NCBI RefSeq assembly: GCF_005869845.1
Contig: NZ_VAWF01000001.1
Span: forward strand, 1,674,001-1,738,000
Origin: Fodinibius saliphilus
GTDB taxonomy: Bacteria; Bacteroidota; Rhodothermia; Balneolales; Balneolaceae
Length of the DNA: 64,000 nucleotides
Direction: 5' to 3'
Both the position numbers and the translations under genes were made by a program. Shown here piece after piece: positions 1 through 64,000 of the stretch. Position 1 is the first letter of the stretch. Each line of letters starts with the position of its first letter. The notes beneath the pieces were generated by a model, which was not told the origin of the DNA, searched no databases, and saw only the letters and a program-made list of their open reading frames with translations.

Positions 1-245
1 ATTACAACTCCAATAAGGCGATTAATGTATTCGGTCCATGTTTTAAAGACATTGAATTGTGTTACTTCATAGCCTGCTGGTAACTCTGAAACTGATGTAG
101 GCGGAATCCACATCCCAAAACATTTTGGCCAATCCGGGCACCCCAGCCCGGCCCCGGCTGCTCGTACCAATCCCCCCACAAAAATGAGAAATATGGTAGC
201 CCCTAAAGTTGTAAGTGCAACTTTCTGATAGGTATTAAGCTTCAT
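1..245 (-). CDS. ctaA: Heme A synthase (CtaA/COX15 family), N-terminal part
   Basis: The gene runs off the left edge, so only about 81 N-terminal residues are visible. It starts at ATG 243-245. The reading frame gives a first membrane helix followed by a [17 protein letters not shown] segment and [11 protein letters not shown], which are the conserved first-helix and heme-ligand-region signatures of CtaA/COX15. The family converts heme O to heme A in the membrane for aa3-type cytochrome oxidase. It is divergent from ctaB, which makes heme O, so the two genes cover consecutive steps. A purine-rich stretch upstream of the ATG could serve as ribosome binding site. Confidence 0.9.
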
Positions 246-358
246 ATTTCGCCTTTCCTTCTTTCTTTGTTCCCCTTGGAGTATAAAACTGAATTATACG
301 CTGGGAGAGTAACAATTTTCATATAAAATTGGTAACTTAAGCCGTCCTAAAAATACAG

Positions 359-1270
359 ATGCGCATGAAGTTAATTACAGATTCTACCCTTTCAAAGTTT
401 TTTAATACAGAAATAATTTCGGCTTATTATGAACTAACTAAGCCCGGAATTACCCTTACTGTATTGGCTAGTATGATTATTGGCTTTGTGTTGGGTTCAG
501 GAAATGAAATAAACTACATCCTGATGTTGCATGCCACACTCGGGACCTGGCTGATTGCATCCGGAACAGCTGCACATAATCAATTTATGGAATGGCGCTA
601 CGACGGACAAATGAAGCGCACCCAAAGCCGACCAGTTCCTGCCAGTAAAATATCCCCAAAACAGAGTGTAATTTTTTCAATGACGCTCATCGCTACAGGT
701 CTTATCTACCTGATATCTGTTGTGAATTTTGTAGCCGGTGCTGTTTCATTGGCAACAACACTCATTTATCTGGGAATTTATACTCCTATGAAACGTGTAT
801 CGGTTGTTAATGTTTTTATCGGTGCAGTTCCCGGTGCCTTGCCCCCCGTCGGTGGTTGGGCAGCAGCAACAGGCCACTTGGGCAGTACTGCTATGTGGAT
901 TTTATTTGCCATCGTTTTTCTTTGGCAAGTCCCCCACGTAATGGCAATCGCGTGGGTGTGTAAGGATGATTACAGCGGAGCCGGCTTCAAAATGTTTCCC
1001 AAGAACGATGCCGAGGGTTATAAGGCTTCAGCACTCATTCTTCCCTGTCTTATAGCGCTACTTCCTGTCTGTTACGGTTTATATCATGTTGGTATGAACA
1101 GCTGGCTGTATCTTTCGGGCTCACTCATCTGCAGTATCCTCTTTTTATACTATGGCCTCATCTTTACCATCAAAAGAGACAAACCATCAGCCAAAAAATT
1201 GATGTTTGCCTCATTCGGATATCTTCCCCTTATCTGGGTATTCGTTATTTTAGATCTGCTTATTTTGTAG
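359..1270 (+). CDS. ctaB: Protoheme IX farnesyltransferase (heme O synthase)
   Basis: This integral membrane prenyltransferase of the UbiA family adds a farnesyl group to heme B to give heme O. At about residues 74-93 the sequence NQFMEWRYDGQMKRTQSRP matches the prenyl-diphosphate motif, with Glu in place of the usual middle Asp. YSGAGFKMFP near residue 217 is the second CyoE/CtaB signature. About 300 residues with some nine hydrophobic helices is the usual size. ATG 359 is followed by another ATG two codons later (365), so the exact start is uncertain. It lies divergently next to ctaA, with 113 bp holding both promoters. The gene probably supplies the same terminal oxidase. Confidence 0.95.
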   Translation: MRMKLITDSTLSKFFNTEIISAYYELTKPGITLTVLASMIIGFVLGSGNEINYILMLHATLGTWLIASGTAAHNQFMEWRYDGQMKRTQSRPVPASKISPKQSVIFSMTLIATGLIYLISVVNFVAGAVSLATTLIYLGIYTPMKRVSVVNVFIGAVPGALPPVGGWAAATGHLGSTAMWILFAIVFLWQVPHVMAIAWVCKDDYSGAGFKMFPKNDAEGYKASALILPCLIALLPVCYGLYHVGMNSWLYLSGSLICSILFLYYGLIFTIKRDKPSAKKLMFASFGYLPLIWVFVILDLLIL

Positions 1271-1382
1271 GAATACTCACACAAAGAATGTGAAATACTT
1301 CGCATTTATTTCATAACTCTGACCTTTTCATAACCGAGAAGATCCCTTTCCTTTTTTCTTTTCTATACTCTGATTCAATAGA

Positions 1383-1436
1383 GCAAGCGTCCCCTACACA
1401 GAATAACACTAACTACCGCACAAGCGAGACGCTTGC
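1383..1436. repeat. Inverted repeat, possible REP-like element
   Basis: GCAAGCGTC (1383-1391) is matched by its exact complement GACGCTTGC (1428-1436). The right arm is also part of a smaller palindrome, CAAGCG-AGA-CGCTTG (1421-1435). The arms are more GC-rich than the surrounding spacer. It lies between two convergent genes, the common place for REP-like interspersed elements. Whether it is repeated elsewhere in the genome cannot be seen here. Confidence 0.4.
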
Positions 1437-1510
1437 ACGATGGCATTTTGATATCAATTATAACCGTTCTAACCCCAGCAAAAGTTATAGTAGTGCAAGA
1501 GGAAAATGGT

Positions 1511-1550
1511 TATAAAACAAACCCCCGAAACTTTAAAAGTACCGAGGGTT
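1511..1550 (-). terminator. Rho-independent terminator of the E1 gene
   Basis: Read on the minus strand, AACCCTCGGTACTT pairs with AAGTTTCGGGGGTT over 14 positions with one mismatch and two G-T pairs around a three-base loop, and is followed by TGTTTTAT. It begins 25 bp after the stop of the fused dehydrogenase gene. Confidence 0.8.
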
Positions 1551-1575
1551 AAGCTTATATTATAAAATAAAGCTA

Positions 1576-4029
1576 TTACTCATAAATAGGCGGGTACTTC
1601 GCCGGATTGGCTTCACTCATTAAAGCATAAACCGCCTCAAAGATATCCTCTTCATTAGGTTTGGAGAAGTAATCCCCATCGGAGCCGTAAGCTGCGCGGT
1701 GTTCTTTGGCCGTCAGGCACTGCGGCTCAGAATCGAGATAGTAGTACCCTTTCTGCTCCTGCAATACCTTGTTCATCATGAATGCCGATGCCCCGCCCGG
1801 CACGTCCTCATCGACAAAGAGAATGCGATTCGTTTTCTTGAGCGATTCTACAATATCGTGGTTGCGGTCGAAAGGTAAGAGCGTGCGCACATCAATGAGC
1901 TCTGCCGAGATACCTGCCTCTTCCAACTCCGGTAGTACCGACTCACAGATATTGCAGGTAGATCCATATGATACAATTGTGATATCAGATCCCTCAGAAA
2001 CGACCTTGGGAATACCCAGCGGTACCGTAAAATCACCTAAGTTATCGGGTTTATCCTCCTTCAAACGGTATGCGTTAAGTGGCTCGATAACGAGTGCCGG
2101 ATCATCACCTTGCAACAGTGTATTATACATCCCGGCGGCATCCGTCAGGTTGCGCGGTACACATACGTGCACACCACGTATCCCGTTGATAATCATACCC
2201 ATAGGCGATCCAGTGTGCCAGATGCCTTCAAGTCGGTGACCTCGCGTTCTCACAATAAGCGGAGCCTTCTGTCCGCCCATGCTGCGATAGCGTACCGTAG
2301 CAAGATCGTCACTTAATCCCTGGAAACAGTACAATAGGTAGTCGAGATACTGTATCTCGGCTATAGGCCGTAAGCCTCTTAGCGCCATTCCTATGCCCTG
2401 TCCAAGTATAGTAGCCTCACGGATACCGGTATCACGAACGCGGAGCTCTCCGAATTTATCCTGCATATTTTCGAGCCCCTTGTTTACATCTCCCAGCTTT
2501 CCGGTATCTTCCCCGAAGATCAGCGTTTCGGGATATTTTTCAAAAAGCTTGTCAAAGTTATCACGGAGTACCAAACGTCCATCAACACTTTCCGGATCAT
2601 CTGAATAAACAGGTTCTACCTCCTCGATATTCAGCGGTGACATATCCGTTTCGCTATATAAGTGACTATGATATCGATTGGTGTTGGCTTCATTATATTC
2701 ATTCAGCCACTGTCGGAGTTCACTCTTGCTATCTAATTGTTCACTACGCGTGATACGAAGTGCTTTACGAGCCCCAGTTACAATATATTTCCGGAGGGGA
2801 ATCAAGGGAGCTCCCATCTCCTTCTTTACTTGTTTAAGTGACTCACTATGGCTGCTTTCAGCAATTAGGTCATCCAATATGTTTTCTACTGACTGCAGTT
2901 CTCCTTTAAGTTCATCTTTAAACGATTTCCATGCTGCCTTCTGCGCCTCTTTTACCTCTTCCTTAGCCCTTTCTTCAAGAGCTTCCAGTTCCTCTTCCGA
3001 AGCAATACCTTCTTCAAGCAGCCAGTTACGAGTCTTATTGATACAGCAAAATTCTTCTTCCCATTCAAGACGTTCATCAGACTTATACCGTTCATGTGAA
3101 CCAGAGGTTGAGTGTCCTTGTGGCTGTGTAACTTCCTGAACATGAATCAGCACTGGCACATGTTCTTCTCGGGCAATCTGTTCTGCCTGGCTGTATGTCT
3201 GTAATAGCGCAGGATAATCCCAGGCATTAACAGTTAAAATCTCGAGTCCCTCTTGATCCTCAGTACGCTGAAAACCGGCTAACACCTCAGAAATACTATC
3301 TTTGGTAGTTTGATACTTACGAGGTACGGAAATTCCGTAGCCGTCATCCCAAACCGACATCACCATAGGTACCTGTAGTACACCGGCCGCGTTTATAGTC
3401 TCCCAAAAAACACCCTCAGAAGTACTGGCATCTCCAATAGTGCCCCATGCAATCTCATCTCCATTTTCAGAAAATCGCTGGAAGTCCTCGTCTTCTAAGA
3501 GTGATTCGTGGTTCCGATAGATTTCAGAAGCTTGGGCCAGTCCCAAAAGTCTAGACATCTGTCCTGCAGTTGGGGAAATATCCGGAGAGGTGTTCTTCAT
3601 CTCCGTCAAGTCTTTCCAACTGCCGTCATTATTAAGACTGCGCGTGCTAAAATGCGCATTCATCTGACGCCCCCCGGAATGGGGTTCCTCTTCCACATTG
3701 GCATGGGCGTAGAGCTGAGCAAAAAATTGTTGTACCGTCACTTGGCCAATAGCCATCATAAAGGTCTGATCTCTATAGTATCCCGACCGGAAATCACCAT
3801 TCTTAAAGTATTTGGCCATGGCTATCTGGGGAAGTTCTTTACCATCACCGAAAATCCCAAACTTGGCTTTCCCCGTTAGGGTTTCCTTCCGGCCAATATA
3901 GGAAGCTTCCCGGCTCTTTACCGCCAATTTGTAATCATCCAGAATCTCCTGTTTATAGTCATCGGTATAAGAACCGGATGCCAGTTGTGATGCCAGTGAT
4001 GTCTGCTCTTTTGTCTCTGTTTGTGCCAT
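1576..4029 (-). CDS. 2-oxo acid dehydrogenase E1, fused alpha and beta subunits
   Basis: This thiamine-diphosphate enzyme decarboxylates a 2-oxo acid (pyruvate or branched-chain 2-oxoisovalerate type) and passes the acyl group to a lipoyl E2. Residues up to about 450 form an E1-alpha domain with the TPP motif GDASTSEG...WDDGYGISVP. Residues from about 455 onward form an E1-beta domain (FGEDTGKLGDV, GIREATILGQGIGMA, HTGSPMG, GGASAFMMNKVLQ). Alpha and beta are separate proteins in most bacteria; the 817-residue fusion is known from Bacteroidota relatives. The last Asn of the canonical TPP motif is Asp here. It starts at ATG 4027-4029. No E2 or E3 gene is adjacent, so the substrate cannot be decided from context. 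Confidence 0.88.
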   Translation of the reverse strand: MAQTETKEQTSLASQLASGSYTDDYKQEILDDYKLAVKSREASYIGRKETLTGKAKFGIFGDGKELPQIAMAKYFKNGDFRSGYYRDQTFMMAIGQVTVQQFFAQLYAHANVEEEPHSGGRQMNAHFSTRSLNNDGSWKDLTEMKNTSPDISPTAGQMSRLLGLAQASEIYRNHESLLEDEDFQRFSENGDEIAWGTIGDASTSEGVFWETINAAGVLQVPMVMSVWDDGYGISVPRKYQTTKDSISEVLAGFQRTEDQEGLEILTVNAWDYPALLQTYSQAEQIAREEHVPVLIHVQEVTQPQGHSTSGSHERYKSDERLEWEEEFCCINKTRNWLLEEGIASEEELEALEERAKEEVKEAQKAAWKSFKDELKGELQSVENILDDLIAESSHSESLKQVKKEMGAPLIPLRKYIVTGARKALRITRSEQLDSKSELRQWLNEYNEANTNRYHSHLYSETDMSPLNIEEVEPVYSDDPESVDGRLVLRDNFDKLFEKYPETLIFGEDTGKLGDVNKGLENMQDKFGELRVRDTGIREATILGQGIGMALRGLRPIAEIQYLDYLLYCFQGLSDDLATVRYRSMGGQKAPLIVRTRGHRLEGIWHTGSPMGMIINGIRGVHVCVPRNLTDAAGMYNTLLQGDDPALVIEPLNAYRLKEDKPDNLGDFTVPLGIPKVVSEGSDITIVSYGSTCNICESVLPELEEAGISAELIDVRTLLPFDRNHDIVESLKKTNRILFVDEDVPGGASAFMMNKVLQEQKGYYYLDSEPQCLTAKEHRAAYGSDGDYFSKPNEEDIFEAVYALMSEANPAKYPPIYE

Positions 4030-4125
4030 AATACCTGTTCATGGTTATGGGCTGATCAGATCAGCCGGAGATATTAATATATTGTGATTTTGCCAGATGC
4101 AGTACTCGAAAGTAACGGCTAATCG

Positions 4126-5520
4126 CTACTCCATAAAACCTCCTTTAGTCATCTTAATTGGATCAAGCGCCTCATCAAGCTCTTTGTCGCTCAAATCAGT
4201 CATCTCGCGGGCTACTTCTTTAACCGGCCGTTCTTCATTAAACGCTTTTTTGGCAATTTTAGCCGCTTTGTCATAACCGATAAGTGGATTCAAGGCTGTT
4301 ACCAGCACCGGATTACGTCCCACCATATCAGCAATTTTTTCTCGGTTGACGTTCAATCGAGAAACAGAACGCTCGGCAAAATTATCTACAGCATTGCTCA
4401 AAATTTCAATTGATTCCAACAGGTTATGTGCTACTACCGGTAACATTACGTTAAGTTCAAAATTTCCCGATTGCCCTGCTACCGTAATAGTTGAATCATT
4501 ACCTATCACTTGAGCACATACCATTGTTATAGACTCTTCTATTACCGGATTAATTTTACCGGGCATAATTGATGAGCCCGGCTGTAGTGCTTCAAGCTGA
4601 ATCTCTCCGATTCCACTGTTAGGGCCGGAATTCATCCAGCGAAGATCATTACCTATTTTCATCAATCCTACGGCTATCGTTTTCAGTTGGCCGCTCAATT
4701 CAACAGGTGCATCAACAGTTGCCTGTGCTTCAAAATGGTTTTCTGCTTCTTTAAAATCAATTCCTGTCTCTTCAGATAATGCTTCAGCCACTTTACTGCC
4801 AAATTCAGGATTTGTATTCAACCCTGTTCCTACAGCAGTACCGCCTTGCGGCAGCTCCGTCATGCGATCAAGTGCCGCTTCTAATCGTTCAATACCGAGC
4901 TCAATTTGTCGCGCATAGCCTTGGAACTCCTGTTCAATAGTAACAGGCATTGCATCCATTAAGTGGGTACGCCCTGTTTTGGCCACATCTGAAAATTCAG
5001 CTCCTTTCTTTAAGAATGCATCTTTGAGCTTTTTAAGGGCGGGGATAAGATCATTTGAAACACCCAATACCGCAGCTACCCTTATGGATGTAGGTATCAC
5101 ATCGTTCGAACTTTGTCCGTAATTGACGTGGTCATTGGGATGAATTTCAACTTCTACGGCCTCATCTTTTAGCTCATTAGCCCGCCGAGAAATAATCTCA
5201 TTAGAGTTCATATTAGTAGAAGTTCCCGAACCCGTCTGGAAAATATCGATAGGGAAATCATCGTCGTGCTTCCCTTCAATAACTTCTTGGGCAGCTTTCT
5301 GAATGGCATCGGTGATGCCGTTATCCAGTTCGCCCAGTGCATCATTAACCTTGGCAGCATTCTTTTTCACCATTCCTAGGGCTTGAATAAAAGAACGGCT
5401 GAAACGAATACCGCTTACAGGAAAGTTATCAACGGCACGCTGTGTTTGTGCACCGTAATAAGCGTTTTTAGGCACTTCTACATCTCCCATAGAATCAGTT
5501 TCAATACGAGACTCACTCAT
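4126..5520 (-). CDS. fumC: Fumarate hydratase, class II
   Basis: This enzyme interconverts fumarate and malate in the TCA cycle. It shows the superfamily signature GSSIMPGKINP, the active-site segment TGSGTSTNMNSNE, and HPNDHVNYGQSSND. From ATG 5518-5520 the protein has 464 residues and begins MSESRIETDSMGDVEVP, which lines up with the usual N-terminus of FumC. The frame stays open upstream to a TTG at 5589, but those 23 extra residues are basic and unlike the family, so I prefer the ATG. The gene lies 96 bp beyond the E1 gene on the same strand and is probably transcribed separately. Confidence 0.95.
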   Translation of the reverse strand: MSESRIETDSMGDVEVPKNAYYGAQTQRAVDNFPVSGIRFSRSFIQALGMVKKNAAKVNDALGELDNGITDAIQKAAQEVIEGKHDDDFPIDIFQTGSGTSTNMNSNEIISRRANELKDEAVEVEIHPNDHVNYGQSSNDVIPTSIRVAAVLGVSNDLIPALKKLKDAFLKKGAEFSDVAKTGRTHLMDAMPVTIEQEFQGYARQIELGIERLEAALDRMTELPQGGTAVGTGLNTNPEFGSKVAEALSEETGIDFKEAENHFEAQATVDAPVELSGQLKTIAVGLMKIGNDLRWMNSGPNSGIGEIQLEALQPGSSIMPGKINPVIEESITMVCAQVIGNDSTITVAGQSGNFELNVMLPVVAHNLLESIEILSNAVDNFAERSVSRLNVNREKIADMVGRNPVLVTALNPLIGYDKAAKIAKKAFNEERPVKEVAREMTDLSDKELDEALDPIKMTKGGFME

Positions 5521-5683
5521 AATCTCTACATAATTTTGGTCAAAATTTCCTTTTCCTCGTTTTTTCACCTTGTTTAAACGAGCACTCAAAGGTAGGAAAT
5601 TTTTGGGAGATTTCGGAGTTTTGCATTCTACTTAAATTTCAATGCAAAAACCTTCCACTATTGCCAATTATTAAGGCAAAGAC

Positions 5684-6817
5684 TTACAGTTCTTTGCTGT
5701 ACATACGGTAGGTTTTCTCGATGTAGGCTCCCAGCCTTTCAGCAACTTGAATCATAGCCTTATTAGTTTCAAGTACCCAGCCAAGCTCTGAAGATTTATA
5801 TCCACCCTCTCTTGCATTAACAGTAGCCTCTTTGTGAAGTAGCGCGTCAATACCCTTACCTTGGTACTCTGGCAACACCCCCATCAAAGCTGTGCGCAAG
5901 CGATCAATATTTCTCTTGTGCCATAAGAATTTAAATATACCCGTGGGAAACAGCGTGCCATCCATATGATTTAATGCCTGATTGATATCAGGGAGTGCAA
6001 TAGAAAAAGCAATCGGTTTGCCATCGTCCTCAATGATATGAGCCAACTTGGGATCGATAATTAGTTTGAGATCCTTGGCAAGATCTGCAACCTCTTCTTC
6101 TTTTAGCGGGATGAACCCCCAGTTATTAGCCCATGCCTTATTAAAGATCTCTCGAACAATCTTTACTTCCTGTTCAATATTTTTAAGATCCACTTCCCGC
6201 ATTTTCAATTTCGGCAGGCGTCGCCGTACAATCTCTTCACCCCGGTACATCCTGTCCAGATTCATCTCACTTACTTTCTGGCGGTAGGCATACATATCCA
6301 TCTCTTTATCGAGACCAGTATTTTTAAGCAACCGATCATAATAGGGTTTATGATAGGGCATCATAATACTGGGATAATATTCAAACCCATCAACCAAGAT
6401 TCCAACCTCATCCATCATACTGGGGTTAGAAGGCCCCAGAATATCGGTATGGCCGCGTTCACGCAGCCAATCAGTAACTACCTTCACCAATAGGTCTGCT
6501 ACCGACTGATCGTCAATGCACTCAAAAAATCCAAAAAAACCGGTATTATTACCGTGATGCTTATTATACCGGCGATCTTGAATAGCTGCTATCCGCCCAC
6601 AAACCTCGCCATTTTTTTCGGCAAGAAATAAGGCTATGTTACCATCTTCATAAAAGGGATTGTTTTCCTCATCGATGAGTTTTTTTTGCTCCATCTTGAG
6701 AGGGGCAATCCATTTCTCATCGTCAGAATAGTGCTCGTACGGAAAGTTTATAAACTGCTTACGTTCCTTCTTGGTTGTAGCAAGGGTTATTCCATTTACC
6801 TGCTGTACGTCTTCCAC
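5684..6817 (-). CDS. GNAT-fold acyltransferase, YghO / bacterial ceramide synthase-like
   Basis: The 377-residue protein has a GNAT-type C-terminal half (GVLPEYQGKGIDALLHKEA resembles the acyl-CoA binding motif Q/RxxGxG/A) and a conserved N-terminal half ending in GPSNPSMMDEVGILVDGF. The overall pattern resembles the YghO family. From memory, a YghO-like protein acts as bacterial ceramide synthase (bCerS) in Caulobacter, N-acylating the 3-keto long-chain base made by serine palmitoyltransferase. The start is a GTG only 3 bp after the stop of the synthase gene, with an AAGGAG ribosome site inside the end of that gene, so the two are translationally coupled. The coupling supports a joint lipid role, but substrate specificity is inferred. 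Confidence 0.7.
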   Translation of the reverse strand: MEDVQQVNGITLATTKKERKQFINFPYEHYSDDEKWIAPLKMEQKKLIDEENNPFYEDGNIALFLAEKNGEVCGRIAAIQDRRYNKHHGNNTGFFGFFECIDDQSVADLLVKVVTDWLRERGHTDILGPSNPSMMDEVGILVDGFEYYPSIMMPYHKPYYDRLLKNTGLDKEMDMYAYRQKVSEMNLDRMYRGEEIVRRRLPKLKMREVDLKNIEQEVKIVREIFNKAWANNWGFIPLKEEEVADLAKDLKLIIDPKLAHIIEDDGKPIAFSIALPDINQALNHMDGTLFPTGIFKFLWHKRNIDRLRTALMGVLPEYQGKGIDALLHKEATVNAREGGYKSSELGWVLETNKAMIQVAERLGAYIEKTYRMYSKEL

Positions 6818-6820
6818 AAT

Positions 6821-8065
6821 TTACTCCTTTTCCAATAGCGAGTGGCCGTTCTGATCTATAATACCCTGTTCGATACCCACCTTGCGGAAAGCTTCTAAAA
6901 TTCTATTCAGATGGTCATCAGTATGTGTAGCCATATAACTGGTACGAACAAGAGACTGCCCGCGCGGTACACCCGGAGGCACAACCGCATTAACATACAC
7001 ACCTGCTTCGAAAAGACCTTTCCAAAACTCAAAGCAATCGATCATCTCACCGATTACAACAGGTATAATAGGTGTTTGGCTACTCCACACATTAAAACCC
7101 ATATCGCGAAGCGAGTTCCGCATGTAATCAGAAATCTCTGCAAGCCGATCAAGCCTCCATGTTTCTTCCTGAAGTATCTCTAGGGCTTTTAATACAGTAG
7201 CCACATTAGCAGGGGGCATAGATGCACTAAAAATATGTGCCGGTGAATTGTGGCGAATATACTCTATTACTTCATGGTCTCCTACCAGAAAGCCACCAAG
7301 CGATGCAAAAGACTTTGAAAAAGTTCCACTAATAAGATCAACCTCATCTATCAGACCATAAGTAGAAGCGGAACCACGTCCTCCTTCCCCTACAACCCCA
7401 ATAGCGTGGGCATCGTCAAGATATAAACGAGCACCAAATTCCTTTTTAAGCTCCACAAGTTTGTCAACTTTAGCTATTGTCCCCGACATGGAGAACACAC
7501 CATCACTCACAATAATCTTACCGGCCTCGCTGTCAGCTCTCTGCAGCAGTTTTTCCAGCTGTTCCAGGTCGTTATGTTGATATCGCATTGTCTTAGCATT
7601 AGAAACAAGCGTACCGGAAACAATACAAGCATGATTATCTTTATCAGAAAAAATAATATCTCGACGGCCGGCGATGGTTTGAATCGAACCTTCATTGGTT
7701 TGATAACCAGTACTGAAAAGAACACATGAATCTTTGTTCATGAATGCTGCGAGCTTCTCTTCAAGCTCTAAATGCAAATCAAGTGTTCCGTTCAAATAAC
7801 GAGATCCTGTGCATCCCGTTCCGTAGGTTTTTATAACATTACGGGCAGCTTCAATAACCCTGGGATCGTTTGTCAATCCTAAGTAATTATTGGAACCGGC
7901 CATAATAACTTCCCGTCCATCAATTTGAACGGTAGTACCATCAGTGGCTTGGAGAGGCTTAAAATAGGGATAAAGACCCTTTTCTTTAATTTCATCGGCT
8001 TTTGTAAAGTCATAAGCCTTTGAAAAAATATCGTTCGTTTTTACATCAGAATTGGAGTCGGCCAT
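6821..8065 (-). CDS. spt: Serine palmitoyltransferase-like alpha-oxoamine synthase
   Basis: This fold-type I PLP enzyme of the alpha-oxoamine synthase family condenses an amino acid with an acyl thioester. GTFSKSFASLGGFLVG near residue 250 contains the PLP lysine and fits the serine-palmitoyltransferase branch better than KBL or BioF. DDAHAIGVVGEGGRG carries the cofactor-binding Asp and His. At 414 residues it has the usual size of soluble bacterial SPT. It starts at ATG 8063-8065 with an AAAGGA upstream. Coupling to a YghO-like acyltransferase favours long-chain base synthesis from serine. A cysteate acyltransferase of sulfonolipid synthesis belongs to the same family and is the main alternative. 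Confidence 0.8.
   Translation of the reverse strand: MADSNSDVKTNDIFSKAYDFTKADEIKEKGLYPYFKPLQATDGTTVQIDGREVIMAGSNNYLGLTNDPRVIEAARNVIKTYGTGCTGSRYLNGTLDLHLELEEKLAAFMNKDSCVLFSTGYQTNEGSIQTIAGRRDIIFSDKDNHACIVSGTLVSNAKTMRYQHNDLEQLEKLLQRADSEAGKIIVSDGVFSMSGTIAKVDKLVELKKEFGARLYLDDAHAIGVVGEGGRGSASTYGLIDEVDLISGTFSKSFASLGGFLVGDHEVIEYIRHNSPAHIFSASMPPANVATVLKALEILQEETWRLDRLAEISDYMRNSLRDMGFNVWSSQTPIIPVVIGEMIDCFEFWKGLFEAGVYVNAVVPPGVPRGQSLVRTSYMATHTDDHLNRILEAFRKVGIEQGIIDQNGHSLLEKE
6824..6829 (-). promoter_or_regulatory. Shine-Dalgarno site coupling the synthase and acyltransferase genes
   Basis: On the minus strand AAGGAG lies in the last codons of the PLP synthase gene, six bases before the GTG start of the acyltransferase. 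It decides the non-ATG start and implies coupled translation. Confidence 0.7.
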
Positions 8066-8171
8066 TCGTCCTTTTTTCGGCTTTTTGAAAAGTGCTTATC
8101 AACGTAAATATACTTCCATATTAAGCATCAATCAAATTATGAATAAGATATTATAAATCTTGATACTAAAC

Positions 8172-9293
8172 TCAGAAGTGCTGTGCTATAGTTTCTAAAT
8201 AGTCAACATATTGCTGTGATACATGTTGCCAACTAAACTGTTCCTGTACATAGTTACGGCTATTCTTTGAAAATTGTTCCAACGGGCCACTTAATATTTC
8301 TTCAATCTTTTCGGCAAATAGATCTGCGTTTAAAGGTGGCACACGATACCCATTTTTTCCCTGACCAATTACATCTTTAATACCTTCCAGGTTGGCAGCA
8401 ACTGCTGGATTTTCTGCCATATTAGCTTCCAACAATACAATACCAAACCCTTCCATGTCTCCCGGTACCGGAATATTAGGCATCACAAATAGATCTGCCG
8501 CAGCATATGCTTGTTTTAGCACTTCATCGGGCTGTCGCCCCAGAATGAAAATCCGATCACTAAATGAAGATCCTTCAGCAGCTTTGGTGATATTATCAAA
8601 CTCTGGCCCATCACCTACAGTTACATACACCATCTGCTTATTAAGCTTAGGCATTACCTCACGTATAAACCACTCATGGCCTTTTCTCTTAACCATACGA
8701 CCAACAGTGAGCAACATCCTGTGACTCTCCAACGGAATTCTGAAGTTCTCCTGCAGGCGATTTCGTGCTTTTTTCTTATCCGGAAAATTATTCAACTTAT
8801 TAAAATCGAACCCATTGGGCAGTGCAACTCCTTTTTCAGGATCCATCCCACGTGCAATACACTCCTCACGGGTAGCCCTGGAGACTGAAATCACACCATC
8901 GAGATTATCAAAAATCTTGGGCACAAACCATTGATAAGCCCGTACTGGGAGGGTAACATCTCTCCCATGATTAATGGTAACCATCGGCACCGATATTTTA
9001 TGGCGAATAAAAAACGCCAGACTTGCTGTTACCATCGAAGAAAAAAGGATGATATCTGCATCTGACTCGCGAACTTTATGAGGTAAGCTCACTATTTGTT
9101 TCAGTAGAAAACCAATGGTTTGTAAAGCGATTTTTCCTTTTTCAGAAACATTAATTGTTTCAGTGATCACGTCTACTGATTCTTTACGCTTCAGTTCTTG
9201 AATCAACTGCTGACTTACCCGCTGCATACCACCTACATTTTCAAGGATCTCTCCTTCAGGCGGATGGGTATGAGAAACATATAGTATTCGCAC
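8172..9293 (-). CDS. GT4-family glycosyltransferase
   Basis: This cytosolic GT-B glycosyltransferase has an N-terminal acceptor domain starting RILYVSHTHPPEGE with a GG loop (NVGGMQRVS), and a nucleotide-sugar domain with TVGRMVKRKGHEWFI and the E-x7-E motif EGFGIVLLE. At 373 residues it is typical of GT4 retaining enzymes. The start is GTG 9291-9293 with an AAAGG upstream. A second GT4 gene lies 25 bp upstream in the same operon, and the PLP synthase follows after 106 bp. Position suggests a lipid acceptor such as a ceramide or diacylglycerol, but sugar and acceptor cannot be read from sequence. Confidence 0.85.
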   Translation of the reverse strand: MRILYVSHTHPPEGEILENVGGMQRVSQQLIQELKRKESVDVITETINVSEKGKIALQTIGFLLKQIVSLPHKVRESDADIILFSSMVTASLAFFIRHKISVPMVTINHGRDVTLPVRAYQWFVPKIFDNLDGVISVSRATREECIARGMDPEKGVALPNGFDFNKLNNFPDKKKARNRLQENFRIPLESHRMLLTVGRMVKRKGHEWFIREVMPKLNKQMVYVTVGDGPEFDNITKAAEGSSFSDRIFILGRQPDEVLKQAYAAADLFVMPNIPVPGDMEGFGIVLLEANMAENPAVAANLEGIKDVIGQGKNGYRVPPLNADLFAEKIEEILSGPLEQFSKNSRNYVQEQFSWQHVSQQYVDYLETIAQHF

Positions 9294-9318
9294 GTTGTAA
9301 CCTTTTATTCCTTTAATA

Positions 9319-10473
9319 CTAAAATTTGAGTGCAGGGCGGGGTTCTTCTAATGCTTTGTAATAATTATCAAGCAACTTCCCGTTTACATTTTCCCAAGAG
9401 TACGCAATAGCTTTTTGACGAGCTGCTTCTCCCATCTCCTGCCACAGCTCCCCATCATCTGCTAACCTGGCTACACATTTAGCAAAAGCTTTAGTATCTC
9501 TCGGAGGAGCCAAGAAACCGTTAACACCAGACTCTACCAATGATCGGCTTCCTGTAGCATCAGCTACCACACAAGGTAAACCGCTGGACATTGCTTCGAG
9601 AGTTACATTGCCAAATGTTTCAGTCTCGGAAGGAAATAAAAATATATCACTGCTGGCATAAGCACGGCTCAGCTCATCCCCGGTTACAAAACCGGTAAAA
9701 TGTGCTTCTGGCAACATATGTTCCAATTCCTTTTTAGCAGGCCCATCACCCACTATCATCGATTTAATATTATCATGGGTCTGCTGTAATCTTTTAACCG
9801 TATCTACAAAAGTTTGTAAATTCTTTTCCCAAACAAGTCGTGATACAAATGTCACAACCTTATCATCATCTTTGAAACCCACCGACCGCCGCCATTCCAT
9901 ATCCCTATAATCGGGATTAAAATCATCTGTATTTACACCTCGTGCCCATATTCGAATTCCTTCGTCAATCCCTTCTTCGTTTAGTTCATCAGCCATTGAA
10001 GGTGAAGGCACATAGATATGTTTACACTGACTATAGAACCATCCCAAATATTTCCACCCCAGTAATTTCAGCATCTCTAAATTGTAATACTTTAGATAAC
10101 TGGTAAAATGGGTATGATAGGAAGCCACAATCTGAATATTATTAGCCTGCCCCCACCGCATTGCCCGAAAACCAAGCACATCGGGTGTGGCAAGATGAAT
10201 AAGCGTCGGATTAAATTCCCGCAGTCTCTTTTGTGCTTTTTCTGGAAACCCTACCGTTATACGATATTCGGGACGTCCCGGCACCGGCACCGAAGGTACA
10301 GGAACAAACTCTCCTTCATGATCAATTTCTGGCTCATCTATGGTGGGACCAAACACAATTACCGGAATATTTTTCTCTTCCAGGAAAGCTACCAGCCTAT
10401 TTAGCGTAAGTGATACGCCATCTTGAATATGATTATAATTTCCAGTGAATATCGCTACTCGAAGATCACTCAT
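9319..10473 (-). CDS. GT4-family glycosyltransferase, SqdX/MgtA-like
   Basis: The 384-residue GT-B enzyme begins VAIFTGNYNHIQDGVSLTLNRLV, the pattern of the SQD2/SqdX and MgtA branch of GT4, which transfers sugars to lipids. It has HTHFTSYL in the acceptor domain, VSRLVWEKNL at the domain junction and the E-x7-E motif ETFGNVTLE in the donor site. It is the first gene of the run toward the sphingolipid-type genes and diverges from the reductase gene at 10671 across about 200 bp. I infer that it glycosylates the lipid made by the neighbouring genes; glycoglycerolipid synthesis is the alternative. Confidence 0.85.
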   Translation of the reverse strand: MSDLRVAIFTGNYNHIQDGVSLTLNRLVAFLEEKNIPVIVFGPTIDEPEIDHEGEFVPVPSVPVPGRPEYRITVGFPEKAQKRLREFNPTLIHLATPDVLGFRAMRWGQANNIQIVASYHTHFTSYLKYYNLEMLKLLGWKYLGWFYSQCKHIYVPSPSMADELNEEGIDEGIRIWARGVNTDDFNPDYRDMEWRRSVGFKDDDKVVTFVSRLVWEKNLQTFVDTVKRLQQTHDNIKSMIVGDGPAKKELEHMLPEAHFTGFVTGDELSRAYASSDIFLFPSETETFGNVTLEAMSSGLPCVVADATGSRSLVESGVNGFLAPPRDTKAFAKCVARLADDGELWQEMGEAARQKAIAYSWENVNGKLLDNYYKALEEPRPALKF

Positions 10474-10670
10474 AAATTTTCCAATACATCATTGATATTT
10501 GTATCTTAACCTTGCTTTTAGCAAGCGCAATTTGAACCAACTAATAACTATAATGTAATCAACATTTATATGTTAATGGCTGGCAGTTTTGCAATGCTGA
10601 TTTATATTCAGCTAAAATAAAAGTATATATAATAACACAGTTAATTAAGGGCCCAAATATACAAAATTTG

Positions 10671-11645
10671 ATGAAAGCCTTCGTAACCGGCGGAACAGGT
10701 TTTATTGGAAGTCACTTAGCTGATCATTTAATTGAGTCAAACAAGTACTCAGAGGTACGATGCCTGATTCGAAGTAATGAAAAGTGGCTGAAAGGAAAAC
10801 ATTTTAAACGTATTAATGGAGATTTAGATGACTTGGCTGTGCTTAAAAAAGCAGTTGAGGGAGTCGATGTCATCTTTCATATCGCGGGACGGGTTAAGGC
10901 ACCTACTTATGCCGACCTTGCCCATGCTAATGTTGAAGCTACTGAAAACCTTTTACGGATAGCTCAAAAAGAGGGAGTCCCAAAAATTGTAGTACTCTCT
11001 TCCCTTGCTGCAGTAGGGCCCAGCAAAAATGAACCTATAAGCGAAGATGCACCGATGAATCCCATCAGTAATTATGGGAAGTCAAAAAAACAGATGGAGC
11101 TTGTGATACACGACATCGCTAACGAAGAAACCTCCATTACGATCCTACGTCCACCCGCTGTGTATGGACCCCGCGAAGACCAAATTTACTCCTTTTTTAA
11201 AATGGCTGACAAACGCATATGCCCCATTATCGGTGATGGTAAACGACCACGCATATCAATGATATATGTAGGCGATGTTGTGAATGGAATACTCGATGCA
11301 GTTAAACAACAAGAAAAAGGGGTATTTACCTATTTCATTTCAGATGATAATATTCATACCTGGGATGAAATTCGTGGAACTACAGCTAAGGTTTTGGGTA
11401 AGAAATCTGTACCCATTTATATTAAGCCTAAGTTTGTTAAAAATATTGCTAAAACAGTTGAAAAAGCTGCATCATTTTTTGGGATTTATCCCGTTTTAAA
11501 CAGGGAAAAAGCGAAGGAGCTGATTCTGGAATGGACCTGCTCCAGCGAAAAAGCCAAAAACGAACTCGGTTTTCATCCCGAATACTCGCTTGGCGAAGGA
11601 ATTTCTCGAACAATTCACTGGTACCAAAGACACCATTGGTTATAA
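10671..11645 (+). CDS. Extended-SDR NAD(P)-dependent epimerase/dehydratase, possible ceramide reductase
   Basis: The N-terminal Rossmann motif TGGTGFIGSHL and the active-site NYGKSKKQME (YxxxK) mark an extended short-chain dehydrogenase. The serine of the triad falls near VLSSLAAVG. The 324-residue length fits NAD-dependent epimerases and reductases such as 3-beta-HSD-like enzymes. ATG 10671 is preferred over the in-frame TTG just before it. From memory, the Caulobacter 3-ketoceramide reductase CerR is annotated as an NAD-dependent epimerase/dehydratase, so with the PLP synthase and YghO-like enzyme divergently nearby this is a plausible CerR equivalent. A sugar epimerase serving the glycosyltransferases is possible too. 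Confidence 0.8.
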   Translation: MKAFVTGGTGFIGSHLADHLIESNKYSEVRCLIRSNEKWLKGKHFKRINGDLDDLAVLKKAVEGVDVIFHIAGRVKAPTYADLAHANVEATENLLRIAQKEGVPKIVVLSSLAAVGPSKNEPISEDAPMNPISNYGKSKKQMELVIHDIANEETSITILRPPAVYGPREDQIYSFFKMADKRICPIIGDGKRPRISMIYVGDVVNGILDAVKQQEKGVFTYFISDDNIHTWDEIRGTTAKVLGKKSVPIYIKPKFVKNIAKTVEKAASFFGIYPVLNREKAKELILEWTCSSEKAKNELGFHPEYSLGEGISRTIHWYQRHHWL

Positions 11646-11649
11646 TTCT

Positions 11650-13209
11650 ATGAATAGATTTTTGTCCGTACTATTTTGCCTATTATTCTTAACTTTTAGC
11701 CAACTCACAACAGCCCAACCAACACTTGAAAAGGATTATTCCTATGTGATGGAAATACCATCTGTCGTTACTATGGGAAGCTCCCCTGCTCACCTCTATG
11801 TACTTTCAGATACCGAAGGCATGGCCGTTTTCCGGACACAAAAAGATAGTTTGCAATGGCTGTATTCTTCTACCGGGATGGCACAGCGCGGAAGTACAAT
11901 GACAGCTGATATTCGCTTTGCTTACCTTTTTGGCAATAACAGACGGCTTACAGTTCTGGAGCCAACCTCGGTGCTCGGAGTCTATTCCGCCACGCTCTTA
12001 CCTTCAAATCCGTTAGATGCTCAACGCATCGGCCAGAGTTTATATGTTGCTCTTGGTGATAAAGGCCTGGGAAGACTCTCTCTTGAAACACCGAGCACTG
12101 TTGATTCTATGGTTACCTTTGTAAGCCGCTCAAAACTAAGTAACACCTATATTCAGGATATTGAAAAAACAGGCAACCAGCTTTTTGCACTCTCACGAAA
12201 TCAAACCCTTTTTCAGTTTAAGCACGATACCGAAGATAACATTACAACCCTGGAACGTGAATTTGCGCTCTCAAGGCCATTAAGTAAGATTTTTCTTGTT
12301 AACAAAACGTTATACGGTTCTGATGCGGATGGCAACATCTATGAAATTGACCAGCAGGGTAACTTAGCGGGACTCGGTAGCATTGGTGAGACCGTTAATA
12401 AAATTGAGGCCTGGAAAGATTGGCTTATCATCAGCGGAAGCTCTAACAGAATATGGACATCCTATAAAAATCGCAGCCCTAATCTTTGGAAAGAAGATCG
12501 TGAAGCGGGCAACTATTTCACTGTTAGCGGCGGAACCTTATGGTTGTGTGAGTATAACCAGCTAAGTAAAATTATTACTTCTGATAAAAAGTCGATATCG
12601 CAGAAGAAAAATCCCCAACCCAACTTTTCAGGTAATTTAGAACTAAAATCGATATCAAATCAGGATATTCCGCATACGAAACCACTTCTTACCCCCATTA
12701 ATTTTACTACGGAGGTACCGGCTAATGCGGTAAAAATCACCTACCAATCTCAAGACATTAGTAATGCCCAGGTGCGAGGAAGAAGCTTTTACTGGCGTCC
12801 AAGTTCCAATGATATAGGACGGCATACGGTAAAGATTATTGCCACTACCAGTAGTAGCCAGACCGACAGCACCTCGTTTACCATTAATGTACGATCCTTT
12901 AATGCACCACCTCGGTTTGCCCCTATTCGCCCTATTACAATTCCTGTGGGTGAAGCCTTTACCCTGCCTATTCAGGCAAATGATCCTGATGGATCAACAA
13001 AAAATCTTGTTCGCTTTCTTGGGGTAGATATGCCGGATGGGGCAACCATCGACGAGTCTACCGGCGAATTTAACTGGACACCCAAAGCCCGCCAGGTGGG
13101 TAAAAACCGTTTTCGTGTCATTGCTACAGATCAATACGGTGCTGCTAAATCGGTAGATATCACTATCAACGTGATTGAACGTATTGACCGCGGTACCTCA
13201 GATAGCTAA
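11650..13209 (+). CDS. Secreted beta-propeller-like protein with C-terminal Ig/cadherin-like domain
   Basis: I do not recognise the full protein. From ATG 11650 it has a clean signal peptide (MNRFLSVLFCLLFLTFSQLTTAQ). The frame is open further upstream, but that part overlaps the reductase gene. Residues to about 340 contain repeated strands such as YVLSDTEGMAVF, LYVALGDKGLGRL and LYGSDADGNIYEID, typical of propeller blades. Residues 430-515 form a putative Ig domain (PPRFAPIRPITIPVGEAF, NDPDGS, STGEFNWTPKARQVG). It starts 4 bp after the reductase stop, so the two are cotranscribed. It probably acts in the periplasm or at the cell surface. Confidence 0.75.
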   Translation: MNRFLSVLFCLLFLTFSQLTTAQPTLEKDYSYVMEIPSVVTMGSSPAHLYVLSDTEGMAVFRTQKDSLQWLYSSTGMAQRGSTMTADIRFAYLFGNNRRLTVLEPTSVLGVYSATLLPSNPLDAQRIGQSLYVALGDKGLGRLSLETPSTVDSMVTFVSRSKLSNTYIQDIEKTGNQLFALSRNQTLFQFKHDTEDNITTLEREFALSRPLSKIFLVNKTLYGSDADGNIYEIDQQGNLAGLGSIGETVNKIEAWKDWLIISGSSNRIWTSYKNRSPNLWKEDREAGNYFTVSGGTLWLCEYNQLSKIITSDKKSISQKKNPQPNFSGNLELKSISNQDIPHTKPLLTPINFTTEVPANAVKITYQSQDISNAQVRGRSFYWRPSSNDIGRHTVKIIATTSSSQTDSTSFTINVRSFNAPPRFAPIRPITIPVGEAFTLPIQANDPDGSTKNLVRFLGVDMPDGATIDESTGEFNWTPKARQVGKNRFRVIATDQYGAAKSVDITINVIERIDRGTSDS

Positions 13210-13260
13210 ACCGGATACATTCTTAAACTCTTTTTAACTTCTCTGATTTCTTAGATTCTA

Positions 13261-14355
13261 TTGGATAATATTGATTTTCGAGAACGCCTGTTGGTTTGGT
13301 ACGATAATAATAAAAGAGAAATGCCGTGGCGCGATTGCGGAGATCCTTATAAAATTTGGATCTCTGAAATCATGCTACAGCAAACTCGTGTAGACCAGGC
13401 CACCCCCTATTTCAATCGATTCATGGAACGTTTTCCAACGGTTGAAAGCCTGGCAAAAGCTGACCAGCAAGAGGTACTCAAGGTTTGGGAAGGCCTGGGA
13501 TATTATAGTCGGGCCCGACATCTGCATGATGCTTCCAAACTCGTAACAGAAAAATTTAACGGAACTGTACCGGATAACTGGGATAACATTACGGAACTTA
13601 AAGGAGTGGGACCATATACGGCTTCTGCAATTTTGAGTATCGCCTACCAAAAACAGTATGCTGTTGTGGATGGGAACGTCATTCGTGTTTTAAGCAGGTA
13701 CCTGGGTATTGAAGATGACGTTCGAAAAACAGCAACAAAAAATGCGATCCAGGAAGCGGCCGATGAACGTATCCCCGCAGATCGACCCGGTGACTTTAAC
13801 CAGGCTGTAATGGAGTTAGGGGCCACAATCTGTACTCCTTCTAACCCTGATTGCGAACAATGTCCCCTACAAGCCGGATGCAGAGCATATAAACAGGTGA
13901 AAACCGAAGAAATTCCCTATAAGTCTCCTGCTAAAAAACGACCGCACCACCAAATTGGAGTTGGAATTATAATGAATGAGGATGAAGAAGTTCTTATCGC
14001 CCTGCGCCCTGAAGATGCCATGCTGGGCGGAATGTGGGAGTTCCCGGGTGGAAAACAAGAAGAAGACGAAGATATGGAGGATACGGTAGCTCGCGAACTT
14101 CATGAAGAGTTGGGGGTCGAGGTCGCGGTTACAAAACCATTTATGAAACTCGATCATGCGTATTCCCATTTTAAAATCACAATGCATGCCTATTTGTGTG
14201 AGCTGGTAGCGGGTAAGCCAGAACCTAAAAGCAGCCAAGAGGTACGATGGATCTCCATCGATGAACTGGAAGACTATCCGTTTCCTAAAGCCAACAGGAA
14301 ACTCACTGAAAAACTCATGAATATCGATCAAGGCCAGCAAGAACTGGAAATATAA
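13261..14355 (+). CDS. mutY: A/G-specific adenine DNA glycosylase with Nudix-like C-terminal domain
   Basis: MutY removes adenine mispaired with 8-oxoguanine. The catalytic Glu is in SEIMLQQT, the helix-hairpin-helix is LKGVGPYTASA, and the catalytic Asp is in VVDGNVIRV. The iron-sulfur cluster ligands are visible as C-x6-C-x2-C-x5-C in CTPSNPDCEQCPLQAGC. The C-terminal domain keeps a complete Nudix box (GKQEED...RELHEELGV), more intact than in many MutY proteins. The frame is closed by a TAG just upstream, so the start is the TTG at 13261, with no obvious Shine-Dalgarno. It is followed by a terminator and a TIGR02757 gene. Confidence 0.95.
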   Translation: MDNIDFRERLLVWYDNNKREMPWRDCGDPYKIWISEIMLQQTRVDQATPYFNRFMERFPTVESLAKADQQEVLKVWEGLGYYSRARHLHDASKLVTEKFNGTVPDNWDNITELKGVGPYTASAILSIAYQKQYAVVDGNVIRVLSRYLGIEDDVRKTATKNAIQEAADERIPADRPGDFNQAVMELGATICTPSNPDCEQCPLQAGCRAYKQVKTEEIPYKSPAKKRPHHQIGVGIIMNEDEEVLIALRPEDAMLGGMWEFPGGKQEEDEDMEDTVARELHEELGVEVAVTKPFMKLDHAYSHFKITMHAYLCELVAGKPEPKSSQEVRWISIDELEDYPFPKANRKLTEKLMNIDQGQQELEI

Positions 14356-14372
14356 CCCCTCTTTAACTCACT

Positions 14373-14409
14373 AAACTTTCGGTTTTATGAAGACACCGAA
14401 AGTTTGTTA
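14373..14409 (+). terminator. Hairpin terminator after mutY
   Basis: AAACTTTCGGT (14373-14383) is perfectly complementary to ACCGAAAGTTT (14395-14405) across an 11-base loop and is followed by GTTAT. The short T tract makes it a moderate terminator. Confidence 0.65.
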
Positions 14410-14423
14410 TCAAACCAAGCCCC

Positions 14424-15263
14424 ATGAGCCGAAAGCTCACCAAAAGATCACAACAACAAATCAAAGCGCTTAAACCTCTCCTCGATGAATGGGTGGAACA
14501 CATCGAAGAACCCAGATATATTGATGATGATCCCGTACTGTTTATGCATGCCTTTAATGATAAGGAAGATCAACTATTGGCCGGATTCTTTGCTGCCACT
14601 ATGGCTTGGGGACGTCGTGATATCGTAATCCGAAAAGTGCGTAATTTCCTGGACCGCATGAATAATCGTCCTACTGAATTCATCACAAACTTTGCAGATC
14701 GTGACGCCAAATACTTCGAAGGATTCAAACATCGTACCTTCAAACCTGTCGATATGAAGTGGTTGGTAAAGATACTGCAATCAATACTCCTTAACTATGG
14801 ATCATTTGAAGACTTTTGGACCTTTTGCTACCAGCGAGCAACAAAAAATAACAGGCCCATGATGTCGGTATTCCATGAGCAATTTTTTGCCCAACAACCT
14901 GAAGCTCCCAAACGGACCCGCAAACATGTTTCCAATGCCGATAAAAAGAGTTCTTGTAAACGCTTGTACCTCTATCTTCGCTGGGCCATACGCAAAAATA
15001 GTCCCGTTGACTTGGGGATTATGGATTTTATGCCTGCATCAGAGTTATATATTCCCTTGGATGTACATGTGGCCCGGCAAGCTCGCGCACTGGGGCTATT
15101 AACAAGAACCTATAACGACTGGTGGGCTGTTGAAGAACTCACTGAAGCATTACAATTACTTGATCCACAGGATCCGGCCAAATATGACTATGCCCTCTTT
15201 GGATTGGGAGTAGCTGATGATGGTATCCCGGAGGAGTATATTTTGAATCCGGAAGTGCTTTGA
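14424..15263 (+). CDS. TIGR02757 (DUF2400) family protein
   Basis: The 279-residue cytosolic protein matches the TIGR02757 pattern: DDDPVLFMHAF, a GFFAATMAWGRRDIVIRK helix, YLYLRWAIRKNSPVDLGIMDF, and IPLDVHVARQARALGL near the C-terminus, which resembles a helix-hairpin-helix/glycosylase fold. Its molecular function is not established as far as I know. It follows mutY on the same strand after a terminator. The fold similarity and position suggest nucleic-acid binding, but this is inference. Confidence 0.85.
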   Translation: MSRKLTKRSQQQIKALKPLLDEWVEHIEEPRYIDDDPVLFMHAFNDKEDQLLAGFFAATMAWGRRDIVIRKVRNFLDRMNNRPTEFITNFADRDAKYFEGFKHRTFKPVDMKWLVKILQSILLNYGSFEDFWTFCYQRATKNNRPMMSVFHEQFFAQQPEAPKRTRKHVSNADKKSSCKRLYLYLRWAIRKNSPVDLGIMDFMPASELYIPLDVHVARQARALGLLTRTYNDWWAVEELTEALQLLDPQDPAKYDYALFGLGVADDGIPEEYILNPEVL

Positions 15264-15409
15264 CAAAATCAAAACACATAAATAACAACCGCATTAGAAA
15301 TTACTAACATCGTTGATTATACTGACTATATAGAATATCATATTTGGTTAATAGGAACCTCAAGTAAGAGTTCCAAATCAATAGTGAAGCTACCTTAAAC
15401 TTTACCATC

Positions 15410-16741
15410 ATGAGAAAACTATATCCGATAAGTATAATCTTAGTGTTAACTCTTTTTTTTAGTTCTTGCCAAGATAACACTACCTCAATAAATCAAAATA
15501 CAAAAGAAGGTAACAAACAAATAAAAACACCTTCTGTAGAAGGAAAATCGTTAGTATTTGATTCAAGTAATGATTTCAAAGGTTTTGTTCAAAATCTTCA
15601 ACAGAAATCTTATAGCGAATTAGATAAATTTGTGAAGCAAAAAGCACATGGTTTCACATCTCTAAAAATGGCCCAAGAACACATCCGAAAAAAGAAAACT
15701 AAAAATAAAAGCAATAATCTTACCATTCAGGAAGAAAAAATTCTGTACTTAAATGTTGAAGACCCAGCCTTTGCTAGTATCTTGAATAAAGATGGGGTAT
15801 TTCAGGTCGGTAAACAGATATTCAAAATTACTAATAAGTATACCTATATCTTCAAAGACAAGGGGGCCTATCAGAATTTTCAACCTCCTAAGAAAAAATC
15901 ATCCAATCCCAGTCTCTCTTATGTAAAACCTTGCGAGGAAATCCGACAAGAACCTGTTCGGATAAGACAAGACGTTTATCGAGTGGAAAATTGTGGAGGA
16001 AGTGGCGGAGGATCGTATGACCCCGGAGACGATGACGACGACAACTCATACCCGAACCAAGATGTGATTGACCTTGACCCACGTAAAAACTTGGACAAAA
16101 ATTATCCAGATAAAATAACACAAGAATATCGAAGTGGCGGAACAAAAGGTCGTTTAAAAGGCAAATCTTGGTGTCAAGATTTTTTTATATATAGCAGTAT
16201 TGGAGCCAAATCAGTTCACCAGCGTCATACCTGGCTAAACTGGTGGAACAGAAGTGCTGAAAAAATTACGTTAGACTCTTTTGTGAAATATGGGTACGGT
16301 AAAAAAGAGATACCATTTCATAAAATAAAAGTCGGCTTAGAAGTTAATTGGGGAGATTTCGCTGCTAATAAAGTTGAAAGTTTTTTAAGTGAAATTTCAT
16401 TCTTAAATAGCAATCAAACAGTTACTAAAATATTATTAGACCAAATATCAGGACAGAAAATAAAAATAAATGTGTTTAAACATAGCAGTCCGGATACTTA
16501 TGATATTTACATGGGCCCTCAAAAAGTCTATCGATCCTATACAAAGACTAAATATGATGCTAAAAAAATACGCAAAGGGTATGACTGGTCAACAGCGATA
16601 GTAAGTAATGCTCCTCCATATGTTGAAAATAGTGCTGTAGATTTTGATCTTGAAATATTGAGATCTAAACATACGCTTAAACATGATGGGTATCATCTAG
16701 GTTTTATTACCGGTCGAAAATCAACTCAAGGTATTTTTTAA
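15410..16741 (+). CDS. Hypothetical lipoprotein with Gly/Asp-rich linker
   Basis: I do not recognise this 443-residue protein. It has a lipoprotein signal ending LFFSSC, so it is probably anchored in the membrane. An N-terminal domain of about 170 residues rich in Lys and Asn is followed by a linker near residue 200 (GGSGGGSYDPGDDDDDN) and a C-terminal domain with many aromatic residues. The codons are noticeably more AT-rich than in neighbouring housekeeping genes, which suggests a variable accessory gene. A strong terminator follows at 16761-16798, so it forms its own unit. Confidence 0.75.
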   Translation: MRKLYPISIILVLTLFFSSCQDNTTSINQNTKEGNKQIKTPSVEGKSLVFDSSNDFKGFVQNLQQKSYSELDKFVKQKAHGFTSLKMAQEHIRKKKTKNKSNNLTIQEEKILYLNVEDPAFASILNKDGVFQVGKQIFKITNKYTYIFKDKGAYQNFQPPKKKSSNPSLSYVKPCEEIRQEPVRIRQDVYRVENCGGSGGGSYDPGDDDDDNSYPNQDVIDLDPRKNLDKNYPDKITQEYRSGGTKGRLKGKSWCQDFFIYSSIGAKSVHQRHTWLNWWNRSAEKITLDSFVKYGYGKKEIPFHKIKVGLEVNWGDFAANKVESFLSEISFLNSNQTVTKILLDQISGQKIKINVFKHSSPDTYDIYMGPQKVYRSYTKTKYDAKKIRKGYDWSTAIVSNAPPYVENSAVDFDLEILRSKHTLKHDGYHLGFITGRKSTQGIF

Positions 16742-16760
16742 AAATAATAGTAACATTTAT

Positions 16761-16798
16761 TAGAAGTTGAGATATAAATCTCAGCTTCTAATTTTTTC
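16761..16798 (+). terminator. Rho-independent terminator after the lipoprotein gene
   Basis: TAGAAGTTGAGAT pairs with ATCTCAGCTTCTA over 13 positions (one G-T pair) around a short loop, followed directly by ATTTTTTC. It covers a potential TTG start of the next frame at 16767, which supports the later start chosen there. Confidence 0.88.
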
Positions 16799-16826
16799 AA
16801 TCCAAAGAGCTGCACAGTTGAGTATT

Positions 16827-17540
16827 ATGATGAATAAAGCTGCCACATCACTTATAATTGCATTTATAATTAGTTTATTTATAACACCATTGATCAAAAT
16901 CTCTCACGCCCAAACCACCTATAAAAAAGATTCCGGCTTCTTTACCCCTATTGTAAAATCACTGTACCTGCGCGGGGGATTTTTTGAAGATGCCCAACTT
17001 ATCGGACCTGCGGTGGGTTACCGTTTCAACTCAAGGTATGATATAACGCTGCATACCGAATTTCTGTCCAATGAATATAATTCCGGACTTAGGCCAACTC
17101 TCAAAATGAGCCTGCTTAATCTCGGAGTTATTTTGGGACGTACAGCTGATCTTTCTGATCGTTTTTTGCTGCGCTCGGAACTTTCTGTTTATCAAGCTAT
17201 AACGTTCAATACGGAAGGTTATAACAACATACCAGAACCGTCATTGACTTCCGGGATGGTTTCTTCTTCCTTATTCTGGAATATTCCTTTGTCCAAGAGC
17301 ATCTCTTTGCTACCAAACCTTGGGGCCTTCCTGGGATATGGTAACTATTCAGCACCATACAGCACGGCAAGTCTGCGACAGGGATTTGATGGGTTTATCA
17401 TTGGCCCGAAAGTAGGCTTTGACGTACCCTTTAGGCTTTCAGACTCCTTCTACCTGGTAGTAAATCCGAAGGTCAATATTCCGTTAAACAAAGAGGAGTA
17501 CGGGAGCACTTTATTATTTAACGTTCAACTAAACTTTTAA
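16827..17540 (+). CDS. Putative outer-membrane beta-barrel protein
   Basis: From ATG 16827 (or 16830) the product has a signal peptide ending KISHAQ and then alternating amphipathic strands with a terminal Phe (LLFNVQLNF), the usual end of outer-membrane barrels. Features include GPAVGYRFNSRYDITLHTEF, GVILGRTADLSDRFLLRSEL and GPKVGFDVPFRLSDSFYLVV. The size, 237 residues, suggests an eight- to ten-stranded barrel. The frame is open upstream to a TTG, but that lies within the terminator. The next barrel gene starts 6 bp downstream, so they are cotranscribed. No specific function is visible. Confidence 0.75.
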   Translation: MMNKAATSLIIAFIISLFITPLIKISHAQTTYKKDSGFFTPIVKSLYLRGGFFEDAQLIGPAVGYRFNSRYDITLHTEFLSNEYNSGLRPTLKMSLLNLGVILGRTADLSDRFLLRSELSVYQAITFNTEGYNNIPEPSLTSGMVSSSLFWNIPLSKSISLLPNLGAFLGYGNYSAPYSTASLRQGFDGFIIGPKVGFDVPFRLSDSFYLVVNPKVNIPLNKEEYGSTLLFNVQLNF

Positions 17541-17546
17541 CAGTTT

Positions 17547-18152
17547 ATGCGTTTACTAATCATCAGTATTACTCTCATCATAGTAGCCCCCCATATATAT
17601 GCTCAGGAGCACAAGGGATTCTTACTCAGCTTTCAACAAAAAGTTACTCCCAACTTTGAGCTCTATGACCAACACCATACTGGGCTTAGCCCTTGGGAAC
17701 TGGAAGTTTCCGTTTATAATAGTGAGATTACTCCCATTGAGGCTGGGGCTTATCTTTCCAGGGGCTATTCCTCATATATAGCAATTTTGTACGGACTAAA
17801 TTTGGCTTATCTGTATCCAATTAACAGTTCGCAACTACTGGAGGCGGGTATTAATGTTGGACGTTTTAAAATGAATTCATTTGATGACACCGTCGAAGTT
17901 GGGGCTGTATTAGAAGATGAGTTTCACGAATCATTTAAGCCTTTCGTAGAGTGGCAGTGGAATTTTTCAAAATATATAAGTCTATTTGCACAAGCAGGAT
18001 ACCGGTTTCTACGCACTGAAACTAAAACAGTAACGGAGATTAGATCCCGTTACGAAAATGGATCGGTTAAATCATACCGTGCATCCCATAACACCAAATT
18101 CTATGGCTCCGGTTTTGAGTTGGGTATTGGAATGAGCCTAAAGTTATACTAA
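17547..18152 (+). CDS. Putative outer-membrane beta-barrel protein, paralogue of the next gene
   Basis: The 201-residue product has a signal peptide ending HIYAQ and a small barrel pattern ending in GFELGIGMSLKLY with an aromatic terminus. It aligns visibly with the broken gene at 18278-18815. FKPFVEWQWNFSKYISLF here matches FKPFIEFEWDFLRFSSIF there, and both end GFELGxG. It follows another barrel gene after 6 bp. No function can be assigned beyond an outer-membrane location. Confidence 0.72.
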   Translation: MRLLIISITLIIVAPHIYAQEHKGFLLSFQQKVTPNFELYDQHHTGLSPWELEVSVYNSEITPIEAGAYLSRGYSSYIAILYGLNLAYLYPINSSQLLEAGINVGRFKMNSFDDTVEVGAVLEDEFHESFKPFVEWQWNFSKYISLFAQAGYRFLRTETKTVTEIRSRYENGSVKSYRASHNTKFYGSGFELGIGMSLKLY

Positions 18153-18277
18153 CTACTGATAATAGATATTTCAGATGTATGGTAAATCTATTGAAGATAA
18201 CTTTCATCGCTATCATGGTTTTACAAAATCCTGATCGGTTATAATCTCATGAAGAATATTAAGACCCCACATTTACA

Positions 18278-18815
18278 ATGCGCTCATTATTTATTTTAAT
18301 CTTGTTTCTAATCGGTGGAAGCCTCCGTGCACAACGTACAAGCTGTTGTCTTACGGTGGACGATCTCTGACTATGATGGACTGCCCTATGAGCTTGGTTT
18401 TCACTTTTTTATAGGCTACGGCCGTGTTGCCAGTGGTTCTTTGGGACTTAGATTGGCATACATCTTTGGAGAACCCAATACAACAAATGTTAACCTTGGC
18501 TTAAGCTTTAGCAAAATAGACCTTCATGATGTGGATGTTGAGAAAAAAGGATTCGGTCCACATGTGGGAGACGTTAATTTTACCTCAAGGGGAAATGTGT
18601 TCAAACCATTTATTGAGTTTGAGTGGGATTTCTTACGATTTAGTTCCATTTTCATACGGTCCGGTTATCGAATTATTAATGGCGAAAAATCAACTATCAC
18701 ATCTGTTGAACCCACTAATGACCCCTCAAATAATGTTAAAGTTGAACGAGAGAACACCTTTTTTTATTCGACAGCCGGTTTTGAGCTCGGGGCAGGAATT
18801 AGTGTGATTTTTTAA
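18278..18815 (+). pseudogene. Frameshifted outer-membrane beta-barrel gene
   Basis: ATG 18278 opens a signal peptide (MRSLFILILFLIGGSLRAQ) but the frame stops at a TGA near 18370. The barrel continues in another frame, open from GTG 18315 to 18815, giving 166 residues without a signal peptide and ending GFELGAGISVIF. Compared with the intact paralogue at 17547-18152, about 20 residues after the signal peptide are missing as well. The gene is therefore probably inactivated by a small deletion with a frameshift. A sequencing error would explain the shift but not the missing residues. A cytosolic product from the GTG is unlikely to be functional. Confidence 0.65.
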
Positions 18816-18839
18816 AAGAAACCCAATATTTGAGGGGAA

Positions 18840-18945
18840 TAACTTTTGTTCCCTAAATGATTCGTCGGACGACAACACCAGTAGCCTGACAAAAGGCAGC
18901 CTCGGGGATGCCTTCGATGGGCCGAACGGAGTGTAAGAAATGATA
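18840..18945. repeat. GC-rich spacer segment, possible dispersed repeat
   Basis: Between the broken barrel gene and rpsU lies a segment richer in GC than its surroundings, with nested short inverted repeats (GCCT...AGGC, AGGC...GCCT). No start codon and ribosome site of a real gene fit it. It resembles a dispersed or decayed element, but copies elsewhere cannot be seen in this window. Confidence 0.3.
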
Positions 18946-19035
18946 TCTAACTTTTCTCTGTTATTATTATGCACATTAACAAAAAGATCCTTATATTTCG
19001 CGTCCGAGAATTGAAAGTAAAACAATTTTAGTTAT

Positions 19036-19230
19036 ATGGTTGGAGTTAAAGTAAAAGATAACGAAAGCATCGACCGCGCAGTCAATCGCTTTAAGAAATT
19101 GGTTGCCCGTTCACGAATTCTGAATGAATACAAAGATAATCAGCAGTATACTAAGCCTTCCAAAGAACGTCGTGAGGCTCTGAAGAAAAGTATTCGTGAA
19201 CAAAAACGTCGTAGTCGCCACCAGTATTAA
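19036..19230 (+). CDS. rpsU: 30S ribosomal protein S21
   Basis: The 64-residue basic protein MVGVKVKDNESIDRAVNRF...FKKLVAR has the standard S21 N-terminus and a Lys/Arg-rich C-terminal helix (REALKKSIREQKRRSRHQY). S21 binds the 30S platform near the anti-Shine-Dalgarno end of 16S rRNA. It is monocistronic here and converges with radA, sharing a terminator. No Shine-Dalgarno is visible before ATG 19036. Confidence 0.97.
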   Translation: MVGVKVKDNESIDRAVNRFKKLVARSRILNEYKDNQQYTKPSKERREALKKSIREQKRRSRHQY

Positions 19231-19246
19231 GCACGATTTTTAGTAC

Positions 19247-19283
19247 AGAAAAAGCTCTTTGGTTAATCCCGAAGGGCTTTTTT
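19247..19283. terminator. Bidirectional terminator shared by rpsU and radA
   Basis: AAAAAGCTCTTTGG pairs with CCGAAGGGCTTTTTTT around TTAAT. It has a T tract for rpsU on the plus strand and for radA on the minus strand. The right arm is also coding, because it contains the last codons and stop of radA (KKALRD, stop at 19263-19265). Confidence 0.82.
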
Positions 19284-20633
19284 TATCGTACTCATGATAT
19301 TGGTAGCCCCTGTTATAGCTAAACCGCCCTCTTTTTGCGGATTATTTGCTTTGGGTACAATAGCATGTTTAAATCCAAGCTTTTGGATCTCTCCCAATCG
19401 GTGATCTACCTTATTAACCGCACGCACTTCTCCGCCTAACCCCACTTCGCCAAGAAAAGCCATCTCATCTGAAATCGGTTTATCTACCAGGCTGGAAACC
19501 AAAGCCAACATTACCCCCAGATCTGCAGCCGGGTCATTGACTTTCAATCCACCGGCTATATTTAAATATACATCTTGCCCGGAAAATTGGTATCCCCCTC
19601 TCTTTTCTAAAACAGCCAGTAATAACGACAGACGTTTATAGTCAAAACCATTGGCCGTACGCTGTGGCGTACCATAATTGCTGGGGGTTACCAGGGCCTG
19701 TACTTCTACCAGTAATGGACGTGAACCTTCAATAGAACAGATTACTGCATTTCCACTTACTGTGCTGTCAAACTCCGATAAAAACAGCTGCGAAGGGTTA
19801 AGTACATCGATAAGCCCCTGTTGTTTCATTTCAAAAACCCCTACTTCCTGTGCCGGGCCAAAACGGTTTTTAATACTTCTAAGCATGCGATAGTTATAAT
19901 TGCTGTCTCCCTCAAACTGTAGCACCGTATCTACCATATGCTCCAATACCCTAGGACCGGCAATAGCTCCATCTTTGGTTACATGTCCTATAACCAGTGT
20001 CGTTATATCCTGTTTCTTAGCCAGCTGCTGCAGCAATGCAGCACACTCCTTTACTTGCTGTACGCTACCCGCCATACTGGTAAGCTCAGTACGATAGACT
20101 GTTTGTATGGAATCAACAATAAGCAGATCAGGATCCAGTTTTTGTGCCTCTTTAATCACCTTATTGATATCGGTATCGGTATAGATATAAAAGCTATCCG
20201 AATCTACTCCTAACCGTTGAGCTCGTTGTTTTATCTGTCCAGCTGACTCTTCACCAGCACAATACAATATTTCAAGACCAGGATTCGACTTTCCAATCTG
20301 TAAGGTAAGCGTACTTTTACCAATACCGGGATCCCCTCCGATAAGTACAAATGATCCTGATACAAAACCTCCACCAAGTACACGGTCGAACTCTTGAATA
20401 TTGCTTAAAAATCGTTCTTGTGAGTCTGAATCAATTTCATCGAGCTTTTGAGGAGGTTGGGAGTCGGCTAGTCCGTCTACTTTTCCCTTATGCTCTTTCT
20501 CAGATTTCGTTTTACGCTCTACTTTAAACTCTTTAAAAGTATGCCAAGCGCCACAATTGGGACAGTTGCCCAACCATTTTGTAGAGGTGTGGCCACAATC
20601 GCCACAAACATATTGCATTCTATCTTTAGGCAT
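19263..20633 (-). CDS. radA: DNA repair protein RadA (Sms)
   Basis: RadA is a RecA-like branch-migration ATPase acting in recombination. The N-terminal C4 zinc finger is CGDC...CPNC, Walker A is GGDPGIGKST, and the RadA-specific KNRFG motif is present. A Lon-protease-like C-terminal domain follows (GLKVNDPAADLGVMLALVSS). Its 456 residues are the family length. Its start lies 3 bp after the stop of the upstream membrane-protein gene, so the two form an operon. Its last codons form part of the shared terminator. Confidence 0.96.
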   Translation of the reverse strand: MPKDRMQYVCGDCGHTSTKWLGNCPNCGAWHTFKEFKVERKTKSEKEHKGKVDGLADSQPPQKLDEIDSDSQERFLSNIQEFDRVLGGGFVSGSFVLIGGDPGIGKSTLTLQIGKSNPGLEILYCAGEESAGQIKQRAQRLGVDSDSFYIYTDTDINKVIKEAQKLDPDLLIVDSIQTVYRTELTSMAGSVQQVKECAALLQQLAKKQDITTLVIGHVTKDGAIAGPRVLEHMVDTVLQFEGDSNYNYRMLRSIKNRFGPAQEVGVFEMKQQGLIDVLNPSQLFLSEFDSTVSGNAVICSIEGSRPLLVEVQALVTPSNYGTPQRTANGFDYKRLSLLLAVLEKRGGYQFSGQDVYLNIAGGLKVNDPAADLGVMLALVSSLVDKPISDEMAFLGEVGLGGEVRAVNKVDHRLGEIQKLGFKHAIVPKANNPQKEGGLAITGATNIMSTIKKALRD

Positions 20634-20636
20634 CAG

Positions 20637-21734
20637 CTATACTGTGTCTGTAGATGAGACTTCACTTTCTATAGTCTTTTTCGAATTATCACTCTCGCTT
20701 CGCAATTCCACAACCGAACGATTTATGTACCAGGTTGTCGCCATCATCCCTAACCCAACGGTGATATAATAACTGATTATACGCCACGCAAATACAGCTA
20801 GCCCTATAAATGCTTTACGGTCAATAAGTGGGCCCTGGAATATGGCAAAAAGCCCCTCTACGCCGCCACTTCCTCCGGGGGTTGGCATTATTAAAAATGC
20901 TAAGTTCATCGCTAAACTTCGCAAAGTGGATAAAATAACATCCGCCGGCAATAAACTTAGTACTACAATAGTGGGTAAGGCAATTCGGCACAGCCACGAC
21001 ATTGTAGATAAGAAAAATGTTTTTAACAAAAAGCTGGTAGGTTTTTTACGAAGTTCATGAGAATACTCTACCAGGTTATCAGTTTCTTTACTAACCTGCT
21101 CTCTCCATCGTCGTAGGAAGGGTAGCTTAAACAAAAAGTTAACTACTTTTTTTATGGCATTGGGGTTTTTAAGCACTCCATAAGCCATTAAGCCGGCATA
21201 GCTCAATAACCCTATATAGAGCATTGCCATAGAAACATGCCCCACCATTCCTGTATTATTTGGAACAACCTCAAAAAACAATCCGGATATTAATAAAATT
21301 GGGACAGCCAGAGCAAACCAAAGCTGGTCAAGAAGAACGCTATACAAAATTATTGCTGTCGACTGACCAACATTAAACCCCTCCTTCGTCATAGCATAAG
21401 TTGCCATGGGGGCACCGCCAATAGTAGAAGGGGTTATAGAAGAGGTGAAATCCCAACTCAACATTACGCGGAAGGATGCTAACCAAGAGAGTGAATTTTC
21501 TGATAGTGCACGAATTTTTGCTGCTGAAAACCATAATCGCATGAAAGATACGATAATAGCAATCACAATACCCGGCATCCGCTTTAATTTCAGATGTTCT
21601 AGTACGCCGGGAGTGTACGTTAGGTAGATCAAGAATGCCATTGTGGCAATACTCAATCCTATAGAAATAAATAAATACTTTTTCGAAAAGTATTTATTTG
21701 GATTCGTCTTTATTTGATCTTCGTTATCAGCCAA
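20637..21734 (-). CDS. Lysylphosphatidylglycerol synthase TM region / UPF0104 family flippase-like protein
   Basis: The 365-residue integral membrane protein has about eight helices. It carries the PF03706-type segment SSITPSTIGGAPMATYAM near residue 95 and MPTPGGSGGVEG near residue 285, both typical of the YbhN/AglD/MprF-TM family. Members are thought to move or modify lipids, but this one lacks the soluble aminoacyl-transfer domain of MprF. It is the first gene of an operon with radA. Substrate is unknown. Confidence 0.85.
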   Translation of the reverse strand: MADNEDQIKTNPNKYFSKKYLFISIGLSIATMAFLIYLTYTPGVLEHLKLKRMPGIVIAIIVSFMRLWFSAAKIRALSENSLSWLASFRVMLSWDFTSSITPSTIGGAPMATYAMTKEGFNVGQSTAIILYSVLLDQLWFALAVPILLISGLFFEVVPNNTGMVGHVSMAMLYIGLLSYAGLMAYGVLKNPNAIKKVVNFLFKLPFLRRWREQVSKETDNLVEYSHELRKKPTSFLLKTFFLSTMSWLCRIALPTIVVLSLLPADVILSTLRSLAMNLAFLIMPTPGGSGGVEGLFAIFQGPLIDRKAFIGLAVFAWRIISYYITVGLGMMATTWYINRSVVELRSESDNSKKTIESEVSSTDTV

Positions 21735-21837
21735 GAATGGTCAATAATTATTAAAAATAGATACTTTTAATTATACCAATAATAGGGAGTAATTGGGAAT
21801 AGTATATTACTTTAATGTATGCTACAATAAAATGTTT

Positions 21838-21875
21838 ACAAAAAAGGCCTTATGGATTCAGTTCCATAAGGCCTT
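21838..21875 (-). terminator. Rho-independent terminator of fbaB
   Basis: AAGGCCTTATGGA (21844-21856) and TCCATAAGGCCTT (21863-21875) form a perfect 13-bp stem. On the minus strand it is followed by TTTTTTG. It begins 14 bp after the fbaB stop. Confidence 0.9.
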
Positions 21876-21888
21876 AAGTCAGGTTCTA

Positions 21889-22965
21889 TTATGCTACAGT
21901 AATATTATCATCCAAATAAACATCTTGAATGAAGTTTAGTATCCGAACGCCTTCATCCATAGGGCGCTGGAATGCCTTTCGGCCGGTAATAAGTCCCATA
22001 CCACCTGCGCGTTTATTAATAACAGCAGTACGAATAACCTGTTCAAAATCGTTATCTCCAGATGCACCGCCAGAATTGATAAGACCCGAACGCCCCATAT
22101 AGCTATTTGCTACTTGGTAACGTGTTAAATCAATAGGATGATCACTGGATAACTCATCATAGATATCTTCATCGAGCTTACCATACGAAGAATCACCCAT
22201 ATTTAAAGCTTTATAACCGCCATTTAGGGTAGGCTGCTTTTGCTTTACAATATCTGCCTGAATTGTGACCCCCAGATGGTTAGCCTGCCCTGTTAAGTCT
22301 GCTGCTGAGTGATAATCTGTACCATCAACTTTAAATGCAGAATTTCTGGTGTAGCACCAAAGAATAGTAGCCATTCCGAGTTCATGCGCCCGCTCAAAGG
22401 CACGTGCTACTTCCTGAATCTGACGGCTTGATTCCTGAGAACCAAAGTAAATTGTAGCCCCAACTGCAGTAGCTCCCATATCAAAAGCGCGATCAACAGT
22501 GCCAAACATGATCTGGTTATACGTATTGGGATACGTCATCAGCTCATTATGATTGAGCTTTACAATAAAAGGTATCTTGTGGGCATACTTTCTCGCCACA
22601 GAACCCAGCACTCCAAACGTAGAGGCAACACCACTACATCCACCTTCAATAGCTAGCTTCACAATATTCTCCGGATCAAAATAATCGGGATTAGGCGCGA
22701 AAGAAGCTCCGGCTGAGTGTTCAATACCTTGATCTACCGGCAGTATAGAAATATAGCCGGTTCCGCCAAGCCTGCCATGATTTAACAGCTCCTGCATATT
22801 CTTAAGAACACGAGGGCTCCGATCAGACTGTCCTAATACATCATCAACATAGGACGGGTTTGGTACATGAATCCGTTCTTTTGAAATCGTTTCACATTTA
22901 TGGTTTAATAGGTCCTCGGCGTCCTCACCTAAGAGTTCTTCAATACTTTTTGATGCTAAAGCCAT
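21889..22965 (-). CDS. fbaB: Class I fructose-bisphosphate aldolase, DhnA/FbaB type
   Basis: This glycolytic/gluconeogenic enzyme splits fructose 1,6-bisphosphate by a Schiff-base mechanism. [13 protein letters not shown] is the N-terminal FbaB signature, and [12 protein letters not shown] contains the expected Schiff-base lysine. The C-terminal phosphate-binding segment is [13 protein letters not shown]. The 358-residue length is close to E. coli FbaB. It is transcribed alone, divergent from dusB, with a strong terminator. Confidence 0.95.
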
Positions 22966-23150
22966 AGCGTTGCTCCCGTTATTTCAATAAGATTAAATTT
23001 ATGAGATTGCTAATATAAGTGATAAAAAAGGAAATGACTAGTCGGATCATGCTGTTTAGTGGTACTATATAAATTACTTCCCTATATCGATCTTCCCTCA
23101 AAAATTCCGTATATTTCAAGGCTTCAAAAATTGAAAAGAACCCCACTTTT

Positions 23151-24143
23151 ATGAAGATCGGCGATCTTGACTTAGGAAATAAACCTATTTTATTAGCTCC
23201 TATGGAGGATGTTACTGACTCTCCGTTCCGCACTATATGTCGCAGAAAAGGGGCCAGTATTGTATATACTGAATTTATAAGTTCTGAAGCCATTATTCGT
23301 GATAATGACCAGGCGATGCATAAAATGGATTTCACTGAAGAACAACGCCCTTTCGGGGTGCAAATTTTTGGCGGACGCGAAGAAGCAATGGAAGGAGCTG
23401 CCAAGATTGCTGAATCTAACGACCCGGATGTTGTAGACATCAATTTTGGCTGTCCGGTTTATAAAATTGTAAAAAAGGGGGCCGGTTGCGCATGTCTAAA
23501 AGACATGGACTTGATGAAATCAATGGCCGGATCGGTAGTTGATGCGGTAGAAAATAAACCGGTAACCGTAAAAACAAGACTGGGATGGGATGATCGTACC
23601 ATTAAAATCCAAGAAGCGGCCCTAATGCTACAGGACCTGGGCATAAAAGCTTTAACAGTACACGCTCGAACACGATGTCAAAAGTACAAAGGAGATGCTC
23701 GCTGGGAATGGCTAAAAAAACTTAAAAATACAAAAGGACTTGAAATCCCTGTTATTGGAAATGGAGACGTGACGTCTCCAGAAGACGCCAAACGTATGTT
23801 CGACGAAACCGGTGTTGACGGCGTTATGATTGGACGTGGTGCTATCGGCAATCCATGGATTTTTGAGCGATCACGTCATTATATTGAAACGGGCGAACTG
23901 CTTCCGGAACCAACAGTCGAAGACCGAATTGACCTGTGCATTGACCAGCTGCGCCGCTCTGTTGAACACCATGGTGAACGATATGGAGTTATCATCATGA
24001 AGAAACACTACGGTCAATACCTCAAAGGGGTGCACAATAGTCGTCATCTGCGAGCTGATATCATGAAAGAGAGTGAAATGCAACCTATTATCGATCTGAT
24101 GCTACGATTCAAGAATGAAAAAATGTTTGCTACTGCATCATAG
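23151..24143 (+). CDS. dusB: tRNA-dihydrouridine synthase (DusB-like)
   Basis: This FMN enzyme reduces uridine to dihydrouridine in tRNA. LAPMEDVTDSPFR is the N-terminal signature, DINFGCPVYKI with GAGCACL is the active-site region, and VIGNGDVTSPEDAKRM plus GVMIGRGAIGNPWIF bind FMN phosphate. The 330 residues fit the DusB group. It starts at ATG 23151 in a spacer shared with divergent fbaB, and a small membrane-protein gene follows after about 70 bp. Confidence 0.93.
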   Translation: MKIGDLDLGNKPILLAPMEDVTDSPFRTICRRKGASIVYTEFISSEAIIRDNDQAMHKMDFTEEQRPFGVQIFGGREEAMEGAAKIAESNDPDVVDINFGCPVYKIVKKGAGCACLKDMDLMKSMAGSVVDAVENKPVTVKTRLGWDDRTIKIQEAALMLQDLGIKALTVHARTRCQKYKGDARWEWLKKLKNTKGLEIPVIGNGDVTSPEDAKRMFDETGVDGVMIGRGAIGNPWIFERSRHYIETGELLPEPTVEDRIDLCIDQLRRSVEHHGERYGVIIMKKHYGQYLKGVHNSRHLRADIMKESEMQPIIDLMLRFKNEKMFATAS

Positions 24144-24216
24144 TTTTGTAAATCTTGAATCTTTTTATTCTTCCGGGCGTATGCTTCTTATTAGCCTTTA
24201 AAAAAATGACTCTTTT

Positions 24217-24438
24217 ATGTGGCAACGCTTACTTCGCCTGCTTTCGACCGGACTTAATGCTTATAGCTTTTATACTAACCCTGTTCGATTTGTAACCAGC
24301 ATTCTGTTGGTCATTATCCTTCCGTATCTGGCTTATATATTTTGGGGCACCTTAATTATTTTGATGCTAGCTATTGCAGGCATCTATCTGATTTATAAAG
24401 CAATCACAGAAAGCAATAATAATTCAAATAACTACTAG
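24217..24438 (+). CDS. Small two-helix membrane protein
   Basis: The 73-residue product is not recognised. It has an amphipathic N-terminus, then two adjacent hydrophobic helices (FVTSILLVIILPYLAYIFW and LIILMLAIAGIYLIYKAI) and a polar Asn-rich tail. It follows dusB in the same direction and converges with mscS. Hydrophobic composition and a clear ATG support a real gene. Confidence 0.6.
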   Translation: MWQRLLRLLSTGLNAYSFYTNPVRFVTSILLVIILPYLAYIFWGTLIILMLAIAGIYLIYKAITESNNNSNNY

Positions 24439-24462
24439 CTTACTGAGGAGAAAAAGAAAACG

Positions 24463-25353
24463 TTAATTACTGCTTTCTTTGTTTTCATTATCTGCTAGCT
24501 CATCAGATTTATTTACCATTTTAATGGGAAGAGCTTCAGAAGCTGAACCGGCATACAGAGAAACATGGGGGAAAGGAATTTCAATTCCTTCTTCATCGAA
24601 CTTGGCCTTAACCTCTTCTTGTATAGAATTTTTCAACTGGATAAAATCTTCTCTTGGAGCCCAAACCAAAAATCTTAAATCAATGGAGGATTGCCCGAAA
24701 GCATCAAAAATTATTAATGGTTCGGGCTCACTTAATGAGAACTTATTCTTTTCAGCAACTTCCATGAGTAACTCACGAACCCTGCCAATATTTTCTTTAT
24801 AGGCTACAGAAACTACCCCGTTGAACCGCCGAATAGGAAAACGAGTAACATTGGTAACTTCCGTTTTGATAATCATCTCATTCGGAATACGCACAAACTG
24901 GTTGTCGAAGGTGCGCAACTTAACCGACAATATATCAATTGACATTACAATCCCAGTTGTATTGTTGATGGTAATAATGTCATCAACTTTGAAGGGCTGC
25001 TCAGCAATTAGAAATAAACCGCTGATGATATTAGAAACACTGGTCTGAGATGCAAAACCTATAGCAATACCCACAATTCCGGCCGCTCCTAGCAGAGGAG
25101 CTAAACTAATTCCAAGTTCGCCCATTACGGTAACGAGCATAATAATCAAACCGGAATAGAAAACAAGCTTACCTGCTAGCATACCATAATGGGGAGCATA
25201 CTTTTTGGTAAAAAACCGCTTTGCCCATCCTCTCAAGATATAGAGAAAAGGTAGCGTAATTACTATAATAAGAGCTACCTTAAAAATAAGCTGCAAGCTT
25301 TCCTCAGAAATATAGTGGTAAATATTGAATACAGAATCTTGGAAATTATTCAT
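24463..25353 (-). CDS. mscS: MscS-family mechanosensitive ion channel
   Basis: The protein has three N-terminal membrane helices. The pore helix region is GAAGIVGIAIGFASQTSVSN with the small-residue pattern of MscS TM3, followed by the beta domain (IISGLFLIAEQPFKVDDII, RIPN) and an alpha/beta C-terminal domain (GIEIPFPHVSLY). At 296 residues it matches E. coli MscS. It releases solutes on hypo-osmotic shock. It starts 3 bp after the DUF432 gene, so the two are probably translated together. Confidence 0.93.
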   Translation of the reverse strand: MNNFQDSVFNIYHYISEESLQLIFKVALIIVITLPFLYILRGWAKRFFTKKYAPHYGMLAGKLVFYSGLIIMLVTVMGELGISLAPLLGAAGIVGIAIGFASQTSVSNIISGLFLIAEQPFKVDDIITINNTTGIVMSIDILSVKLRTFDNQFVRIPNEMIIKTEVTNVTRFPIRRFNGVVSVAYKENIGRVRELLMEVAEKNKFSLSEPEPLIIFDAFGQSSIDLRFLVWAPREDFIQLKNSIQEEVKAKFDEEGIEIPFPHVSLYAGSASEALPIKMVNKSDELADNENKESSN

Positions 25354-25356
25354 AAA

Positions 25357-26136
25357 CTATCGTCCGAAGGTTAATGCATCTTCAAAAATTTTGAAGGTCC
25401 GTGTTGCCAAACTCTTTTGTATGTTCTTGCGAGGAGGAGATAACAACTGATCCTTTGTTATTCCATCATATAATTTCCCGGTCATAATAACATCACTGTT
25501 AAGATCCTCACCCTGAAAAATTATCTGGGTTTCATCAGCCCAAAACGCATTATTGTATCCGTACATACTTAGTCGCTCTACCCGAAAACAGAAATGTTCA
25601 AAGTTCAACTCCCCCTCAGACCGATTTGAAATAGTAATAGGACAACTTACTAAATATGGCTTTTGTTCAACGTCCGACAAATCACGGCGAGCCTTAGTAA
25701 CAGCATGGTAACAAAGCTCTCCTTCTGTGGGGGTGCCGAACCATGTTCTCGATAACTTAGCAGTAGGTAACTCTATAAGTTGATAGTCATTATCAGCAAT
25801 AGAAATGCGTACCCAGATGGGAATGCGGGTATAGATCTGGATCTGGGTTTTAGGACTAATTTTAAGTGTATATTCAGAATGAACGACCAACGGCAAATCA
25901 GGAAATACCGGACGAATATTTAGCTCACTGGAACTGATTTTATGAGCCCAGCGCGACCATTCTGCATTTTTGGGTGGGTGATCTCGATCCACCGGCCCTT
26001 CCAGATCCGATTCATACGCATAGGAAATCCATATTTCATCATTTTGATAAGCTAACCAAAGATGAAGATCTCCTATCGAAAAGTATCGTTTCCCTTGATC
26101 TATAAGGGAAATATTACCCCAGATATTTTCATTCAT
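25357..26136 (-). CDS. DUF432 family protein
   Basis: The 259-residue soluble protein looks like DUF432 (PF04254), an all-beta family I recall mainly from archaea and some bacteria, often beside mscS. Visible segments are WSRWAHKI, FPDLPLVVHSEYTLKISPKTQIQIYTRIPIWVRI and ELPTAKLSRTWFGTPTEGELCYHA. Function is unknown. It is sandwiched between serS (27 bp) and mscS (3 bp) on the same strand. The tight spacing to mscS suggests a channel accessory role. Confidence 0.65.
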   Translation of the reverse strand: MNENIWGNISLIDQGKRYFSIGDLHLWLAYQNDEIWISYAYESDLEGPVDRDHPPKNAEWSRWAHKISSSELNIRPVFPDLPLVVHSEYTLKISPKTQIQIYTRIPIWVRISIADNDYQLIELPTAKLSRTWFGTPTEGELCYHAVTKARRDLSDVEQKPYLVSCPITISNRSEGELNFEHFCFRVERLSMYGYNNAFWADETQIIFQGEDLNSDVIMTGKLYDGITKDQLLSPPRKNIQKSLATRTFKIFEDALTFGR

Positions 26137-26163
26137 AAAAAACTCATTTTCCTTGATTATATG

Positions 26164-27438
26164 CTACGAAGTAATAATATCTGTCCCCATAAAAGACTGT
26201 AACACATCGGGTACAAGAATACTTCCATCTTCCTGTTGATAAATTTCCAATATCGCGGCTACGACCCTTGGCAGGGCTAACCCTGAACCATTCAGTGTAT
26301 GCAATACTTCTGTATCTCCATCATCTTTACGATACCGAAGCATCATACGGCGTGCCTGAAAACCTCCAAAATTAGAGCAAGAACTAACTTCAAGCCAGCG
26401 CTGCTGGCCCGGGCTCCATACTTCAAGATCATACTTCTTTGTCTGGGTAAAGCCCATATCTCCAGTACACATCAATAATGTACGGTAGGGAATATCAAGA
26501 GCTTCTAACAATGACTCAGCATACTCGCGCAGGTTCTCCAGCTCATCATAAGCAGTATCAGGATGCACCATCTTTACCAGTTCTACTTTATCGAACTGAT
26601 GCAACCGATTTAAACCCCGCACATCTTTACCATAAGATCCGGCCTCTCTTCGCCAGCAAGGAGTGTAGCCAGCATAATAGAGAGGAAGTTCATCTTTATC
26701 AATAATCTCATCCCGGTGAAAGTTTGTTATTGGTACTTCTGCAGTGGGTATAGTGAAAAAACCATCCCTCGGAATCTCATACATCATATCTTCCTTATCA
26801 GGAATTTGTCCCGTACCACGTGCTGAATCCTCATTCACAAAATAAGGAACCTGTAGTTCAGTATATCCGTTCTCAGCAGCTGTATTCAGAAAGTAATTAA
26901 TCAGAGCACGCTGGAGACGGGCAATAGGTCCCACATAAAAAGGAAAACCAGCACCCGTAACTTTAGATCCTCGTTCAAAATCGACCCATCCCTGCTCTTC
27001 AACCAATTCCCAATGGGGTTTTCGCCATTCCTCTTTATCGGGTTCGCCCCAGCTTTTGAAAACTTCATTATCTTCCTCTGTTTTACCTACCGGGACAGAC
27101 TCATGTGGGACATTCGGTATCTGAAGCAACAGGTCTTCACGATGTTTTCTTAAAGACCGAAGTTCTACTTCCTTGTCTTTAATATCTTCTTTTAACTTGC
27201 TGGTATACTCAATAATCTCTTGGGCTTCCTCTTTTTTGCCCTGCCCCATTAACTCACCAATCTTCTTGGCTTTATCGTTGCTTTCGCTTCGAAGCTGATC
27301 GGTTTCTTGCACCAGCGAACGCCACTGCTCATCAACATTAATCACCTTATCAACAACATCAGAATTAGGTTCTCCTTTATCCTGCATCGCCTGTTTAACT
27401 TTTTCGGCATTTTCTCGAATGTATGTGACGTCCAGCAT
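26164..27438 (-). CDS. serS: Seryl-tRNA synthetase
   Basis: SerS charges tRNA-Ser. The N-terminal coiled-coil arm covers about residues 30-110. The class II catalytic core shows motif 2 CWRREAGSYGKDVRGLNRLHQF and motif 3 LNGSGLALPRVVAAILE. At 424 residues it has the family length. It is the first gene of an operon with DUF432 and mscS. No T-box-like leader is apparent upstream. Confidence 0.97.
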   Translation of the reverse strand: MLDVTYIRENAEKVKQAMQDKGEPNSDVVDKVINVDEQWRSLVQETDQLRSESNDKAKKIGELMGQGKKEEAQEIIEYTSKLKEDIKDKEVELRSLRKHREDLLLQIPNVPHESVPVGKTEEDNEVFKSWGEPDKEEWRKPHWELVEEQGWVDFERGSKVTGAGFPFYVGPIARLQRALINYFLNTAAENGYTELQVPYFVNEDSARGTGQIPDKEDMMYEIPRDGFFTIPTAEVPITNFHRDEIIDKDELPLYYAGYTPCWRREAGSYGKDVRGLNRLHQFDKVELVKMVHPDTAYDELENLREYAESLLEALDIPYRTLLMCTGDMGFTQTKKYDLEVWSPGQQRWLEVSSCSNFGGFQARRMMLRYRKDDGDTEVLHTLNGSGLALPRVVAAILEIYQQEDGSILVPDVLQSFMGTDIITS

Positions 27439-27640
27439 CTGCTAAATACTTTTTAATTATAAATCAGTTTGGGGTAAAGATAATAGAGTTTTATCAAAGG
27501 TTTGAACCTTAAATAACCTATTTTTTTTATGTTATTAGCAATAATTAGAAGGAGTTAAAAAGCATTAAATCAGTTGATATCCTAATTATTTAAAGTTATT
27601 TTCCATAAATCATAGAAAAATTAGGAAAACTTAGGTTTAG

Positions 27641-28117
27641 ATGGCACAAGGACTGGATGAGATTGACATTAAAATACTGAAACATTTACAAAAACACGGT
27701 CGTGCCCAGCGTAACAGACTTGCTGAAATTGTGCACCTCTCTGTACCCTCTGTTTCGGAGCGAATGCGCAAGCTTGAAGAGAAGGAACTGATTCAGGGAT
27801 ATCATGCAGTACTGGATTCCAAAAGATTCAAGTTTGATATTACCGCTTTTGTATTTGTCGAAGTCGATGGGTCCGAAAACTATCCCAAGTTTATTGATTC
27901 TGCTACTGAGGAACCTGAAATTCTGGAGTGCCATTCTATTACTGGTGATGGCTCTCATATCCTAAAAATTCGAACAGAAAATACCGCTTCATTTGAGAAA
28001 CTACTTTCCCAAATCCAATCTTGGCCCGGGGTAAGTAAAAGTCGTTCGAATGTAGTATTAAGTAGTTTTAAAGAAACGGCTGAATTGCCCATTGAAAATA
28101 CATTTGAACCCAAATAA
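27641..28117 (+). CDS. Lrp/AsnC-family transcriptional regulator
   Basis: The N-terminal winged helix-turn-helix (EIDIKILKHLQKHGRAQRNRLAEIVHLSVPSVSERMRKLEEKELIQGY) is the Lrp signature, and the C-terminal half is a RAM/AsnC domain (CHSITGDGSHILKI). At 158 residues it is a standard full-length member. Such regulators respond to amino acids. The AT-rich 200-bp spacer toward serS may carry its own site. A membrane protein gene follows 20 bp later. Confidence 0.93.
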   Translation: MAQGLDEIDIKILKHLQKHGRAQRNRLAEIVHLSVPSVSERMRKLEEKELIQGYHAVLDSKRFKFDITAFVFVEVDGSENYPKFIDSATEEPEILECHSITGDGSHILKIRTENTASFEKLLSQIQSWPGVSKSRSNVVLSSFKETAELPIENTFEPK

Positions 28118-28137
28118 TTACATTCGGCCCATTTCCA

Positions 28138-29649
28138 TTGGCGTATTCCAAATATCGCTTCTTTTTCCTCATTCTTCTTTTTCTGTCGTTTAGCAGCTCT
28201 CTGGCCATTGCCCAACGGACAGTAGGGGTACAGTGGGAAATCCCAAAACAAAATGAAAAAGCATTACACCAGCTAGAGCAATTTCAAAATATGGGGATCT
28301 CAATTCTCAAGTTTAGCCCTCCCGCAGAACCCGCTATCTGGCAAAAAATTGAAGAATTAGGATTTACGGTCTATGGCGACCTTGATATTTCATATCCCAT
28401 AACAGAAACCTTTGCACAACCGGACTCTTCACTTCTCCGAAAGATACGCAATAAGTCTGGAATACTTTTGCAGCAGTCTTCCGTTAAAGCAATAGGTCTT
28501 TTTGAATATGCTCCTATTGAAAAAGAAAGCTTCAAAAATGCTATTCAACCTTATATCAGGGAACTTAAAAAAGGGAGGGTTAGGCGAGTTTATTTTACTG
28601 CAAGTAATCAGCAATCGTTAATTCATAATGAGGTCGATAGTAGTTTTGTCATTAAAGATATCTGGCTAAAACCTGCAAATATTTTTACATCTGCTATTAC
28701 CTATCCTGAACGGGCAGCAGCATATCATTTTTCACCTGCCCCTTCTATACGGCAATATCTAACTCCCTTTAAACATTTTCTTTCTGTAACCGCTGATTAT
28801 CCGAACAAACCTATCTTTATCAATAGTAAATGGTTACTTGAAAACGCAAATAGAGAGCCTACATTTAGTACCACTATCCAGACGCTAACCAGTGAATCAG
28901 AACTTATTTTCCCTTTACCCAATGAATCTCTCCCCACAGATCAAACCTATCCAGCACCGATCATTATCTTGGTACTAATTTGGGCGAGTGTGGCTCTCCA
29001 TTACAATAGTAGCCCTTTATACCGGAAATCTTTATTCCGTTATTTTTCTGCACACAAGTTTTTTATTGATGATATCTTTCAGCGCCACATTCGATCGGTA
29101 GTACCCGCCATTATATTAATCTTCCAAAATGCTTTCTTAATCGCCACCTCGACCTGTGCAGTTAGTGTAACCATATTTTCTTCTCAAGGTTTTGATGCCC
29201 TTGTATACCATCTTCCCGGAATAGTTTTTTGGGGAAGTGGAGTATCTGCTCTTGCCATTTGGGGCTTCCTTATCTCACTGCTCCTTGCCCTAATAAATAT
29301 TATATGGTTATATATAAGTCACAAAAATATAACCTCTTTAACACAAATTGCTACAATTTATGCTTGGCCCCTTCAGCTTAATTTAATTATTACGTCAATT
29401 TTAATTGTCCTTTTTTCCTCCGGAGCCTCTTCCTACTATATAGTAACGGCTGGCATTTTAACGATAGTGGTTCAGCTCGCAAGTTTTGTTATAACATCTT
29501 TTGATTCTGCACGCTACTTATCCTCTCGTACCCTGGTTTACCTGATGCTTACAAGTGGTTTATATACTTTTTTAGTAGCTGCATTTTTTATCTGGGTAGC
29601 AACTTCATCTACTTTAACAGAAACGATCTATTTAGCAGTTTCACTATAA
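28138..29649 (+). CDS. Polytopic membrane protein with periplasmic N-terminal domain
   Basis: I do not recognise this protein. It has a signal peptide ending SLAIAQ, then about 240 periplasmic residues (VGVQWEIPKQNEKALHQLEQFQNMGISIL and LGFTVYGDLDISYPI hint at a TIM-barrel-like fold), then about seven hydrophobic helices. The start appears to be TTG 28138, as no ATG gives the signal peptide. It follows the Lrp gene and ends 7 bp from the convergent rpoN. Confidence 0.7.
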   Translation: MAYSKYRFFFLILLFLSFSSSLAIAQRTVGVQWEIPKQNEKALHQLEQFQNMGISILKFSPPAEPAIWQKIEELGFTVYGDLDISYPITETFAQPDSSLLRKIRNKSGILLQQSSVKAIGLFEYAPIEKESFKNAIQPYIRELKKGRVRRVYFTASNQQSLIHNEVDSSFVIKDIWLKPANIFTSAITYPERAAAYHFSPAPSIRQYLTPFKHFLSVTADYPNKPIFINSKWLLENANREPTFSTTIQTLTSESELIFPLPNESLPTDQTYPAPIIILVLIWASVALHYNSSPLYRKSLFRYFSAHKFFIDDIFQRHIRSVVPAIILIFQNAFLIATSTCAVSVTIFSSQGFDALVYHLPGIVFWGSGVSALAIWGFLISLLLALINIIWLYISHKNITSLTQIATIYAWPLQLNLIITSILIVLFSSGASSYYIVTAGILTIVVQLASFVITSFDSARYLSSRTLVYLMLTSGLYTFLVAAFFIWVATSSTLTETIYLAVSL

Positions 29650-29656
29650 AAATAAA

Positions 29657-31183
29657 TTAGCAAATCTGCTTACGAAGACGTGCCACCGGAATATTCAGCT
29701 TCTCACGATACTTGCTTACTGTTCGTCTTGCTACCTTATATCCCTGACTTTTTAGTTTATCAGCAATAGCTTGATCACTCAGTGGTTTCTGTTTGTCTTC
29801 ATTGTCAACAATTTCCTGTACCGCATTCTTAACCTCTCGGCTCGATACCTCTTCCCCATCTACTGTTTCCAGCCCCTCACTAAAGAAATACTTCAACTCA
29901 AATACACCAAAGTGTGTTTGAACATATTTGCCATTAACTACACGAGAAATAGTAGAAATATCCAGATTAACCCGATCCGCAATATCTTTGAGGATCATCG
30001 GTTTTAATCCCTCTCCATGTTTAAAGAAGTTCTCTTGAAGGGCTACAATGGTTTGCATGGTATTCATCAACGTATTTTGTCGCTGACGAATAGAATCAAT
30101 AAACCATTGCGCTGATTCAATCTTGCTCTTAATAAAGTTTTTCGTCTCTTTATTTTGCTTGCTTTTCTTTTTCTTCTTCTTCAGATCATCCCACATCTCT
30201 TTGTAACGTGGAGAAATACGCAACGGTGGTACATTTCCATTATTTAACTGAATAACAAAGTCTCCCTCCCGTTCTTGCCCATTCTGATCACGTGCGGCAG
30301 GTTGATAATAAACTTCAAAATCCGGCTCAATGTAGTTCTGTGTATCATCGACCACATTACCCCCGCCCCCGGGTTTGGGATCTAAACCTTTAATATAATC
30401 AAAAGCGGCCTTTAGCTGTTCATCAGCTACATTAAGCTTTTTCTTTAATTTCTTGAAATGCTTTTTCTCAAAGAGCTCCCAGTAATCACGCAACATTTCA
30501 ATAGCGATCTGTCTGCCTTCAGAGTCATCCCCGAGCATCTCAAGTTGAACCAACAGACAATCCCTCAAATCACGAGATGCAATACCTATCGGATCTAATC
30601 GCTGAATCTCTTTACGTACTTTCTCAACCTCCTCTTTGTTGGTCAGTGTTCCCTCATTAAAAGCAATATTATCTACCACTGCTTCAATTTCGCGTCGGAA
30701 ATATCCATCTTGATCAAGTGAACCTAATATTTGATTGGCAATAAGCTTCTGCTCTTCATCAAAGTTGAGCAGGCTCACTTGTTGTTCCAACTCTTCTAAA
30801 AGCGATTCATGATATGGATTAGGAAGATCGCGCCACGTCTGATCTCCTCCACCGCCAGCATAACCGGATCCCCCGCTATAATTCTCCCCTTCATATTCAG
30901 TGTTATTCATGAACTCTTCCCAGTCGATCTCTTCATTCTGATCAACGGGTTCAAGCTCATCTTCTGAACTTTCCTCTGCTTCCCATTCAGACTGGTCAAG
31001 CTCCTCAAGTGAATCTTCTCTTTCAGCCTCTTCTAACACAGGGTTTTCTTCCAGCTCTTCTTTTATGCGTTGCTCCAGAGCTATGGTGGGGAGCTGCAGC
31101 AGTTTAATATACTGTATCTGCTGTGGCGACAGCCGCTGCTGCTGCGACTGTTTCTGATTCATCTGTTGACCAGTTTTAATCAT
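29657..31183 (-). CDS. rpoN: RNA polymerase sigma-54 factor
   Basis: Region I is Gln/Leu-rich (QRLSPQQIQYIKLLQLPTIALEQRI), followed by an acidic region II. The core-binding and HTH domains end in the RpoN box ARRTVSKYREKL. The 508-residue length is normal. Sigma-54 directs transcription from -24/-12 promoters with enhancer-binding activators. Its ATG overlaps the stop of the DUF3109 gene by four bases (ATGA), so translation is coupled. No activator gene is visible in this window. Confidence 0.96.
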   Translation of the reverse strand: MIKTGQQMNQKQSQQQRLSPQQIQYIKLLQLPTIALEQRIKEELEENPVLEEAEREDSLEELDQSEWEAEESSEDELEPVDQNEEIDWEEFMNNTEYEGENYSGGSGYAGGGGDQTWRDLPNPYHESLLEELEQQVSLLNFDEEQKLIANQILGSLDQDGYFRREIEAVVDNIAFNEGTLTNKEEVEKVRKEIQRLDPIGIASRDLRDCLLVQLEMLGDDSEGRQIAIEMLRDYWELFEKKHFKKLKKKLNVADEQLKAAFDYIKGLDPKPGGGGNVVDDTQNYIEPDFEVYYQPAARDQNGQEREGDFVIQLNNGNVPPLRISPRYKEMWDDLKKKKKKSKQNKETKNFIKSKIESAQWFIDSIRQRQNTLMNTMQTIVALQENFFKHGEGLKPMILKDIADRVNLDISTISRVVNGKYVQTHFGVFELKYFFSEGLETVDGEEVSSREVKNAVQEIVDNEDKQKPLSDQAIADKLKSQGYKVARRTVSKYREKLNIPVARLRKQIC

Positions 31184-31773
31184 ACTTCAGTAGCCCCTTC
31201 GTTTTTATTTCTAATTTCTTTACAGGACTTCTTAAACTCATTATACCAGCTATTGTTATACCTACGAATTAAAGATTCTTTTAAAAACTCAGACAAATAA
31301 ACTCCTTCCTGTTCTCCTTTTGTACAAGCAGTTCCACAAAGCTTTTCCACGTAATCGAAATTAGCATATTCAACTCCTGCAATTTTCTTTAGGCGAATAG
31401 GATATAAGTGACAACTCAACGGTTTTTCCCAATCAATATCACCCTTTATAAATGCATGCTGAATAGCACAATAGGCTACATCATCTTCATATGAGACAAA
31501 TACACATTCTTCGTTATCTCGACAAGACAGTCGTCGTCCCCCAGATACCGTTTCATACACAACTCCATTTTCTTCCACTGTCTTTTGAGCTTGGGGATGT
31601 AATTTACCTTTTAACAATTTATATGCTTTTTCAAGCTTCGAAACCTCATCTTTCGACACGGGCGCACCGGCATCTCCAACTACGCAACATGCCCCCTTAC
31701 ACTTGGGTAAATCACAAGCAAATTTTGCCGTAGCAATATCCTCAGATAATATGGTATTTCGAACTCGAAACAT
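31180..31773 (-). CDS. DUF3109 family cysteine-rich protein
   Basis: The 197-residue protein contains a cysteine-rich pattern (CDLPKCKGACCVVGD, CRDNEECVF, YCAIQHAF, PLSCHLYPIRL, LCGTACTKGE) typical of DUF3109, a relative of YkgJ-type putative Fe-S or zinc clusters. It is widespread in Bacteroidota with unknown function. It is coupled to rpoN by an ATGA overlap. Confidence 0.85.
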   Translation of the reverse strand: MFRVRNTILSEDIATAKFACDLPKCKGACCVVGDAGAPVSKDEVSKLEKAYKLLKGKLHPQAQKTVEENGVVYETVSGGRRLSCRDNEECVFVSYEDDVAYCAIQHAFIKGDIDWEKPLSCHLYPIRLKKIAGVEYANFDYVEKLCGTACTKGEQEGVYLSEFLKESLIRRYNNSWYNEFKKSCKEIRNKNEGATEV

Positions 31774-31841
31774 TTTATTAAAAAATACTTTTTATCAGGG
31801 CTAACTTAAATACTGATTCCTTCACGCCAACTGCCTGGTTA

Positions 31842-31857
31842 TCGCAAACGATTGCAA
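31842..31857. promoter_or_regulatory. LacI-type operator-like palindrome
   Basis: TCGCAAACGATTGCAA is a near-palindrome with central CG, the shape of LacI/GalR-family operators. A related GCAATTGATTGC lies at 31897-31908. They are about 70-135 bp upstream of the DUF3109-rpoN operon. No LacI-family regulator gene is in this window, so the assignment is weak. Confidence 0.25.
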
Positions 31858-32084
31858 CCCTTTAACGATAACTTAAAAAATTATAGGATTAATTATGCAA
31901 TTGATTGCGTATTTAAAAACCCGGTTAGCAAATTATCATTCCTTATTGTGCGGGAATCAAAGAGGTGCCAGAAAACTATTTCGCTGTACCCCTTACTGGG
32001 AAATACGTATAAATAGCAATATCTCATCAAAAGTCATACGCAGATTCAAGCGAAACCTCAGATAAGTTTAATGCATAAAGTTAT

Positions 32085-32165
32085 AGTTGTGAGTAATTTA
32101 GAACCTCATAATGCGATAGGAAAATGCGAACTCCTCATAGAGGTCTAAATTCACAACTGTTCGCA
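32085..32165. ncRNA. Long imperfect hairpin with alternative pairing, possible structured RNA
   Basis: AGTTGTGAGTAATTTAGAACC-TC (32085-32107) pairs with GAGGTCTAAATTCACAACT (32140-32158), leaving three unpaired bases. TGCGAAC in the loop (32125-32131) is complementary to GTTCGCA just outside the stem (32159-32165), so two folds compete or a pseudoknot forms. There is no T tract, so it is not an ordinary terminator. Orientation is unknown; it lies directly after dprA on the minus strand. Confidence 0.35.
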
Positions 32166-32172
32166 CCCAGAC

Positions 32173-33354
32173 TTAAAGTATCTCAAAGTTTTGGCCGGCA
32201 CTTTGGCGAACATACCCCTCCATTTCGAGCTCTAAAAGCTTTGCCATCAATTGGTGGGTTGGTTTACCCATCTGCTTTGCCAACTGATCAATATGCAGAG
32301 AATCCTCTTCCAACTTCTCACATATTTCAGTAGCTAAAATACCTAACTCTTGTGATTTCCATTTCTTTTCTAAAACGGCTTCTTTACTATCCCCGGTGGT
32401 AGTATCAGGGGAAATATGAACCTCAACTTCTGTTAAGATATCTTCGACATTCTGTACCAGCTTGCCCATCCCCCTTTTGATTAAACTATTACAGCCTATA
32501 GCATTAGGATGACCTATGGGATGAGGAATTACAAATACTTCTCTATTTTGATCCAGCGCAGACTTTGCTGTTATCATACTTCCCCCTTCCAGGCCCGAAG
32601 CCACCACTAAGGTACCAAGCGTCATGCCACTGACAATGCGATTTCGTACCGGAAAATTACCCATTTCCGGAGCTGTGCCCAAGGGAAATTCCGAAATAAT
32701 AGCTCCTTTGTTCTTTATAATATCAGATGCCAAACCTTTATGATCACTGGGATAGATCCAATCAATGCCGGAGCCCAACACTGCTACTGTTGTCCCGCCT
32801 GCCGATAGGGTTGCCCGATGGGCAGCACCATCAACACCATATGCTAATCCACTGATTATTGTCAAACCATGTTCCACCAGTTTTTTTGAAAACTTTTTGG
32901 CTATATCAATAGCATATTCTCCGGCTTTCCTGGTACCCACTATCGCAAGACTGGTGTTATCCAAAACTTTTCTATCCCCTTTGATCCAAAGCAGAAGTGG
33001 AGGATCGTAAATTTCACGGAGCAACGAAGGATAATCATCATCCCAGTAAGTCATTATATCTGCTCCGGTAGCATCGGTCTTTTTAAGGATATCATCGACC
33101 TCATCCCATCGGTTAAAGGTAACCACTTCGTCAGCTGTTTTAGGCCCAATCCCTCGAATAGACTCTAGCTCATGCCTTTCTAACCTAAAAATTAGTTGTG
33201 GATGGGCGACAGACTGCAATAACAATCGGATGCGTTGCGCACCCAGATTATCCATTAGGTGTAGGGCTACAAATTCTCTAACCGGTGGATCATACGTCTT
33301 CTCTTGTAGATTCAATATCTTGTAATTTCTCCCAGATGATTTCTTTAAGTTCAT
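32173..33354 (-). CDS. dprA: DNA-processing protein DprA
   Basis: DprA protects incoming single-stranded DNA and loads RecA during natural transformation. The Rossmann-like core shows IVGTRKAGEYAI, ISGLAYGVDGAAHRATL, LGSGIDWIYPSDH and FPVRNRIVSGMTLGTLVVASGLEGGSMITAKSALDQNREVFVIP. An HhH-type N-terminal domain and a winged-helix C-terminal domain flank it. The ATG start at 33354 overlaps the end of obgE by 65 bp. An in-frame TTG at 33315 would shorten the overlap, but neither start has a clear ribosome site. Confidence 0.93.
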   Translation of the reverse strand: MNLKKSSGRNYKILNLQEKTYDPPVREFVALHLMDNLGAQRIRLLLQSVAHPQLIFRLERHELESIRGIGPKTADEVVTFNRWDEVDDILKKTDATGADIMTYWDDDYPSLLREIYDPPLLLWIKGDRKVLDNTSLAIVGTRKAGEYAIDIAKKFSKKLVEHGLTIISGLAYGVDGAAHRATLSAGGTTVAVLGSGIDWIYPSDHKGLASDIIKNKGAIISEFPLGTAPEMGNFPVRNRIVSGMTLGTLVVASGLEGGSMITAKSALDQNREVFVIPHPIGHPNAIGCNSLIKRGMGKLVQNVEDILTEVEVHISPDTTTGDSKEAVLEKKWKSQELGILATEICEKLEEDSLHIDQLAKQMGKPTHQLMAKLLELEMEGYVRQSAGQNFEIL

Positions 33355-34300
33355 CTATATGGTAGTTAGTTGCAGACGAAATTTCAACTACCGGGATATC
33401 TAAATCTACTTTTTTCTCTTCATCAAGCTCATAATTCTCCACCAGATCCATTTTCGTGATAGCAAGTATTCTGGGTTTATCCAACAAATCTGCCCGATAT
33501 TGACGAACCTCATCTAACAGGGCTTGGTATTCATACTCGATATCTTGCTGAGAGCTCACCATAAAAAGCAATAGATTATTCCGTTCAATATGGCGCAAAA
33601 ACTGTATTCCCAGTCCCCGTCCCTCATGTGCTTCCTCAATAATACCCGGGATATCTGCCATTACAAAGGTGCGGTAGTCTGGCATCGTTACTACTCCAAG
33701 ATTCGGAGAAAGGGTAGTAAAAGGATAGGAGTCGATCTTGGGTTTGGCTCCCGACATCGCTGATAGCAAAGTGCTTTTACCAGCATTAGGAAAGCCTACA
33801 AGTCCAACATCAGCAATTAGCTTCAGCTCAATCTCTATGGCTCGTTCTTCTCCCTCTTCCCCATCCTGTGCATGGCGGGGAGTTTGATTAGTAGCTGTTC
33901 TAAAATGCCAATTGCCAAGCCCCCCCTTGCCTCCTTCAGCCACAACAATCTCTTGATCATGTTCAGTAATCTCACCTAACCGCTCCTTGGTATCGGCATC
34001 ATAGATCACACAACCTAAGGGTGCTTCCAGGATTTCGTCATCCCCCGATTTTCCTTTCTTTTTACTGGATCCCCCCCGATTTCCGTCTTTGGCATTTACA
34101 TACTTTCGGTACCGGAGATCTAAGAGGGTATTAAGCTGCTCGTTTCCTCTTACAATCACATCACCGCCATCACCGCCATCTCCCCCATCTGGACCACCAC
34201 GAGGCACATACTTTTCTCTTCGAAAATGTACTGATCCCGGTCCGCCGTTTCCACCGGTAACATATATTTTTGCGTAATCGGCAAACTGAACTCGTCCCAT
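33290..34300 (-). CDS. obgE: Obg-family GTPase
   Basis: Obg is an essential ribosome-associated GTPase. The glycine-rich Obg domain is clear (YVTGGNGGPGSVHFRREKY, GGDGGDGGDV), followed by the G domain with G1 GFPNAGKST, G3 DIPGI and G4 TKMD. The 336-residue length lacks an extra C-terminal domain. Its ATG lies 1 bp after the stop of the DPP-IV gene, and its 3' end overlaps dprA, so three genes form one transcript. Confidence 0.96.
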   Translation of the reverse strand: MGRVQFADYAKIYVTGGNGGPGSVHFRREKYVPRGGPDGGDGGDGGDVIVRGNEQLNTLLDLRYRKYVNAKDGNRGGSSKKKGKSGDDEILEAPLGCVIYDADTKERLGEITEHDQEIVVAEGGKGGLGNWHFRTATNQTPRHAQDGEEGEERAIEIELKLIADVGLVGFPNAGKSTLLSAMSGAKPKIDSYPFTTLSPNLGVVTMPDYRTFVMADIPGIIEEAHEGRGLGIQFLRHIERNNLLLFMVSSQQDIEYEYQALLDEVRQYRADLLDKPRILAITKMDLVENYELDEEKKVDLDIPVVEISSATNYHIDELKEIIWEKLQDIESTREDV

Positions 34301-34301
34301 A

Positions 34302-36491
34302 CTAGAGATTGTCTATAATAAAGTTATTAAGCATTTTAAACAGATGGTTACGGGTATTTCCACCATAGATACCGTGACTTCTATTCGGATAGTACATTGT
34401 TTCGAACTGCACATCTTCAGCTATAAGTTTATCAACCATTTCAACTGCATTCTGGAAATGGACATTATCATCCCCCGTTCCATGGACTAACAAGTACTCA
34501 CCCTTAATCTGTCCCGCATAAGTTAAGGGCGATCCTTTTTTATATCCTTCGGGATTCATCTGTGGCGTCTGCATAAAACGCTCGGTATAAATGGTATCGT
34601 AATACTTCCAGTTGGTTACCGGTGCAACAGCAATAGCCGTACTAAAGATATCGTTAGCTTGGGCCAGAACCAAGCTCGACATATATCCTCCGTAACTCCA
34701 TCCCCAGATGCCTAAACGAGACTCATCAATAAAATTGTATTCATCAATTAAGTACTTTGCGGATGCAATCTGGTCTTGAACCTCGTACTGTCCCAGTTTC
34801 TTATATACCTGTTTTTCAAAATCACGACCGCGAGCCCCGGTTCCTCGATTATCAACACTTACAACAATATAGTCTTGTTCTGTCAGGTATCGGTGCCATG
34901 TAGGACGTTGACTCCCCCCATAACGCTTAGATACAGTCTGGCTGCCCGGACCGCCATATACATAAAATAAGACCGGGTACTTCTTTTTCGGGTCGAAGTC
35001 GTGAGGTTTAAGGATGTATGCATTTAATGTAGCTTGCTCAAGGGGGATCTCGATATACTCTTTTGACGGCATAGCATATTTAGTGAGGGTATCCTCCAAC
35101 TCCTGATTGTCTTCTAAAACACGTACTTTTTCTCCACTGCCCTTATGCAGGGTATATTGTGGCGGAGATTGAGGCGCTGAAGAAGTCTCAATATAGTATT
35201 TATAATCACGACTCATGTTAATACGATTCCAACCCGTGCCATCAGTCAGCTTTTTCTTACCACTCCCATCAATATTAACACTGTACAAGTGACGTTCTAA
35301 AGAAGATTCCTCAGTACTCACATAGTAAATCTTGCCATTATCTTCGCTATAGCCCAGGTAGTTGGTTACTTCCCAATCCCCTTCGGTTATCTGTCGAATA
35401 CGTTCACCCGACATATTGTACAAATAAATATGATTATAACCGGACTCTTCACTGGTATAGATAAACTGCTCTCCATTTTTCAGGAACTTAAGATTATCGT
35501 TAACATCAATCCAGGCATCGCTGGTCTCTGTTTTGATAATTTCTGTTTGGCCCGATTTCACATCAGCCAACATAAGGTCCTGTTTGTTTTGCAGACGATT
35601 CATGCGACGAATCGCTAATAGGTCAGAATCTTTTGTCCAGTTAATTCGAGGAATATACTGGTCATTTTCTGAACCGACATCCATCCAAGTGGTTTTATCT
35701 TGCTTTAAGTCATAAACTCCAATCTTTACAACTGAATTCTTTTCACCGGCTTTAGGGTATTTAAAACGTGTTAAACCAGGATACAGGTCTCCCCAATCGG
35801 TCATAAAAAATTCTTTTACCCGGCTTTCATCAAATCGATAGAATGCAATTTTTTCTCCATCAGGAGACCAATACCATGCCCGCGCAATACCAAATTCTTC
35901 TTCATACACCCAATCGGTAGCTCCATTAATAATGTGATTAAACTTCCCGTCAGTTGTAATAGCTTTCTCTTCACCGCTTTTAAGATTTACGAGGTACAAA
36001 TTATTGTCTTGAACAAAAGCAGCCTTATCACCAGAGGGAGATAGCTTGGCATATTGTTGTTTCTTGGTTGACTGTGTAAGCTTCTGGGTATTCTCCGTTT
36101 TAAGATTATAAATAAAATAATGTTCACGGGTACTGCGACGCCAGATACGCTCTACATCAGTTTTTATCAAGATCTTAGTCTCATCTGCAGAAAACTGGTA
36201 TCCTTGAATTAAAATAGGCTTGCTACGCCCTTCAACCTTAAGGTCAGAAGTAGTAACCAATACCTCATAATCTCCAGTTAGGATATTATATTTACGAAGC
36301 TCAATATCTCTTTTTGTACGCTCTACAGCCGTATAATACTGTCCGTCTTGCATCCAGTTAACCTGTTGGATACCCGAGGGAGAAAAAGTTCCATTTACTA
36401 CATTATCGAATGTGATTTCTTTCTTTTGCTGTGACTGTACCGGCTGTATAATCCAACCGCATAATAGAAACAGAAATAAAAGCTTTCTCAT
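34302..36491 (-). CDS. Dipeptidyl-peptidase IV family serine peptidase (S9B)
   Basis: This secreted prolyl peptidase removes X-Pro dipeptides. From ATG 36491 it begins with a signal peptide (MRKLLFLFLLCGWIIQPVQSQ), preferred over the GTG at 36527 that adds 12 residues. The eight-bladed DPP4 propeller occupies roughly residues 40-480. The alpha/beta-hydrolase domain holds the nucleophile in GWSYGGYMSS, the Asp in GTGDDNVHFQN and the His in NRSHGIYGG. The substrate-N-terminus Glu pair is likely in the WVYEEEFG segment. It lies directly upstream of obgE, an unrelated gene, probably by operon economy. Confidence 0.93.
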   Translation of the reverse strand: MRKLLFLFLLCGWIIQPVQSQQKKEITFDNVVNGTFSPSGIQQVNWMQDGQYYTAVERTKRDIELRKYNILTGDYEVLVTTSDLKVEGRSKPILIQGYQFSADETKILIKTDVERIWRRSTREHYFIYNLKTENTQKLTQSTKKQQYAKLSPSGDKAAFVQDNNLYLVNLKSGEEKAITTDGKFNHIINGATDWVYEEEFGIARAWYWSPDGEKIAFYRFDESRVKEFFMTDWGDLYPGLTRFKYPKAGEKNSVVKIGVYDLKQDKTTWMDVGSENDQYIPRINWTKDSDLLAIRRMNRLQNKQDLMLADVKSGQTEIIKTETSDAWIDVNDNLKFLKNGEQFIYTSEESGYNHIYLYNMSGERIRQITEGDWEVTNYLGYSEDNGKIYYVSTEESSLERHLYSVNIDGSGKKKLTDGTGWNRINMSRDYKYYIETSSAPQSPPQYTLHKGSGEKVRVLEDNQELEDTLTKYAMPSKEYIEIPLEQATLNAYILKPHDFDPKKKYPVLFYVYGGPGSQTVSKRYGGSQRPTWHRYLTEQDYIVVSVDNRGTGARGRDFEKQVYKKLGQYEVQDQIASAKYLIDEYNFIDESRLGIWGWSYGGYMSSLVLAQANDIFSTAIAVAPVTNWKYYDTIYTERFMQTPQMNPEGYKKGSPLTYAGQIKGEYLLVHGTGDDNVHFQNAVEMVDKLIAEDVQFETMYYPNRSHGIYGGNTRNHLFKMLNNFIIDNL

Positions 36492-36609
36492 TGTTTTAAT
36501 AACTTTTTTGTTAATTGATCCAAGCACATAGAAGTATTACCCCGTACAGTATAAGCTACTATACGCAAAGCCGGACAACATCAATTAGCTTTTAAACTGC
36601 TGTAATGAA

Positions 36610-37461
36610 CTACTCCTCGTATTTGTGAAGTAATATCTTTAACAATTGGGTAAGCTTGCCCTTAATTTTGTTACGTGGCGTAATAAAATCCAGAAATCCA
36701 TGATCAAGCAAATATTCTGACCGCTGGAAACCTTCTGGCAGATCACGGCCAATGGTCTGGCGAATTACACGAGGTCCCGCAAAACCGATAAGTGCCTCTG
36801 GTTCTGCTATATTAAAATCACCCAACATAGCAAAACTAGCGGTAACTCCACCGGTAGTTGGATTGGTCATCAATGAAATATAGGGAACGCCTTCTTCTTC
36901 TAGTTGAGCAAGTTTTGCAGACGTTTTAGCCATCTGCATGAGGCTGAGTACACTCTCCATCATCCGTGCCCCTCCCGACTGTGAAATAATAATAAGTGGT
37001 TTCTTGTTTTCCCGGGCGTGATCAATAGCCATACCAATACGTTCACCAACTACAGACCCCATGCTACCACCAATAAAACTGAAGTCCATACAGGTAATAA
37101 CCACATCCAGATCATTCATCTTTCCAACTCCAACGCGTACTGCATCAGACAGACCCGTCTTTTCCTGATATTCTTCCAGACGATCACTGTATTTCTTACG
37201 ATCTTCAAACTCCAGGGGATCAGTTGGCTGAATTTCCTGGCCAATATCTTCAAACTCCCCGTCATCAAATAGGAAAGAAAAATATTCTTCACTCCCAATC
37301 CGAAAGTGGTATCCGCTCAGCGGGTCTACCCACAGATTGTCCTCCAATTCTCGACGGTGAACAGTTTCTCCGGTTTTGGGTACTTTTACCCAAACACCTT
37401 CCGGCATATCCTTTCGCTGATCCGTCTGTATATTCTTATCTTTTCTCTTAAACCAAGCCAT
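36610..37461 (-). CDS. accD: Acetyl-CoA carboxylase carboxyltransferase subunit beta, without zinc-ribbon cysteines
   Basis: AccD forms the carboxyltransferase with AccA in malonyl-CoA synthesis. The crotonase-like core is intact (DFSFIGGSMGSVVGERI, SQSGGARMMESVLSLMQMAKT, NPTTGGVTASFAMLGD, GFAGPRVI). The N-terminal domain, normally a CxxC...CxxC zinc ribbon, reads EGVWVKVPKTGETVH and NLWVDPLSGYHFRI, with none of the four cysteines. I recall similar replacements in flavobacterial AccD, so this may be a lineage trait. The zinc domain in E. coli binds nucleic acid and helps catalysis. The gene is monocistronic. Confidence 0.95.
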   Translation of the reverse strand: MAWFKRKDKNIQTDQRKDMPEGVWVKVPKTGETVHRRELEDNLWVDPLSGYHFRIGSEEYFSFLFDDGEFEDIGQEIQPTDPLEFEDRKKYSDRLEEYQEKTGLSDAVRVGVGKMNDLDVVITCMDFSFIGGSMGSVVGERIGMAIDHARENKKPLIIISQSGGARMMESVLSLMQMAKTSAKLAQLEEEGVPYISLMTNPTTGGVTASFAMLGDFNIAEPEALIGFAGPRVIRQTIGRDLPEGFQRSEYLLDHGFLDFITPRNKIKGKLTQLLKILLHKYEE

Positions 37462-38014
37462 AATAGAGCAATTTCATTTGTGATAAATGGATTCCAAAAA
37501 TAACGATTCTGGCCTGAAGCTAAAATCTTTTTTGCGCCTCTTTATTTAGGATACTGTAATCCTCTCTGCCTAATTAGATTTATGTTAATTAATTTAATAT
37601 TAAAAAGTTGTAAGTACTTAATCTTGATAAGCACTTACCGTTAAACATATCAAACCAATTATAGCTGCCCTGGGAACGTTTCTGATGAATAGCATAGAAG
37701 AGGTAATGCAAGTTGTCAGAGATTTCAAGAGCGATAAGTTCGGTGAATTATCGTAATAACTAAATTTAATTGACCGGATCGACCAATGTAAAAAAAATAC
37801 AAGTATTCCTCTTGTGCTAAGATAAACAGTATTACCATCGAATAAACAGGATGCTATCGTCATTACAGAAATATTAATCCAGTTTGCAATCACTATTATA
37901 GGCTTTTGCACATTTTATCACCCAACAGCTCCGAGAGAGTTATATTCCTCGTAAAAGAAAAAATGACGACAGTATTCGCTTAACACAAAGATCAAAGCTT
38001 GGTAATGCCCTCTT
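37462..38014. other. Long spacer with at most one weak small gene (553 bp)
   Basis: The spacer between accD and tsaB is AT-rich. It holds one open frame at 37618-37911 that may or may not be a gene. I see no RNA gene, repeat or strong terminator. Confidence 0.5.
37618..37911 (-). CDS. Possible small membrane protein, weak call
   Basis: The 97-residue frame starts with GTG and has two hydrophobic stretches (IIVIANWINISVMTIASCLF and AAIIGLICLTVSAY). There is no recognisable family or ribosome site, and codon use is AT-rich. It could be a decayed gene or chance. Confidence 0.3.
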   Translation of the reverse strand: MQKPIIVIANWINISVMTIASCLFDGNTVYLSTRGILVFFLHWSIRSIKFSYYDNSPNLSLLKSLTTCITSSMLFIRNVPRAAIIGLICLTVSAYQD

Positions 38015-38680
38015 TCATCTCACCTGATTAGAAGTATAGTATTTTGGTTCATAAGATGCGGGACTGGCTTGTTCAATGAAAGGTTCAGCCCCTGCCTGGT
38101 AGAGTTTAATGAGTGACTTTGCAGTAATGGCGTCGGCCCCAAAGGTAGTTGTCTTATTCGTTACCTGGTCATTAATTCTTGGTAAGCCGGTACCAATAAT
38201 GGCATCACCCTTCCGAACCATTCCTTCAAATCCTTCAATGGGGATGACCTCCACCTCGTCATTGGTGCTCAGTATCCCATCCTTTACATCAAACTGTTGA
38301 TGATAAACGTGCACGCGCCGGGCATCAATTATACTATGTATCGTTTGCAAATCATCATTGTTTGAAAATGCCTGCATAGCAAAAGACGCCAAGGTGTTAA
38401 TGCCATACAAAGGAACCTCCGTATCAAACAACAGCCCTTTTACCGCACTCGCTCCAATTCGCAGACCGGTATAAGAACCAGGCCCTTGGCTTAGCAGTAC
38501 AGCCTCAAGTTCACGAACTATAAAACCATGGTCTTGCTTTAATTGTTCTATAAACCGAAAAAGCGTCTCAGAGTGCGTACCACGCTCTTCTACCCGTTGT
38601 TCATATGTGGATCCTTCATCGTTACAAAAAGCAACAGAACAAACATTTGTTGCTGTTTCAATAGCCAAAAGCATGGGCAT
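38015..38680 (-). CDS. tsaB: tRNA threonylcarbamoyladenosine biosynthesis protein TsaB
   Basis: TsaB is the non-catalytic ASKHA-fold partner of TsaD in t6A37 tRNA modification. It shows LAIETATNVCSVAF, the signature LSQGPGSYTGLRIGASAVKGL, and the family length of 221 residues. It starts at ATG 38678-38680. The DUF3857 gene lies 36 bp upstream on the same strand, so cotranscription is possible. Confidence 0.95.
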   Translation of the reverse strand: MPMLLAIETATNVCSVAFCNDEGSTYEQRVEERGTHSETLFRFIEQLKQDHGFIVRELEAVLLSQGPGSYTGLRIGASAVKGLLFDTEVPLYGINTLASFAMQAFSNNDDLQTIHSIIDARRVHVYHQQFDVKDGILSTNDEVEVIPIEGFEGMVRKGDAIIGTGLPRINDQVTNKTTTFGADAITAKSLIKLYQAGAEPFIEQASPASYEPKYYTSNQVR

Positions 38681-38716
38681 TATTTGAGTTAGTTAAATTT
38701 AAAAAAAATACAATTG

Positions 38717-40687
38717 CTATCGTTTAATAAGCCACTTACTATTACTAAGCTGCACCCATCGGCTATACAAATTATATAGCTGGGGAAATAGCTGTACTGA
38801 AAAATCTTTCCGGTTAATATTGATCTGGTAACTGTAATTTAACTGTTCCGGTTCCAGCTTGTACAGCTCGCTAAATTCGGCCCCATCCATACTCAGAGAC
38901 TGATCTCGTCTTATACCCTCAACAGAAAAACCGGAAGGCAATGTAATTGAATATGAAACATTAAGCTTTTCAGGAGCATCCAATGTAACTGGCAGATCGC
39001 GGCTGGCATCGCCAAAAGGATTACTCATCCGGTAGCCCACAATCATGGGACGGTACTCCAGACCATTCGAAAAACTAGTTGCATAATCTTCAATTTCAAA
39101 ACGAGCAGAAATCTCTGCCGAGCGGTCATATTCATTTAAATTACGAATACTTACACTATCTAATTTTATATCCCCATATCCGTCAAATAGAGCTCTACTA
39201 ACAATATCGGCATCATTCATCCCATCAGTACGCTGCCTACGTATCTGCTGTGTAGGATATCCCTTTTGATGGGATATAATCGTACCTCTTAGGGTTCCCT
39301 GGGATGTCAGCTGAGCTTCAACGTCCACTTCGATATCGAATCGACTTTTATTAGGGGCTATCTTAAACCACTCAAAAGAACGAGTCTTAAACTCTAATCC
39401 TTCATCATTGTACATATCCACAGGAATAAGTCCGGGCTGACTGTGGCTAAAACTGGCGTCCATTACATATGTTTGCCCCTCGATGTGTGAGCGTACCATT
39501 TGGGCATTAAACTGGTAGAAAGAGGGGAAACTTTTATTAATAGCACCCGATTTTCTTGTGGAAACCAGCACCGGAAAAGCTTTAATTCCTGCCCCACGAA
39601 GCATTGCTACCAACGTTTGATTGATTGCAGCCTGATCAGCAACCTCGCCTGCTAAAACGGCTCTGCTTCTTGTATTACTATAGGGAGAATGAGCTCCGGA
39701 AAAACTCATCCGCTCATTCAAATATCGGAAAACGTGATTCTGAATCTCTTTTGCGTTATTCCCGGTATGTGCCTTGGCAATAGAATCCCCCTTTGCATGA
39801 GCATAGCTGTTTTTTCTTATCTCAGTCAGTGGATTTGTATTCTTACGGAGCTTGGCAACCACCACATCCCAACCGATATCAAGCGTCTGTCGCGGGATCC
39901 CGAACTCACTCATCATAAATTTAAATTTCGCCCGGTGATCATCCAAAGATGTTATGTAGGGTTCCTTCTCGGTAGCAGGGATATCATAGGCCATCCACCG
40001 TTCTGTGACGATAGGCTTGGGCTGTGGAATAGTAAAAATCTTGGGAACAGAGCTGGTATCCGTATAGACAAAACTGTTATCAACCGATCCACTATAGTTT
40101 TCCGTCAACTGCTTGTAGCGCAAATAGTTGGGATAGGTTATCGTCAGCTTAGCAGCTTCAGTAGGAACAGGATGTGAGAGGAAAAAGTCGGGTAACTCCT
40201 CTATATAACGACGCTCAATAGTATATCGATATTCCAATATAGCCCCATCAACAACCGTCGGCATGGTAAACTCTTTAACGTTATACCGTGAGTTGATATT
40301 TACCGTTCGGATATCATCCTGTCGTAAAGCTATCTGATTCCCTGACGGCAGGTGCGTCCACCCACTGATATCTGAAATCCGTTCCATGTTGTTATCATAA
40401 TAATATGGAATAGAAATAATAGAAGCCTCTCGAGCTGTTTTATCAAACACTTTGAGACGAACATGATGTTCAAGAGTGGCAACGATAGAGCCCCCCTTTT
40501 CTTCAAAAGAGACGTCCATCTCCTTATTAGTAATAGTATAAGGAGCTCCAGAACTGCTTAAGTGGTATAAAGAATCAGGAATAACGCCAAAATCTGCATC
40601 TTGAAACTGTTGAGCATATAGACTGGATGTTAGTACGAGGAGACTAACACCAATAATTACTGTATAGCGATACAATACTGTGAACAT
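38717..40687 (-). CDS. DUF3857 / transglutaminase-like periplasmic protein lacking catalytic residues
   Basis: A signal peptide (ending SSLYAQ) is followed by a DUF3857 domain to about residue 250, a transglutaminase-like domain at about 290-430 and a C-terminal beta domain. In active relatives the core reads GDCKDKA with catalytic Cys and a later FNH with catalytic His. Here the corresponding segments are GEVADQAAINQTLVAMLR and FNAQMV, so Cys and His are missing, while the Asp region (YVMDAS) remains. The protein is therefore probably a binding or scaffold protein, not an enzyme. Function is unknown. Confidence 0.82.
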   Translation of the reverse strand: MFTVLYRYTVIIGVSLLVLTSSLYAQQFQDADFGVIPDSLYHLSSSGAPYTITNKEMDVSFEEKGGSIVATLEHHVRLKVFDKTAREASIISIPYYYDNNMERISDISGWTHLPSGNQIALRQDDIRTVNINSRYNVKEFTMPTVVDGAILEYRYTIERRYIEELPDFFLSHPVPTEAAKLTITYPNYLRYKQLTENYSGSVDNSFVYTDTSSVPKIFTIPQPKPIVTERWMAYDIPATEKEPYITSLDDHRAKFKFMMSEFGIPRQTLDIGWDVVVAKLRKNTNPLTEIRKNSYAHAKGDSIAKAHTGNNAKEIQNHVFRYLNERMSFSGAHSPYSNTRSRAVLAGEVADQAAINQTLVAMLRGAGIKAFPVLVSTRKSGAINKSFPSFYQFNAQMVRSHIEGQTYVMDASFSHSQPGLIPVDMYNDEGLEFKTRSFEWFKIAPNKSRFDIEVDVEAQLTSQGTLRGTIISHQKGYPTQQIRRQRTDGMNDADIVSRALFDGYGDIKLDSVSIRNLNEYDRSAEISARFEIEDYATSFSNGLEYRPMIVGYRMSNPFGDASRDLPVTLDAPEKLNVSYSITLPSGFSVEGIRRDQSLSMDGAEFSELYKLEPEQLNYSYQININRKDFSVQLFPQLYNLYSRWVQLSNSKWLIKR

Positions 40688-40847
40688 GAATCAAGATTAT
40701 AATTCAGCGACCTCTAAATGGGGATCTGCATTCTGCAGATTAATGAAGTATAAAATTAAGTTACACTTTTTCTTAAGACCTAGAACGTGAATAGAAAGAT
40801 AAGATTATGCAATCTATTTTAATTTCGCATATATTTCCCTTCTGAGA

Positions 40848-42143
40848 TTATATCTCATTAATAACAAATCGCCCTTTATTATAGATTGCTTCAGCTCGCC
40901 CTTTCATCTGATCACCCAGGTATGGAGAATTTGCGGACTTAGAATGCACTTTATCCTCATCAAAGGTCCACTCCTCATCAATATTAAAGAGCGTCAAATT
41001 GGCCTTAGCTCCCTTTTCTATTTTAGGGATTTCAAGATTTAAAATTTCTCGTGGTTTCTCTACTATCTTGGCAAGAAGTTCGTTCAGATCTAAAACACCC
41101 GAATCCAAAAGCTGCCGTACGCTCACGCTCCAAGCTGTTTCCAACCCAATAATTCCATTAGGAGCATAAATAAACTCTACCTCTTTTTCCTGGATAGCAT
41201 GTGGTGCATGGTCGGTACAGATCGCATCAATAGTACCATCTGCTAATCCTTTGATCATCGCATCTACATCTTCCTGGCTGCGAAGCGGGGGATGCATCTT
41301 TACATTCGTATCAAAATCGCGTCGTTCAATCTCTTCATCCGTCAAGTCAAAATGATGTGGACATACCTCTGTAGTCACATTAATACCTTTGGCTTTCGCC
41401 TGACGCACTAAATCCACCGCTTTGGCCGTGCTGATATGTGCCACGTGAATATGACCGCCGGTAAATTCTGCTAATAAAATATCACGGGCAATCATCACCT
41501 CTTCAGCTATTCCCGGAGTGCCGTCAATGCCGAGCTTGGCCGACTCTTTCCCTTCGTGCATATGACCGGGGCGAGAAAGCTTTAGATCCTCTTCATGATT
41601 AATAATAGGCATCTCCAGCATGGAAGAATACTCCAGTGCCACGCGCATAAGCTGAGCATTATAAACGGGATCACCGTCATCACTAAATGCGACAGCACCT
41701 CCCTTCTTCATATCCCCCATTTCAGCAATAGATTTACCTTCTCGCTCTTTAGATACACACCCAATCGGATGAACTTCAACCGGGAGGTCTTCTGCTTTTT
41801 TCTTGATAAACTCTACTACATCTCGACTGTCAATAGCAGGGTTCGTATTCGGCATGCATGCTACCTCCGTAAAACCACCAAAAGCTGCCGCAGCACAACC
41901 GGTCTCGATGGTTTCCTTGTGCTCATAACCGGGCTCACGCAAATGTACATGCATATCCATCCAACCACCGGAAAGATAGGCTTCTTTCCCGTCATGGACC
42001 TCTTCATTTTCTTTGGGATTTAGTTCATTACCGATCTCAGCAATTTTCCCGTCGATAATACGAAGATCAACAATATCTGAACCGTCAAAATCGCCGCCAA
42101 CCGGCTTTATATTTTTAAGCAGTAAATTAGGTGTGTAACTCAT
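40848..42143 (-). CDS. pyrC: Dihydroorotase
   Basis: Dihydroorotase catalyses ring closure in pyrimidine synthesis. Metal-binding HVHLREPG, the MPNTNPAID segment, HIAHISTAKAVDLV with metal His, and CTDHAPHA with catalytic Asp are present. It belongs to the class I (PyrC/AllB-like) amidohydrolases with 431 residues. It starts at ATG 42141-42143 and diverges from xseA across about 180 bp. No attenuator is evident. Confidence 0.93.
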   Translation of the reverse strand: MSYTPNLLLKNIKPVGGDFDGSDIVDLRIIDGKIAEIGNELNPKENEEVHDGKEAYLSGGWMDMHVHLREPGYEHKETIETGCAAAAFGGFTEVACMPNTNPAIDSRDVVEFIKKKAEDLPVEVHPIGCVSKEREGKSIAEMGDMKKGGAVAFSDDGDPVYNAQLMRVALEYSSMLEMPIINHEEDLKLSRPGHMHEGKESAKLGIDGTPGIAEEVMIARDILLAEFTGGHIHVAHISTAKAVDLVRQAKAKGINVTTEVCPHHFDLTDEEIERRDFDTNVKMHPPLRSQEDVDAMIKGLADGTIDAICTDHAPHAIQEKEVEFIYAPNGIIGLETAWSVSVRQLLDSGVLDLNELLAKIVEKPREILNLEIPKIEKGAKANLTLFNIDEEWTFDEDKVHSKSANSPYLGDQMKGRAEAIYNKGRFVINEI

Positions 42144-42325
42144 AAAAACTTTCCGTTATTTTTGATGAAGCTAAATATACAAAAACCAAGGCGCTGATGA
42201 AGCTGATTTTGTCGATTCTCTTTAATACATATATTATCACTTTGTCTTCTCCAGAAAATACTTTGTGACAAGCCGCTGCTAACTGTAACTGATCATTTTC
42301 AACTATAAACTGTTCTCTACTCAAC

Positions 42326-43519
42326 ATGCCTCAGTCTGACCTTTTCGAATCTGCAACGCTCTCTGTCACCGAACTAACCCAAGATATTAAAGCAGTGCTC
42401 GAAGGAAATTTTCTGGATGTTAAAGTAGAGGGAGAAGTCAGCAATGCATCTACCAGCCGAAGCGGACATACCTATTTTACGCTCAAAGACGAAGATGCAC
42501 AGCTCTCGTGCGTAATTTGGCGCGGTGTTTCTAGATCTATTGATGCAGAAGTAGTAGATGGACAACACATTATTGCCGGAGGTGACATCCAGGTGTATCC
42601 CCCCCACGGCAAATATCAGCTTATTGTTCGTTCACTGGAACAAGCCGGAAAAGGTGCACTGCAAGAAGCTTTTGAAAAGCTGAAAAAAAAGCTGAAAGAG
42701 GAAGGGCTTTTTGAGGATAGCCATAAAAAACCACTACCCAAATTCCCTTTCAAAATAGGCGTTATCACTTCGGCTACCGGTGCCGCGTTTCATGATATAC
42801 GGGATACCCTGGAGCGCCGCTGGCCTATAGCAGATGTCTTGCTGCATCATGCAAGTGTTCAGGGCGTAAATGCTGCCCCTGAACTTGTTAAAGCAATCAA
42901 TCATTTCTCCCTGGAAAACAATGTAGACCTTCTCATTGTTGGTCGTGGCGGTGGTTCGTTGGAAGACCTCTGGCCATTTAATGAGGAAGCTGTAGCCCGC
43001 GCACTTTTTAATTGCAAAGTTCCTACTATCAGTGCAGTGGGTCACGAAGTTGACTTTAGCATCTCAGATTTCGTGGCCGATGCCCGTGCTGCTACCCCAA
43101 CCCAGGCAGCTATTGTAGCTACCCCTGACATCAATGAAGTACGTATGTATGCTGATGACCTTACCAATCGCTTACATGATATCATGGAGAGTCGGGTGAG
43201 CGAGAAAAAGGAACGAGTACAGCAGTTGGTACAATCACATGCTTTACGAGTGGTCAAACAAACCGTTGCTAATAATCATGAACGTGTTAATAATCTGACG
43301 GAACGGCTGCGACATCGAAAAAAACTTCACTTTATGCAAAAGCGGGAAAAACTTTCGGAACTACAACATCGATTGGAGCTCAAAAATCCTAATACCGCCC
43401 TGGAAGAAGGATATTCTCGTATCTGGCAAAAAGGGAACTGGGTTCAAACACTGGAGAATTTTGATGCCGATCGCCCCGCTACGATTGAGTGGAAAGATGG
43501 CAAAACTAAAGTAGGCTAA
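42326..43519 (+). CDS. xseA: Exodeoxyribonuclease VII large subunit
   Basis: XseA degrades single-stranded DNA with XseB. The N-terminal OB fold is LEGNFLDVKVEGEVSNAS...HTYFTLKDEDAQLSCVIWRG. The catalytic domain shows IGVITSATGAAFHDI, GRGGGSLEDLWPFNEE and SAVGHEVDFSISDFVADARAATPT, followed by a long coiled-coil region. The 397-residue length is normal. No xseB gene follows in this window; a small membrane-protein gene is next. Confidence 0.96.
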   Translation: MPQSDLFESATLSVTELTQDIKAVLEGNFLDVKVEGEVSNASTSRSGHTYFTLKDEDAQLSCVIWRGVSRSIDAEVVDGQHIIAGGDIQVYPPHGKYQLIVRSLEQAGKGALQEAFEKLKKKLKEEGLFEDSHKKPLPKFPFKIGVITSATGAAFHDIRDTLERRWPIADVLLHHASVQGVNAAPELVKAINHFSLENNVDLLIVGRGGGSLEDLWPFNEEAVARALFNCKVPTISAVGHEVDFSISDFVADARAATPTQAAIVATPDINEVRMYADDLTNRLHDIMESRVSEKKERVQQLVQSHALRVVKQTVANNHERVNNLTERLRHRKKLHFMQKREKLSELQHRLELKNPNTALEEGYSRIWQKGNWVQTLENFDADRPATIEWKDGKTKVG

Positions 43520-43592
43520 AAAAGAGTATTTGACGTATGTAAATTTTTATACATACTACTAATGAAGATAAGTGTAAATTAATCCTGATGAC

Positions 43593-44054
43593 ATGCTCGA
43601 ACAGTACCGCATTCATGTTGAACACAAAGGCAGACAGCATCAACTCTTTAACGCCTTGCTAGCCCTGGCAACAGGTGTTCTCACTCTTGCTTATCCCAAC
43701 TTTTTGTACTTGATAGCAGGAGCCTATCTCGTTGGGCTGGGATTACTATTTGTGATGTTCAGAGTATCACCTGCGGTTGCTGCCATTCCTATTGTCAGTG
43801 GCGTTATCATCTTCTTTTTCCCGGAGCTTATTCCCGCTACTCTTGCTACTTTTTTAGCCTTCTTTGGCTTTATCCTTTTATTTGGATTTCAATTTGCACT
43901 CTTGGGAATAATCACCCTCATCATTGCGGCCCTTATCATCGCCAACCCCGAATCGGTAGCCTATCTGGCAGCTACATTTTTGTTATTCTACTCAATATCC
44001 AACCTCATACGGTACTACCAGCGATGGAAAAGTGATGATACGATAATTTTTTGA
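43593..44054 (+). CDS. Small membrane protein with three DUF3096-like repeats
   Basis: The 153-residue product consists of three similar units of about 35 residues, each a helix pair around a proline turn: FNALLALATGVLTLAYP..., AAIPIVSGVIIFFFPEL... and LLGIITLIIAALIIANPES... The pattern resembles DUF3096/DUF308 membrane proteins of unknown function. It follows xseA after 73 bp and may be cotranscribed. Confidence 0.65.
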   Translation: MLEQYRIHVEHKGRQHQLFNALLALATGVLTLAYPNFLYLIAGAYLVGLGLLFVMFRVSPAVAAIPIVSGVIIFFFPELIPATLATFLAFFGFILLFGFQFALLGIITLIIAALIIANPESVAYLAATFLLFYSISNLIRYYQRWKSDDTIIF

Positions 44055-44170
44055 TATAAAGCTTACCCAACCACTTCAAACTTAGAAGTTGGACACTTAG
44101 CACCTAGAACATCAACACTTAAATAGATCACTAAACTCACTTAGCTTTAAAATAACTGTTCATTGATCAC

Positions 44171-44198
44171 TAAAAAAAGGAAACTGTAAACGGTCCCC
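44171..44198 (-). terminator. Rho-independent terminator of pheA
   Basis: On the minus strand GGGGACCG pairs with CAGTTTCC (one mismatch, two G-T pairs) around TTTA, followed by TTTTTTTAG. It lies 5 bp beyond the pheA stop. Confidence 0.7.
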
Positions 44199-44203
44199 TG
44201 CGA

Positions 44204-45355
44204 TCAATCATCTCCATTCCCAACTTGGGCCGGATAACACCCAAGTACCTTAAGCGAACTGGCTTCCTGCTCCAGCTCTTCTAAAGCTACCCTCGTATCA
44301 GGCTTCGCAATGTTCCCTTCGATATCCAGGTAAAACTGGTACTTCCAAGGTTCATTGGGCTTAGGACGGGATTCAAGCTTCGTCATTCGAATATCATGGT
44401 CATCAATCACATTGAGACATTTGATAAGAGCCCCTTTATCGTGCGAAGTCACCATCAATAACGACGTTTTACATGGAATCTGCAGATCCACTTCAACCGG
44501 GTCGCGCCCCACAATGACAAAACGAGTAAAGTTTTCAGGCTGATTAGCAATATCACGCTTCAAAATTTCAAGTCCGTATATCTCTGCTGCATAACTACCG
44601 GCAATCGCGGCCTGCGAAAGGTCGCCATCCTCCAACACTTTTTTAGCTGACATCGCTGTATCGATATAGGATTCTATTTTGCAGTCGTGCAGTTTTGCCA
44701 AGTAATTACTGCACTGTGAAATAGCTTGGGGGTGTGACATAATCCTACGAATACGTTCAATAGCTACATCTTCGAGCGCTAACAGACAATGAACAATACG
44801 CAACGCTTCTTCTCCAACAATATGAAGGTCTCCTTCTCCAAGAATATTGTAGGTATCGTTAATTGAACCGGCTGTCGTATTTTCTATCGGCAGTATGGCA
44901 TAGTCGACCTCTTTATTTTTTACTGCCTTTGCTGCCTGTTGAAAAGTATTATAACCGTAGGAATGAACTTCAGCATAACGTTCCTCAAAATGGCGATAAG
45001 CCGCTTGGTGACTAAAAGCTCCGTCGGTTCCCTGGTATGCTACCTGTACAATTTCATCATCTTTTTTGGCGTTTTGGTGATCAACCAGGGTATGCGTTTG
45101 AAAGCGAACAGAATGATGGATGATATCTTTAAAAAGCTCTTCAGCAAAATAGCGATCCAGACCAGCTTCACGTGCCAGTTTTGTGATTTTACTCAGCAGC
45201 TGTTCCTCCCTGTCAGTATCACGGATATTACGTTCTTCATCCAGCTTAAATGATGATACTTCACGTACCAGCTCCTGACGCTTTGCTAGCGCTTTTATAA
45301 TCTTTTTGTCTGTTTCGTCGAGTAATTTTCTTATCGATTCTAACTTATCAGCCAT
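44204..45355 (-). CDS. pheA: Bifunctional chorismate mutase / prephenate dehydratase
   Basis: This P-protein converts chorismate to phenylpyruvate in phenylalanine synthesis. The AroQ mutase domain (residues 1-90) has the helix KLESIRKLLDETDKKIIKALAKR. The dehydratase domain starts VAYQGTDGAFSHQAA and contains LPIENTTAGSI and NFTRFVIVGR with the catalytic Thr-Arg-Phe triad. A C-terminal ACT domain with TKLESRP binds phenylalanine for feedback control. The 383 residues fit the family. It is monocistronic with its own terminator. Confidence 0.96.
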   Translation of the reverse strand: MADKLESIRKLLDETDKKIIKALAKRQELVREVSSFKLDEERNIRDTDREEQLLSKITKLAREAGLDRYFAEELFKDIIHHSVRFQTHTLVDHQNAKKDDEIVQVAYQGTDGAFSHQAAYRHFEERYAEVHSYGYNTFQQAAKAVKNKEVDYAILPIENTTAGSINDTYNILGEGDLHIVGEEALRIVHCLLALEDVAIERIRRIMSHPQAISQCSNYLAKLHDCKIESYIDTAMSAKKVLEDGDLSQAAIAGSYAAEIYGLEILKRDIANQPENFTRFVIVGRDPVEVDLQIPCKTSLLMVTSHDKGALIKCLNVIDDHDIRMTKLESRPKPNEPWKYQFYLDIEGNIAKPDTRVALEELEQEASSLKVLGCYPAQVGNGDD

Positions 45356-45749
45356 CTCTGCGGTAAATATTGTTGTATAAAGTGAATCGTTAAGAATATT
45401 GGATTGAATACTCTTATGAAAGAGAAATTAAAAATATTTTAACTTTATAATTTATGCGACTCAATCTTTAATCTTCACATCTTACTCTACTGTAATTTTC
45501 ATATTTATACTGAAATCCTGAAACAAAACGTGGCGATCTCCCTATCATAGCAACTTAAACTTTGAAGGGCAGCCTTCAGAGCCTAAGTGAACCTTAAAAA
45601 GAAGATTACTTCGTCAGAGTAAAAACACTCTTCCGTGTAATGACACTGTTTTTTATGGAGTTTTAAAAAGGGCTGGGGCGAATCGCAGGATACAACTTGC
45701 AATAACAAAAAATAGACACTAACGATGGCAAGCATAAGATGACAAGGTT
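45356..45749. other. Intergenic region, no gene seen (394 bp)
   Basis: This spacer should hold the pheA promoter and the end of the efflux transcript. The only structures I see are a small perfect hairpin TGAAGG-GCAG-CCTTCA (45563-45578) and weak inverted repeats near 45615-45655. No reading frame of note is present. Confidence 0.5.
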
Positions 45750-46868
45750 TTATGAAGTAGCCTTACGATATCGGAAAACAGCAGCAGGCAATATTATAGC
45801 AGCCATCAAGCTAAGCACCCCAACCTGCTGACCAATTTCGCCCCACCCTGCACCTTTAAGCAGTACCTTACGCATGATCTCAATAAAGTGAGCAATAGGA
45901 TTGACAACCGTTAAATCCTGGGCCCACCCCGGCATACTTTCTATAGGGGTAAAAAGACCACCAAGCAAAATAAAGACAACCATCAAAAACCAAGCAATAA
46001 ACATCGCCTGTTGTTGTGTATCTGTTACTGTAGATATAAAAAGCCCAATACCTTCTACCACTAACAGGTAAATGCCCGCTACCATAAACAAGATCCAGAC
46101 ACTACCTACAAAGGGAATTTGAAAACCATACCGCATAATGAGCAATCCCAATCCCAGTTCAAAAAGACCAATAATCCAAAAAGGAAGTAACTTGCCTGTA
46201 ATAAACTGGTAGCGCTTTATAGGAGTAACATTTAATTGTTCTATAGTACCAATTTCACGTTCACGCACAATATTCATCCCCGAAAGAAACATTCCAATCA
46301 TCGACACCAGTACTACCAGAATACCAGGTACCATATATTTGATATAATCCAAGTTCGCATTGTACCAGCTGGCACGCACAATATTTATTCCTGCTTTTTG
46401 GGGCTGCTTCGTTACTCTAACTTCAGGTTCAATCTCACTGCTGAAATCCTGGATAATCGACTGCCCATAGCCCTGTATTAATCCGGCAGTAGTACCATCC
46501 ACTGCATCAATATTCAACTGTACCGAACTGGTTTGACCAGCATTTAACTTACGATCAAAATCGTCGGGTATCACCAACATCATACGGACTTCATTTCTCC
46601 GCATCTTTTCAATACCATCATTCACATCAAAGGAACGACTGTCCAGATTAAAATATCCCGAAGCCTCTAATTTATTAACCAGGCGCTGAGAAGTAGCCGA
46701 TTGATCAAAATTTACTAAGTGAAAATTCACCTCCCTCAATTCATAGGTAGCAGCAAAAGACAGCAATACCAACTGAACTATAGGCATCAGAAATATAATC
46801 GGCAGCATTCCTTTATTACGGAAAATCTGGAGAAACTCTTTTTGCAGCAGAAATTTGATCGTTCTCAT
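45750..46868 (-). CDS. ABC-2 type transporter permease, YbhR-like
   Basis: This 372-residue permease begins MRTIKFLLQKEFLQIFRNKGMLPIIF. It has one N-terminal helix, a periplasmic domain of about 140 residues and five C-terminal helices with REREIGTIEQLNVTPIKRYQFITGKLLPF, the conserved ABC-2 cytoplasmic loop. It is the last gene of the efflux run and pairs with the permease 64 bp upstream. The pair resembles YbhS/YbhR. The substrate is probably a drug or hydrophobic compound (inference). Confidence 0.9.
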   Translation of the reverse strand: MRTIKFLLQKEFLQIFRNKGMLPIIFLMPIVQLVLLSFAATYELREVNFHLVNFDQSATSQRLVNKLEASGYFNLDSRSFDVNDGIEKMRRNEVRMMLVIPDDFDRKLNAGQTSSVQLNIDAVDGTTAGLIQGYGQSIIQDFSSEIEPEVRVTKQPQKAGINIVRASWYNANLDYIKYMVPGILVVLVSMIGMFLSGMNIVREREIGTIEQLNVTPIKRYQFITGKLLPFWIIGLFELGLGLLIMRYGFQIPFVGSVWILFMVAGIYLLVVEGIGLFISTVTDTQQQAMFIAWFLMVVFILLGGLFTPIESMPGWAQDLTVVNPIAHFIEIMRKVLLKGAGWGEIGQQVGVLSLMAAIILPAAVFRYRKATS

Positions 46869-46932
46869 TAGCTAAATCTTTTATTTTTTATACAATTATT
46901 TTTTCAAAAAAAGTTTACTTGTTCACCGCCCT

Positions 46933-48066
46933 TTATTCTAATCGCTCCTTAAAACTTCGGATCCCCATCAGAACAAATCCGGCTGTCATCATGCCCAAAA
47001 TCAAGGTCTCCTTCCACACAAAAAGCAAACTAGAATCCTTGAGCATTATACTGCGTACGATTACGAGGAACCATCGCGCGGGAATAAGATTACTTAATAA
47101 CTGAAGGGGAACAGGCATACTGGAGATCGGAAATATAAATCCGGATAACAAGACCGTCGGCAATAGTAACCCTGCCAGTGATACCATCATTGCCGTTTGC
47201 TGGTCGTTGGCCCGTGCCGAGATAAAGACCCCCAGTGCCAAGGCAGTAAAGATAAATAGCAGTGATTCTGCCAAGAATAGCCCGTATGATCCTCGAAACG
47301 GCACTCCAAAGACCCATCGTGCCAAGGCTAAGACTGTTAATACATTTACAAAGGCCAAAACCAAGTAAGGCAGCACTTTGCCAATAATAATCTGCCCGGG
47401 GCGTAATGGCGAAACCAGCAAGATCTCCATATTCCCCATTTCCTTTTCACGGGTGATAGAAATGGAGGTCATCAACGCTGAAATAAGCATTAATATTACA
47501 GCAATGAGTCCCGGTACAAAAAGGTTTACGCTCTCCAACTCCGGGTTAAAAAGCATACTTACATTGGTGGTAACGCCCCCCTGTCTCGGCTGCCCACCTT
47601 GAGCCCGTTTTTTCTGATAATCTATGATAATTGAGGTAGAGTACTGCTGAATAAGCTGCGCCAGGTTAGGATCTGAAGCATCCGTAATAATGTTAATCGA
47701 AGGCTGTTCGCCACGTTTCAGCTTACGCTCAAAATTCGCCTCAAAAACCAGTACCTCATCAATATTCCCCTGTTGAAAAAGCTCGTCGATCTTATCATAA
47801 TTCGAAATTTCTCCTTTTACAGTAAAATAATTAGAGGCATCAATTTTATTAATTAGCTGTCGAGTTACCTGATCTTGCGAAGCATCCAGCACCATAATAT
47901 GAGCATTCTCCACCTCATTTCGGATTGCAAAACCAAATAGCAACATCTGAATAATGGGCATCCCAAAAAGAACAAGCAGGGTACGCTTATCACGATAGAT
48001 CTGCTTAAACTCTTTTACAACGAAACCAATAAATGCATCCAGCTTATTTTGTATGCTGTTACTCAC
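46933..48066 (-). CDS. ABC-2 type transporter permease, YbhS-like
   Basis: It has the same layout as its neighbour: EFKQIYRDKRTLLVLFGMPIIQMLLFGFA at the N-terminus, a periplasmic domain, and REKEMGNMEILLVSPLRPGQIIIGK in the conserved loop. I place the start at GTG 48066, which overlaps the upstream ATPase stop by eight bases and has GAGGTG eight bases upstream. The frame is open 19 codons further, but those would lie inside the ATPase gene. It forms a heterodimeric channel with the next permease. Confidence 0.88.
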   Translation of the reverse strand: MSNSIQNKLDAFIGFVVKEFKQIYRDKRTLLVLFGMPIIQMLLFGFAIRNEVENAHIMVLDASQDQVTRQLINKIDASNYFTVKGEISNYDKIDELFQQGNIDEVLVFEANFERKLKRGEQPSINIITDASDPNLAQLIQQYSTSIIIDYQKKRAQGGQPRQGGVTTNVSMLFNPELESVNLFVPGLIAVILMLISALMTSISITREKEMGNMEILLVSPLRPGQIIIGKVLPYLVLAFVNVLTVLALARWVFGVPFRGSYGLFLAESLLFIFTALALGVFISARANDQQTAMMVSLAGLLLPTVLLSGFIFPISSMPVPLQLLSNLIPARWFLVIVRSIMLKDSSLLFVWKETLILGMMTAGFVLMGIRSFKERLE

Positions 48067-48802
48067 TACGATTGGCACCTCGAGCCAGCCTAATAAATAC
48101 TTCTTCGATATCCTCAGCTTCAAATTGTTCTTTTAATCCGGCCGGAGTATCTAGGGCATCAATGCGCCCGTCAACCATAATAGATACCCGGTCACAGTAT
48201 TCTGCTTCATCCATATAATGGGTCGTCACAAAAACGGTGGTCCCCTCATCAGCTACTTTATAAATCTGCTCCCAGAATTGTCGGCGTGTTATAGGATCAA
48301 CACCACCGGTAGGCTCATCCAGGAAAACGATATGGGGATCATGCAGCACCGCTACTGAAAACGCCAGCTTCTGCTTCCAACCCAGCGGCAAAGAGCCAAT
48401 TCGTTTTTCCTGCAGTTCTTGCATATCCAGAGTCTGAATGAGTTCACCTGATTTATGTGCGATCTCTTTATCCGACAATCCATAGATCCCTCCATACAAC
48501 CTGATATTTTCACGCACGGTCAAATCTTCATACAGCGAAAACTTTTGACTCATATATCCAATACGTTTCTTAATCTGTTCCGGTTGTTCATAAACATCAT
48601 AACCGGCCACTTCGGCTTCTCCTTCGGTAGGACTTAAAAGCCCCGTCAGCATCCGCATTGCCGTTGTTTTACCCGCGCCATTAGCACCCAAGAATCCAAA
48701 TATCTCTCCTTGTCCAACTTCAAAAGAGATATGGTCCACAGCGGTAAAATCACCAAACATACGGGTTAACCTATTTGCTTTTATCATTAATTCATCCATC
48801 AT
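48059..48802 (-). CDS. ABC transporter ATP-binding protein with LPLGWKQ signature
   Basis: Walker A is GANGAGKTT, Walker B is HIVFLDEPTGGVDP, and the H-loop is TTHYMDEAE. The signature normally reading LSGGMKQ is SLPLGWKQKLAF. This variant occurs in one half of YbhF-type fused ATPases, so the protein corresponds to that half. It overlaps the preceding ATPase gene by 11 bp and the following permease by eight, so the cluster is tightly coupled. 247 residues is a single nucleotide-binding domain. Confidence 0.92.
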   Translation of the reverse strand: MMDELMIKANRLTRMFGDFTAVDHISFEVGQGEIFGFLGANGAGKTTAMRMLTGLLSPTEGEAEVAGYDVYEQPEQIKKRIGYMSQKFSLYEDLTVRENIRLYGGIYGLSDKEIAHKSGELIQTLDMQELQEKRIGSLPLGWKQKLAFSVAVLHDPHIVFLDEPTGGVDPITRRQFWEQIYKVADEGTTVFVTTHYMDEAEYCDRVSIMVDGRIDALDTPAGLKEQFEAEDIEEVFIRLARGANRSE

Positions 48803-49715
48803 TATCCTCCTGCTCCATTAATCGCATAAATGTATCTTCGATATCCGGTTCTATCTCTTTAACCTCCGGACTGCTTATCTGCTGTGATTCTAAATAGGTT
48901 TTCAAATCGGAACTTTTGGCATCTACCCTCTGATCGGTGTAGTGCACATACTCTCCAAAAGGCTGTACCGACTCGGCATACTTATATTCATTAAGACGCT
49001 TTAAAAGCTGATATTTATTATTTGATTTAATTGCCCATAATCTTGAATCGAAGCTGTTGGTGGTATGCTCGGGGGTATCGATAGATAAGATATTACCTTG
49101 CTGTATGAGGGCAATACGATCGCATTGTTCAGCCTCATCCATATAAGGGGTTGAAACTAGAATCGTAATGTCCTGCTCTTTCAGGCGGTGTAGCATCTCC
49201 CAAAACTCTTTTCGGGATACTGCATCCACACCGGTTGTTGGTTCATCAAGAAATAAGACTTCCGGCTTATGAATAAGAGCACAACTCAATGCTAACTTCT
49301 GTTTCATCCCCCCCGACAATGCTCCCGCCAGGCGATCTTTAAATGGTTCTAACTGCCTATAAATTGGTTTAATCAGATCGTAGTTGGTCTCAACGGTCGT
49401 TCCGAATACAGATGCAAAAAACTCCACATTTTCTTGTACCGAGAGGTCTTGATAAAGCGAAAAACGTCCGGGCATATACCCTACACGAGAGCGGATATTT
49501 CTATAATCTTCAACCACATCCTTGGCCAATACGAAAGCCTCTCCCTTATCAGGCGTAAGCAGTGTTGTCAAAATCCGAAAAATAGTTGTTTTACCAGCGC
49601 CATCGGGACCAATCAAACCGAAGAGCTCACCCTCATCCACTTCAAAAGAGATACCCTTAACGGCTTCCTCAGTTCCGTAGCTTTTCGTAACGTTTTGGAT
49701 CTTAATGGGTTTCAT
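48792..49715 (-). CDS. ABC transporter ATP-binding protein with canonical signature
   Basis: Walker A is GPDGAGKTT, the signature is ALSGGMKQKLALSCAL, and Walker B is VLFLDEPTTGVD. A C-terminal extension of about 90 residues (DSRLWAIKSNNKYQLLKRL onward) follows the nucleotide-binding domain, typical of DrrA/YbhF-type exporters. It pairs with the LPLGWKQ ATPase downstream. Together they look like a split YbhF. Confidence 0.93.
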   Translation of the reverse strand: MKPIKIQNVTKSYGTEEAVKGISFEVDEGELFGLIGPDGAGKTTIFRILTTLLTPDKGEAFVLAKDVVEDYRNIRSRVGYMPGRFSLYQDLSVQENVEFFASVFGTTVETNYDLIKPIYRQLEPFKDRLAGALSGGMKQKLALSCALIHKPEVLFLDEPTTGVDAVSRKEFWEMLHRLKEQDITILVSTPYMDEAEQCDRIALIQQGNILSIDTPEHTTNSFDSRLWAIKSNNKYQLLKRLNEYKYAESVQPFGEYVHYTDQRVDAKSSDLKTYLESQQISSPEVKEIEPDIEDTFMRLMEQEDNDG

Positions 49716-49790
49716 AGGTTTGGTTAATCGTTAATTATTACCAGTTATAACTCGGCCAATAAATTAACCGATAGCTATTTTTTGATTTTT

Positions 49791-50747
49791 TTATTTGAAA
49801 TTAACCTCTCCTGGCATGCCTATTTTAAGTATCCCTTTCGGATTAGGAACTTTTACTTTGACTGCATACACTTGGGTCACCCGTTCTTCTTTGGTCTGTA
49901 TCATCTTAGGGGTAAACTCTGCATTTGAGGAGATCCAACTGACTCTCCCACTTAACGATTGGTTTTCAGCTGCATTTTTATCCACTAACACTTCAACCTG
50001 TTGGTTCAGTTTTACTGAAGGCAACTGTGCGCCACTGATATAGATGCGAAGATCCAGTGTATCTAGATTGGCGATCTGGTAGAGCGGCTGTCCCTGTTGT
50101 ACTAACTCATGTTGTTCTACGAAAGTAGTCAGAACCCTTCCACTTACCGGATTTACAATACGAGCATCCAATATCTTTTCTTTCAGTTGGGCTATACGTG
50201 ACTGAGTTGCTTTGATATTTGCCCGCACCGACTGTTTCTGTGTCTGCAGTGCACGAATTCGCTTTTTTGTCGTCTTTACTCTTGCCTCTGCATCATCCAA
50301 TTGCTGTTCAGTAGCCGCCCTGTCTTCTTTTAATGCACGAATTCGCTTGAGGTTCGATTGCGCCAAAGCCAGTTCTTCTCTTTGCACCTCTACCTCGGCA
50401 TTGATATTCGTAATACGGGCCTCAATAGATTCCAACTGAGATTCCAACTCTTCATGCTGAAGTACCATCTGCGTAGTATCAATCATCCCCACTTTTTGTC
50501 CGGTATCAAGTCTTGATCCTTCTGAGGCCTTAAATTGTAGAAGCTTCCCAGATGCTTCTGCTGATATCGTTGTCTCTGTAGCTTCAAACTGCCCGTATGC
50601 ATCAGACTTTCCATTATTTCCACAGCCGGATAAAGAAAACTGCACTAGTATTAAAGTGATTATCAGATATACTGACCTCGCGATTAACCATTTTCCCACA
50701 TTCATCGTCGGTATATTTTTACGTATCCAAGATTTCATGATTGACAT
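49791..50747 (-). CDS. HlyD/YbhG-type membrane fusion protein, lipoprotein
   Basis: The N-terminus carries a lipoprotein signal ending FSLSGC. A split lipoyl/barrel-sandwich domain (ISAEASGKLLQFKASEGSRLDTGQKVG ... DARIVNPVSGRVLTTFVEQ) encloses a coiled coil of about 110 residues, followed by a beta-barrel domain. It bridges the inner-membrane ABC unit with TolC. ATG 50747 is used; an ATG at 50705 would give a shorter, equally plausible signal peptide. It sits between the DUF900 hydrolase and the first ATPase. Confidence 0.92.
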   Translation of the reverse strand: MSIMKSWIRKNIPTMNVGKWLIARSVYLIITLILVQFSLSGCGNNGKSDAYGQFEATETTISAEASGKLLQFKASEGSRLDTGQKVGMIDTTQMVLQHEELESQLESIEARITNINAEVEVQREELALAQSNLKRIRALKEDRAATEQQLDDAEARVKTTKKRIRALQTQKQSVRANIKATQSRIAQLKEKILDARIVNPVSGRVLTTFVEQHELVQQGQPLYQIANLDTLDLRIYISGAQLPSVKLNQQVEVLVDKNAAENQSLSGRVSWISSNAEFTPKMIQTKEERVTQVYAVKVKVPNPKGILKIGMPGEVNFK

Positions 50748-50778
50748 ATATTTAGTTATAAAAATTCAATATTTAACT

Positions 50779-51630
50779 TCAGTTTAACGCGTACTCATAA
50801 TCCATTCTGAGAGAGGAAGAAGTATCCATATCTCTTTTTTCAAGCTTGGTAAATCGCCCTGTATCCTGACCTCGCAAAACAGCTTCCATAAATTCTGTCA
50901 CTTCAGATGACCGCATATAACCTGTATGACTGATATTAATATCGGTACAATCTATCGCTGTTATCTTTCCCTTTTGATTTTCAAAATACCCACTATTTGG
51001 TAGTCCGGCACATCCCAAAGCTTGGGATCCTTCCATCAATCGAAACAGATATTTCAAAATATGATCATTGCGATTATAGAAGGCGTACACATGTTCTACT
51101 TTTCCTAAAGCCTGATTCACTATATTTTCTTTCAAAAGCATTTTCTTTGGTATAGCAGCCCCAAATGAAAAAATATTCCTAATTTGGGCAGAAGTTTCTT
51201 GCGATAAGGATTTATATCCCACCATAGCAGCCATACTATGGCCGGCAATATCAACTGTACAGTTGATATCATCTAATTTACAGAGCCAGTCATTTAATCG
51301 GTTTGCAGCGGTATCGGTGTTCTTCTTGGCTTGGAAGTAATCAATCTCAGATTCTCCTGCAGGCCACGTATATCCCACTATGTAGTCATAATGATTACCA
51401 AGCTGATTTTTATACTGCTCTCTCAACTGCATGTATTCCGGCAATATATACGAGAAGGGATTATTAAAGCCGTGTACAATTAACAGTATTTTTTCTGACA
51501 AAATATGTGATAAGAATCGCTCTTCTGTTGTTAAAACCCGAGTTTTCACATCCCCAATGATACTGACTAGATCAGTATTGCTGAATGCTTTGTTGCTTGT
51601 AAAGCCCCTTCGTGAACTAATTAAAAACAT
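50779..51630 (-). CDS. DUF900-type alpha/beta hydrolase
   Basis: The product shows LLIVHGFNNPF (oxyanion region), a DUF900-like segment GYTWPAGESEIDYFQAKKNTDTAANRLNDWL and the nucleophile elbow AGHSMAAM. A candidate His lies near DINISHTGYM. There is no signal peptide. I choose ATG 51630 because GCGGAAG precedes it. An in-frame ATG at 51675 lies inside a perfect hairpin. The gene sits inside the efflux run between a porin and the fusion protein. Possible roles are detoxification or modification of the exported compound, without proof. Confidence 0.75.
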   Translation of the reverse strand: MFLISSRRGFTSNKAFSNTDLVSIIGDVKTRVLTTEERFLSHILSEKILLIVHGFNNPFSYILPEYMQLREQYKNQLGNHYDYIVGYTWPAGESEIDYFQAKKNTDTAANRLNDWLCKLDDINCTVDIAGHSMAAMVGYKSLSQETSAQIRNIFSFGAAIPKKMLLKENIVNQALGKVEHVYAFYNRNDHILKYLFRLMEGSQALGCAGLPNSGYFENQKGKITAIDCTDINISHTGYMRSSEVTEFMEAVLRGQDTGRFTKLEKRDMDTSSSLRMDYEYALN

Positions 51631-51656
51631 AATATCTTCCGCTTTTTTAATAGAAC

Positions 51657-51683
51657 CTGGCAGGAACTGTTCCATCCTGCCAG
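51657..51683 (-). terminator. Perfect hairpin between porin and hydrolase, weak terminator or attenuator
   Basis: CTGGCAGGA (51657-51665) and TCCTGCCAG (51675-51683) form a nine-base-pair stem with a nine-base loop. On the minus strand it is followed by GTTCTATT, so termination would be partial. It could reduce expression of the efflux genes relative to the porin. Confidence 0.5.
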
Positions 51684-51711
51684 ATTTGTGGGTTAGGGTA
51701 CGTATTGTGGG

Positions 51712-52359
51712 TTAAAACCCAACTGCAAAAACCGCACTAAAAACGCCATTCTTAGCTTCGGGATCGCCGGAAACGTCAAAAGTATCAGTTAATCCTAATG
51801 TATATCGCAGATCTAAGCCTACACGTTGTATTAAATCTGTTGACTGTTTAGCAGTGAGCAGATCTATACCACCGCCAAATGCCAATCCAAACTCAGCATC
51901 CGCAAGACTATCATCAATTTCCCGGCCGTTAGCATCTCCATATAACCCAAAACCCAATTGTGGTCCAAAATATATGGAGGGCTCAATATTTAAATTTGTT
52001 GTGAAATGATATTTTGCCAGAACTGGAATCGATAAATATCCCAACTCATACTCAGTTGTAATAGCTTGACCGGACAAACTATTTTTTGTTTCTCCCCCCT
52101 TCATACTAAATAACACTTCTGGCTGTAAAGACCAGCTTTTGCTAAAACGGTAATTCAGGTAAAGTCCCCCGTTAAATCCTGCTAAAGCCTCAACATCATC
52201 AACGGCATCACCGTAGAGCGATGAGACATTGACCCCGGCTTTTGCACCCCAATGTAACGGTGTGGTGGTTTGAGCATTGACAGTTGCGCCGGCCCAAACC
52301 ATTAATATCATAATATGAATAAATGTGAGTCCTATAACTTTTTGTTTATTGACTTGCAT
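51712..52359 (-). CDS. Outer-membrane porin-family beta-barrel protein
   Basis: The 215-residue product has a signal peptide ending TVNAQ and the PF13568-like pattern HWGAKAGVNVSSLYGD, GFNGGLYLNYRFSKSWSLQPEVLFSMKG, YLSIPVLAKYHF and a final Phe (FAVGF), all typical of small OmpA-like barrels of Bacteroidota. The ribosome site GGAG sits in the loop of a perfect hairpin just upstream of ATG 52359. It lies inside the efflux gene run. Confidence 0.85.
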   Translation of the reverse strand: MQVNKQKVIGLTFIHIMILMVWAGATVNAQTTTPLHWGAKAGVNVSSLYGDAVDDVEALAGFNGGLYLNYRFSKSWSLQPEVLFSMKGGETKNSLSGQAITTEYELGYLSIPVLAKYHFTTNLNIEPSIYFGPQLGFGLYGDANGREIDDSLADAEFGLAFGGGIDLLTAKQSTDLIQRVGLDLRYTLGLTDTFDVSGDPEAKNGVFSAVFAVGF

Positions 52360-52377
52360 AATGTACCTCCGTACATT
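52360..52377 (-). promoter_or_regulatory. Shine-Dalgarno presented in a hairpin loop before the porin gene
   Basis: AATGTAC (52360-52366) and GTACATT (52371-52377) form a perfect seven-base-pair palindrome. Its loop is CTCC, i.e. GGAG in the minus-strand mRNA, directly before the porin ATG. It may expose the site for ribosomes, regulate it, or be a DNA operator. Confidence 0.55.
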
Positions 52378-52390
52378 TTAAATGATTGAG

Positions 52391-52451
52391 GAGCATCTTA
52401 TGATGCTCTGATTATATTTCGGGGCACTGCAAACCAGCATTTGTAGTGCCC
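52391..52451 (-). other. Two intercistronic hairpins upstream of the porin gene
   Basis: GAGCATC-TTAT-GATGCTC (52391-52408) and GGGCACTGCAAA...TTTGTAGTGCCC (52422-52451) are stable inverted repeats between the small membrane-protein gene and the porin gene. Neither has a T tract on the minus strand, so mRNA processing or stabilisation is as likely as termination. Confidence 0.6.
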
Positions 52452-52459
52452 TTGTTTTA

Positions 52460-52879
52460 TTAACAGTCAAAATGTCTTTTTATAGTCGTAAAATTGTTAC
52501 ATAACATACTTTGTATCTTTTTGCTAAGGTTCTTAGTCGAAAAAGAGCCTATCAACTGCTCGAAAGTTGTTGCAAATATGAGTAGTAGCTGAACTGCTAT
52601 CCCATCTCCATTCTGTAGGCGAAAAAAACTTATCAATAGCAATCCTCCAGTTAGCAAAACGTACCCTGTAGAACGACTTTTCTTTCGTATATACAGCATA
52701 ACAACAAATAATTGTATCCAAGCCCAGGGAATCATCAAATCCAGGATTCCATATTCGTAAAACCGGTACGTAAGACTAGAAACCTGAGAAGCAAATAACT
52801 TATTTAGAGCATCTATCGCTAACCAGATCCCAACAATAGCCACCGTAAATTGCCTATAAATTTTGTTATTAATATGCAT
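52460..52879 (-). CDS. Small integral membrane protein in efflux operon
   Basis: The 139-residue protein is not recognised. It has about four hydrophobic helices (FTVAIVGIWLAIDALNKLFA, LMIPWAWIQLFVVMLYI, GYVLLTGGLLLISFF, VQLLLIFATTFEQLIG) and a short basic tail. ATG 52879 is chosen because AGGAGGT lies five bases upstream; an open TTG further up lacks a ribosome site. It follows tolC after 19 bp. Confidence 0.7.
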   Translation of the reverse strand: MHINNKIYRQFTVAIVGIWLAIDALNKLFASQVSSLTYRFYEYGILDLMIPWAWIQLFVVMLYIRKKSRSTGYVLLTGGLLLISFFRLQNGDGIAVQLLLIFATTFEQLIGSFSTKNLSKKIQSMLCNNFTTIKRHFDC

Positions 52880-52884
52880 CACAA

Positions 52885-52891
52885 ACCTCCT
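52885..52891 (-). promoter_or_regulatory. Strong Shine-Dalgarno deciding the start of the small membrane protein
   Basis: AGGAGGT on the minus strand is five bases from ATG 52879. It supports the shorter start over the TTG at 52897. Confidence 0.8.
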
Positions 52892-52898
52892 ATTCAAT

Positions 52899-54167
52899 TT
52901 ATTTCAATGGTACTCCAAGTACCGTTGCATATTCAATCTGAGCCTCGCTAAGTTTTACTTGGTTAATAAAGAGAGAGAGCTTCGCCTTATTTGCCTGGTT
53001 CAATTCCGTCACATACTCTGTTGCTGTTATAGAACCATTTTTTAGCTTACTAGCGCTTTCTTTAACAACCTGTTTGCGTAGTTTTATAATCTGTTTATCG
53101 CCTTTAATATTTTCTCTTATTACTGTCAGACGTTCTCCTATCCTTTCCAATTGGCTATTCAATTGGCGATTAAATGCTTTTCTGTTCTGTTCTATTTTTT
53201 TCTGTTCAATATTAAGCGCCTGCAATTCACGATCTGAATTCAAATAGTTAAACAGGCTCCATTGTAGCTGAATACCAACCATGTAGTATTCATGGAAATC
53301 ATCGTTCAAAAAGTTATAACCCGGTCTTCCGTATACAGCAGAGCCAAAAGCTGATACCTTGGGTAACTTTTTCGTTTCGACCAACTCCTTTCTCTGCTCC
53401 ATCAGTTTTTGAGTAGCATCAAATAGATCATACTCTGCTCGTTTGGGTTGTAACGATCGATAACTAACATTAACCTTAGGAAGTGTCAGAGGCGTAGAAG
53501 GAGAAATATCGTCATTGATGATCTCACTGAGTACCTTGTAACTTGCCCGAATAGTAGATTGAATAGTTGCCGAATCCTGTTGGGCCTTTATTAATTCAGC
53601 CTCCAAGATATTTTGTTGACTTCGTAATAAAACTCCATTTTGTACTTTTGCTTTTACTGAAGCTAATTGCTCTTTTAAATTATCGATCAGTAAGCCATTT
53701 ACCTCTTGTTGCTGCTTCGATAAGAGAATTCCAAAATATACCTGATTAATTTGAGATCGGACTTGATGCATTTCTACTTCAATCTCATGAATATCTTGCA
53801 TACCCTTTGCGTGTTCAAGCTCTTTTTGAATACCTACCGCACCCCCGTTAAAAATATTTTGAGTAACATTAACTTTTGCTTCATACTGATCTTTACTTAC
53901 TGATGGAGCAGTAGCCATACCCGGTATTCCAAACTCCGTTACCTCCGATTGATAACTTGCTTTAGCACCGATATTCAGCTGAGGATAGTATCCGGTATTG
54001 ATAATCTTTTTATTCAACGCAGTTATTTTGCGTTGCAAGTCTATCTTTTTCGCCACTGGGTAAGTTTCTGAAACACTATCGTAACAATATTGCAGGCCCA
54101 CAGAGTCAGATGGTGCCGGATCGGCTGTAAAAGTTGCAATAAATAAAATGGATGCTAGTATCTTCAT
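52899..54167 (-). CDS. tolC: TolC-family outer-membrane efflux protein
   Basis: The 422-residue protein has a signal peptide and two repeated helical/strand halves of the TolC fold (YPVAKKIDLQRKITALNKKI...YYPQLNIGAKASYQ, then LPKVSAFGSAVYGRPGYNF...QLQWSLFNYLNSDRELQALN). It forms the outer-membrane duct for the ABC efflux pump encoded downstream. Its ATG overlaps the TetR stop by four bases. TolC is separated from the fusion protein by three other genes, an unusual order. Confidence 0.92.
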   Translation of the reverse strand: MKILASILFIATFTADPAPSDSVGLQYCYDSVSETYPVAKKIDLQRKITALNKKIINTGYYPQLNIGAKASYQSEVTEFGIPGMATAPSVSKDQYEAKVNVTQNIFNGGAVGIQKELEHAKGMQDIHEIEVEMHQVRSQINQVYFGILLSKQQQEVNGLLIDNLKEQLASVKAKVQNGVLLRSQQNILEAELIKAQQDSATIQSTIRASYKVLSEIINDDISPSTPLTLPKVNVSYRSLQPKRAEYDLFDATQKLMEQRKELVETKKLPKVSAFGSAVYGRPGYNFLNDDFHEYYMVGIQLQWSLFNYLNSDRELQALNIEQKKIEQNRKAFNRQLNSQLERIGERLTVIRENIKGDKQIIKLRKQVVKESASKLKNGSITATEYVTELNQANKAKLSLFINQVKLSEAQIEYATVLGVPLK

Positions 54168-54781
54168 TGTCTTTTATAGTTAATTCCATTCAAAATAAAA
54201 TTGAGTAAAAAGCCTTTTCGCTCTTTCAGATATTCAACAAAACCTTCCTCATCCATATCAAAGACACCCTTTATCATCGCCTGGGCATAAAAGGGGAACA
54301 AAATCAAACCGACAATACTTGTTAAAAATTGTCGTGGTTTAACATTATCCATCTTTCCTTCTTCCGCCTCTTTTTTCAGCTGCTGTAATAATTTTCTTGG
54401 CGGATGGGCTCCCTGCTTGTCCACAAACTCTTTTAATCGTTCGGGGTTTTTATTCATCTCATGAAACAGGAATTGAACAATATTCGGATTCCCTTCCAGA
54501 AAAGCATAATAGGTATCAATAATTTGCTCAACCTTTTCATCTATCGGCATGTCAGAGCCTAGTACCCCAAAAATAACCGGAAAAAAACGACTCATCTCTC
54601 GTTGGTAAACTTTCTGAAAAAGTTTGTCTTTACTTCGATAATAATAGTGTAACATCGATTTATTGATATCCGCCTCATCAGCGATCTCTTGCATTCTTGC
54701 CCCATCATACCCTTCACGCTGAAACACACGGCATGCGGCATCAAAAATTAATTCTTCGGTATCTTTCTCTTCTTTAGTCAT
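54164..54781 (-). CDS. TetR/AcrR-family transcriptional regulator
   Basis: The N-terminal HTH reads EELIFDAACRVFQREGYDGARMQEIADEADINKSMLHYYYRSKDKLFQKVY, the TetR signature. The C-terminal helices would bind ligand. ATG 54781 is preferred over the upstream TTG. It heads the efflux run and overlaps tolC by ATGA. Two palindromes in its upstream region are probable operators, so it is likely an autorepressor that is relieved by a pump substrate. The arrangement resembles CecR with YbhGFSR in E. coli. Confidence 0.93.
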   Translation of the reverse strand: MTKEEKDTEELIFDAACRVFQREGYDGARMQEIADEADINKSMLHYYYRSKDKLFQKVYQREMSRFFPVIFGVLGSDMPIDEKVEQIIDTYYAFLEGNPNIVQFLFHEMNKNPERLKEFVDKQGAHPPRKLLQQLKKEAEEGKMDNVKPRQFLTSIVGLILFPFYAQAMIKGVFDMDEEGFVEYLKERKGFLLNFILNGINYKRQ

Positions 54782-54820
54782 GATCAATAAATCCTGTTAA
54801 AAATTAACCAACTTACTTGT

Positions 54821-54836
54821 TCAACCATCTGGTTGA
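54821..54836. promoter_or_regulatory. Probable TetR operator, proximal
   Basis: TCAACCA-TC-TGGTTGA is a perfect palindrome around a two-base centre, about 47 bp upstream of the TetR ATG. A related copy lies at 54912-54927. Confidence 0.7.
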
Positions 54837-54911
54837 CATCAATCAAAAAAAACTCTCATAATCTTCCTGCTTTCTGACTACAGATCAAGATATCAGTACC
54901 AACTAACAAAT

Positions 54912-54927
54912 TCAACCATTTGGTTTA
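54912..54927. promoter_or_regulatory. Probable TetR operator, distal
   Basis: TCAACCA-TT-TGGTTTA matches the proximal palindrome at 13 of the 14 arm positions, 91 bp away centre to centre. Two sites suggest cooperative or looping repression. Confidence 0.65.
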
Positions 54928-54963
54928 ATTTTTTGATTGATCCAATAAAGATTTTCATTAGCC

Positions 54964-55000
54964 ATAAAAAAACCCACCTGAGAAATATCAGGCGGGTTTT
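54964..55000 (-). terminator. Rho-independent terminator of the AAA+ gene
   Basis: On the minus strand AAAACCCGCCTGA pairs with TCAGGTGGGTTTT (one G-T pair), followed by TTTATGG. It begins about 20 bp after the AAA+ stop and separates that gene from the TetR promoter. Confidence 0.88.
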
Positions 55001-55021
55001 AGAACAACGGATACGTACTTA

Positions 55022-56734
55022 TTAGCCAATTCGATATTTTAATTCTTCAATTTTAGAAAGAATCTCCCCTCGATCCATTTCTTGGTATCGTTCGGGAAGC
55101 AGTTCTTTTGAAGTACACTCTATAACAGCGCTAAGCGTTTGCAGCTCTACCTCTTCAGGATAGGTAGGCGGCAAAAAGTCATTAAGAGCCAGATCTAGTA
55201 TTTCGGGGGTTACCTTCTCTTTGCCCTCAGCAGCAGCACGAAATTTAGCACGTGTTAGGGCAGCTTCCATATCAGCACCGGAAAACGATTTTAATCCCTG
55301 TGCAATAACCTGAGGCACATAATCTTCGGTAAGCTCCAAACCAGTTTTCTTTTTCATAGCCTCGTAAAGTTCTATCCGCTCCTCTTCTGTATGAGGAGGA
55401 AATAGAGCCAAGTGCTCTTCTGCTCGACCCTGACGTTTAAGATCCACCGGCATCAGATCGGGACGCGCCGTCATCAAGAACCAGAGAATCTGTCCGCGAT
55501 TTCGTGTATCGCTCATAAAAGTAGCAATTTGAGAGAATACACGACTCGATACCCCGCTGTCTCCACTTGCATCCCGATCACCCAAATAGGCATCGGCCTC
55601 GTCAATCATTACTGCTACAGGAGCCATTGCTTTCAACAGCCCCAATATTTTTTCAAGATTCCCCTCCGTTACTCCCTGCCATTGACTCCTGAAGTTCTTC
55701 AGTTTCACCATCGGAATTCCAACTTCATTTGCAAAACAGGTTACCAAGAAAGTCTTACCCGTACCAACCGATCCACACACCAAATATCCCATGGGCAGTA
55801 CATCTTGCCGGCCATTTTTGAGTGCAGCAACCGCATGCCGCAAATGTTCTTTTACCTTGGTATGTCCGGCAACGTCATCTAAAGAGTAATCTGTTTCAAC
55901 AAATTCCAATAGCCCATAAGCTTCTGCCTCGATAAGTTCTTTCTTTGCCTCTGCAAGACGGTCGTGGGTTATCTTCTCCTTATTTTGGAGAGCATTAGAC
56001 AAAATGCTTCTGATGTTAATAAAATTGAGACCCGCTGTCTGCTGGGCTACTACCGTCTTACTTACCTCAGATATCTCTTTAAATTCATCACCAGGCAGTT
56101 CATGCGAAATAAATTGTTTACGTTCCTTTTGCTCTGGAATACCTATTTTTATCTCATTGGTATAAGGATTCTGAACCAACGTTTTATTGAGGTCAGCAAG
56201 ATTTTCAGTAATTAATGCGGTAGTAAAATCAGCTGCTAAAAACATTGGATCATGCGCCCACCGAGAAAGATAGACCAAGGCATTGCGATCTTCGGTAGCC
56301 GTAGAACCGGCCTCATTCATAGGTACAATCGTTTCAGCATAATCGACAATGAGGGCAATGCTCTTGTTGCTATCAATACGAACGCGGAAGTACTGTTCTA
56401 GAAGTGAAAAAACCCGGACTGGATCTTTGGGTAACTTGTTAGCATAATCGGTTCCTACCAACGAATCACGGCCGGCAAGGGCTTGATTAAAGTCTTTTTG
56501 CGTCTCCTTATCACGAAAGTATATACCGGAGGAACGATCATAAAAAATCACATAGTCACGGGCCCCAAAAAATTCTTCCGAGAGAAATGATTTTAACCGA
56601 ACAAAGTCAGTCCCTCCTTTATCTTGTAGAGGTACCAAGTCATGAACATTGCCATGCAATATGAATTGATTTATAGTACGGCTCAAATATTTTTGGGCAA
56701 ACTCTTGGGCCCATTTGGGATAATGATCAAACAT
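55022..56734 (-). CDS. AAA+ ATPase
   Basis: This 570-residue protein has a divergent N-terminal ATPase-like domain (residues 1-270, without a clear Walker A) and a canonical C-terminal AAA domain. The latter shows Walker A GSVGTGKTF, Walker B VAVMIDEADAYLG, sensor-1 FLMTARPDLM and Arg finger region LKRQGRAEEHL. A C-terminal helical lid follows (FSGADMEAALTRAKF). The classic AAA layout is that of remodelling ATPases. It is the most downstream gene of the PspA-led cluster, on the same strand but 121 bp from the CNNM gene. I infer a role with PspA analogous to Vps4 with ESCRT-III, which is unproven. Confidence 0.8.
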   Translation of the reverse strand: MFDHYPKWAQEFAQKYLSRTINQFILHGNVHDLVPLQDKGGTDFVRLKSFLSEEFFGARDYVIFYDRSSGIYFRDKETQKDFNQALAGRDSLVGTDYANKLPKDPVRVFSLLEQYFRVRIDSNKSIALIVDYAETIVPMNEAGSTATEDRNALVYLSRWAHDPMFLAADFTTALITENLADLNKTLVQNPYTNEIKIGIPEQKERKQFISHELPGDEFKEISEVSKTVVAQQTAGLNFINIRSILSNALQNKEKITHDRLAEAKKELIEAEAYGLLEFVETDYSLDDVAGHTKVKEHLRHAVAALKNGRQDVLPMGYLVCGSVGTGKTFLVTCFANEVGIPMVKLKNFRSQWQGVTEGNLEKILGLLKAMAPVAVMIDEADAYLGDRDASGDSGVSSRVFSQIATFMSDTRNRGQILWFLMTARPDLMPVDLKRQGRAEEHLALFPPHTEEERIELYEAMKKKTGLELTEDYVPQVIAQGLKSFSGADMEAALTRAKFRAAAEGKEKVTPEILDLALNDFLPPTYPEEVELQTLSAVIECTSKELLPERYQEMDRGEILSKIEELKYRIG

Positions 56735-56855
56735 AAATTCGCTAATCGTTTTTAGAAATTGAAAGAAGGCTCACTTTCATGCCCCAGTGAGAACTATTAT
56801 CTGTATGGCTTACGTACAAACCAGGCCAAAATGTTACAAACAAATTACCAAGTAG

Positions 56856-58130
56856 TTACTCAATAACTACCAGCTTAACCGTTTCAATACGACTGGGCGT
56901 GGCCTTACTGATTATGATCTTATTCCCATCAATCAGCAGTTCCTCATTCACTTTGGGGATACGTCCTAAAGCATTAATAACATAACCTGCAATAGTCTCA
57001 TACTCTGCAGACTCTTCCGGTAATGTTATTTCGGGATGTTCCTGTAATAAATCATCAATTTCGATACCGCCGCTAAGTATATAAGTTCGCTCTGAAAGCT
57101 TTTTCACGAAATGCTCTTCTGTATCATACTCATCCTGAATATCTCCAACAACTTCTTCAAGTAGATCTTCAATAGTTACCATTCCGGAGGTACCTCCATA
57201 CTCATCGATAACAATAGCCACAGAAATATTGGACTTTCTAAACTCTGAAAGCAGATCTTTTGACTTTTGAGATGCCGGAACCAGCTTAATTGGCCTCATA
57301 ATCTCAATAAGATTATCGGGATTGCTAAATAGGTCATAGGCAAAAATAACTCCCACAATATCATCTATACTTTCCTGATATACCGGAAGCTTTGAAAAAC
57401 CTGATGAAATAAAAAGTTTGAGCGTCTCTTCAATACTTGTATTCTTTTCAACAGCCACAATATCGGTACGGGGAATCATCGATTCCTTAACCCGTTTATT
57501 AGACAGCTCCAATACATTATGTAGTATCTCAGAGTCTTCCTTGTCAAGATCATGTCCCCCACTATCTCGCAACTCCTGAAATATAAGTTCCACATCTTGC
57601 CGCCGAAATACGCGTCCAGATCTGTCAATCTCCGGATCAACAATCTTGATAATAAAATCAGAGCATTTATCTGCCAGGTAAATTAAAGGCCTAAAAATCC
57701 AGTTGCATATTTGCTGGGGAACAGCAATCACCTTTACCCACCAATCGGCATGAATGCGGAAAATAGCTTTGGGCAAAATCTCTCCAAACAACATAATTAC
57801 CACCGAAGCAATAACAGTTTGCCAAACCAGCATCATCAGATTTGAAGGAACCGCACCAAACCAACTTTGGTAGATATGGGTAATCGGCGTTACCAGAAAA
57901 ATGGTCATCAGTGTGGCATATACCACATTGACGATATTATTACCTACCAGGGTAGTAGTGAGAAAGGTTTCCGGATTTCGCACAAAATAATTAACAACAC
58001 GCCCCGTTTTAGACGTCTTCCTGGATTCTATCTCCAGCTTCAAACGATTAGCGCTTACAAACGCAATCTCTGAGCCAGAGAAAAATCCACTCAGAAAAAT
58101 AGTAAGAACTATAAGTAGAAGTTCAGTCAC
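56856..58130 (-). CDS. CNNM/CorC-family membrane protein with CBS domains
   Basis: The N-terminal DUF21/CNNM domain has four helices (LSGFFSGSEIAFVSANRLKLE). It is followed by a CBS pair (MIPRTDIVAVEKNTSIEE..., IDEYGGTSGMVTIEDLLEEVVGDI) and a CorC/HlyC C-terminal domain. The family is linked to magnesium/cobalt efflux and envelope stress. The 424-residue length is normal. The start is GTG 58128-58130. It lies 65 bp after the enoyl-CoA hydratase gene. Confidence 0.92.
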   Translation of the reverse strand: MTELLLIVLTIFLSGFFSGSEIAFVSANRLKLEIESRKTSKTGRVVNYFVRNPETFLTTTLVGNNIVNVVYATLMTIFLVTPITHIYQSWFGAVPSNLMMLVWQTVIASVVIMLFGEILPKAIFRIHADWWVKVIAVPQQICNWIFRPLIYLADKCSDFIIKIVDPEIDRSGRVFRRQDVELIFQELRDSGGHDLDKEDSEILHNVLELSNKRVKESMIPRTDIVAVEKNTSIEETLKLFISSGFSKLPVYQESIDDIVGVIFAYDLFSNPDNLIEIMRPIKLVPASQKSKDLLSEFRKSNISVAIVIDEYGGTSGMVTIEDLLEEVVGDIQDEYDTEEHFVKKLSERTYILSGGIEIDDLLQEHPEITLPEESAEYETIAGYVINALGRIPKVNEELLIDGNKIIISKATPSRIETVKLVVIE

Positions 58131-58195
58131 GTAATCTTATTAAGTAAATATTTTTTTATCCTACCGAAATGGAAATACAGACAAAAGAGCAACGA

Positions 58196-58975
58196 TTATT
58201 TCCCTTTAAAATCCGGCTTCCGTTTTTCAAGAAATGCAGAAGTACCTTCGACAAAATCTTCTGTCTCGCATAGCTCTCCAAAAAGGTCTGCTTCTATCTG
58301 GTAACCATTTTGATGGTCGGAGTGATATACCGCTTTAATAGCACTACGTACGGCAACAGGGCCATTTGATAAAATCTTTTTAATAAGTTCTCTTGCCGCT
58401 TCAGCAGGATCACCATCGGTCACTTTGTTGACGAGCCCCAGCTCTGCAGCCTCTTCCGCCTTCACTTGCTTACCGGTTAAAATCATCTCCAGCGCTCTGG
58501 CCCGCCCCAACAGACGAGTAAGCCGCTGTGTTCCCCCATAACCGGGAATAAGTCCTAACCCCACTTCCGGTAATCCAAAAGCAGCATTTTCACTTGCGAT
58601 ACGCAGATGACAAGCCATAGCCAGTTCGGCCCCGCCCCCTAAGGCATATCCATTAATTGCACCAATAACCGGACGTCGCGTGTCTTCGATAAGCTGAAAG
58701 ATCTGCTGTCCCTTTTGTGAAGCCATGCGGCCAGAACGATTATCAAGTTCACGCAATTCTTTGATATCAGCTCCTGCGACAAAAGCCTTATCACCAGCTC
58801 CTGTTACAATAACAGCTTCGATATTCTCATCAACCTGAATAGCCTTAAAAACATCTACCAAGTCATTGAGCACATTATCGTTTAGTGCATTTAACTTTTT
58901 AGGCCGATTAATAGTGACGGTAGCGATACCTTGATCGTCAGTCTTACAAAGGACCGTATCATAAGATTTACTCAT
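58196..58975 (-). CDS. Enoyl-CoA hydratase/isomerase (crotonase) family protein
   Basis: The crotonase oxyanion motifs AGADIKEL and GYALGGGAELAMACHLRIASENAAFGLPEVGLGLIPGYGGTQRL contain both catalytic glutamates. The C-terminal FLEKRKPDFKGK is typical. From ATG 58975 the 259 residues match the family length; an open frame further upstream overlaps the preceding gene. It hydrates trans-2-enoyl-CoA in beta-oxidation or a related pathway. It lies 7 bp after a PspA-cluster gene, so it is cotranscribed, although a metabolic link is not obvious. Confidence 0.92.
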   Translation of the reverse strand: MSKSYDTVLCKTDDQGIATVTINRPKKLNALNDNVLNDLVDVFKAIQVDENIEAVIVTGAGDKAFVAGADIKELRELDNRSGRMASQKGQQIFQLIEDTRRPVIGAINGYALGGGAELAMACHLRIASENAAFGLPEVGLGLIPGYGGTQRLTRLLGRARALEMILTGKQVKAEEAAELGLVNKVTDGDPAEAARELIKKILSNGPVAVRSAIKAVYHSDHQNGYQIEADLFGELCETEDFVEGTSAFLEKRKPDFKGK

Positions 58976-58982
58976 AAATATA

Positions 58983-59882
58983 TTATTCTTTAACCCGGTT
59001 CGAAGTGTTAACTTGCGATCCTGACTCAGGTTCTTGTTCCTTTTCTTCTTCCATTTCAAGAAAATCCGAATCTAAATCAAGATCATCAAGGTCAGAATGT
59101 AAAGGTAAAATGTCTTTGTCAAGATCGTCAATAAGTTGTGATGTTTCTTCCACTTCTTCAAGAAGATTATCAAGCTGGAAACCAATTTCTTCAGGGTTAC
59201 TCATTGTCATCGACTGTTCATAAATATAATGAATGGCATCTTCAATAGTTTCCAGGTGAGTTTCGCAAATCAAATACTTCTCTTTCGCGATTTCAAACTT
59301 TTTAAGACGTTTTTTGAGGATACCAACCCGACGTGCCTTCGTACGCTTCAGCCGATCCGACTTCATATTTTTAATCTTCCGTTCCTCTTCCTGAACCTCG
59401 TCTTTTAAACTTTCTTCTACCGATGTATTCATATATAGCTGATATCGCTTATGAAGATCTAGCAGGGTAAGATAGTTAGAAATCAGCTCTTGAATTTTTT
59501 TTCGAATATTTTCTAATAACCCTTGAGAACTATACGGAAGCTTATCAAAATTTTCTTTAATAAGCTTTGCTAAGTGTTTCAGTACTAAAAATCGCTTTTT
59601 ACTCTTTTGGTCGAGTTCCTGGAATGTTGATTTTTCTTCAGCAGCAGGATTACGTTCCCGTAACTTTCTTAGCTTAACGCTTTTTCTGAATCTTGGTAAT
59701 CGCGGAACAATACCTAGGTACATAAGCTCTACGCCAAAAGCCATTGAGAGTACCAGATTCGACATCAATCCCACATCGTCCATCAGAAAAGCCGATATAG
59801 TAGCGACCAATAGTACTCCCATATTTAATGGGTGTAAAAAAGCCTCGCGTGTAAAATTTATGGATTTGTCTTCTTCACTCAT
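58983..59882 (-). CDS. Two-TM coiled-coil membrane protein of the PspA cluster
   Basis: I do not recognise this 299-residue protein. ATG 59882 is chosen, 10 bp after the preceding stop; an open frame further upstream overlaps that gene. Two adjacent helices near residues 20-60 (MGVLLVATISAFLM and NLVLSMAFGVELMYLGI) are followed by a long highly charged coiled coil (residues 70-240) and an acidic tail. The topology places the coiled coil in the cytosol, where it could bind PspA-type polymers. It is the third gene of the PspA operon. Confidence 0.72.
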   Translation of the reverse strand: MSEEDKSINFTREAFLHPLNMGVLLVATISAFLMDDVGLMSNLVLSMAFGVELMYLGIVPRLPRFRKSVKLRKLRERNPAAEEKSTFQELDQKSKKRFLVLKHLAKLIKENFDKLPYSSQGLLENIRKKIQELISNYLTLLDLHKRYQLYMNTSVEESLKDEVQEEERKIKNMKSDRLKRTKARRVGILKKRLKKFEIAKEKYLICETHLETIEDAIHYIYEQSMTMSNPEEIGFQLDNLLEEVEETSQLIDDLDKDILPLHSDLDDLDLDSDFLEMEEEKEQEPESGSQVNTSNRVKE

Positions 59883-59892
59883 AAAATCAGAT

Positions 59893-60348
59893 TTAATCTT
59901 CGCTTGATCGTGAACCCGGAGACTGATCAGACGGTTTTTCACCCGACCCAATAGTTTTGTTAACCTCAAGGGTATCAGCCTGTTGTTCAATTTCTTTATA
60001 CAAAAGCCCCATCTCTAACTTAACCTGCTTCAATGTATCTTTTGCTTTTTCTTTTGCCATCTCTTCATCAAACTCCTGTTCATCTATGGCTTCTTTCTTT
60101 TCGTCCGTCAAACTTTCCATGGCAACATCTAACCTTGCTTCTACAGATGCCACCTTATGCTTAACCGAATAAAGGAAGTCATCAAAGGTATCAAGCATCT
60201 GGCTTTTGTCCATGTTTTTTAGTGCATCAGAGATCTTTTTTGTTTTATTAGCTCGTGAAGCGCGTTCTTTAATCTCACGCATCTTACGGTAATGAGCTTT
60301 ATACTCTTCTTTCAAACGTTCACGTTCGCTCCGGCTATCGTTGGCCAT
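59893..60348 (-). CDS. Small coiled-coil protein resembling the C-terminal half of PspA
   Basis: The 151-residue soluble protein is helical and charged. FDDFLYSVKHKVASVEARLDVAMESL aligns with MVNRLNERTAKNEARMEMALDSI of the neighbouring PspA, with both followed by an acidic stretch and a xxEMG/xxDMG end. Near the C-terminus it has KTIGSGEK, matching KTIGNKEK at the end of PspA. I therefore read it as a PspA half-paralogue. Starting 12 bp after the PspA stop, it is cotranscribed. Confidence 0.72.
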   Translation of the reverse strand: MANDSRSERERLKEEYKAHYRKMREIKERASRANKTKKISDALKNMDKSQMLDTFDDFLYSVKHKVASVEARLDVAMESLTDEKKEAIDEQEFDEEMAKEKAKDTLKQVKLEMGLLYKEIEQQADTLEVNKTIGSGEKPSDQSPGSRSSED

Positions 60349-60360
60349 AGCACTATATCA

Positions 60361-61149
60361 TTAAGATTTTGACTTTTCTTTATTGCCAATCGTTTTGCCC
60401 TGTTCTTTTTCAGGAGCTTCTTTCTCAATTTCAATCTCCCCTTCATTAGCAGAACCTACGCTCTTTTCCTCTTCTTTTGGGGCTTCCGTTTTACCCATGT
60501 CAGCCTTAAACTGCTCTACAAGCTCATGGGCACGAAGCTTTTCGGCGTTGGCCTCAATTTCCATTGTTTCTGTATCAATACTGTCCAAGGCCATTTCCAT
60601 ACGAGCTTCATTTTTAGCTGTCCGCTCATTTAAACGGTTAACCATCTCGTCATGCGTTTGATCGAGCCCACCTGTTTCAAATTGTTCCAGTGCATCAGCC
60701 ACTTTACCTTGCCATTCGGCTCGTTCACTGGCACGCATTGCTTCTTTAGCCTCCTGTATTTTGCTATCCTTCTCACGAATAAAGGCCTTTTTAACCTTTA
60801 AAGCTTTCTCATAGGCTTGTTCAGCAAATTTGAGCTGCTCTTTGGAACTAGACAGATTTTCTTTAGCCTTCTCAAGCTGCATTGCATAACCTTCAGCAAT
60901 ATCATCTCGGTCGGCATTAATAGCCGATTTAATTTTTGCCGTAAGATCTTCGATGCGCTTTTCATACTTTTTCACTTCTTTTTGAAGCATGATCATATTC
61001 GCCTTTACCGTAGCGATATTTTCATTCATCTGGGGAATCTGATCATTAAGATCCCGAATATTCTGCTCTAAAATGAGCTTAGGATCTTCCAAGGAACTTA
61101 CAACTCCACCGAAAAGCGACTTAATAGCACGAATGAATCGTTTAAACAT
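60361..61149 (-). CDS. pspA: PspA/IM30 family protein (bacterial ESCRT-III)
   Basis: PspA polymerises on the cytosolic face of damaged membrane. The N-terminal amphipathic helix MFKRFIRAIKSLFGG and the DPKLILEQNIRDLNDQIPQM segment are diagnostic. Long helices follow to about residue 215, then an acidic Glu/Lys-rich tail of about 40 residues that standard PspA lacks, ending KTIGNKEKSKS. It is the first gene of a run with a half-paralogue, a membrane coiled-coil protein, a crotonase, a CNNM protein and an AAA+ ATPase. No pspF, pspB or pspC is adjacent. Confidence 0.92.
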   Translation of the reverse strand: MFKRFIRAIKSLFGGVVSSLEDPKLILEQNIRDLNDQIPQMNENIATVKANMIMLQKEVKKYEKRIEDLTAKIKSAINADRDDIAEGYAMQLEKAKENLSSSKEQLKFAEQAYEKALKVKKAFIREKDSKIQEAKEAMRASERAEWQGKVADALEQFETGGLDQTHDEMVNRLNERTAKNEARMEMALDSIDTETMEIEANAEKLRAHELVEQFKADMGKTEAPKEEEKSVGSANEGEIEIEKEAPEKEQGKTIGNKEKSKS

Positions 61150-61262
61150 GGTATTATCTCTTTTTATTGATTTTTGCCCTGCCCTATAATACTAATTGCT
61201 TATTCTACAATTTAGCTCTAAGACTTTAAAGTTATGTTATTTTCGTGATATTGCAATTAATA

Positions 61263-62615
61263 TCACTGTTTCTTCGATATTTTGTGGATTCCATCTTTGT
61301 CAACGCGATGAGTAACCATCTGTTCTTTAATAACATGAGTATCATCAACGATAAAAGCGTCATCCAACGTATCTTCTGCAGTTTCTATTGCTTTGTTGTT
61401 GTTCGTAAAACCAACGGCTAATGTTTCACCTTTTTTAACTTTTGTGCCTACTTTATGCTTTAATTCAATGCCAGCGGCAGAATCAATGGTATCTTCTTTC
61501 TTTTTACGTCCCGCTCCCAGCTCCAGGGAAGCCATCCCGATACAATAAGCATCTATCTCAGAAATTATTCCTGTTTGTTTAGCTGTAAACTCAAATTGAT
61601 GCTTAGCCTTTGAGTATTTATCAAAATCTTTAAGTACTTCTATATTTCCGCCTTGGTGCTCGGTCAACTGCAGCCATTTTTCAAAAGCTTGTCCATTCCG
61701 AACAGCTTCTTTGCTCTTTTGAATCCCATCTCCTACCGTTTCAGCTTTACCTCCTAGAAAAATCATAGTGCCTGCAAGAGTATGGGTAACTTCCATAATA
61801 TCCTTTGGCCCCTTTCCCTGCAGGGCCTCCATAGATTCCTCCACTTCCAGCCAGTTTCCTACTTTATAGCCAAGAGGTTGATTCATATTCGTCAGATAAG
61901 CAACGGTCTCCTTTCCAAAATCCTCACCAATAGCCACCAAGGTTTGGGCAAGCTTTTTCGCATCTTCTTGGGTTTTCATGAATGCACCGGATCCAAATTT
62001 AACATCCAGTACCAAGGCATCAATACCTTCAGCAAGCTTTTTACTCATGATGCTACTGGCAATGAGAGGTATCGATTCTACCGTCGCCGTCACATCTCGT
62101 AGCGCATAGAGACGCTTATCGGCAGGAGCAATATCCTCGGTCTGCCCAGCCATTACCATTTTACATTTAGATAAAATCTCCCGATACCGATCCAGAGTAA
62201 TATCAACGGTAAAACCTGGAATTGACTCCATCTTATCCAACGTGCCCCCGGTGTGCCCCAATCCCCGACCGGAAATCATCGGAACCGGCACATCGTAACT
62301 AGCTACGATAGGTGCCAATATCAGCGATAGTTTATCTCCCACCCCGCCTGTAGAATGCTTATCTACTTTTTTACCGGGAATATCACTAAGATCAACTACT
62401 TTTCCTGAATGTAACATGGCATAGGTAAGGGCCGAAGCTTCATCACTGTTAAGCGTATTGAAATAGGCAGCCATCAAAAAAGCACTCATCTGGTAGTCCG
62501 GCAACTCATCAGCAGTATACTGATCTATCAAAAATGTTATCTCTTCTTTTGTTAATGCCTTACCATCTCGCTTTTTACGGATTATTGATACTGCGTTGTA
62601 CGATTTAGAAGCCAT
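61263..62615 (-). CDS. deoA: Thymidine/pyrimidine-nucleoside phosphorylase
   Basis: This enzyme splits thymidine (and possibly uridine) to base and sugar phosphate. The signature SGRGLGHTGGTLDKMES is intact, the phosphate-binding KHSTGGVGDKLS is present, and the C-terminal domain has the family pattern (GMASLELGAGRKKKEDTID). The 450-residue length fits DeoA/Pdp; pyrimidine specificity cannot be decided. It is separated by 113 bp from pspA and diverges from pdxB. Confidence 0.94.
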   Translation of the reverse strand: MASKSYNAVSIIRKKRDGKALTKEEITFLIDQYTADELPDYQMSAFLMAAYFNTLNSDEASALTYAMLHSGKVVDLSDIPGKKVDKHSTGGVGDKLSLILAPIVASYDVPVPMISGRGLGHTGGTLDKMESIPGFTVDITLDRYREILSKCKMVMAGQTEDIAPADKRLYALRDVTATVESIPLIASSIMSKKLAEGIDALVLDVKFGSGAFMKTQEDAKKLAQTLVAIGEDFGKETVAYLTNMNQPLGYKVGNWLEVEESMEALQGKGPKDIMEVTHTLAGTMIFLGGKAETVGDGIQKSKEAVRNGQAFEKWLQLTEHQGGNIEVLKDFDKYSKAKHQFEFTAKQTGIISEIDAYCIGMASLELGAGRKKKEDTIDSAAGIELKHKVGTKVKKGETLAVGFTNNNKAIETAEDTLDDAFIVDDTHVIKEQMVTHRVDKDGIHKISKKQ

Positions 62616-62682
62616 AAACTACTGTTATTGGATTAATTTTTGAGTTGTAATAATGTATATTTGATCAAAACTTGATATCTAA

Positions 62683-63828
62683 ATGTCTCTGATGCTCAAC
62701 ATTTTAGCTGATCAGCACCTGTATAATATACAGTCTTATTTGCCCGAAAACATTAACCTGCAACTTTTTGATCCAGTCCATGGATTCCCCCCGGAAATAT
62801 CAACAGCCCACGGCTTACTAGTCCGTACTGTAATCCCTGTTAATAAAGAAACACTGCCTGATATTCCGAATCAGCTATCATTTGTTGGCAGCGGCTCGGC
62901 CGGTACCGATCATGTTGATATTCCCTACCTCAACAAACACGACGTTACTTTTGCCAATGCTGAAGGGTGTAATGCACGTTCCGTAGCGGAATATGTGGGC
63001 ACAGCTCTCCTCTTATGGGCAGAGAATCGTCAAAAGGATCTAACTACATTAACGGTCGGTGTTATTGGGGTTGGAAATGTAGGGAGCGAAGTGATACAAC
63101 TATTAGAAAGGCTGGGGATTACTACAATAGGCTACGATCCCCCCAGAGAGCTAAGAGACGATGACTACATTTCTGCAACGTTAGATGAAGTATTAGCATC
63201 TGATATCCTCACTTTTCATACACCATTAACCCAAAAAGGGACTTATCCAACCTATCACTGGTTAGATTTTGAAAAACTTTCTCAGCATACCTTTGAGATT
63301 ATTATAAATAGTGCCCGTGGAGGCATTATTGATGAAAAAGCAATGTTAGATAGTAAGACCGAAAACCAGGTTGGAGATATTATTATTGATGTTTGGGAAG
63401 ATGAACCTAATTTCAGTCTTGAAACTGCGAAACAGGCTTTTCTCAAAACGCCCCACATCGCGGGTTACTCTGTGCAGGCCAAAAGCAATGCCTCTAAGTT
63501 TGTTGTTGATGACTTACTTGCTCACTTTAACCTAGAAGCCCCAAAACAGCAAAATCAACAAAGTAGCCACACTCTTAATCAAAAGATTACCAACTTTGAT
63601 ACTATTGGTGAGTTACTAAAAAAACTCCATCCGATAAAAAAATATGAGAAGAATTTGGAAAAAATCATCCAAAAAGCTCCCAATCAAAGAGGAATAAAAT
63701 TTAATGAGCTAAGAGCTGAATTTCCTTTGCGCGAAGAGTTCTCAAACACTTATTTACCAGCGGCTTACTTTGATCGCTTTCCCCAATTGGATGCTTTGGG
63801 ATTTTCTTTACTGCGAGATGCCAAATAA
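62683..63828 (+). CDS. pdxB: 4-phosphoerythronate dehydrogenase
   Basis: PdxB performs the second step of the DXP-independent pyridoxal phosphate route. It shows FVGSGSAGTDHVDIPYL, NAEGCNARSVAEYV, the NAD motif GVIGVGNVGSEV, the PdxB-type HTPLTQKGTYPTYHWLD and catalytic NSARGGIID, and a dimerisation C-terminal domain. At 381 residues it is the usual PdxB size, longer than SerA-like D-2-hydroxyacid dehydrogenases. Its 3' end overlaps the convergent tatD by 21 bp. Confidence 0.93.
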   Translation: MSLMLNILADQHLYNIQSYLPENINLQLFDPVHGFPPEISTAHGLLVRTVIPVNKETLPDIPNQLSFVGSGSAGTDHVDIPYLNKHDVTFANAEGCNARSVAEYVGTALLLWAENRQKDLTTLTVGVIGVGNVGSEVIQLLERLGITTIGYDPPRELRDDDYISATLDEVLASDILTFHTPLTQKGTYPTYHWLDFEKLSQHTFEIIINSARGGIIDEKAMLDSKTENQVGDIIIDVWEDEPNFSLETAKQAFLKTPHIAGYSVQAKSNASKFVVDDLLAHFNLEAPKQQNQQSSHTLNQKITNFDTIGELLKKLHPIKKYEKNLEKIIQKAPNQRGIKFNELRAEFPLREEFSNTYLPAAYFDRFPQLDALGFSLLRDAK

Positions 63829-64000
63829 GTTTAATGCATTACTGTCAGTCACTTGCAAAACATCATCCAGCGAACAGTCCTTTATCTTGGACAAATGCTG
63901 AGCTGTATATTTTACAAAAGCAGGTTCATTGCGTTTTCCTCTTTTGGGAGCAGGTGCTAAGTAAGGGGCGTCGGTTTCGAGTATCATCTGTTCCAGCGGA
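63808..64000 (-). CDS. tatD: TatD-family DNase, C-terminal part
   Basis: Only the last 63 residues are in the window. MILETDAPYLAPAPKRGKRNEPAF is the C-terminal TatD/YcfH signature with the metal-ligand Asp, followed by the usual helical end (VLQVTDSNALNLFG). The stop is at 63808-63810, inside the end of pdxB. The start lies beyond the right edge. Confidence 0.9.
   Translation of the reverse strand, partial: PLEQMILETDAPYLAPAPKRGKRNEPAFVKYTAQHLSKIKDCSLDDVLQVTDSNALNLFGISQ

Follow-up and report, generated by a model that had tools for sequence, protein, structure and literature searches.

A five-gene locus of Fodinibius saliphilus very probably encodes the core of a ceramide pathway, made up of a serine palmitoyltransferase (SPT), a YghO/bCerS-type GNAT and a CerR-type SDR. 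It is also likely, at a somewhat lower level of confidence, that the locus combines this core with some sugar addition to ceramide or a related lipid. Our reading as a ceramide module is based on the SPT phylogeny, the alanine at position 281, the GNAT clade, the SDR profile match, and the co-occurrence and adjacency of the three genes across genomes. The window, i.e., the whole stretch of 64,000 nucleotides that was analysed, contains the first six features below; the last two lie elsewhere in the genome.

5684..6817, minus strand: tandem GNAT of the YghO/bCerS family, predicted ceramide synthase (N-acyltransferase acting on a 3-keto long-chain base); from Pfam Acetyltransf_1, homology, clade, AlphaFold model and co-occurrence
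6821..8065, minus strand: predicted serine palmitoyltransferase; from Pfam Aminotran_1_2, PDB match, Ala281 and tree
8172..9293, minus strand: GTa, a GT4 protein, predicted to add the second sugar and lost from family f3; from Pfam, the E-x7-E motif EGFGIVLLE and synteny
9319..10473, minus strand: GTb, a GT4 protein, predicted first ceramide glycosyltransferase; from Pfam, named models, the E-x7-E motif ETFGNVTLE and distribution
10474..10670, no strand: intergenic region separating the SDR gene from the divergent GT-SPT-GNAT operon; from coordinates and sequence
10671..11645, plus strand: extended SDR, predicted CerR-type (3-keto-ceramide / 3-keto long-chain base) reductase; from motifs, CerR profile and co-occurrence
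C2:472630-473862: Lys-bearing CFAT-type enzyme (key enzyme of the sulfur-containing analogue); from its place in the CFAT clade of the tree
C3:403375-404499: the genome's own YghO-like GNAT paralog, of a sister clade

Coordinates and Pfam matches agree with the gene order of the preliminary description, with Glycos_transf_1/Glyco_transf_4 in both GT4 proteins upstream of SPT and Epimerase/3Beta_HSD in the divergent extended SDR. Only the start of the latter was revised, ATG 10671 being more likely than TTG 10668. The suggested translational coupling of SPT and GNAT is plausible, since 3 nt separate the SPT stop from the GNAT start and an AAGGAG sequence overlaps the SPT stop. The order fumC-GNAT-SPT-GTa-GTb-[SDR]-Ig protein-mutY is conserved in 22 relatives from five families of Balneolales, apart from local losses such as that of GTa in family f3, and the five-gene arrangement is therefore not due to chance.

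The PLP enzyme is predicted to be a serine palmitoyltransferase. Its best PDB match is the Sphingobacterium SPT (408 bits), and the other PDB relatives score lower, i.e., KBL and KBL-like proteins up to 294 bits, CFAT 231, SulA 225 and BioF up to 196. The top NCBIfam model is SerpalmtaseCFB, at 496 bits and thus under the equivalog cut-off of 640. In the tree, the enzyme falls within the Bacteroidota SPT group, apart from CFAT (100), KBL and BioF, in line with the SPT type proposed earlier. It shares this group and the active-site pattern with the SPT of Sphingobacterium multivorum (PDB 3A2B/8GUH) and with Bacteroides/Prevotella-type SPTs, and it has the catalytic Lys, Asp and His; D217, H220 and K251 are invariant across the SPT alignment. 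Identity to the genome's own KBL (about 36%) and BioF (about 31%) could suggest that it is one of these enzymes or a further primary-metabolic alpha-oxoamine synthase. However, a genuine KBL gene, followed by a threonine-dehydrogenase-like SDR gene, and a BioF gene are present elsewhere in the genome, and SDR and GNAT accompany SPT phylum-wide. With the split in the tree, this makes a KBL or BioF identity hardly credible, and it was rejected on the tree and the genome's own KBL and BioF.

A glycosylated sulfonolipid had been put forward as the main alternative. On this view the PLP enzyme would act as a cysteate acyltransferase (SulA/CFAT), and the locus would make a capnine lipid bearing sugars. 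Sulfonolipids are characteristic lipids of Bacteroidota, and SulA/CFAT (Alistipes, Chryseobacterium, Flavobacterium) and SPT belong to the same alpha-oxoamine synthase superfamily, with a common fold and PLP residues. Unlike SulA/CFAT, the window enzyme has an alanine (A281) in place of the diagnostic Lys281 of SulA (PMC9304779). The residue at this position is lysine in 41/41 aligned CFATs and alanine in 65/66 SPTs. The bit scores also favour SPT, and the genome contains the separate Lys-bearing CFAT-type gene listed above. Because of Ala281 and this second gene, we rejected a sulfonolipid identity for the locus, which we consider very improbable.

As part of the ceramide core, the assignment of the GNAT as a predicted ceramide N-acyltransferase of the YghO/bCerS family is strongly supported. 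Its identity to E. coli YghO and to the Sphingomonas SPT-cluster GNAT is 35-36% over the full length, and in a tree with the SPT-cluster GNATs of Proteobacteria it is placed in the YghO/bCerS clade at 100/100, which confirms its earlier description as YghO-like. In the reference loci of E. coli, Klebsiella and Pseudomonas, yghO adjoins aasR-cerR-acpR-spt. A sequence search of the PDB found no relative of the GNAT. Its AlphaFold model (pLDDT 92) has a tandem GNAT fold with a best PDB fold match of Z 25.3, and the matches, which include tandem GNATs (Z 25) and N-myristoyltransferases (Z 16), inform on fold and not on substrate.

The SDR carries the Rossmann motif TGGTGFIG and the YxxxK motif YGKSK. 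Of all proteins in the genome, it is the best match to a CerR profile built from four sequences, at 127.8 bits, while the runner-up reaches 56.5 bits; this upholds the proposed epimerase-type CerR. In the SDR tree, which has long branches and long-branched outgroups, the SPT-linked SDRs are not all in one clade with CerR, but such a clade is not rejected (AU p 0.083). Assignment as the hopanoid epimerase HpnA was rejected, because the match reached 137 bits where the cut-off is 368; proteobacterial CerRs also match HpnA best. An observation that counts against the SDR assignment comes from Bacteroides, where BT_0972, a classical SDR and thus different from the CerR type, acts as 3-ketosphinganine reductase in vitro (PMC9278070).

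The three core genes travel together. In a sample of 148 Bacteroidota genomes, SPT and SDR were both found in 108, each alone in one and neither in 38 (108/110 genomes with either), and SPT and GNAT were both found in 107, each alone in two and neither in 37 (107/111 with either), counts that are confounded by phylogeny. The wider genome scan was queried with the SPT alignment; the broad GNAT alignment was without conserved stretches. The adjacent order SDR-SPT-GNAT is found in Ignavibacteria, Zixibacteria, Calditrichia and others, and SPT-GNAT-SDR in Rubrobacter and on Streptomyces plasmids; Myxococcales likewise have the three genes side by side. In Bacteroides/Prevotella-like genomes, an SDR of the window type likewise adjoins SPT; unlike in the window, the GNAT gene is unlinked and there are no GTs between the genes.

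Sequence establishes the enzyme families and shows SPT, GNAT and SDR to be linked; we infer the acyl donor and the order of acylation and reduction. SPT would condense L-serine with a fatty acyl thioester to 3-ketosphinganine. Acyl-CoA is the probable donor, in keeping with reports on other Bacteroidota, and dedicated AcpR/AasR genes are absent here. The coupled tandem GNAT would then place a second acyl chain on the amine, and the divergent SDR would reduce the 3-keto group to give (dihydro)ceramide. In a eukaryote-like order, the SDR or a BT_0972-type SDR would reduce 3-ketosphinganine first and the GNAT would acylate sphinganine, as the in vitro activity of BT_0972 might suggest (PMC9278070). 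The N-terminus of the window SDR opens with a Rossmann strand and has no obvious signal peptide, which a periplasmic CerR of the Caulobacter type might need, but an obvious signal peptide is likewise missing from the CerRs of E. coli and Sphingomonas. On the other hand, the SPT-linked SDR throughout Bacteroidota is of the extended CerR type and not a classical SDR, and Caulobacter acylates before reducing (PMC11087976), so that we regard reduction before acylation as rather unlikely.

Following acylation and then reduction, GTb most likely would add the first sugar and GTa the second. Glycosylation of ceramide by these proteins is slightly favoured: position, GT4 family and distribution point to ceramide as the acceptor. 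Known retaining ceramide GTs belong to GT4 (PMC9692976), among them the Bacteroides fragilis alpha-GalCer synthase BF9343_3149, which uses the ceramide acceptor predicted here; the first Glu of the E-x7-E motif is replaced by Asp in that synthase but is retained in GTa and GTb. With a threshold of E <= 1e-55, GTb is present in 72/109 SPT-positive but only 1/39 SPT-negative genomes of the 148 Bacteroidota, and it lies inside the otherwise widespread SDR-SPT-GNAT triple in 5/5 Balneolales families sampled. GT4 folds do not tell acceptors apart. The nearest named models for GTb, all under cut-off, are GlcN-phosphatidylglycerol synthase, BshA and monoglucosyl-DAG synthase, and Rhodothermales have both SDR and GTb, but neither adjoins SPT. 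These features would fit co-transcribed GT4s that act on diacylglycerol, phosphatidylglycerol or a cell-surface glycan beside a correctly assigned ceramide core, a less probable explanation in view of the distribution, position and family of GTb. Because of the Rhodothermales arrangement, the GT-SPT linkage is specific to Balneolales, and we read the two GT4 genes as an insertion by Balneolales into a ceramide module. Of the complete route to glycosylceramide proposed earlier, the ceramide core thus has strong support from phylogeny, diagnostic residue, profile and co-occurrence, and the glycosylation step is retained as a prediction.

The core pathway is already known, and the locus adds a new member in a compact arrangement. 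The Caulobacter crescentus pathway consists of Spt, bCerS and CerR (CC_1162, CC_1154, CC_1164) and Sgt1/Sgt2 (PMC11087976, PMC11324152, PMC6445935). The window locus resembles it in having SPT, a GNAT of the YghO/bCerS family, an extended SDR of the CerR type and two, here predicted, sequential ceramide sugar transferases. Unlike in Caulobacter, the locus is without AcpR/AasR genes, its GTs are in the same operon instead of at a separate locus, and its SPT belongs to the Bacteroidota group.

In eight Flavobacteriaceae-like genomes, GNATs of a second YghO-like clade are encoded next to the cysteate acyltransferase. To our knowledge, the capnine N-acyltransferase is the last enzyme of sulfonolipid synthesis still to be identified. 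We tentatively suggest that YghO-like GNATs could be the N-acyltransferases of both Bacteroidota long-chain-base pathways, the SPT-linked clade giving ceramide and the sister clade capnine lipids, and that both pathways may run here with a GNAT each. The GNATp26 clade and CFAT do not strictly go together: CFAT is found in 23/34 carriers and absent in 11, many CFAT carriers are without GNATp26, and in one genome (G070) a member adjoins SPT. The clade therefore stays a lead. For the paralog of this genome, GNATp31, no clear link to CFAT or SPT was found. Seven genomes, outside the family of the window organism, have neither CFAT nor SPT.

A limited look at the Balneolaceae chemotaxonomy literature found no lipidomic report for Balneolales, and Fodinibius species are described only with unidentified glycolipids and aminolipids (PMC12260241). 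The locus predicts sphingolipids, probably glycosylceramides, throughout Balneolales. CerR-type SDR, SPT and GNAT appear as one linked module well beyond Proteobacteria. This bears on the choice of reductase and N-acyltransferase in Bacteroidota, where proposals for the reductase include both BT_0972 and CerR. For the missing enzyme of sulfonolipid synthesis, the separate CFAT gene and the second YghO-like GNAT clade offer a candidate that can be tested.

The window carries the five ORFs of the preliminary description, with all of the expected domains; the enzyme families and their linkage are direct observations:

5684-6817 (-): YghO-like GNAT
6821-8065 (-): PLP enzyme, serine palmitoyltransferase (SPT)
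8172-9293 (-): glycosyltransferase GTa
9319-10473 (-): glycosyltransferase GTb
10671-11645 (+): SDR, probably starting at an ATG one codon downstream of the listed TTG

SPT and GNAT are separated by 3 nt, and an AAGGAG motif overlaps the SPT stop codon. The closest named SPT loci are from Balneolaceae/Balneolales (75-79% identity). Between the SDR and mutY, 11590-13209 (+) encodes a protein whose C-terminal part carries an Ig-like (He_PIG) domain and which is kept in nearly all examined Balneolales neighbourhoods; because this ORF overlaps the SDR, its start codon is probably downstream of the listed TTG. A fused E1 alpha/beta 2-oxoacid dehydrogenase (1576-4029, -; 817 aa), downstream of a fumC-like gene, is present in most of the window's family, with only weaker (~30%) matches at this place in the other families of the order.

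Among solved structures, the PLP enzyme scored highest with Sphingobacterium SPT (408 bits); Sphingomonas-type SPT and KBL-type enzymes reached at most 294 bits, and cysteate acyltransferase (CFAT) 28eh (231 bits), SulA 7u7h (225 bits) and BioF came lower still. In the tree it lies among Bacteroidota SPTs, and CFATs form a separate clade (100*), apart from KBL and BioF. SulA is distinguished from SPT by Lys281 instead of Ala (PMC9304779). In the alignment made here, every one of the 41 CFATs has Lys in this column and 65 of 66 SPTs have Ala; the window protein is one of the latter (K251, A281). Scores against solved relatives, phylogeny and Ala281 support an SPT, as proposed, and a placement with KBL or BioF was not borne out. 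The genome encodes four alpha-oxoamine synthases. Besides the SPT in the window, these are a KBL with a threonine-dehydrogenase-like SDR after it, a BioF and a CFAT-type enzyme (C, own-genome contig; L, fetched locus):

C2:472630-473862 (L066:6631-7866, +): CFAT/SulA-type alpha-oxoamine synthase, Lys at 281, on another contig than the window SPT

The main alternative product of the window locus was a sulfonolipid. Since the Lys281 enzyme is encoded on another contig and the window enzyme has Ala281, this alternative belongs to a different locus. Outside the window's family, SPT and CFAT are nearly exclusive of each other across the phylum (87 genomes SPT only, 32 CFAT only, 3 both, 7 neither), whereas all 19 of the 19 sampled family members have both, unlike nearly all other sampled Bacteroidota.

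Over its length, the window GNAT shares 35-36% identity with E. coli YghO and a Sphingomonas SPT-cluster GNAT, against 29% and 26% with two own-genome paralogs. The other YghO-like GNATs of the genome are:

C3:403375-404499 (L064:7376-8503, +): GNATp26, second YghO-like GNAT
C1:1623596-1624735 (L063:7594-8736, -): third YghO-like GNAT, 29-31% identical to the window GNAT

It falls inside the YghO/bCerS clade (100/100), from which exclusion had been a possible outcome, and apart from the GNATp26 clade. On plasmids of E. coli PN43, Klebsiella and Pseudomonas veronii, yghO neighbours encode a fatty acyl-AMP ligase, an NAD-dependent epimerase, ACP and SPT, a gene set equal to that of Caulobacter (PMC11324152), several of the genes being annotated merely as hypothetical in the P. 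veronii record. An AlphaFold model (56 sequences, pLDDT 92) showed a tandem GNAT fold, with tandem GNATs as best PDB matches (7q3a, Z 25.3, 306 residues, 3.4 Å) and N-myristoyltransferases at Z 16. The predicted fold fits N-acylation, although a fold does not prove the substrate.

Seven Flavobacteriaceae-like genomes whose neighbourhoods were retrieved (L229, L230, L233, L248, L253, L257, L258) have a GNATp26 ortholog adjoining CFAT in convergent orientation, and an eighth adjacency (G171) was found by coordinates; six of these GNATs were placed in the tree, where they share a clade with GNATp26. The sulfonolipid enzymes reported in two papers are cysteate synthase, CFAT and a ketoreductase, and these papers name no N-acyltransferase (PMC11211663, PMC9304779). 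Pairing with CFAT is incomplete across genomes, and in one genome (G070) a clade member adjoins SPT, so the GNATp26-type clade is no more than a candidate for the sulfonolipid N-acyltransferase. The third paralog occurs in part of the window's family, with more distant relatives in a small number of other Bacteroidota, and showed no clear partner gene.

A profile built from four cluster-defined CerRs ranked the window SDR first in its own genome (127.8 bits; runner-up 56.5), in agreement with the proposed CerR-type role, and the protein carries TGxxGxxG and YxxxK motifs. Its branching among extended SDRs lacks resolution, and genomic linkage to SPT is stronger evidence for its role than the tree. 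Among 148 phylogenetically non-independent Bacteroidota genomes, 108 have both SDR ortholog and SPT, one has the SDR alone, one has SPT alone and 38 have neither. The two genes adjoin in families labelled Bacteroides/Prevotella-like from their group size and gene content, in other families, and also in Ignavibacteria, Zixibacteria, Calditrichia, Chloroherpetonaceae and Myxococcales. Rubrobacter and Streptomyces plasmids (L168, L295) have the operon order SPT-GNAT-SDR, which suggests that Actinomycetota carry sphingolipid genes on secondary replicons.

GTa and GTb both have GT4 domains with an E-x7-E motif, as anticipated. GTb lies between SDR and SPT in five Balneolales families, in one of which GTa is lost. 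GTb orthologs occur in all sampled Rhodothermia and, more distantly, in Bacteroides-like genomes, i.e., in 72 of 109 SPT-positive and 1 of 39 SPT-negative Bacteroidota; the single exception has an SPT-type GNAT and SPT-positive relatives. In Rhodothermales (L126-L137, L349-L374), SPT and GNAT are mostly paired, including in Salinibacter altiplanensis (L358), but the SDR ortholog and GTb are encoded elsewhere in the genome. An unusual sulfonolipid is known from Salinibacter; a close CFAT was not found in the sampled Rhodothermales. GT4, a retaining family, has glycosyltransferases for ceramide and for DAG among its known members (PMC9692976); in Caulobacter two transferases act on ceramide one after the other (PMC6445935). 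Because the distribution of GTb also follows that of SPT, ceramide is our best guess for the acceptor; of the proposed ceramide glycosylation, the enzyme family and the distribution with SPT stand, while the acceptor remains a guess.

In the proposed route, SPT would condense serine with an acyl thioester to 3-ketosphinganine, GNAT would N-acylate, SDR would reduce the keto group, and GTb and then GTa would add sugars; we infer the acyl donor, the sugar additions and the placing of acylation before reduction. Acylation precedes reduction in Caulobacter (PMC11087976). In vitro, by contrast, 3-ketosphinganine is reduced by BT_0972 of Bacteroides (PMC9278070), and either order may apply in Balneolales. 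The window locus is genuine, conserved and, by sequence, a ceramide locus, which probably serves glycosylceramide. The kinds of enzymes are already known; new are the compact arrangement in Balneolales and the evidence tying a CerR-type SDR and GNAT to SPT across Bacteroidota.
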